A stretch of DNA of 23,213 bases, taken from IMG/VR virus record IMGVR_UViG_3300013132_000271, positions 1-23,213 of that record; one strand, given 5' to 3'. The notes below the pieces were generated by a model, which did no database searches, had not been told where the DNA came from, and was given only the letters and a program-made list of their open reading frames with translations. The number at the start of each line of letters is the position of its first letter. Position 1 is the first letter of the stretch. Position numbers and translations under genes: made by a program. Origin of the DNA: a virus. Positions 1-23,213 of the stretch are shown one piece after another.

Positions 1-120
1 GATATTCACAATGCAATCTTCACGGGTAAAGATGAAGAGCGGATATTGAAAGAGTTTGCCGATTATGCTAAGATTGATGCTGAAGTTCTTTCACAATACA
101 TTCAAAGGAAATATTTTTAA
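1..120 (+). CDS. C-terminal end of an unrecognised phage protein (5' truncated)
   Basis: The frame is open from base 1 to a TAA stop at 118-120, giving the last 39 residues of a protein whose start lies outside the window. The tail is charged (FTGKDEERILKEFADYAK and on to IQRKYF) and has no motif I recognise. The last A of its stop is the first base of the next gene's ATG, so the two are probably translationally coupled. No function can be given. Confidence 0.6.
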   Translation, partial: DIHNAIFTGKDEERILKEFADYAKIDAEVLSQYIQRKYF

Positions 121-317
121 TGAATAATTACATTAATCATGCTATGCGTGAATTTAGGGCGGCTGGTTGGACCAATGAAGATGGATCGTTCAAAGATGAA
201 ATGCAAGAAGCCATTTGCAATCACGTTTTGAAACTACTTGACGTTTTTGCAGGTGAAGGGCATTCGGGTAGTTCAGCACCATATGCCATCAATCTCTTTG
301 AAAAGTTGGCGAATTAG
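120..317 (+). CDS. small phage protein of unknown function, 65 aa
   Basis: The ATG overlaps the upstream TAA by one base (TAATG) and an AGGAAA Shine-Dalgarno-like stretch lies about ten bases before it. The product is acidic, begins MNNYINHAMREFRAAGW and has a hydrophobic helix near residues 32-45 (CNHVLKLLDVF). There is no signal peptide, membrane span or metal motif. I do not recognise a family. Its place in a tight run of short same-strand genes is typical of phage early accessory genes. Confidence 0.6.
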   Translation: MNNYINHAMREFRAAGWTNEDGSFKDEMQEAICNHVLKLLDVFAGEGHSGSSAPYAINLFEKLAN

Positions 318-320
318 AAC

Positions 321-524
321 GTGAAAACCCGTGAACAAATTATCACAGATATGTGTTACACAAGTCGGCATGATTATGGGCTAGTAAAATATCCAGATCC
401 TGGTGGTTATACTTTTCCTGGGTTATCATCAGGAATGACTGATGATGAGCGTAAAGTTTTGTGGAATGAGATGGCACAAATTTTTGATAATTGTATTGCT
501 CCTCATATGGAATTTAAAGAATGA
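321..524 (+). CDS. small conserved-looking phage protein, 67 aa, GTG start
   Basis: The frame begins at GTG 321, three bases after the upstream stop, and gives a product beginning MKTREQIITDMCYTSRHDYG. The next in-frame ATG (codon 11) would remove this segment, which resembles a recurring start of small phage proteins as I remember them, so GTG is preferred despite a weak ribosome binding site. The middle has GMTDDERKVLWNEMAQIFDNC, probably a helix. Function is unknown. Close packing with its neighbours supports a real gene. Confidence 0.6.
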   Translation: MKTREQIITDMCYTSRHDYGLVKYPDPGGYTFPGLSSGMTDDERKVLWNEMAQIFDNCIAPHMEFKE

Positions 525-567
525 AACCACTTTACAAATCAGTAATTATTGATCATTTTGGAGTCGA

Positions 568-945
568 ATGATGGGTACTAATTATTATGTGGCTACTAAC
601 CATTGCGAATGTTGTGACCGTTACGATGAGGAATATCATATCGGAAAGTCCTCATATGGTTGGGCATTCTCTTTTCGTGGGTATCGTCCCGAGCGTCTGG
701 TGTCTTGGAAACAATGGAAAGAGTTTCTAAAAGACAAGATCATCATGGATGAGTATCGAGAACGAATTGACTACGATTGGTTTGTGCAATTCATCGAGAA
801 AGAAAAAGCACCAGGGTTTGTCAATCCTACTGGGCGAAAGAATCTCATTCATAATGATGAAGGGCGAGCCTCTAATTGGTTTAGCCCAGAGTATGACTGG
901 GATGATGAGGATGGTTATTCTTTTAGTTCAAGGGAGTTTAGTTAA
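568..945 (+). CDS. MGTNYY-type phage protein with CxCC cluster, 125 aa
   Basis: The protein begins M-MGTNYYVATNHCECC. The MGTNYY start followed by a Cys cluster and HIGKSSYGWAFSF is a pattern I associate with a widespread phage and bacterial family of unknown function. Cys14, Cys16 and Cys17 with His13 suggest metal binding but do not form a complete zinc ribbon. Two tandem ATGs (568 and 571) follow a GGAG site at 560-563; the second gives the canonical MGTNYY start and is an equally good choice. The C-terminal third is rich in Asp, Glu, Trp and Ser. The stop abuts the next ATG. Confidence 0.75.
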   Translation: MMGTNYYVATNHCECCDRYDEEYHIGKSSYGWAFSFRGYRPERLVSWKQWKEFLKDKIIMDEYRERIDYDWFVQFIEKEKAPGFVNPTGRKNLIHNDEGRASNWFSPEYDWDDEDGYSFSSREFS

Positions 946-1236
946 ATGAACAACATTGAAAAGCTTGATGAGTTTTATGATTGGATGAAACGCATTATCG
1001 AAACTAATGACCTATATAAACAACAAGATCGCCCGACATATATTGTTTGTGGGCATTATGATGAATATCGAACTCTTGGTTATATGAATCCTCAAGTTCG
1101 CATGAATTATCGTTTTGTATACGGTGTTGATGATCTAAGAGGTACTAGTAATCCAAAAGTTCAATTTGTTGGTAATTGGGTTCGCCGCAAAGACATTGAA
1201 GATATTGTTATGCAAGTTAAAATTGCAACGAGGTAA
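946..1236 (+). CDS. hypothetical phage protein, 96 aa
   Basis: The ATG follows the upstream TAA without a gap, with an AAGGGAG Shine-Dalgarno sequence about ten bases before it. The product is rich in aromatic residues and Arg (RPTYIVCGHYDEYRTLGY, MNYRFVYGVDDLRG) and looks like a small soluble alpha/beta protein. There is no membrane segment or known catalytic motif. I do not recognise it. Its arrangement suggests cotranscription with the gene before it. Confidence 0.65.
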   Translation: MNNIEKLDEFYDWMKRIIETNDLYKQQDRPTYIVCGHYDEYRTLGYMNPQVRMNYRFVYGVDDLRGTSNPKVQFVGNWVRRKDIEDIVMQVKIATR

Positions 1237-1238
1237 TT

Positions 1239-1418
1239 ATGAGAACAAGTATTGATTCAACGGGTGCAGTTATGATTTCAATTCTAACAGCAATTTGCGG
1301 ATTGTTTGCTGGGCTGTTTATTGGATATGTCTCCGCGCATAACATGATTGCAACAGAGTGTGAAAAGTTAAACGGGTTTTATGTGGGCAACAAAACTTTT
1401 ATTTGTGATTCGAAATGA
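1239..1418 (+). CDS. small single-span membrane protein, 59 aa
   Basis: An ATG at 1239, just after GAGG (upstream gene's last codon and stop region), opens a 59-codon frame. Residues 11-33 are one hydrophobic span (AVMISILTAICGLFAGLFIG), followed by a polar C-terminus with two cysteines (Cys41, Cys56). The TGA stop overlaps the next gene's ATG as ATGA. The span, coupling and spacing make it more than a chance frame. It is probably an inner-membrane peptide with the Cys-containing tail outside. Holin or superinfection roles are possible but nothing in the sequence shows them. Confidence 0.6.
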   Translation: MRTSIDSTGAVMISILTAICGLFAGLFIGYVSAHNMIATECEKLNGFYVGNKTFICDSK

Positions 1419-1612
1419 AACTATCTCCGTTTGAAGCTGAACTAATTGAGCGTATCAAAAAACTAGAAGAGAAAGTAGAAATGCTCAGGCAAAAACAACC
1501 TTTCCATTCTACAGACAGCAATCATTGTAAAGTTTGTGGGATTAGTTGGGGAGAGTCATCGGGATATGTTTGTTATAGAAGCACATGCCCCTCCAAAATC
1601 ACAACTTATTAA
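1415..1612 (+). CDS. small coiled-coil plus Cys-rich protein, 65 aa
   Basis: The frame begins at an ATG coupled (ATGA) to the preceding small membrane-protein gene. Residues 5-28 form a heptad-like helix (FEAELIERIKKLEEKVEML) and the C-terminal half has HCKVCG followed by YVCYRSTC, a Cys/His arrangement that could hold one zinc ion. The product is basic overall. A small zinc-binding regulator or host-protein binder would fit, but this is inference. It is the last gene before the tRNA promoter. Confidence 0.6.
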   Translation: MKLSPFEAELIERIKKLEEKVEMLRQKQPFHSTDSNHCKVCGISWGESSGYVCYRSTCPSKITTY

Positions 1613-1621
1613 GCACATTGG

Positions 1622-1650
1622 TTGACAACAAGCATACATAAACCTATAAT
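1622..1650 (+). promoter_or_regulatory. consensus sigma70 promoter for the tRNA/gene 43 unit
   Basis: A perfect TTGACA (1622-1627), a 17-base spacer and a perfect TATAAT (1645-1650). The predicted start, near 1657, is a few bases before the tRNA-Leu acceptor stem at 1661, so the promoter should make a tRNA precursor and may read on into gene 43. Confidence 0.9.
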
Positions 1651-1660
1651 GATGACATTC

Positions 1661-1746
1661 GCGGGTGTGATGAAATTGGTAGTACATAGCAGACTTAAAA
1701 TCTGCCGCCGCAAGGCGTGCCGGTTCGAATCCGGCCACCCGCACCA
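1661..1746 (+). tRNA. tRNA-Leu(UAA): tRNA-Leu (anticodon UAA)
   Basis: The 7-bp acceptor stem (GCGGGTG, 1661-1667) pairs with 1736-1742, followed by discriminator A and encoded CCA (1744-1746). The anticodon loop CTTAAAA puts TAA at 1696-1698 within a 5-bp stem. A GC-rich variable arm (CGCC GCAA GGCG, 1706-1717) marks a class II tRNA, and the T arm has the usual GGTTCGAATCC. It reads UUA and, by wobble, UUG. Confidence 0.95.
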
Positions 1747-1750
1747 AATC

Positions 1751-1827
1751 GGGCCTGTAGTTTAATTGGTAAAACACGCGACTCATAATCGCTGAGAGTG
1801 TCGGATCGTACCCGACTGGGCCCACCA
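1751..1827 (+). tRNA. tRNA-Ile2(CAU): tRNA with anticodon CAU, probably tRNA-Ile2 (lysidine type)
   Basis: The acceptor arm 1751-1757 pairs with 1817-1823 (two G-T wobbles), then A and CCA (1825-1827). The loop is CTCATAA. The anticodon arm GCGACTCATAATCGC matches the E. coli Ile2 arm as I remember it better than elongator Met, and the G1-C72 pair excludes an initiator tRNA. Ile2 tRNAs read AUA after host TilS makes lysidine at C34; T4-type phages are known to carry one. Elongator tRNA-Met remains possible. The T loop is unusual (ATCGTAC). Confidence 0.85.
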
Positions 1828-1841
1828 CTTGAAAGGTTTCC

Positions 1842-4325
1842 ATGTCAAAATTTTATACTAGTGTTATTCAGTACGGTAACAAGGTACTAGTCAGATCAGT
1901 TGACAATGGATATCTCCTGCAGCACAAAGATGCATTTAAACCTAATCTTTTTGTAAAGACTCAGAAGAAGTCAAACTATAAGTCACTTTTTGGTGACAAT
2001 CTGGATGCAATCTCTTTCGGAGATATCAATGAAGCAAAGGACTTCGTAAAGCAGTACAGCGAAGTAGACAACTTTGCAATCTTCGGCAACAAAAACTTTG
2101 CCTATCAATATATCACAGAAAACTATCCTGATGAGATACAGTTTGATATCTCGCAGATGGTCATCTATTCAATCGACATTGAAACTTCTGCAGATAATGG
2201 ATTCCCGGATGTCACTAATCCCGTGGAGTCTGTTTTGCTTATTACGATTCAAGATTACGTCAGCAAAGACATCATAACTTTTGGCTGCAATGCATTTGAG
2301 AAAAAGCAACCCAACCACACATATGTTCTTTGTCGTGATGAGTATGATCTTTTCAGCAAGTTCATTGCATTCTTTCAGCAAAGGTATCCTCATATAATCA
2401 CAGGATGGAACTGTGAGATATTTGACATTCCATATTTGCTCAAACGAATGGAACGTGTCATGGGTCCCGAGGCATCTAGAAAGCTGTCTCCCTGGGGGGT
2501 TATCAATGACCGATCATTTGAACGTATGGGAAAGGTTGTTATCGCCTTCGACATTCTAGGTGTATCAATTCTTGACTATATTGAACTGTACAAGAAGTTT
2601 ACTTATAGTGCCCAGGAGTCATACAAACTTGACTACATTGCTAAGGTTGAACTAAGAAAGCAAAAACTCACTCATGAGTATGATTCTTTTCGCGAATTTT
2701 ACCGCAATGACTGGCAACGCTTTGTAGAATACAACGTGGTTGACGTTGAACTAGTTGACCAGCTTGAAGATAAGATGCGATTGATTGAACTCATCATTAC
2801 GATGGCATACGATGCGAAGTGTAACTACAATGATGTGTTTTCGTCAGTAAGGACATGGGATTGTATTATCTACAACCACCTACGTAAAAAGAACATCATC
2901 GTCCATCAGCGTGACGAGTCAAGGCGAGGTCGTCAAATCATTGGAGCATTCGTAAAAGAACCTGCTCCCGGAAAGTATGATTGGGTTGTGTCATTCGATG
3001 CAACATCTCTATATCCATCAATCATTATGCAGTACAACATGTCTCCCGAGACAATGATTGAAGGAAAAATCTTTGATACAACTATCGAAGGTATAGTCAA
3101 TCATGCGTTTGATCTTCCTCTTGATGAATACACTATGGCTGCTAATGGTCACTTCTACAGTCGTGACCATCAAGGATTATTTCCTGAAATTGTTCAGAAG
3201 TTATTTGATGACAGGCAGCGATACAAGAAAGAGATGATTGCTGCACAGAAGAAGTATGAGGAAACTAAAGACAAGAGGTATCAGAAAGACATCTCGAAGT
3301 ATAACAACTTTCAGATGGCTAGAAAGATTCAGTTGAACTCGCTGTTCGGAGCTCTAGCAAACGAGCACTTTCGGTTCTACGATGATCGTATTGCTGAAGG
3401 TATCACTATTACAGGTCAATACATAATTCAACGAGTTGGAAAAGCATTAAACGAATACCTTAACAAAGTTTGTGAGACAACGAATTATGACTATTCTTTT
3501 TATAGCGATACTGATAGCTGTTATATTACGCTTGACCCGCTTGTAAAGAAGTTTTACAAGGACCTGCCTAAAGATAAGGTCATTGATGTTCTGAACAAGA
3601 TTTGTGAAGATAAGATTGTTAAGGTAATCAATGCATCATGTGAAAGCATGGCGGCGTACACCAATGCCTTTGAACGTAAGATTGTATTCAAGCGAGAAAC
3701 AATCAGCGATAGTGGCATCTGGGTTGCGAAGAAACGCTATGCTCTTAATGTGTTTGACAATGAAGGGGTGCGATACAAAGAACCCAAACTCAAAGTCATG
3801 GGCCTTGAAATCGTCAAGTCATCTACACCCGAACCTGTTCGCGAAGCATTGCGTGAAGCAGTTCGTCTTGCGCTTACAAAGACACAAGGAGAAGTGCAAC
3901 GATACATTGAGGAAGTTGAAGCAAACTTTAAGAAACTTAAACCTCATGAGATTGCATTCCCGCGAGGTGTAAAGGGTTTGCAAAAGTACACCGACAATGC
4001 AAAGATTTACAAGATTGCTACACCCATGCATGTGCGAGGATCTTTGCTATACAACTTTCACATTAAGAAGAAAAATCTTGATAAAAAGTATGAGTTGATT
4101 CAAGAAGGTGACAAGATCAAGTTTCTGTATCTGAAGGAACCAAACCCCATAGGTGAAAATTGTGTCGCCTTTGTTAGTGAACTTCCTAAGGAACTTGAAT
4201 TGACAAAGTACGTTGATTATCCTACAATGTTTGAGAAAACATTTATTGAACCGCTTTCAGCAATCTTGGGGTGTATGGGGTGGAGTGCTAAACCTCAAGC
4301 ATCATTAGAAGATCTTTTTGCATAG
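1842..4325 (+). CDS. 43: DNA polymerase, T4 gp43-like (family B)
   Basis: Replicative polymerase with 3'-5' proofreading. Exonuclease motifs are Exo I DIET (112-115), Exo II GWNCEIFD (188-195) and Exo III YNVVD (297-301). Polymerase motif A is DATSLYPSI (386-394), motif B is K495 to NSLFG (499-503), and motif C is YSDTDS (554-559) with catalytic D556 and D558. At 827 aa it is a little shorter than T4 gp43 (898 aa); all catalytic motifs are intact. The ATG follows a GAAAGG Shine-Dalgarno and lies 14 bases after the tRNA CCA, so it may share the tRNA promoter. uvsX follows eight bases after the stop, as expected for a T4-type replication cluster. No intein or intron is seen. Confidence 0.97.
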   Translation: MSKFYTSVIQYGNKVLVRSVDNGYLLQHKDAFKPNLFVKTQKKSNYKSLFGDNLDAISFGDINEAKDFVKQYSEVDNFAIFGNKNFAYQYITENYPDEIQFDISQMVIYSIDIETSADNGFPDVTNPVESVLLITIQDYVSKDIITFGCNAFEKKQPNHTYVLCRDEYDLFSKFIAFFQQRYPHIITGWNCEIFDIPYLLKRMERVMGPEASRKLSPWGVINDRSFERMGKVVIAFDILGVSILDYIELYKKFTYSAQESYKLDYIAKVELRKQKLTHEYDSFREFYRNDWQRFVEYNVVDVELVDQLEDKMRLIELIITMAYDAKCNYNDVFSSVRTWDCIIYNHLRKKNIIVHQRDESRRGRQIIGAFVKEPAPGKYDWVVSFDATSLYPSIIMQYNMSPETMIEGKIFDTTIEGIVNHAFDLPLDEYTMAANGHFYSRDHQGLFPEIVQKLFDDRQRYKKEMIAAQKKYEETKDKRYQKDISKYNNFQMARKIQLNSLFGALANEHFRFYDDRIAEGITITGQYIIQRVGKALNEYLNKVCETTNYDYSFYSDTDSCYITLDPLVKKFYKDLPKDKVIDVLNKICEDKIVKVINASCESMAAYTNAFERKIVFKRETISDSGIWVAKKRYALNVFDNEGVRYKEPKLKVMGLEIVKSSTPEPVREALREAVRLALTKTQGEVQRYIEEVEANFKKLKPHEIAFPRGVKGLQKYTDNAKIYKIATPMHVRGSLLYNFHIKKKNLDKKYELIQEGDKIKFLYLKEPNPIGENCVAFVSELPKELELTKYVDYPTMFEKTFIEPLSAILGCMGWSAKPQASLEDLFA

Positions 4326-4333
4326 GAAATGAT

Positions 4334-5383
4334 ATGTCACTACTAGAAAAACTTAAAAAGAATAGCACGATCAAAGAGACTGCTATTCTCAAGGAATCAA
4401 AATTCTTCAACAAGAAGGATATGATTCAAACCCCTGTACCTATTCTGAATGTTGCATTGTCAGGTAGTTTAACGGGGGGGTTGACACCAGGCCTGACTGT
4501 TTTTGCGGGTCCCTCAAAACACTTCAAGACGGCTTTTGCTTTGATGCTTGCAAAGTCATATCTTGACAAGTATCAAGATGCAGTTGTTTTGTTCTATGAT
4601 TCTGAGTTTGGTAGTCCTCAGTCATACTTTGATTCGTTTGGCATTGATACTGAGCGTGTTGTTCACACGCCAATTACTGATGTTGAACAATTGAAACATG
4701 ATTCAATGGCACAGCTAGCAAATATTCAACGAGGTGACCATATTATCATTATCGTTGATTCGGTCGGCAACCTGGCATCAAAGAAAGAGGTTGAAGATGC
4801 ACTTGAAGGAAAGTCTGTTGCTGATATGTCTAGGGCAAAGCAACTTAAGTCATTGTTTCGTATGGTCACCCCCCACTTGACCATAAAAGACATTCCTATG
4901 ATTGTAGTCAATCACACCTACAAAGAAATTGGATTGTATCCCAAAGATGTAGTATCGGGGGGTACAGGTGTTTATTACTCAGCAGACAACATCTTTATCA
5001 TTGGGCGTCAACAAGAAAAAGACGGAACTGATCTGACAGGATACAACTTCATTATTAATGTGGAGAAATCTCGCTACGTGAAAGAGAAATCTAAGTTGCC
5101 TGTTGAAGTATCATTTGATGGGGGCATCAGCAAGTGGTCGGGATTGCTTGACATTGCGCTTGAAGGCGGATTCGTTACTAAACCTAGCAACGGATGGTAT
5201 TTGAAGAAGGGGGAGGATAAAAAATATCGTTATGCAGATACCAACAACAAGGAATTCTGGATGCCTATTCTCACATCCAAAGATTTTAACGACTACGTAG
5301 ACAACAGATATAAAATCTCTTCTAGTAGCATCATGAGTGACGTAACTTCAATTGATATCGAGGAAGAATATGACAACGCTTAA
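4334..5383 (+). CDS. uvsX: UvsX-type RecA-like recombinase
   Basis: A strand-exchange ATPase for recombination-dependent replication and repair. Walker A is GPSKHFKT (59-66), the T4 UvsX form of the P-loop, and Walker B is IIIIVDS (137-143, D142). VVNHTYKEIG and the SGGTGVYYSA segment fit the core that follows. Length is 349 aa against about 390 for T4 UvsX. It starts after AGGAAATGAT, eight bases behind gene 43, and its last 14 bases overlap the next gene. The C-terminus is acidic (DIEEEYD), as is usual for RecA-like proteins. It would work with gp43, gp41 and a UvsY-type mediator not seen here. Confidence 0.96.
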   Translation: MSLLEKLKKNSTIKETAILKESKFFNKKDMIQTPVPILNVALSGSLTGGLTPGLTVFAGPSKHFKTAFALMLAKSYLDKYQDAVVLFYDSEFGSPQSYFDSFGIDTERVVHTPITDVEQLKHDSMAQLANIQRGDHIIIIVDSVGNLASKKEVEDALEGKSVADMSRAKQLKSLFRMVTPHLTIKDIPMIVVNHTYKEIGLYPKDVVSGGTGVYYSADNIFIIGRQQEKDGTDLTGYNFIINVEKSRYVKEKSKLPVEVSFDGGISKWSGLLDIALEGGFVTKPSNGWYLKKGEDKKYRYADTNNKEFWMPILTSKDFNDYVDNRYKISSSSIMSDVTSIDIEEEYDNA

Positions 5384-5657
5384 CATTAAAGAACTTTATG
5401 GGCCCTGGGCAACAGGCAATGCTTGGGGATTTGAAATTAGACAAGGTGCATATACTGGAGCAGTCATTCAAGTTCAAGATCTTAACTTCCTAGATGGCAC
5501 CAATGACCTGCAACTTGACTTTCATACCATTAACATTCCCGAAGGTATGTTGAAAGAGGATCTTGACAAACCTGAGTTTCATGATATAATTCAGTTGGTT
5601 ATCTCGGACATTATCGCAACAGCAATCGAAATTCATAAGGAAACTGATGGCAATTGA
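5370..5657 (+). CDS. small acidic protein between uvsX and gene 41, 95 aa
   Basis: The ATG at 5370, with a GAGGA site just upstream, lies inside the end of uvsX; an upstream TTG at 5352 would extend the frame by six codons but has no ribosome site. The product (from MTTLNIKELYGPWATGNAWG) looks like a soluble beta-rich protein with a C-terminal helix (IIQLVISDIIATAIEIHKE). In T4 the gene here is 40, a membrane-associated head-vertex protein; no membrane segment is visible, so this is not an obvious gp40. It overlaps gene 41 by 11 bases and probably has a role linked to replication, but that rests on position only. Confidence 0.8.
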   Translation: MTTLNIKELYGPWATGNAWGFEIRQGAYTGAVIQVQDLNFLDGTNDLQLDFHTINIPEGMLKEDLDKPEFHDIIQLVISDIIATAIEIHKETDGN

Positions 5658-7035
5658 ACAAACTATTCTTGCTAACCTCATGTACAATGAAACGTACATG
5701 AGGAAAGTTTTTCCTTTTCTAAAGGAAGAATACTTTGCTGAACCTAGCACACGTATCATCTTCAAGCACATCACTGAGTTCGTAAACAAGTATAATACAT
5801 GTCCCAATAAGCAAGCCCTTGAGATTGCCTTTAACAACGACAAAACAATCCCTGAAGATTCTTTTAGCGAGATCATGGGTGCAGTCAATGAGTTCAGCGA
5901 CGATCAATCAAATTTTGAATGGTTAGTTAATGAAACAGAAAAGTATTGTAAAGATCGAGCGGTATACAATGCAATCGTAACTTCTATCGGCATTCTGGAT
6001 GGGCGTGACAAAGTTCATTCGAAGGATGGGATTCCTTCTTTGCTGCAGGAAGCATTGGGAACATGTTTTGATAGTTCGGTTGGGCATGACTATCTAGATG
6101 ATGCAGTAGCACGATATGAATTCTACAATAAAGTAGAAGATCGAATTCCGTTTGATCTTGAATACTTCAATGCAATTACGCAAGGAGGATTACCGTCTAA
6201 AACTTTGAACATCGCTCTTGCTGGGACGGGAGTTGGAAAAAGTTTGTTTATGTGCCATGTTGCAGCATCATGCCTGCAACAGAATAGGAATGTTCTTTAT
6301 ATTACACTTGAGATGGCTGAGGAACGTATCGCAGAACGTATCGATGCGAATCTGATGGATGTTGCTATTGATCAACTAAAAGAGATTCCTAAGTCAACAT
6401 TTGAAAACCGTGTCAAGAAGATCACAGGAAAGACAACAGGCAAGCTGATCATCAAGGAATATCCTACTGCATCAGCACATGCAGGTCACTTTAAGTCGCT
6501 ATTGAACGAACTTGCTCTGAAGCGCAACTTTAAACCCGATATCATCTTCATTGACTATTTGAACATTTGTTCTAGTGCAAGATTCAAACCAGGAAGCAAT
6601 ATCAATAGTTACACTTTGGTGAAGGCGATTGCTGAGGAACTTCGAGGATTAGCAGTTGAAAACAATGTGCCTATCGTATCTGCTACACAAACAACTCGAG
6701 GGGGGTATGGAAATACTGATGTTGAATTGACGGATACTTCCGAGTCATTTGGATTGCCTGCAACTGCCGACCTTATGTTTGCCTTGATCACCACAGAGGA
6801 TCTTGAGAAGATGGGTCAGTTGATGGTCAAGCAACTTAAGAATCGTTACAATGACCCCACACAGCATAAGAGGTTTTTGATTGGTGTTGATAGGTCAAAG
6901 ATGAGATTGTATGATCTCGAAGCAGCAGCACAAACCAATGTGTACGATTCGGGCAAGCAAATCAGCACCGAGGACATTACTTCAGCTTACAAAAAACAAA
7001 AGGACTTTTCTAAGTACGATCAGATACGCCTATAA
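5647..7035 (+). CDS. 41: Replicative DNA helicase, T4 gp41-like (DnaB family)
   Basis: 5'-3' hexameric helicase of the phage replisome. Walker A is AGTGVGKS (192-199), and Walker B is IIFIDYLN (299-306, D303). The segment VLYITLEMAEERIAERID (216-233) carries the family catalytic Glu region. The N-terminal 150 residues match the helical domain that contacts other subunits and the primase. Length is 462 aa, close to T4 gp41 (475 aa). It overlaps the upstream small gene by 11 bases. The C-terminal residues after about 425 are polar and probably flexible. The partner primase gene lies 12 kb downstream, whereas in T4 genes 41 and 61 are much nearer each other. Confidence 0.95.
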   Translation: MAIEQTILANLMYNETYMRKVFPFLKEEYFAEPSTRIIFKHITEFVNKYNTCPNKQALEIAFNNDKTIPEDSFSEIMGAVNEFSDDQSNFEWLVNETEKYCKDRAVYNAIVTSIGILDGRDKVHSKDGIPSLLQEALGTCFDSSVGHDYLDDAVARYEFYNKVEDRIPFDLEYFNAITQGGLPSKTLNIALAGTGVGKSLFMCHVAASCLQQNRNVLYITLEMAEERIAERIDANLMDVAIDQLKEIPKSTFENRVKKITGKTTGKLIIKEYPTASAHAGHFKSLLNELALKRNFKPDIIFIDYLNICSSARFKPGSNINSYTLVKAIAEELRGLAVENNVPIVSATQTTRGGYGNTDVELTDTSESFGLPATADLMFALITTEDLEKMGQLMVKQLKNRYNDPTQHKRFLIGVDRSKMRLYDLEAAAQTNVYDSGKQISTEDITSAYKKQKDFSKYDQIRL

Positions 7036-7038
7036 ATA
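7031..7038 (+). promoter_or_regulatory. T4-type late promoter word (weak candidate)
   Basis: TATAAATA, the T4 late promoter consensus, overlaps the gene 41 stop codon and lies 80 bases before the SWIM protein gene. A weak hairpin (GTGTT 7051-7055 / AACAC 7062-7066) follows. The word could be chance in AT-rich DNA; a separate sigma70 promoter is nearby. Confidence 0.35.
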
Positions 7039-7070
7039 AGAGCATAAAAAGTGTTGTAAAAAACACACAG

Positions 7071-7099
7071 TTGACAATAGCCCCCACTTTGTGTAATAT
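7071..7099 (+). promoter_or_regulatory. sigma70-type promoter
   Basis: Perfect TTGACA (7071-7076), a 17-base spacer and TAATAT (7094-7099, four of six). It lies in the 82-base gap between gene 41 and the next ATG, and would give a leader of roughly 12-15 bases carrying the GAGAGG ribosome site. Confidence 0.75.
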
Positions 7100-7117
7100 A
7101 TCGGTTGAGAGGTAATT

Positions 7118-7525
7118 ATGCAAATTCCAAAAGTTGGTTCCCAGGTGGTTGTGACGACCCAGTACAGAAATGTCATTCTGGGCGGGCCCGAGTTCATGCT
7201 CAAGCACACACAGGGGGTTGTTATCGCTCCAGAAAAGTGGCTGACTCCTAATGAGTTCATGGTTGCAACAGGCAATCCTCAGCATCCTAAAGCAGTCATT
7301 CATGCATCAAAAGTAAAGCATATTGATTACATTTCCGGATCAGGCACAGCTGCTCTATCACATGCTAGAACCTTTCGTGTCTCCTCGAAATCTTCGGGCA
7401 AGTCGTACATAGTGTCTGCTGAAGGAGGCAAGGTTTCTTGCACCTGTACCGGATTCTCTTATCGCAAAACTTGCAAGCACTCTGAAAAAGTGTCTGCTCA
7501 TATAAGGAACAAGAATGGAAATTGA
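7118..7525 (+). CDS. SWIM-type zinc finger protein, 135 aa
   Basis: The C-terminal part has C108-T-C110, eight residues, then C119-K-H121, which is the CxC-x(n)-CxH pattern of SWIM zinc fingers (DNA- or protein-binding modules found in transposase-, helicase- and recombination-linked proteins). The N-terminal 70 residues are beta-rich (VGSQVVVTTQYRNVILGG then VIHASKVKHIDYI) and could be an SH3-like barrel. The start follows GAGAGG. It sits directly after gene 41 under its own promoter and overlaps the next gene by 11 bases. A role in recombination or host takeover is possible but is inferred from the motif alone. Confidence 0.8.
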   Translation: MQIPKVGSQVVVTTQYRNVILGGPEFMLKHTQGVVIAPEKWLTPNEFMVATGNPQHPKAVIHASKVKHIDYISGSGTAALSHARTFRVSSKSSGKSYIVSAEGGKVSCTCTGFSYRKTCKHSEKVSAHIRNKNGN

Positions 7526-7748
7526 CGGAATGGCCCCTCGAATGCAAGCTCTAGCAGACATCATGTGGGGCATTGAAACCCTAGAAGAACTAGATAGCTG
7601 GATGAATACACTGCCGCAAAAAGACGCTATGCTGTGTATGACCATCATGAAGTGCATGCTGCACGAGAAAATTGAAGAAGAGCTGGTAGCGTTAGAGAGT
7701 TATCCACAGGCTGCTGACGTTCTAGCACGATTTTCTGTTGCAAAATAA
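7515..7748 (+). CDS. small helical protein, 77 aa
   Basis: The ATG at 7515 lies inside the end of the SWIM gene with an AAGGAAC site in front, so the two are coupled. The product is acidic and helical, rich in Met and Glu (PRMQALADIMWGIETLEEL, MLHEKIEEELVALE), without Cys motifs or membrane spans. I do not recognise it. An imperfect hairpin overlaps its stop codon. Confidence 0.65.
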   Translation: MEIDGMAPRMQALADIMWGIETLEELDSWMNTLPQKDAMLCMTIMKCMLHEKIEEELVALESYPQAADVLARFSVAK

Positions 7749-7770
7749 CAACATTTTTGTTGCATTTGCA
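7739..7770 (+). terminator. hairpin over the stop codon, possible weak terminator or operator
   Basis: TGCAAA (7739-7744) pairs with TTTGCA (7765-7770), and inside it CAACA (7749-7753) pairs with TGTTG (7758-7762) around TTTT, with an asymmetric internal loop. No U tract follows, so termination would be weak. It lies about 20 bases before the next -35 box. Confidence 0.4.
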
Positions 7771-7787
7771 CAACACACAGAATGTGC

Positions 7788-7815
7788 TTGCACTTTATAG
7801 TGATTCCTGTATAAT
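7788..7815 (+). promoter_or_regulatory. sigma70-type promoter, shares -10/leader with 8768-8795
   Basis: TTGCAC (7788-7793, four of six), a 16-base spacer and perfect TATAAT (7810-7815) preceded by TG. Its -10 box and first transcribed bases belong to a 34-bp sequence repeated exactly about 1 kb downstream. Confidence 0.75.
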
Positions 7816-7837
7816 TGTTTATGTTGATTGATTGAAA
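7804..7837 (+). repeat. 34-bp direct repeat, copy 1 (promoter -10 and leader)
   Basis: Runs from TTCCTGTATAATTG to GATTGATTGAAA and is identical to 8784-8817. It holds the -10 box and about 20 bases of leader with tandem TTGA units (TTGATTGATTGA). The flanks differ on both sides. Confidence 0.95.
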
Positions 7838-7849
7838 CTAGGAAGAAAG

Positions 7850-8056
7850 ATGAGCAGCTACCCCAACATGAGCTACTGTATGTGCGAGAACACTTTTCTT
7901 GCCCTGCGCCAAGTGCTAGACGCGATGAACGAGGAAGGTTCTGCTTTCCTGCGAGAGCTATCGCGTGATGAGCGTAGTGCATTTCAAGGGCTGTTTAACG
8001 CCTGCGAAGACTTCATTGCCCTTGCTGAGGAGATGCAAGTTGACGAAGATCTATAG
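7850..8056 (+). CDS. small helical acidic protein, 68 aa
   Basis: The ATG at 7850 follows AGGAAG and is preferred over a TTG at 7832, which lies inside the duplicated leader. The product begins MSSYPNMSYCMCEN, then has helical segments (NTFLALRQVLDAMNEEG, RDERSAFQGLFNACEDFIAL) and an acidic tail (EEMQVDEDL). No family is recognised. It is transcribed from its own promoter at 7788-7815. Acidic small phage proteins of this kind often bind host proteins, but no target is visible. Confidence 0.65.
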   Translation: MSSYPNMSYCMCENTFLALRQVLDAMNEEGSAFLRELSRDERSAFQGLFNACEDFIALAEEMQVDEDL

Positions 8057-8085
8057 GTCAACCTATAAATTGGTCACGTTATAAT
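8040..8085 (+). promoter_or_regulatory. promoter region with tandem -10 boxes
   Basis: TTGACG (8040-8045, inside the end of the upstream gene), an 18-base spacer and TATAAA (8064-8069). A second perfect TATAAT lies at 8080-8085 without a good -35. The two -10 boxes sit in an imperfect 16-base tandem duplication, each unit beginning GGTCA (8056 and 8072). Confidence 0.6.
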
Positions 8086-8118
8086 GTTTTGACACTGACA
8101 AATAAAGGACTAACAAAA

Positions 8119-8502
8119 ATGGCTACTAGTTCAACTATTGCACTTGAATTCGCTGATGGCTCTATTGGGCAGGTCTACTGCCACTGGGACGGCTATATCG
8201 AAAACAACGGTCGTATCCTCCAAACGAATTGGACTGATCCTTTTCAAGTGCGGGATCTCATTGATCGCGGCGGCATGAGCCAATTGGGCAATACTTTGGA
8301 TCAATGTGAGTTCTACAACGATGAGGGTGATCTTGCTCAATATTTCAGCAACTTCCGTGACTACTTGGAGCAAGGGCAGATGGAAGAATACAACTACATT
8401 CTTCGAAATATCGACGGGAAAGCAACTTGGTTTGTTGCTCGCGAATTCGAGCGAGATTTTGTGGAACTGAATCAACCTCTAAATGCTCAAAACGAGGAAT
8501 AA
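8119..8502 (+). CDS. conserved phage protein of the MATxSTIALEFADG type, 127 aa
   Basis: The product begins MATSSTIALEFADGSIGQVY, then CHWDGYIENNG and TDPFQVRDLIDRG. I recognise this pattern as a protein found in many phages and some plasmids, with no known function. The ATG at 8119 follows AAAGGA; the longer TTG frame from 8089 is rejected because it falls between the -10 box and the ribosome site. An acidic C-terminus (NQPLNAQNEE) precedes a stop one base before the next gene. It is probably transcribed from the tandem promoter region upstream. Confidence 0.8.
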   Translation: MATSSTIALEFADGSIGQVYCHWDGYIENNGRILQTNWTDPFQVRDLIDRGGMSQLGNTLDQCEFYNDEGDLAQYFSNFRDYLEQGQMEEYNYILRNIDGKATWFVAREFERDFVELNQPLNAQNEE

Positions 8503-8503
8503 T

Positions 8504-8746
8504 ATGATCACGCAAACATTCAAAGTCGCTTCTGCTATTCGAACCATTACGGGTAAGGGTTCTGTCATTTTCAACGATAAACTGGTTGATGGTCGGCGTA
8601 GCCTGAAAGTTTGGGGCTGGATGTACGCCGAGTATGCAGAAGCAGCAGATATTCTTCGTCAGCATGGACATGAAGTCACGATGGTTCAGGTGCCTGCAGG
8701 CCGCGGAAAGCGCTGGCGCTTGCATGTTGTGGAAAAACAACAGTAA
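8504..8746 (+). CDS. small basic protein, 80 aa
   Basis: The ATG at 8504 follows ACGAGG and is chosen over the in-frame ATG at 8483, which lies deep in the upstream gene and lacks a ribosome site. The product is basic with a short alpha/beta pattern: SVIFNDKLVDGRRSLKVWGW, a helix (YAEYAEAADILRQHG), then VTMVQVPAGRGKRWRLHVVE. Function is unknown; the Arg/Lys-rich C-terminus would suit nucleic-acid binding. It probably forms a two-gene unit with the upstream gene. Confidence 0.65.
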   Translation: MITQTFKVASAIRTITGKGSVIFNDKLVDGRRSLKVWGWMYAEYAEAADILRQHGHEVTMVQVPAGRGKRWRLHVVEKQQ

Positions 8747-8754
8747 TTTGTTAC
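8725..8754 (+). terminator. tandem small hairpins at the gene end, possible weak terminator
   Basis: TGTTGT (8725-8730) pairs with ACAACA (8737-8742) around a six-base loop. GTAA (8743-8746, with the stop) pairs with TTAC (8751-8754) and is followed by ATTTTTG. The stems are AT-rich, so termination is at best partial. The placement before a promoter mirrors that at 7739-7770. Confidence 0.35.
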
Positions 8755-8767
8755 ATTTTTGCAACGG

Positions 8768-8795
8768 TTGACAAAGTTTCCAGTTCCTGTATAAT
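8768..8795 (+). promoter_or_regulatory. near-perfect sigma70 promoter with duplicated leader
   Basis: Perfect TTGACA (8768-8773), 16-base spacer and perfect TATAAT (8790-8795). The -10 box and leader are the second copy of the 34-bp repeat. Confidence 0.85.
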
Positions 8796-8817
8796 TGTTT
8801 ATGTTGATTGATTGAAA
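8784..8817 (+). repeat. 34-bp direct repeat, copy 2 (promoter -10 and leader)
   Basis: Identical to 7804-7837. It ends two bases before the GAGG ribosome site of the following gene. Confidence 0.95.
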
Positions 8818-8830
8818 AGAGGAAAACACC

Positions 8831-9241
8831 ATGGCATACGTCTCCCAAGATCTGAAGAGTTCTCTGTCCCCCAAGATCAAAGCGATCTGCAAGAAGTATG
8901 GAGTCAAAGCAACTCTAGCGGTTCGGAATCATTCGACGCTTGTTCTGAATGTTTCGCAAGGTAGTATCGACTTTATCGATAACTACAACAGGACAGTCGG
9001 TGCCAGCTCCTGGTACACTCGCAACGGGTTCACCCCTGCTAAGGATTATCTGGATGTGAATCCTTATCACTTCAAGGATCAGTTCGCGGGTCGCGCCCTC
9101 GCCTTCATCAAGGAAGTGCATGCTGCTATGATGACAGGTAACCATGACCATTCCGACATTCAATCCGACTACTTCAATGTAGGTTGGTATGTTGATATCA
9201 ACATTGGTCGCTGGAACAAACCTTACCAACTTTCTGCTTGA
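8831..9241 (+). CDS. conserved phage protein of the MAYVSQDLK type, 136 aa
   Basis: The start MAYVSQDLKSSLSPKIKAIC followed by KKYGVKATLAVRNHSTLVLNV matches a family I recall from many phage and plasmid genomes (MAY-S-E-K, K-YG-K, VR-HS-LV), function unknown. The middle and end hold SWYTRNGFTPAKDYLDVNPYHF and YFNVGWYVDINIGRWNKPY, also typical. The ATG follows GAGGAAAAC. It is transcribed from the promoter at 8768-8795. The protein is soluble with no metal motif. Confidence 0.8.
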   Translation: MAYVSQDLKSSLSPKIKAICKKYGVKATLAVRNHSTLVLNVSQGSIDFIDNYNRTVGASSWYTRNGFTPAKDYLDVNPYHFKDQFAGRALAFIKEVHAAMMTGNHDHSDIQSDYFNVGWYVDINIGRWNKPYQLSA

Positions 9242-9248
9242 GGTTAGT

Positions 9249-9338
9249 ATGACTAAACAAGTAATTGGTGACATATTCGGGGCAGTAAGCATTGTTCTGT
9301 TTCCTATTCTTTTGATCTTTCTTTCTGAACTTTTTTGA
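9249..9338 (+). CDS. very small hydrophobic peptide, 29 aa (tentative)
   Basis: ATG at 9249 with GAGG five bases upstream, the site overlapping the previous stop. Codons 7-29 encode almost entirely hydrophobic residues (IGDIFGAVSIVLFPILLIF), one membrane span, ending SELF. The stop overlaps the next promoter's upstream edge. Good ribosome site and a coherent span support it, but 29 codons could arise by chance. Confidence 0.4.
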   Translation: MTKQVIGDIFGAVSIVLFPILLIFLSELF

Positions 9339-9367
9339 TTGACAATCGACCCCCCATCCCTTATAAT
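9339..9367 (+). promoter_or_regulatory. consensus sigma70 promoter
   Basis: Perfect TTGACA (9339-9344), 17-base C-rich spacer and perfect TATAAT (9362-9367). It is one of two full-consensus promoters in the window and leads to the gene at 9389 with a very short leader carrying GTGAG. Confidence 0.9.
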
Positions 9368-9388
9368 GATTTTTTTTGTGAGATAAAC

Positions 9389-9775
9389 ATGAGTGCAAAA
9401 TACAATTTCGGCGGAATCTCAAAGCGTATTGGTCAGTACAAAGTTCGAGTGGGTCAGGGCGACCTGGTCACTCGCTATAAGCAGATGATCAAGGAAGATC
9501 ATACCGAGATCGACCTGATCGAATTCGACGGGAAACTGACTAAGGAAGAAGTTTGCAATGAACTTCTGAAGATCGAACGATTCCATCAATTTCGAGAAGT
9601 CATTCTCGAAACGCTCGCCAAGAAATCTGGCGCAGCTCCTGCTGCAACCCCCAAAGCAGCAAAACCCGCACCTGCGAAGCAAGCCCCTGCTGTTAAGCAG
9701 AAGCCGAAGGTCGTAGTGCAAAAGCCTCTAGACGATGATCTCGTTCTTGAGGAACTCAAACAATTGGTAGCTTAA
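9389..9775 (+). CDS. protein with Ala/Pro/Lys-rich linker, 128 aa
   Basis: The ATG at 9389 follows GTGAG and a consensus promoter; the longer TTG frame (9335) would start inside the promoter and is rejected. Residues 1-78 look folded (MSAKYNFGGISKRIGQYKV, EIDLIEFDGKLTKEEVCNEL). Residues 80-112 are a low-complexity linker (SGAAPAATPKAAKPAPAKQ), and the acidic end DDDLVLEELKQLV could be a short binding helix. A flexible linker with a terminal acidic helix resembles protein-protein docking tails, such as those on SSB proteins, but the fold is not an obvious OB fold. Function unknown. Confidence 0.7.
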   Translation: MSAKYNFGGISKRIGQYKVRVGQGDLVTRYKQMIKEDHTEIDLIEFDGKLTKEEVCNELLKIERFHQFREVILETLAKKSGAAPAATPKAAKPAPAKQAPAVKQKPKVVVQKPLDDDLVLEELKQLVA

Positions 9776-9789
9776 TCATTGGAGTCTTT

Positions 9790-10032
9790 ATGAAACCACA
9801 AACTCAATCTATTCTCAAACTTCTTGAATCTGGTCGTACTTTGACCCCTGCACAAGCACGAACTGAGCTTGGTGTCAAGTCGCTCGGTGCTCGTATTCAT
9901 GAGCTACGTAGCGAAGGTTATCCTGTTTATTCCAACTATACGAAGTCAGGTGTCACCTATCGACTGGGGGTCCCCAGTCGTGATATGGTTGCAGCAGCGT
10001 TTAATGTCCTAGGCAAATACGCTTTCGAGTAA
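9790..10032 (+). CDS. helix-turn-helix protein (HTH_39-like), 80 aa
   Basis: Residues 5-48 (SILKLLESGRTLTPAQARTE, then LGVKSLGARIHELRSEGYPV) form a winged-helix-like HTH: helix, SGRTLTP turn, helix, then the recognition helix LGARIHELRSEGY, with a wing at YSNYTKSGVTYRLG. I associate this pattern with the phage family Pfam calls HTH_39 (from memory). It would bind DNA and may regulate phage transcription. Its ATG follows GGAG, and a strong terminator lies 12 bases after its stop, so it closes the accessory island. Confidence 0.8.
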   Translation: MKPQTQSILKLLESGRTLTPAQARTELGVKSLGARIHELRSEGYPVYSNYTKSGVTYRLGVPSRDMVAAAFNVLGKYAFE

Positions 10033-10043
10033 ACTCTAGCAGC

Positions 10044-10075
10044 AAAGAAAGGCGCTTCGGCGCCTTTCTTTTTTT
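10044..10075 (+). terminator. strong intrinsic terminator
   Basis: A 12-bp stem: AAAGAAAGGCGC (10044-10055) pairs perfectly with 10060-10071 around a TTCG tetraloop, followed by a T run to 10075. It ends the accessory island just before the late block. Confidence 0.95.
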
Positions 10076-10082
10076 ATAAATA
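10075..10082 (+). promoter_or_regulatory. T4-type late promoter
   Basis: TATAAATA exactly matches the T4 late promoter consensus. It starts on the last T of the terminator and lies 22 bases before the ATG of the first gene of the late block, the expected distance. Confidence 0.8.
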
Positions 10083-10104
10083 TTAAAAATTACTCGGGGG
10101 CTAT

Positions 10105-11100
10105 ATGAGATTAGGATTCAGAGATTACTTGCAAGAAGCAAAAATCAGAGGTTCAGGTGCCGATTCTGCGCGTCAAGTGAACAAATATATTCACCCTTAC
10201 CTGCCAGGCGGAGCTAAAGCAGGAACTGATACTCATACACTTGCTTCAGATGCAGGCGGGTTGAAGGCAGGAACAGCTGTTACACTTCACGCCCATCATG
10301 AAGAAGATGGCGAACATCATGTAACAGTCTCTTCGGGAAAAACTAAGGTCAAGATTCCTGTCAGCAAACTGAACAAACCAGTAGTAGCAAAGAATAGAGG
10401 GCTTGTACAAGAAGGTCAGCTAGCAGAGCATCTTAAGGGCCACGGATTGATGGAAGGAAAGTCTGCAGGATTTACTGCAGGCAATGACTTTCATTTGATC
10501 GATAAGCGAGGTCCAACTAAGAAAAGAATCCGAGGATCTGAAGGTTTTAACGCGAATGCTAAAGGTGAAGATATTCAAGGCGAGCACAAATCTGACATTC
10601 GAACAACCGCCTTTGGTCAGCTTACTCTAACAAGACATCCCAAGACACAAAAGTGGCATATCAGCGACGAAGCACGAGCAAAGCGCCCCGAGTATGCTGC
10701 AGCAATAGAAAAAGCAACTGTTACGGTGGGAGGCAAAAAGAAGTCGCTTATTGACCACCTGAACGAAACAGAAACTCCCGGTACAGTTAATAAAACCGGA
10801 TTTCATTCAGATGAAACATCAGTTCATCCCGCGCACGCTTACATGCGTGACCATCATGTTGATGTAATACATATTGATTCGCATGGGACATACCGTGCAG
10901 GAAAAAGCGAAACCAAAGATAGACACAAATTAGGACTTCCTGCAATGGAAGGTGTTGGTAAATTTAGAGTTCGTCAGAAACAAGCATCAAATCCAAATTC
11001 TCGAACAGCACAATTTAGTATCAAGAAGCTAGCTAAATCAGATGTTCACATAGGAACAGATGAAGGTGCTAATGAAATGAAAAGAAGATTAGGACATTGA
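10105..11100 (+). CDS. late protein, possible PD-(D/E)xK nuclease fold, capsid-targeting-like N-terminus, 331 aa
   Basis: The N-terminus MRLGFRDYLQEAK resembles the T4 capsid-targeting segment (F-x-x-hydrophobic-x-E-A), with a possible prohead-protease site after LQE. Residues 50-92 look like a small beta barrel (GTAVTLHAHH, HHVTVSSGKTKVKIPVSKL). Residues 100-185 have VQEGQLAEHL, GNDFHLID (D128), QGEHKSD (E160-x-K162) and AFGQLTL, an order of Glu helix, Asp, ExK that fits a PD-(D/E)xK nuclease, though this is inference. The remainder (FHSDETSVHPAHAYMRDHHV) is His-rich. A GGGGG ribosome site precedes the ATG. It is the first gene after the late promoter. I recall similar uncharacterised proteins in environmental T4-like phages. 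A purely structural role cannot be excluded. Confidence 0.7.
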   Translation: MRLGFRDYLQEAKIRGSGADSARQVNKYIHPYLPGGAKAGTDTHTLASDAGGLKAGTAVTLHAHHEEDGEHHVTVSSGKTKVKIPVSKLNKPVVAKNRGLVQEGQLAEHLKGHGLMEGKSAGFTAGNDFHLIDKRGPTKKRIRGSEGFNANAKGEDIQGEHKSDIRTTAFGQLTLTRHPKTQKWHISDEARAKRPEYAAAIEKATVTVGGKKKSLIDHLNETETPGTVNKTGFHSDETSVHPAHAYMRDHHVDVIHIDSHGTYRAGKSETKDRHKLGLPAMEGVGKFRVRQKQASNPNSRTAQFSIKKLAKSDVHIGTDEGANEMKRRLGH

Positions 11101-11344
11101 TCCTTTTGCCCATCATTCACAACAAAGCAATTTTACACACCTTGTCAATATACGTCAATGCAGAGCATTAAAGAGAAAAAACTATTACTAAAGTTCGCCA
11201 TGCAGATGGGACAACCCGTAGATCCTGCATTGGTAGAACTATTGACGGTGTTTCTGATACTCTTACAATAGGCATTTTAACCGATACTGCAGGTGCTGAT
11301 GTTGGTGCTATCATAGGTTGGAACGAGATAATATAGGAAAAAAT
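11101..11344 (+). pseudogene. 244-bp gap with two overlapping short frames, possible gene remnant
   Basis: There is no promoter or terminator I trust here. An ATG frame at 11158-11271 (37 codons) gives MQSIKEKKLLLKFAMQMGQP followed by VDPALVELL. A second frame without a start, 11172-11336 (55 codons with stop), gives VRHADGTTRRSCIGRTIDGV and then TIGILTDTAGADVGAIIGWN. Both read like phage protein rather than random translation, but neither has a ribosome site and they are in different frames. A decayed or rearranged structural gene is the simplest explanation. The last bases (ATAGGAAAA) are the ribosome site of the next gene. Confidence 0.4.
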
Positions 11345-12493
11345 ATGCTCACGCTAAAAGGTTACTTACTAGAAGCACGACAAAAAACATCTGTTGATGC
11401 AGAGCTTTTGTCACATCTTACTCACGCTAAAGACCTGCCGCATGAACTTCCTGGGCCTGGGCATGACCACGGTGTAAACCTTATTCATGAGTTTCATAAG
11501 TTAAGAACGGGACAACCTACATCAGTTGTTGCTACGCATAAGGTTGATGGGGGAGCATCTGTTGTCGTGGGTCATGATGAAAAAGGACCTTTTGTATCAG
11601 ATAAGCATAGACACGGTCGAGGTGTAGTTGCAAGAAACGAAGAAGAAATTGATCATCATTTTGGACACGCACCATCTTACGCTGCTTCAATGAAAAATGT
11701 TCTTGAACATGCACACCATATAGTTAACAAAGGTCATACTGTTCAGGGTGATCTTTTGTTTACAGAGCATGATAAAGATATCAGAAAAGAGGGCACAGTT
11801 ACAGCACATCCCAATCGATTGCAGTACAAGATGAAAACTCCCGCGAAGGTAGGTATTGCGATTCATACAGAAATTACTAATGGGATTGCACACAAACCCT
11901 CAAAGGCAGCAATTGCCCACCATGCAGAAGTTTTCAAACCTAATCTAGAGTTTGACAGCAACAAGCATCCTTACAGTGAAAAAGACAGAAAAGCGACTGA
12001 GATGCATTTGCAAAAAGCTAAAGAGCTGATTGGTAAAAATCCTGATCATAGTCATTTGACCGATGAGCATCAAACTCACTTTACAACCTACATGAATAGG
12101 ACAACCCGAAAGGGTACTACCCCGTCTGTTGAAGGTTACAAAACGCATCTAGAAGAAGAGGGTGTAAAGAAAGCAGGTACGGTAAAAACTGATGCAGCAA
12201 AAGCAACCCATATCAACAAGTTTAAAGGTATGGCAGAGCACGTAGAAAAGAATCGCGATGCTTTTGAAAATACACTTAAGATCAATCATCACTTATCACA
12301 AGCAACAGAGCATGTGTTAAAGGGGATCAAACATCACGATATGCACACGATGGTTGACGGCAAACAGTCGGACACAGAAGGTGTCGTTCTTCTAAAGCGC
12401 GACCAACAAAAGCGTCTCAGACCCGTTGCCAAACTAGTTCCGAAAGAAGTATCACATCAGATTCTCAATAATCCTCGCTTCTCAAAGGCATAA
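11345..12493 (+). CDS. ligase-like nucleotidyltransferase with capsid-targeting-like N-terminus, 382 aa
   Basis: The N-terminus MLTLKGYLLEARQ again resembles a capsid-targeting segment with LLE|A as a possible prohead-protease site. Residue K66 lies in HKVDGG, matching motif I (KxDG) of covalent nucleotidyltransferases (DNA/RNA ligases, capping enzymes). GDLLFT (135-140) could be motif III, EGVVLLK (345-351) matches motif IV, and PVAKLV (K363) fits motif V. I recall this as a phage family of unknown function (possibly DUF6267). It would form a lysyl-AMP intermediate if active. The ATG at 11345 follows ATAGGAAAA; the TTG at 11318 is rejected. Its stop is one base before the next gene. No OB-fold domain is evident after motif V, so substrate and reaction are open. 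Confidence 0.75.
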   Translation: MLTLKGYLLEARQKTSVDAELLSHLTHAKDLPHELPGPGHDHGVNLIHEFHKLRTGQPTSVVATHKVDGGASVVVGHDEKGPFVSDKHRHGRGVVARNEEEIDHHFGHAPSYAASMKNVLEHAHHIVNKGHTVQGDLLFTEHDKDIRKEGTVTAHPNRLQYKMKTPAKVGIAIHTEITNGIAHKPSKAAIAHHAEVFKPNLEFDSNKHPYSEKDRKATEMHLQKAKELIGKNPDHSHLTDEHQTHFTTYMNRTTRKGTTPSVEGYKTHLEEEGVKKAGTVKTDAAKATHINKFKGMAEHVEKNRDAFENTLKINHHLSQATEHVLKGIKHHDMHTMVDGKQSDTEGVVLLKRDQQKRLRPVAKLVPKEVSHQILNNPRFSKA

Positions 12494-12494
12494 A

Positions 12495-13616
12495 ATGAAA
12501 GAAAAGACAACAGTTTTCGCATTTGGGAGAATGAATCCCCCCACAACAGGCCACGGGAAGCTGCTCGATAAGGTGAAAGAAGTTGCAAAGAAGCATGCCG
12601 CAGATCATTTGGTTGTGCTGTCTCATAGTCAAGATGCGAAAAAGAATCCTCTTACATCCGAGCAAAAACTTAAACATGTAAAAAGATTTTTTCCTAATAC
12701 AAACTTTGCTACATCATCGAAAGAACATCCTACATTCCTACAACATGCAGCAAAATTACATGCATCAGGCACTCATCATCTTGTGATGGTTGCAGGTTCT
12801 GATAGGACTCAAGAGTATCATGATAAACTTCATCAGTACAATGGTCCTGATAAGATGTTTAACTTCAAGTCAATTAAGGTAGTATCGGCAGGGGAAAGAG
12901 ATCCTGATGCAGAGGGTGTAGAAGGTATGTCGGCGTCAAAGATGCGTGAGCATGCGAAGAACAATGACTTAGACAGTTTCAAGCAAGGTATTCCTAAACA
13001 TGTAAAACATGAGCACGCTAAAGAATTATTTGATGATGTTCGAGGTGGAATGAAACTTGCAGAATCATTTTTGGCATGGTTGAAGGAAAATAAATATAGG
13101 ACGAGCTCTGGTTCATATAAGAAAAATCCTCGCAATCCTTCAGGTATTTCAAAGAAGTATTCAGGAAATCTTTCTCACAGTACACAAGCAGCAAGAAAAG
13201 CACATTGGGAAAAAACGAGCAAGATGGCATCAGACAATCCTGCAGCATATGAACCTGCTCCTGGCGATAAAGATGCAAAAACAAAAGAATCAGTATACAC
13301 GAAGCGTTACAAAGAAAGGTTTGGAGAAGAAAAGATGTCTATTCCATTTTTGCTAATGACAGAGCAGCAAAGAGAGCGCCTTCGCGAAATGAATGCACCC
13401 GCTTCTCAAATAACCTTTCTGAATACAAAGACACAAAACTTTGATATGTGTCCTGGTGCAGTTGCAGCATTTAATAATCTTATCGGAGATGTTTCAGATA
13501 AAGAGATGAAGATGATGCAAACCACTAAGCAAATGCATGCTGCTGTATCTGCAGGCATAGACGTTAAACCTGAGCACCTTAAAAGAATGCAGTTTAAACA
13601 TTATGTAGGGGTATAA
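12495..13616 (+). CDS. HIGH-type nucleotidyltransferase fused to a second late protein, 373 aa
   Basis: Residues 1-185 are a cytidylyltransferase-like (NMNAT-type) domain. FGRMNPPTTGH (10-20) carries the TxGH form of the HxGH motif, AGSDR (100-104) follows, and GMSASKMRE (144-152) is the SxSxxR-type motif. Such enzymes move AMP or CMP from NTPs to a phosphorylated acceptor; NMN is possible but not shown. At residue 186 a new module starts with MKLAESFLAWLKEN, a capsid-targeting-like segment. It continues with SGSYKKNPRNPSGISKK and PGDKDAKTKESVYTKRY, pieces I associate with small late phage proteins. A good ribosome site (GAGGTGG) precedes the ATG at 13050, and GGAGA precedes another at 13335, so shorter products may also be made. 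This looks like an in-frame fusion of two genes. Confidence 0.8.
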   Translation: MKEKTTVFAFGRMNPPTTGHGKLLDKVKEVAKKHAADHLVVLSHSQDAKKNPLTSEQKLKHVKRFFPNTNFATSSKEHPTFLQHAAKLHASGTHHLVMVAGSDRTQEYHDKLHQYNGPDKMFNFKSIKVVSAGERDPDAEGVEGMSASKMREHAKNNDLDSFKQGIPKHVKHEHAKELFDDVRGGMKLAESFLAWLKENKYRTSSGSYKKNPRNPSGISKKYSGNLSHSTQAARKAHWEKTSKMASDNPAAYEPAPGDKDAKTKESVYTKRYKERFGEEKMSIPFLLMTEQQRERLREMNAPASQITFLNTKTQNFDMCPGAVAAFNNLIGDVSDKEMKMMQTTKQMHAAVSAGIDVKPEHLKRMQFKHYVGV

Positions 13617-13617
13617 A

Positions 13618-14055
13618 ATGGCTGAGCAACTAATCAACTCATTGAAAGAATGTCTTGCCGACGTTTTTGTATTCTATGTTAAGGCACAAAACTATCATTG
13701 GAATGTAGAAGGTCCAGATTTCTATCAATATCATAAATTATTTGGTGATATCTACGAAGATGTGTCAGGATCTGTAGATGGCATCGCTGAATTGATTAGA
13801 ACACTAAATGAGTATACTCCAGGATCATTAGATAGATTCAAGACTCTTACAAAGTTGTCTGAGGATGAAACAGTTCCTAATGCGCTCAGTATGGTAGCAA
13901 ATCTCAGAATGGATAATGACCAAGTAATTGCTTCGCTAATGATTGCATACAAACAAGCTGAAGATGCAGGTGAGCTAGGCATTTCTAATTATCTACAAGA
14001 TCGTATTCAGTCCCACCAAAAACATGGCTGGTTTCTAAGAGCAACAGGAAAGTAA
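13618..14055 (+). CDS. Dps-like mini-ferritin, 145 aa
   Basis: The signature YVKAQNYHWNVEGPDFYQYH (20-39) and the VDGIAELIRTL stretch (53-63) identify the Dps family, which forms 12-subunit shells that oxidise iron, store it and can protect DNA. Ferroxidase ligands H27, H39, D54 and E58 line up with E. coli H51, H63, D78 and E82. The position of E. coli D67 is Gly (G43), with D44 beside it, so the site may be altered. There is no basic N-terminal DNA-binding tail. It is packed with its neighbours (ATG one base after the upstream stop region, AGGGG ribosome site). In a late block it may protect packaged or incoming DNA from oxidation; that is inference. Confidence 0.9.
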   Translation: MAEQLINSLKECLADVFVFYVKAQNYHWNVEGPDFYQYHKLFGDIYEDVSGSVDGIAELIRTLNEYTPGSLDRFKTLTKLSEDETVPNALSMVANLRMDNDQVIASLMIAYKQAEDAGELGISNYLQDRIQSHQKHGWFLRATGK

Positions 14056-14056
14056 T

Positions 14057-15034
14057 ATGGACACCGTACTTAGACAAGATTTAATAGATGTTGCCCTTCG
14101 AGCAACCGATGCATATTTAGGTGTTGAAAAGAATGCTATGGGAAAAAGATACGCGACACCACAAGACATTCACGACTTTTCTTTTTACTTGTCTAAGGCG
14201 CACGATGCACTTACACAACTAGGTGATATCGACAATCATGCAGAGTATATGCAAAATCATGTCAATACTATGATGAAATTGTCTAACCATGACGATTCAA
14301 CAATGTCTGATCTGCCTTTTACACATGTACCTAAGTCAAGAATTGGATTTGAAGAATCATATCAAATTGACGAAGAAGCTTCTAAAGGTCTAGCTGCAAA
14401 GGCAGCAAAGTCAGGTGTCTCACTAGGTACTCTAAAGAAGGTGTATGCAAGAGGTGTGGCAGCATGGCGCACAGGGCATAGACCCGGGACAACCCCGCAA
14501 CAGTGGGGTATGGCTAGAGTCAACTCATACATCACTAAGGGTAAGACATATCATACTGCAGATAAAGATCTTAATGAAGGATCAAAAAAAAAGTTAGACG
14601 TTGATGTTACTGAAAAAGATGTAGATGAAATTGTAAAGGGTATGGACTGGGAGGATATTGTCGATCTCTACGATAAAGAAGAACTTACAGAAGAAACACA
14701 ACTAGATGAAAAACTATCGCCAGCAGCTAGATTAAAAAAACAAAGAGATTTCACACGAACAGGAACAAAGCGAAACATCATTCTACAAATGAAACTTAAG
14801 AGGCCTTCCAATCCCTCTCAAATTCAACAACGCGCAGTTGTAGCAGCTAGAAGAGCACTTTCAAAAAGATTTCTACAAGGCAGAAGCAAAGATCAATTAT
14901 CACCTCAAGAGAAAGATATTCTTGAAGCAAGACTAAAGAGACTTCGTGAGATGGGAATTCAACAAATAGTTGCACAGAAGATGATTCCTCGTATTCGTCA
15001 AATCGAACAGAAAAGATTGAAATCGAAGCGATAA
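14057..15034 (+). CDS. late mosaic protein with a DUF5824-like domain, 325 aa
   Basis: Residues 1-80 are helical (DLIDVALRATDAYLGVEK, FYLSKAHDALTQLGDIDN). Residues 110-172 carry GVSLGTLKKVYARGVAAW, RTGHRPGTTPQQWGMARVNS and TADKDL, a compact domain I recognise from many phage head-region proteins (DUF5824, from memory). An acidic stretch (DVDEIVKGMDWEDIVDLYD) links to a very basic coiled-coil C-terminus (225-325; ARLKKQRDFTRTGTKRN, RRALSKRFLQ). FEESYQIDEEAS (98-109) just before the domain could be a prohead-protease region. Long acidic and basic segments suit a prohead core or internal protein. No enzyme motif is visible. Function unknown. Confidence 0.7.
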   Translation: MDTVLRQDLIDVALRATDAYLGVEKNAMGKRYATPQDIHDFSFYLSKAHDALTQLGDIDNHAEYMQNHVNTMMKLSNHDDSTMSDLPFTHVPKSRIGFEESYQIDEEASKGLAAKAAKSGVSLGTLKKVYARGVAAWRTGHRPGTTPQQWGMARVNSYITKGKTYHTADKDLNEGSKKKLDVDVTEKDVDEIVKGMDWEDIVDLYDKEELTEETQLDEKLSPAARLKKQRDFTRTGTKRNIILQMKLKRPSNPSQIQQRAVVAARRALSKRFLQGRSKDQLSPQEKDILEARLKRLREMGIQQIVAQKMIPRIRQIEQKRLKSKR

Positions 15035-15040
15035 TAAATA
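15033..15040 (+). promoter_or_regulatory. late promoter, NATAAATA form
   Basis: AATAAATA in the 24-base gap between two late genes matches the relaxed late promoter word known from T4-like cyanophages. The following ATG, with a GGAGG ribosome site, is 18 bases on. Confidence 0.6.
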
Positions 15041-15058
15041 ATCCTTATTGGAGGTTAC

Positions 15059-15616
15059 ATGCCTATTAGTTTTAAAGAATTTAAGAAAAACCTCGAAGAA
15101 AGGTGCTGGCCAGGATACAAACCTGCGCCAGGCAAAAAGGCATATGACAAAGGTTCTTGCGTTAAGGAAGAAGAAGTTGTAGAAGGCAGTGAAGGTACTT
15201 TGTGGAGAGTAGAAAAGTCAGATAGCACTGGCAGATTTTATGTTGTTAAAGGTTATAATAAAGCCAGAAAAGTTTGGAAAAATGAGTGGGGTGCTAGCGA
15301 CCATACACACCAACAAGATGCACAATCTCGAGCAGATCAATTAAATAACGGTGTGTCAGAAGATTGGCAAAAGGTAAATCGTCAAGACAAAACAGATGGT
15401 CTAAGTCCTGCTGCAGTCAAGGCATATCGTCGTGAAAACCCAGGTTCAAAACTACAGACAGCTGTAACTGAAAAAAATCCCAAGGGCAAAAGAGCATCAA
15501 GAAGAAAATCGTTTTGTTCTAGAATGGGCGGAATGAAAAAACGCTTGACTAGTGCAAAGAATGCTAGAGATCCCGATTCACCCATTAACAAAGCGCTTCG
15601 TCGCTGGAATTGCTAA
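15059..15616 (+). CDS. late mosaic protein with DUF6321-like C-terminus, 185 aa
   Basis: The start MPISFKEFKKNLEERCWPGY contains a capsid-targeting-like F-x-E-F-x-x-x-L-E-E segment, then PGYKPAPGKKAYDKGSC, a short module seen in many phage proteins. Residues 36-105 form an inserted module beginning EEVVEGSEGTLWRVEKSD with GRFYVVKGYNKARKVW. Residues 113-185 (LSPAAVKAYRRENPGSKL, RRKSFCSRMGGMKKRLTSAK, INKALRRWNC at the end) match a basic domain I recall as DUF6321. The basic C-terminus may bind DNA. The VVEGSEG stretch is similar to the VAEGS repeats of the next gene. It is preceded by a GGAGG site and a late promoter word. Confidence 0.7.
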   Translation: MPISFKEFKKNLEERCWPGYKPAPGKKAYDKGSCVKEEEVVEGSEGTLWRVEKSDSTGRFYVVKGYNKARKVWKNEWGASDHTHQQDAQSRADQLNNGVSEDWQKVNRQDKTDGLSPAAVKAYRRENPGSKLQTAVTEKNPKGKRASRRKSFCSRMGGMKKRLTSAKNARDPDSPINKALRRWNC

Positions 15617-15625
15617 GAGGAAAAT

Positions 15626-17161
15626 ATGAGCAGACAATTATTCGAAGAAGCACGAAAAGTGCTCACTCAAGAAGCAGCTGCTAAGCTGGATCCTGTCGGT
15701 CAGGAAGATAAAGATATTGATAATGATGGCGATTCTGATAACACAGATTCCTATCTGAAAAGGCGTCGTGGTGCGATTAGTGCAGCCATTAAAAAATCAA
15801 AGAATGAAAGTTCTTTGTCAGATGATGATGTTGAAAGACTAAAATCTATTCTGGGTGAGCAAGGTGTGGCGGAAGGCTCTGATAAATTACAAGGAACACC
15901 AGTAGTATCATTGAGTGATTTTGATGGTAAAGATAATAAAAAGAACAAGTATGGTCAAACTGTTCCCAGGAGATTAAAGAAAGATGATCCAAGAGTCAAG
16001 TTCCACAAGGATGAAAAAAAAGATGTGGCGGAAGGCTCTTTAGAAGAAGTCAGTTTAGGTTTAGCCAAACGGGCCAGAGACAAAGCCGAGTATTTTGTTG
16101 ACATGGACTATGACGACATGCGGGATCGACCATATGGTTATAGTGAAAAGCAAAGAAGCAAATTTCAGAGATACATTGACCGTAAAGAACCCCGAGCTAA
16201 GGGAGATCGAGATTGGGATCCACCAAAGAAGAAAGGTGTGGCGGAAGCAAGGTCTGACGATCCAGATTATGATGAAGATCTTAAACGATTTAAAAAAGGT
16301 TTACCTCCAAAGGCACCTAAGAAAATTTACACTAAAGATTTTGGCAAGCCCAATACCCCCAAACCTGCTCCAGAGCCGGCTAAAAATATGAAGAAAGAAG
16401 AAGTAGAGCAGGTAATTGATGAACAAGGTAGAGTTGTTAAGGGTAAGGGTTACGATAATCCTGAAAATGTACGAAAGGCGCCTGAAGGTGATACTAAAAT
16501 GTCCAGCATGATGCCGGGATATGATGAACGCGCTGCTAGATTTTTAGCGCGCCAAGCAACAGGTAGAGTGATAAAGGGTAAAGCACAAAGCGCACCTCAA
16601 AAAGAAGATTTTGAAATGATTGAAAATCTAAGCTTCAACATATCAGGCAATCCCCCTTACCAAGATTACATCAAAGCAGCTTTAACAATAGCAGAGTGTA
16701 ACTCATTGCAAGAACTTTCAGAAGAAGATCAGGAATATATAATTAGCGAAATGGAAGATGCATACAGAACAAATGACATTGATTTCATTGTTGAGGCAAA
16801 TGCAATTGCAGACATGAAAAAAAGTATTGCATCTCTAAAAGATCAAGGGTATGCAGTAGAGGGTTTCTATGAAGATGATCATCTGTTCTATGTTTACGAA
16901 CATAAAGACACAGGAGTGATTAGAAAAGTATTCTATGAAGGCACACAAAAAGTTACACAGGTTTTAGAGAATTTGGGACAAGATGTTTCAGATTTTTCTG
17001 ACAGATTAAATGCTTATATGAAAAAGAAGTATGGAAAGGATGCACCTACATTAAAACCTAGAACATCACAATCAGTGATTAAACCTGTTGCTCCACATGA
17101 TAGTCCTGAAGCTGCTTTAGCTCAGTTGAATAGAAACATCCCTCTTCCAAGAAAAATATAA
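15626..17161 (+). CDS. late mosaic protein with EF-hand-like loop and GVAEG repeats, 511 aa
   Basis: Begins MSRQLFEEARKVLTQEA. Residues 30-41 (DIDNDGDSDNTD) fit a calcium-binding EF-hand/dockerin-like loop with D30, D32, D34, G35, D36, D38 and D41, followed by a basic helix (SYLKRRRGAISAAIKKS). Three VAE-type repeats follow: GVAEGS (80-85), DVAEGS (133-138) and GVAEA (204-208). They separate charged, poorly ordered modules, for example NKYGQTVPRRLKKDDPRVKF. A second pair is GRVVKGK (269) and GRVIKGK (313). The C-terminal third looks folded (IKAALTIAECNSLQELSEED, GFYEDDHLFYVYEHKDTG). The composition suits a prohead core or other internal protein; no enzymatic motif is seen. GAGG ribosome site. 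Confidence 0.7.
   Translation: MSRQLFEEARKVLTQEAAAKLDPVGQEDKDIDNDGDSDNTDSYLKRRRGAISAAIKKSKNESSLSDDDVERLKSILGEQGVAEGSDKLQGTPVVSLSDFDGKDNKKNKYGQTVPRRLKKDDPRVKFHKDEKKDVAEGSLEEVSLGLAKRARDKAEYFVDMDYDDMRDRPYGYSEKQRSKFQRYIDRKEPRAKGDRDWDPPKKKGVAEARSDDPDYDEDLKRFKKGLPPKAPKKIYTKDFGKPNTPKPAPEPAKNMKKEEVEQVIDEQGRVVKGKGYDNPENVRKAPEGDTKMSSMMPGYDERAARFLARQATGRVIKGKAQSAPQKEDFEMIENLSFNISGNPPYQDYIKAALTIAECNSLQELSEEDQEYIISEMEDAYRTNDIDFIVEANAIADMKKSIASLKDQGYAVEGFYEDDHLFYVYEHKDTGVIRKVFYEGTQKVTQVLENLGQDVSDFSDRLNAYMKKKYGKDAPTLKPRTSQSVIKPVAPHDSPEAALAQLNRNIPLPRKI
15863..16249 (+). repeat. three short in-frame repeats encoding (G/D)VAE(G/A)
   Basis: Copies begin at 15863, 16022 and 16235. All share TGTGGCGGAAG; the first two share TGTGGCGGAAGGCTCT, the same codons for V-A-E-G-S. 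Spacing is 159 and 213 bases, both whole numbers of codons. They punctuate distinct modules of the encoding protein. Confidence 0.85.
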
Positions 17162-17176
17162 TTAAAGGAGACATAA

Positions 17177-17749
17177 ATGTCAGCTTGGGGAAAACTAGAC
17201 AGCAAACAGCTTAGTGCTAATGTTGTTGTAACAAACGGCAGCAGAGAAGTTGCGAATGCAACAGGAAATGCTACTGTATTTTTAAACGAAGTTAAGGCAG
17301 GCGATTACTTTGTATTCGGGCCTGTGCAAGGTAACACGAACGTCAAGTATTACGTAAGCAACGTCATCTCAAATATACTGTTAAATCTAACAACAGAATA
17401 TGAAGGGGCAACGTCTAGCGGCAAGGCAAACGTTCAGCAAGGTCCTAAGGTTATTAATATTGTTGATAATATTGTAGGCAACTATACCATTCAGAAGATC
17501 TACGGCGTAGATTCTAATGAAGCGGGCAATACTGCTAACAAAGCAAACAACGTTAATCAACCAGGCTGGACACACCAGATTGTTTATACTGACGGATATG
17601 GTGCGCGCCGCGTTAAGACAGAAACATTAGTTGCAATGTCTAAGAACTTCAACCGTGATGATACAGCTAATGTTGAGTTATCGCCAACCACAGGCAACTT
17701 GCTAGTAGATGCAGATGACGATACTGTACTAAGAGATAACAATGCCTAA
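17177..17749 (+). CDS. probable virion structural protein, 190 aa
   Basis: Begins MSAWGKLDSKQLSANVVVTN and is rich in Val, Asn, Thr and Gly with alternating polar and hydrophobic residues (FVFGPVQGNTNVKYYVSNV), suggesting beta structure. The segment PGWTHQIVYTDGYGARRVK followed by TETLVAMS is a pattern I associate with structural proteins of T4-like environmental phages. A strong AAAGGAG ribosome site precedes the ATG. The last eight bases overlap the next gene, which has fibre-like sequence. No enzyme motif or membrane span is present. The exact virion location is not shown. Confidence 0.7.
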   Translation: MSAWGKLDSKQLSANVVVTNGSREVANATGNATVFLNEVKAGDYFVFGPVQGNTNVKYYVSNVISNILLNLTTEYEGATSSGKANVQQGPKVINIVDNIVGNYTIQKIYGVDSNEAGNTANKANNVNQPGWTHQIVYTDGYGARRVKTETLVAMSKNFNRDDTANVELSPTTGNLLVDADDDTVLRDNNA

Positions 17750-18011
17750 ACTTTCAGCAACCGCGCAGTCAAATGATGTAGACGATAATGATCTGCTCTA
17801 TGTTGTCGTAGATGGTAACAGCAGAGCAGTCACTGCGGGTAATCTGATTGCATCATTGACACAATTAAAATCACCTCCTGCATCTACTTTGGGTGCAGTG
17901 GGTGATGTAAAAGGTATGTTTGCTTTTGATAGCAATTACATTTACATTTGCACAAGCAACTATACGGGTAGCGCAAATGTCTGGAAGAGGGTAGCTATTT
18001 CTACTTGGTAA
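17742..18011 (+). CDS. small structural or fibre-associated protein, 89 aa
   Basis: Residues 44-89 hold SPPASTLGAVGDVKGMFAFD, SNYIYICTSNYTGSANVWKR and end VAISTW. This 'GDVxGMxAxDSNYIYxCTxxYxGxxxxWKRxxxxxW' pattern recurs at the ends of phage tail fibre and other virion proteins, as I recall. The N-terminal half (LSATAQSNDVDDNDLLYVVV, then GNSRAVTAGNLIASL) resembles another common fibre segment. The ATG lies inside the end of the preceding gene, so the two are coupled. Probably a virion component; a free-standing copy of a fibre-tip module is a reasonable reading. Confidence 0.75.
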   Translation: MPKLSATAQSNDVDDNDLLYVVVDGNSRAVTAGNLIASLTQLKSPPASTLGAVGDVKGMFAFDSNYIYICTSNYTGSANVWKRVAISTW

Positions 18012-18012
18012 T

Positions 18013-18396
18013 ATGATTCTTGAATTGACCTCAGAAAACTTTGTAATCTATGCTATCAAGAACTATGACAACCCCGCTTGTCGAGGAATGTCTGAATTTA
18101 ATGATGATCTAAAACGGTTTAAGTATATCAAAAGATTGTTAAGTAGATACAAGGCCGGGAAGGGTTTGAAGGAAAGGTTGATCTTAAACCACATAATAGT
18201 TTTGAACAACCTTTTTGGACCCGATGCTTGTGTTAGAATGATGTTCTTCAAGATGGAAGAAAAATACTGGAGCGAGATAAAAACCTTCCTTGTGTTTTTG
18301 AACTTGATTCCTCCTAACATGCAGATCACAAACCTTATAAATGAAACTGATATTCCGCTAGACATGAACATAGCCACTATTCTTAGGAAGATTTAA
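18013..18396 (+). CDS. conserved helical late protein, 127 aa
   Basis: The product is basic and helical: MILELTSENFVIYAIKNYDN, DDLKRFKYIKRLLSRYKAG, LKERLILNHIIVLNNLFGPD, YWSEIKTFLVFLNLIPP. This layout matches a short protein conserved in T4-like marine and freshwater phages as I remember it (possibly DUF7207); its function is not known. No membrane span is convincing despite hydrophobic helices. Its TAA overlaps the next ATG by one base (TAATG), so the pair is translationally coupled. Confidence 0.7.
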   Translation: MILELTSENFVIYAIKNYDNPACRGMSEFNDDLKRFKYIKRLLSRYKAGKGLKERLILNHIIVLNNLFGPDACVRMMFFKMEEKYWSEIKTFLVFLNLIPPNMQITNLINETDIPLDMNIATILRKI

Positions 18397-18953
18397 TGCC
18401 TACACGATTCATAGACGCCGCTATTGTCTACCGTATTCTCAGAATGCTTGTAACTCCCTTTGACAAAACCGAGGCCTATAAGTTAGGTATCATTGATGCA
18501 AAAGGTAAGGTTCTTAAAAGAGAATCGCAACTCAATACAAAAGAGCAACAGCAGGCATACACTCTACTGCATAGACTAGTTTTCCGCCTCAAAAGAATCA
18601 TTGAAAAAGTTCCTATGGAAAACAAGAAGTTTCTTTCCTTTGCAGCAGCTCTTGCACTCATACGTGAAAACTATGAAAAGGGTATAGAACCTATTGACCT
18701 CGAGTCACAGTTTCTAAATGAGATGAAGAAGGAACATGATACTCAATTGATCGAGCATTTTCTAGGAAATAAATACACCATGACATTCAAGCAGTTCATG
18801 GAAGAAGATGGCGGAGGAGCACCTGCAAATAATGCAGCAGTAACAGGTGGTATCGCAGGATTGCCGCCCGATCAACCTCCCGTACCATCTATGAATAAAC
18901 TAACTATGTTTAGAAGGAACAAGAAAAATGACTTGGCTACAAAAATTAAGTAA
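18396..18953 (+). CDS. conserved late protein with an internal capsid-targeting-like segment, 185 aa
   Basis: Residues 1-100 are helical and basic (IVYRILRMLVTPFDKTEAYK, LGIIDAKGKVLKRESQL, LHRLVFRLKRIIEKVP), a layout I recall in T4-like phages next to the preceding family. Residues 129-138, MTFKQFMEED, closely resemble the T4 capsid-targeting start, here internal, and are followed by a Gly/Ala/Pro-rich low-complexity tail (GGGAPANNAAVTGGIAGLPP). ATG codon 129 is at 18780, preceded by AGGA twelve bases earlier. The next gene starts within its last 26 bases. A prohead or head-completion role is possible, on sequence style only. Confidence 0.7.
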   Translation: MPTRFIDAAIVYRILRMLVTPFDKTEAYKLGIIDAKGKVLKRESQLNTKEQQQAYTLLHRLVFRLKRIIEKVPMENKKFLSFAAALALIRENYEKGIEPIDLESQFLNEMKKEHDTQLIEHFLGNKYTMTFKQFMEEDGGGAPANNAAVTGGIAGLPPDQPPVPSMNKLTMFRRNKKNDLATKIK

Positions 18954-19245
18954 CTGGATGTTCGGGACACCTAAGCAACCTGCTGCAGAACCTGTAAAGG
19001 TTGAAGAAAAGGTTATTCCCTCCGTACAGGAACCCCCAAGGGTAGAACTTGTAAAAGAGTTTCCTTCCGCCTCAGAGCCTCCAGAACCTGTAAAAGTAGA
19101 ACTAGTTCAACCTCCTGCAGAAGCAACTTTAACTGTTGAACCTGCTGCAACTGTAGAAGTTAAGCAAAAGAAATCTGTAAAACCCAAGACACCCAAGTCA
19201 AGTAAACCTGCCGCTAAAACTCCTGCTAAAAAGAAAAAGATTTGA
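18928..19245 (+). CDS. Pro/Lys/Glu-rich protein with histone-H1-like tail, 105 aa
   Basis: A short amphipathic start (MTWLQKLSNWMFGTPKQ) is followed by about 60 residues of Pro/Val/Glu low complexity (EPVKVEEKVIPSVQEPPRVE). The end is a strongly basic tail (KPKTPKSSKPAAKTPAKKKK) like bacterial histone-H1-like proteins. The tail could bind DNA or RNA, and the N-terminus might sit on a membrane or a partner. The ATG lies inside the end of the previous gene after AGAAGGAAC. No homologue is recognised; low-complexity sequence makes similarity unreliable. Confidence 0.65.
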   Translation: MTWLQKLSNWMFGTPKQPAAEPVKVEEKVIPSVQEPPRVELVKEFPSASEPPEPVKVELVQPPAEATLTVEPAATVEVKQKKSVKPKTPKSSKPAAKTPAKKKKI

Positions 19246-19274
19246 TTGACATCTGATTCGTTATGTCATATGAT
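19246..19274 (+). promoter_or_regulatory. sigma70 promoter for gene 61
   Basis: Perfect TTGACA (19246-19251), a 17-base spacer and TATGAT (19269-19274, five of six). It stands directly after the late block and restarts transcription for the replication and nucleotide genes. Confidence 0.85.
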
Positions 19275-19296
19275 AGGTTTCAAGGAGGCCTATCAT
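19270..19296 (+). promoter_or_regulatory. palindrome joining the -10 box and the gene 61 start codon
   Basis: ATGATAGG (19270-19277) and CCTATCAT (19289-19296) are perfect 8-base inverted repeats around an 11-base loop holding the AAGGAGG ribosome site (19282-19288). The left arm overlaps the -10 box and the right arm includes the first two bases of the ATG. It could be an operator, or an RNA hairpin in read-through transcripts only. Confidence 0.7.
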
Positions 19297-20317
19297 GTCG
19301 CTTTACATTGACCTAAAATACATCAACTATATCAGTAGTCGACTTCCACTATTCAGTAGGAAGTCTGACTACCTTTTCAACTTTCGCTGTACTATTTGTG
19401 GAGATTCTGCCAACAAAAAGAATAAGGCGAGGGGATACTTTTATCGTGTAAAAAATGAAATGTTTATGAAATGTCATAACTGCAGTGCATCATTGCACTT
19501 CGGAACATTTCTTAAACAAACAGATCAGATGCTATACTCACAATATGCGATGGAGAGGTATGCAGATGGTGCTGCACCAAACAAACCACACAAAGACCCG
19601 CAGCTAAAGTTTAGAGAACCTGTTGCACCCACTAAAACTGCTTTGATTGATTCATTGCTAGATCGTGTTGATACACTGCCTGAAGATCATATTGCAGTTC
19701 AGTTTTGCAAGAATAGAATGATTCCTGAGAGCAAATATTCAAAATTGTATTTCATCGACAACATGAAAAACATAGAGCAGCTTTCAGATAAGCTGAAAGA
19801 CAAGATCAAAACATCAGAACCTAGATTGGTGTTACCTTTTTATGATGAAAATTTGCAACTATCCGGAATGACTTGTCGTGCTCTTGATAACAACTCACTT
19901 CGATATATAACAGTCAAAATTAAGTCTGATGAATTGCTTGTCTTTGGTAGAGATGGTCTAAACAAGGATAAGGATATATATGTCACAGAAGGTCCTATTG
20001 ACAGTTTGTTTCTACCTAACTGCATCGCAATCTCTGGTACAGGATTCAACAAACTAGAACTTTTGCCTTTTGTAAAAGATAAGCTGACTATTATAGTTGA
20101 TAACCAACCACGCAACGTGGAAGTGTGTAAAGTTATAGAAAGTCTTGTGAATAAAGATTATAGAATAGTTATCTGGCCCCAATCATTGAAAGAAAAAGAT
20201 ATCAATGATATCATATTGTCAGGTAAATCAATGTCTGCTGTAAAAAGTCTTGTAGATAAGCATGCTTGCAGAGGCTTGCAAGCCAGAGCCAACTTTCTTG
20301 CATGGAAGAGGTGTTAA
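19295..20317 (+). CDS. 61: DNA primase, T4 gp61-like
   Basis: Makes RNA primers for lagging-strand synthesis with gp41. The N-terminal zinc ribbon is CTIC (C32, C35) and CHNC (C60, C63). The TOPRIM core has YVTEGPIDS (229-237, E232) and IIVDNQPRN (266-274, D269). Length is 340 aa against 342 for T4 gp61. The second TOPRIM motif reads DNQPRN, where relatives I recall have DNEPRN. A very strong AAGGAGG site precedes the ATG. Its TAA overlaps the next ATG by one base. It is separated from gene 41 by the accessory island and late block. Confidence 0.93.
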   Translation: MSLYIDLKYINYISSRLPLFSRKSDYLFNFRCTICGDSANKKNKARGYFYRVKNEMFMKCHNCSASLHFGTFLKQTDQMLYSQYAMERYADGAAPNKPHKDPQLKFREPVAPTKTALIDSLLDRVDTLPEDHIAVQFCKNRMIPESKYSKLYFIDNMKNIEQLSDKLKDKIKTSEPRLVLPFYDENLQLSGMTCRALDNNSLRYITVKIKSDELLVFGRDGLNKDKDIYVTEGPIDSLFLPNCIAISGTGFNKLELLPFVKDKLTIIVDNQPRNVEVCKVIESLVNKDYRIVIWPQSLKEKDINDIILSGKSMSAVKSLVDKHACRGLQARANFLAWKRC

Positions 20318-20577
20318 TGAGTGATGAAAAGACAAGAGAAAAGCATTCACGTAGATTGCAACAAGATGGAGCAGCAATCAAACGTCAAGTGAGAATAGCC
20401 AAGGTGCATCTTACCCCCGAGACATACACACAGGAACCTCATAGATTTAATAAGCATCATGCTTTAAATTGCGGGAATCCTAGGTGTGTCATGTGCGCCA
20501 ATCCTAGGCGTACATTTGGTGATAAGACGATTCAAGAAAAACGATTTGACCAATCAAAACTATGGAGTGAAGAGTGA
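20317..20577 (+). CDS. conserved small phage protein with CGNPxCxxC motif, 86 aa
   Basis: The ATG at 20317 overlaps the primase stop (TAATG); the longer frame from 20266 lies inside the primase gene and is rejected. The C-terminal half has HALNCGNPRCVMCANPRR (C49, C54, C57), followed by TFGDKTIQEKRFDQSKLW. This signature recurs in many phage genomes as a small protein of unknown function; the Cys residues probably bind a metal. The N-terminal half is basic (REKHSRRLQQDGAAIKRQVR) and could bind nucleic acid. Its TGA overlaps the GTG start of thyX. Confidence 0.8.
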   Translation: MSDEKTREKHSRRLQQDGAAIKRQVRIAKVHLTPETYTQEPHRFNKHHALNCGNPRCVMCANPRRTFGDKTIQEKRFDQSKLWSEE

Positions 20578-21257
20578 AAGTAAAGTTAATTAGTTATTCT
20601 AAACCTTCAACGGATATCATGAAGGAGGGTCTCTACGATGTTCAAGAACTCATTGCGTATTGTGCCCGTGTGTCCAATCCCTCAAACCAGTTTAACACCG
20701 AAACGTCTGAGAAACTTATTCGTTACCTCATCAAGCACAAACACTGGTCTCCCCTCGAAATGGTTTCTGTCTGCCTCGAGGTTGAAACTACCCGAGATAT
20801 TGCAAGACAGCTATTGCGCCATAGAAGTTTTAGCTTTCAGGAATTCAGTCAAAGGTATGCGGATCCTACCCAAGACTTGGCGTTCGTTGTACGAGAAGCA
20901 AGAAAGCAGGACGCCAAAAATCGACAAAATAGTTTAGAGTTTAATTTGCGTGACGATAAGGAAAGGGTTATAGCATATCAATGGGAGCAGATGCAAAACA
21001 GAGTCATTGTTGAAGCAAAGAACGCTTATGAGTGGGCAATCAGAAAAGGTATTGCAAAGGAAGTTGCACGAGCGGTTCTGCCTGAAGGAAACACTGTATC
21101 ACGCTTGTACGTGAATGGGACATTGAGGTCCTGGGTTCATTACATTGAACTGCGAAGCGGGAATGGTACTCAGAAGGAGCACGTTGAACTTGCAAGAGAA
21201 TGCGCTCGTGTAATTACATTATGTTTTCCTATGGCTAAAGAATTCGTTCAGGAGTAA
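20574..21257 (+). CDS. thyX: Flavin-dependent thymidylate synthase ThyX
   Basis: Methylates dUMP to dTMP using methylenetetrahydrofolate, FAD and NADPH. The ThyX signature is RHRSFSFQEFSQRY (82-95). HKHWSPLEMV (55-64) upstream is also typical, and the C-terminal RSWVHYIELR and AQKEHVE-type region (GTQKEHVELARE) carries the conserved substrate-side residues. At 227 aa it is full length. The start is GTG at 20574, sharing GTGA with the upstream stop. With the MazG-like enzyme and ribonucleotide reductase that follow, it forms a dNTP supply cluster. T4 uses the unrelated Td enzyme instead. Confidence 0.95.
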   Translation: MKVKLISYSKPSTDIMKEGLYDVQELIAYCARVSNPSNQFNTETSEKLIRYLIKHKHWSPLEMVSVCLEVETTRDIARQLLRHRSFSFQEFSQRYADPTQDLAFVVREARKQDAKNRQNSLEFNLRDDKERVIAYQWEQMQNRVIVEAKNAYEWAIRKGIAKEVARAVLPEGNTVSRLYVNGTLRSWVHYIELRSGNGTQKEHVELARECARVITLCFPMAKEFVQE

Positions 21258-21259
21258 TC

Positions 21260-21631
21260 ATGGACACAAGAAATGATGTTGCAGATTTTATGAAAGCGGG
21301 CGAGCAATCCGTTCGAGATGAATTGCATCATTTTGATCAGCAAGCTGCAATGTATATGGATTTAGTGAAAGAAGAGTTTTATGAATTGGCGGAGGCAGTT
21401 AGAAATTTTGATATCGTTGAAACTGCAGATGCTTGTGCTGATTTGATCTGGGTGATAGAAGGTATGTGCCATACATTGGGTATTCCTTTGCAGAAAGTGT
21501 GGGATGAGGTTGCACGGTCAAACTCCTCTAAAACTGTTGACGGAAAGCTGATCAAACGCACTGATGGCAAGGTGTTGAAACCTGATACATATTCACCCCC
21601 CGATATAAAAACTGTATTAGGTCTCAACTAA
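21260..21631 (+). CDS. MazG-like nucleotide pyrophosphohydrolase, 123 aa
   Basis: An all-alpha NTP pyrophosphatase-type protein: EEFYEL (38-43) gives the EExxE metal motif and ETADACADL (54-62) gives the second ExxD...D helix. Such enzymes hydrolyse (d)NTPs to monophosphates, removing damaged or unwanted nucleotides; some phage MazG proteins affect host alarmone levels. The C-terminal SSKTVDGKLIKRTDGKVLK and PDTYSPPDI segment is typical of the phage subfamily related to PRA-PH (PF01503). The ATG follows CAGGAG, two bases after the thyX stop. Substrate cannot be told from sequence. Confidence 0.88.
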   Translation: MDTRNDVADFMKAGEQSVRDELHHFDQQAAMYMDLVKEEFYELAEAVRNFDIVETADACADLIWVIEGMCHTLGIPLQKVWDEVARSNSSKTVDGKLIKRTDGKVLKPDTYSPPDIKTVLGLN

Positions 21632-21652
21632 TAACAACAATAGGAAAGTTTT

Positions 21653-23213
21653 ATGGCAAAAGATGTTTTGCACGGCATTGTTTTAGACTATTCAAGGGAC
21701 TCCCTTTTTGACGAACTAGGATTAAAACGATTAAAAGAAAGTTACATGAGGGAAGATGAAAATTCTCCGCAAGAAAGATTCGCATTCGTCAGCGCACAGT
21801 TTGGATCGACCCCCGAACACGCGCAGAGACTATATGACTACTCTAGTAAACATTGGCTCTCCTATTCTACTCCTATTCTCAGTTTTGGGCGTAGTAGTCG
21901 TGGCTTGCCTATTTCATGTTTTTTGCCCTATTTGGATGACAGTGCGGAGGGTCTGGTCAATTGTCTCGCGGAAGTAAATTGGCTATCAATGTTGGGGGGT
22001 GGAATTGGTATTGGTGTTGGAATTCGTTCTGCTGACGATAAGTCTACTGGTATTATGCCTCACCTTCGCACCTATGATGCTAGTTCTCTGGCTTATAGAC
22101 AAGGTAGGACTCGTAGGGGTAGTTATGCTGCATATCTTGATATCAGCCATCCTGATATTCTTATTTTTCTAGAAATGAGAAAAGCGACCGGTGATCCAAA
22201 CATGCGCGCTTTGAATCTTCATCATGGTATCAATATTACGGATGACTTCATGCAGTTGATTGAAAAGTGTATGCTTGATCCTCATGCCGACGACACCTGG
22301 GAACTCAAAGACCCACATAATGGCGTAGTTCGCGATAAAGTTTCTGCTAAAGAACTTTGGCAGCGCATTCTCGAGATGCGTATGCATACGGGCGAACCGT
22401 ACCTGCACTTCATTGACACCAGCAATCGTGAGATGCCTGCATTCCAAAAGAGAGTAGGACTTTCTATCAAGCAGTCGAATCTATGTAGTGAGATCATTCT
22501 TCCTACAGATAAAGATCGAACTGCTGTTTGCTGCTTGTCATCTGTGAACCTAGAATACTATGATGAATGGAAAAACAACAAACTTTTCCTTCGCGACATT
22601 GCAGAAATGCTAGACAATGTGTTACAATACTTCATTGATCATGCCCCAAAGACAGTTTCAAGGGCAATTTTTAGCGCACAAAGAGAAAGAAGCATTGGAG
22701 TGGGAGCTCTGGGATTTCATGCTTTGTTACAAAAAAACAATATCCCGTGGGAATCGCCTCTTGCAATCGGGAAGAACAGAACAATTTTTAACCATATCAA
22801 AACTGAACTAGATAAGGCAAACTATGACTTGGGTGAAAAACGGGGTGAAGCTCCTGATGCCGAAGGAACCGGACGTAGGTTCAGTCATATGATGGCTATC
22901 GCTCCTAACGCTTCTTCTAGTATTATCATGGGTAACACAAGCCCTTCCATCGAGCCTTATCGCGCTAATGCTTATCGTCAAGATACTCTTTCAGGTGCTT
23001 ATCTTAATAAGAATAAGCATTTAGATCAACTCATCAAGGAGAAATGTGATGCTGACAAGCGATTGGATTATCAAGAAGTCTGGTCAAGTATTATTGCAAA
23101 CGATGGATCAGTACAGCACCTTGACTTTTTATCTGACTGGGAAAAGGACGTATACAAGACGGCTATGGAGATTGACCAGCGATGGGTTGTGGAGCACGCA
23201 AGTCACCGACAAA
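21653..23213 (+). CDS. nrdA: Ribonucleotide reductase large subunit, class I-like (3' truncated by window)
   Basis: The frame is open from ATG 21653 to the window end (520 codons) with no stop. It reduces ribonucleotides to deoxyribonucleotides with a radical-generating small subunit. SNLCSEI (275-281) carries the active-site N276, C278 and E280, matching E. coli N437, C439 and E441. PISC (86-89) gives the first redox Cys and AVCCLSSVNL (291-300) the partner, C293. The protein starts almost directly in the catalytic barrel, so the usual N-terminal ATP-cone is absent, which suggests loss of dATP inhibition as in some phage enzymes. An AGGAAAG ribosome site precedes the ATG. The C-terminal CxxC tail, if present, lies outside. 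Confidence 0.93.
   Translation, partial: MAKDVLHGIVLDYSRDSLFDELGLKRLKESYMREDENSPQERFAFVSAQFGSTPEHAQRLYDYSSKHWLSYSTPILSFGRSSRGLPISCFLPYLDDSAEGLVNCLAEVNWLSMLGGGIGIGVGIRSADDKSTGIMPHLRTYDASSLAYRQGRTRRGSYAAYLDISHPDILIFLEMRKATGDPNMRALNLHHGINITDDFMQLIEKCMLDPHADDTWELKDPHNGVVRDKVSAKELWQRILEMRMHTGEPYLHFIDTSNREMPAFQKRVGLSIKQSNLCSEIILPTDKDRTAVCCLSSVNLEYYDEWKNNKLFLRDIAEMLDNVLQYFIDHAPKTVSRAIFSAQRERSIGVGALGFHALLQKNNIPWESPLAIGKNRTIFNHIKTELDKANYDLGEKRGEAPDAEGTGRRFSHMMAIAPNASSSIIMGNTSPSIEPYRANAYRQDTLSGAYLNKNKHLDQLIKEKCDADKRLDYQEVWSSIIANDGSVQHLDFLSDWEKDVYKTAMEIDQRWVVEHASHRQ

Follow-up and report, generated by a model that had tools for sequence, protein, structure and literature searches.

Candidate T4-type capsid-targeting segments on enzyme-like late proteins of an aquatic T4-superfamily phage

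The T4 internal proteins IPI, IPII and IPIII (Mullaney and Black 1996; PMC9026906; PMC12373910) are unrelated bodies behind one leader, the capsid-targeting sequence. Residues 4 and 7 of this leader determine targeting, and residues 8 and 10 determine processing (PMC9026906). Positions 4 and 7 are hydrophobic or aromatic, position 8 is L or I, and position 10 is E. In the T4 record, IPII and IPIII both start MKTYQEFIAEA, exactly as given in a sequence-only reading of the DNA studied here, and IPI starts MKTFKEFTS. The segments described below share this leader pattern, its placement before unrelated bodies, late expression and, on the evidence of relatives, occurrence in phages with a gp21-type protease. 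While the T4 proteins are small GmrSD inhibitors, the carriers here are larger, enzyme-like and found in aquatic T4-superfamily phages, and some of their tags are internal through gene fusion. The T4 Alt ADP-ribosyltransferase is a head-packaged enzyme with gp21-processed propeptides that is ejected, but the enzyme classes here are different and the Alt leader, MELITELFDED, fits the pattern poorly. Ejection proteins of giant phages of the PhiKZ/SPN3US type are also head-borne, are processed by a prohead protease and include enzymes; however, a number of the propeptides are longer than 100 residues and depart from the T4 pattern (PMC5694885).

Two further systems bear on the cargo. Cytidylyltransferase/NMNAT-like proteins have been reported in virions of the cyanophages S-SM1, S-CREM2, S-SZBM1, S-SCSM1 and S-CBWM1, and the cyanophage papers gave no explanation of their route into the particle. 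These proteins are homologous to the 12495 protein of our window. The S-CREM2 and S-SZBM1 members open with the tag (MKNFSSFLTEAD and MRFRQFIIEAV, respectively), whereas members from the window's clade lack a tag at the N terminus. The T4 RNA ligases and Pnkp repair tRNA cut by anticodon nuclease; similarly, a DUF6267 protein in the window carries ligase-type motifs (KxDG...EGxV...K). T4 makes its repair enzymes after infection, in contrast with the prepackaging of similar functions predicted here, and the fold similarity is weak.

The window is a stretch of 23,213 nucleotides from IMG/VR record IMGVR_UViG_3300013132_000271; all features given here are on the plus strand, and genes are named by their start positions. 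Because megablast of the late block against phage records gave no match, relatives were gathered by protein. Neither gp21 nor any head gene lies within this 23-kb fragment, so the evidence for gp21 co-occurrence comes from the relatives. The late block starts at a T4-type late promoter, an exact match to TATAAATA at 10075..10082, 22 bases before the ATG of the 10105 gene. It is preceded by an intrinsic terminator (10044..10071; 12-bp stem, 4-nt loop and T tract) that closes the upstream transcription unit. The same promoter arrangement lies upstream of the 10105 homologues in four relatives (L083, L084, L087 and L088). The exact site was found within 70 bp upstream of 40 of 212 tagged genes and 59 of 1,817 others (p=7e-16). 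With one mismatch allowed, TATAAATA was not enriched in the window, and the promoter argument is limited to the perfect match at 10075, read together with its surroundings.

Five late proteins had been proposed to share a T4-like targeting segment, and all five segments are present. Those of the 10105 gene (MRLGFRDYLQEA; MRLGFRDYLQE|A, 10105..10137), the 11345 gene (MLTLKGYLLEA, cleavage-type site MLTLKGYLLE|A, 11345..11374) and the 15059 gene (MPISFKEFKKNLEE, 15059..15100) lie within the first ~10-20 residues. Those of the 18396 gene (MTFKQFMEED, residues 129-138, MTFKQFMEE|D, 18780..18809) and the 12495 gene (AESFLAWLKEN, 13059..13091) are internal. The last starts at residue 189 (189-199) rather than at 188 as the sequence-only reading had it. 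A hydrophobic or aromatic pair at i/i+3 occurs in all five (F5/Y8, L4/Y7, F5/F8, F131/F134 and F192/W195 for the 10105, 11345, 15059, 18396 and 12495 proteins). The pair is followed by an L/I-x-E site in four (LQE|A, LLE|A, LEE|R and LKE|N), while the 18396 segment deviates from L/I there with MEE|D. The likeness to the T4 sequence falls on its mutationally mapped positions 4, 7, 8 and 10. The 11345 tag has spacing identical to that of IPII and IPIII, and in the 15059 protein L-x-E comes a few residues beyond the F5/F8 pair, as in IPI.

A tag profile was trained on relatives in other viral contigs, with the window, T4, HTVC008M and Melnitz left out. As a control, it placed IPII, IPIII and IPI at ranks 1 to 3 of 80 T4 ORFs. 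Its four best sites in the 6,851 residues of window protein were exactly four of the proposed segments: 18396 (19.8 bits at residue 131, the window's best), 10105 (17.2 at residue 5), 11345 (12.8 at residue 4) and 15059 (11.9 at residue 8, with 7.0 at residue 5). Shuffles predicted 0.19 sites of at least 10 bits in the whole window against the four observed, and three of these four open a protein. The 12495 segment scored 6.6 bits, where 1.4 sites of at least 6 bits are expected; taken alone, it is at noise level and indistinguishable from chance. The proposal of a shared segment thus held, well above chance, for four of its five members.

In the relatives (T4 and the window excluded; gene calls with ATG or GTG starts only), the pattern is concentrated at protein starts. 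A regular expression with exact T4 spacing, M..[FY]..[FY][LIV].E, matched 119 of 2,098 protein starts and 6 of 11,885 internal methionines, an enrichment of >100-fold; it matches neither the 10105 nor the 11345 leader itself. A general expression, broadened past the T4 letters to admit window residues, was enriched ~20-fold. After clustering into families by two-sided coverage, 43 of 777 clusters contained the strict pattern. It was frequent in DUF6267 (54/119), cytidyltransferase (24/95), DUF6321 (20/33) and 10105-family (9/17) proteins, and replication families were nearly free of it (helicase, 0/54; UvsX, 1/37; DNA polymerase, 0/23; primase, 0/16). Cross-family comparison showed that the leader is common to families without detectable homology elsewhere: profiles built from half of the tagged families scored 79 and 133 N-terminal hits among the remaining families, where 2.7 and 2.2 were expected. 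In one relative (L018, 9821-15574), seven consecutive genes open with MKTFKEYLEE-type leaders before differing bodies. Of the 8 IMG/VR carrier records longer than 100 kb, 7 contain gp21 (PF03420), and so do HTVC008M, Melnitz and T4. Together with the enrichment at protein starts, this favors the predicted association of the motif with gp21-type heads.

The suggestion that the carriers include nuclease-fold and ligase-like proteins, and that the set is not purely structural but enzymatic, finds support in the catalytic motifs that both the 10105 and the 11345 family conserve; the fold matches are weak. The 10105 protein (331 aa, 10105..11100) has E103, D128, E160-x-K162 and Q172 invariant in an alignment of 15 homologues. 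Its predicted secondary structure (helix 98-112; strands 128-131, 157-162 and 169-177; helix 188-203) follows the alpha-beta-beta-beta-alpha order, and the E...D...(E)xK...Q signature is present as well. These motifs point to a putative PD-(D/E)XK-type nuclease. Weak fold matches included HhaI endonuclease (E=0.08), and a PDB sequence search with the protein gave no usable match, its hits being at chance level. Homology of the body to HTVC008M gp126 and Melnitz_15 is not claimed, as the likeness in the alignment lies mainly in the leader.

The 11345 protein (382 aa, 11345..12493; PF19782, E=1.1e-29) belongs to DUF6267. Among 37 aligned homologues, K66-x-D68-G69, G135-D136, E345-G346-x-V348 and K363 are invariant, which covers motif I (KxDG), motif IV (EGxV) and the motif V lysine of the covalent nucleotidyltransferase superfamily and suggests a ligase-type nucleotidyltransferase. 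Its structure model has a pLDDT of 89; almost all of the top Foldseek matches in the PDB are to DNA/RNA ligases, though at E>=0.1 and TM ~0.2. Two matches were set aside: eS8, from the PDB sequence search, is a coiled-coil match, and the one weak PADLOC match, JetC3 (E=0.0017), falls in the helical part of the protein.

The 12495 protein (373 aa, 12495..13616) is cytidylyltransferase/NMNAT-like (PF01467, E=5e-6; phrog_3041, E=5.5e-75) and is 36% identical over 190 aa to the virion-detected S-CREM2 gp154; a PDB sequence search with it gave no usable match, its hits being at chance level. Other relatives have the tag at the N terminus of this enzyme. The window's weak segment follows the nucleotidyltransferase domain, and its L083 counterpart, ESFSAWLQEN, makes an internal tag plausible, without significance. 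The DUF6321 protein encoded at 15059..15616 (185 aa; PF19846, E=1.1e-13) is 64% identical in its C-terminal half to S-CREM2 virion protein gp137, and its CWPGY module matches virion protein gp160. The 18396 protein (185 aa, 18396..18953) matches phrog_18642 over residues 4-108 (phrog_18642/2086; E=3.6e-33) and ends in a tagged module. This module is a standalone tagged gene of 61-70 aa in L111, L155, L164 and L165 and is fused in L091, which indicates that the module was once a small, separate tagged protein and became joined to the C terminus of another protein. Internal tags are, to our knowledge, unproven in T4.

Published virion proteomics agreed with the expectation that tagged proteins would be found in particles. 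In S-CREM2, the six top tag scorers among 217 proteins were all detected by MS in virions (PMC10665884); they include a cytidylyltransferase, a SAM lyase and a kinase-like protein. Scores of at least 8 bits were reached by 5 of 52 detected and 0 of 165 undetected proteins (p=7e-4). In S-SZBM1, the tagged cytidylyltransferase is listed, and the strongly tagged gp191 and gp192 are missing from the MS list.

We favor the reading, at a probability of roughly 0.82, that the segments serve the function of the T4 capsid-targeting sequence and that the head cargo is enzyme-like. Capsid targeting of the tagged proteins is well supported. During the late phase of infection, a late transcript would give rise to the 10105, 11345 and 15059 proteins, the 18396 module and possibly the 12495 enzyme, and the short N-terminal tag would attach carriers to the prohead core. 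We infer that in this phage a gp21-type protease would cut after L/I-x-E and that the mature proteins would stay in the head amid the packaged genome. When the phage next infects, the cargo would be delivered together with the DNA and do its work ahead of any phage gene expression; the phage thus probably ships an enzyme set into its host. This set would comprise the putative PD-(D/E)XK-type nuclease, ligase-type nucleotidyltransferase and NMNAT/cytidylyltransferase and, in relatives, adenylate kinase, polynucleotide-kinase/phosphatase-like protein and SAM lyase.

Chance likeness picked out by eye fits the 12495 segment, which is at noise level, but is refuted for the other four, which are the window proteome's best sites against 0.19 expected; with class-wide enrichment of 20- to >100-fold, this explanation has next to no weight. 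The carriers might instead be ordinary late cytosolic enzymes whose leader is an unrelated amphipathic helix reflecting descent or start-codon context, with virion detection due to contamination. The profile does prefer a K next to the start Met, a feature of many phage gene starts, and the S-CREM2 authors caution that CsCl-purified virions may hold contaminants (PMC10665884). Against this, one leader stands on families without detectable homology elsewhere, the pattern fits the positions that govern targeting and processing in T4, replication families are without it, and all six top scorers of S-CREM2 are in the virion list. We consider this account very improbable.

Hardly better placed, and still improbable, is the idea that the leader brings the tagged proteins into the prohead as core or scaffold parts, like T4 gp67, gp68 and gp22, which are cut up and lost at maturation rather than carried along and ejected. 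Such parts and the carriers alike have a gp21-type L/I-x-E site and are expressed late, and some carriers are small. Yet homologues with ~25% identity keep the catalytic residues invariant, which is unexpected for a scaffold; mature S-CREM2 virions still contain the cytidylyltransferase, SAM lyase and kinase-like carriers, and the cytidylyltransferase is in virions of several other cyanophages.

If the segments do act as capsid-targeting leaders, a T-even curiosity would become a readable code, by which the genome alone predicts the head-borne proteins of an aquatic T4-like phage. The code would offer a possible reason for the recurrence of cytidylyltransferase in cyanophage virion proteomes, left by authors as possible contamination. 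It would also suggest first-strike or counter-defence roles for dozens of unstudied families, and provide natural tags with which proteins could be loaded into the heads of T4-like phages beyond T4. A broader proposal, which we advance tentatively and at less than even odds, is that the leader is a modular address label on many unrelated enzymes across aquatic T4-superfamily phages, delivering a prepackaged nucleic-acid end-repair and nucleotide/NAD kit against fast defences before phage expression; its members would be ligase, polynucleotide kinase/phosphatase, nuclease, NMNAT-like protein, adenylate kinase and SAM lyase. By analogy with T4 IPI-III, which block the GmrSD restriction enzymes, the likeliest role of the cargo may be to shield nucleic acids and nucleotide/NAD pools from host defences that act fast, or to mend the damage; this role, taken by itself, is if anything slightly more doubtful. 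Further enzyme-like tagged carriers in the relatives were adenylate kinase, polynucleotide-kinase/phosphatase-like and SAM-lyase proteins, and, as a further parallel to T4 Pnkp, L018 and L161 encode tagged HAD-like proteins with a match to phrog_415 ("polynucleotide kinase").

Leader-driven loading of diverse proteins into T4-type heads is an established principle in T-even phages, where Alt is a packaged enzyme. The 23,213-base IMG/VR record is a fragment of a T4-superfamily phage and encodes DNA polymerase, a UvsX-like recombinase, a gp41-type helicase, primase, ThyX and MazG-like proteins. Its block of tagged genes (10105-18953) is flanked by the helicase and primase genes, a placement common to the window, Pelagibacter phage HTVC008M and Methylophilales phage Melnitz. 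Judged by the 12495 protein, the closest isolates are phage C48C1, HTVC008M, DLP_6, Melnitz and cyanophages.

In the T4 record, IPII and IPIII begin with MKTYQEFIAEA and IPI begins with MKTFKEFTS. In mutants of IPIII, residues 4 and 7 emerged as the determinants of targeting and residues 8 and 10 as those of processing, and the prohead protease gp21 cleaves after L/I-x-E (PMC9026906). These residues and the cleavage site defined the search pattern i, i+3, i+4, i+6. A profile (consensus MK[ST]FKE[FY][LI]xEA) was trained on a set without the window, T4, HTVC008M or Melnitz; as a positive control, its top three among 80 T4 ORFs were IPII, IPIII and IPI, in that order. The sequence-only reading had proposed five tag-like segments in the block, and all five were found within one residue of their positions. 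Four of them, in the proteins starting at 18396 (19.8 bits), 10105 (17.2), 11345 (12.8) and 15059 (11.9), were the best sites in the window proteome, where 0.19 sites of at least 10 bits were expected, but the fifth, in 12495, scored at noise (6.6 bits).

The tag was strongly concentrated at protein starts in about 170 loci from relatives plus T4. The general pattern matched 176 starts among 2,214 deduplicated ORFs versus 48 of 12,438 internal methionines. With the window and T4 left out, a stricter form that keeps T4's own spacing and letters (M..[FY]..[FY][LIV].E) occurred at 119 of 2,098 starts versus 6 of 11,885 internal methionines. Shuffling residues 2-16 gave a mean of 6 general matches (maximum, 12) versus 172 observed. 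Since sequences within one family are not independent, one half of the tagged families also served to train a profile and the other half to test it, yielding 79 and 133 matches versus 2.7 and 2.2 expected from internal density. The tag was common in DUF6267 (54/119), cytidyltransferase (24/95), DUF6321 (20/33) and 10105-like proteins (9/17); it was rare or missing in helicase (0/54), DUF7207 (0/46), UvsX (1/37), polymerase (0/23) and primase (0/16). In the gp21-bearing record L018, seven tandem genes (9821-15574) carry near-identical leaders (in order, MKTFKQYLEE, MKTFKEYLEE three times, MKTFKEYIRE, MTKKFKEYLYE and MTKKFKEYLES) on differing bodies (DUF6267, HAD/polynucleotide-kinase-like and unknowns). 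This array looks like an address label copied from gene to gene, as in T-even IP loci. L131:4098-4544, with eight genes like it, encodes a tagged protein (148 aa) whose only match is to the first third of DUF6267, possibly a split DUF6267 gene.

A terminator hairpin with a 12-bp stem (10044-10071) is directly followed by the T4 late promoter sequence TATAAATA (10075-10082), 22 bases 5′ of the 10105 start codon. In relatives, 40 of 212 tagged genes have TATAAATA in the 70 bp before their start, versus 59 of 1,817 others (p=7e-16).

The proposed association with gp21-type heads was borne out outside the window: gp21 (PF03420) was present in HTVC008M, Melnitz, T4 and seven of the eight tag-carrying IMG/VR records that exceed 100 kb. 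Of nine shorter carrier records, all fragments, two had it. The window is too short to include gp21, and these counts come from other records. The suggestion that tagged proteins are capsid internal also agreed with published mass spectrometry. Profile scores for 217 proteins of cyanophage S-CREM2 (OR473000) were compared with its virion list (Table 3 of PMC10665884), and the six highest scorers were all in that list: gp154 (cytidylyltransferase, leader MKNFSSFLTEAD), gp6 (SAM hydrolase/lyase, PF23780, MKDFDSFLEEFD), gp14 (APH-like kinase, MKRFDAFLTEEE), gp12 (annotated "Cas9," RFASFMAEA near residue 19), gp13 and gp136. By our own arithmetic, six random picks would all be virion detected with a chance of about 1.5e-4; at 8 bits or more, there were 5 of 52 detected versus 0 of 165 undetected proteins (p=7e-4). 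The S-CREM2 authors left undecided whether the virion enzymes are contaminants (PMC10665884); the tag gives a specific explanation of why they occur there. The C-terminal half of 15059 (DUF6321) is 64% identical to another S-CREM2 virion protein, gp137, and the cytidylyltransferase family also appears in the published virion proteomes of S-SM1, S-SCSM1 and S-CBWM1. In S-SZBM1, the cytidylyltransferase detected in virions carries the tag MRFRQFIIEAV, but the small, strongly tagged gp191 and gp192 (MKSFKSFLSESV, MKTFKQYITEAK; L188:44311-45125) were not found among the readable entries of the mass spectrometry table, so virion presence held there only in part. The gp191/gp192 region, near terminase genes, is a second tagged locus. 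The Cas9/Csn1 annotation of S-CREM2 gp12 seems doubtful: the protein has no Pfam match but does match phrog_3561, to which a short part of gp14 is also similar (gp12 and gp14, L185:7704-12846).

Two window segments are internal. In 18396, the tag begins a C-terminal module (MTFKQFMEEDGGGAPANNAAVTGGIAGLPPDQPPVP...) that occurs as a free tagged gene of 61-70 aa in comparison loci L111, L155, L164 and L165 and as the same fusion in L091. These counterparts argue that the internal tag marks a tagged protein that has been fused or that possibly has its own internal start. Many relatives in the 12495 family have a leader at the N-terminus of the enzyme (e.g., MISFKSYIAEAAAKG and MKFKEFLLESEEK). This leader is missing in the window, L083 and L084, all of which have ESFxAWLxEN or a variant directly after the nucleotidyltransferase domain; this pattern is no more than suggestive.

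The cargo appears enzyme-like. Across 15 homologues of 10105, E103, D128, E160-x-K162 and Q172 are invariant and fall on predicted helix, strand, strand and strand, the PD-(D/E)XK nuclease order; fold searches gave weak matches, HhaI endonuclease among them. In 11345, KxDG, GD, EGxV and a late lysine are conserved without exception across 37 homologues, which share about 25% identity with it, and the best PDB matches of its confident model were nearly all DNA or RNA ligases, every E-value being at least 0.1. The 12495 protein is cytidylyltransferase-like, with GH and SASKMR motifs; many relatives add a P-loop domain after this domain in one chain, and in HTVC008M a separate zeta-toxin/AAA_33-type kinase adjoins the counterpart gene. 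Tagged adenylate kinase (L074; PF00406, E=1.9e-37) and polynucleotide-kinase/HAD-like proteins (L018 and L161; phrog_415) were also found. By analogy, such cargo may repair or protect nucleic acids and nucleotide pools upon entry, given the precedent of T4 IPI-III, injected proteins that each inhibit one GmrSD restriction enzyme and have nothing but the leader in common (PMC12373910).

In the open-licence literature searched, we found no report of the leader on enzymes outside T-even phages or of its link to cyanophage virion enzymes.

An untagged Dps/ferritin-like protein (13618-14055; PF00210, E=3e-20) is encoded between the cytidylyltransferase and DUF5824 genes, which HTVC008M and other relatives have as one continuous polypeptide (phrog_3041). 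The 15626-17161 protein carries a Ca-binding-loop-like segment, DKDIDNDGDSDNTDSYLKRRR, and then a basic stretch (residues ~25-60), an arrangement also present in the block proteins HTVC008M gp133 and Melnitz L002:18520-19275.
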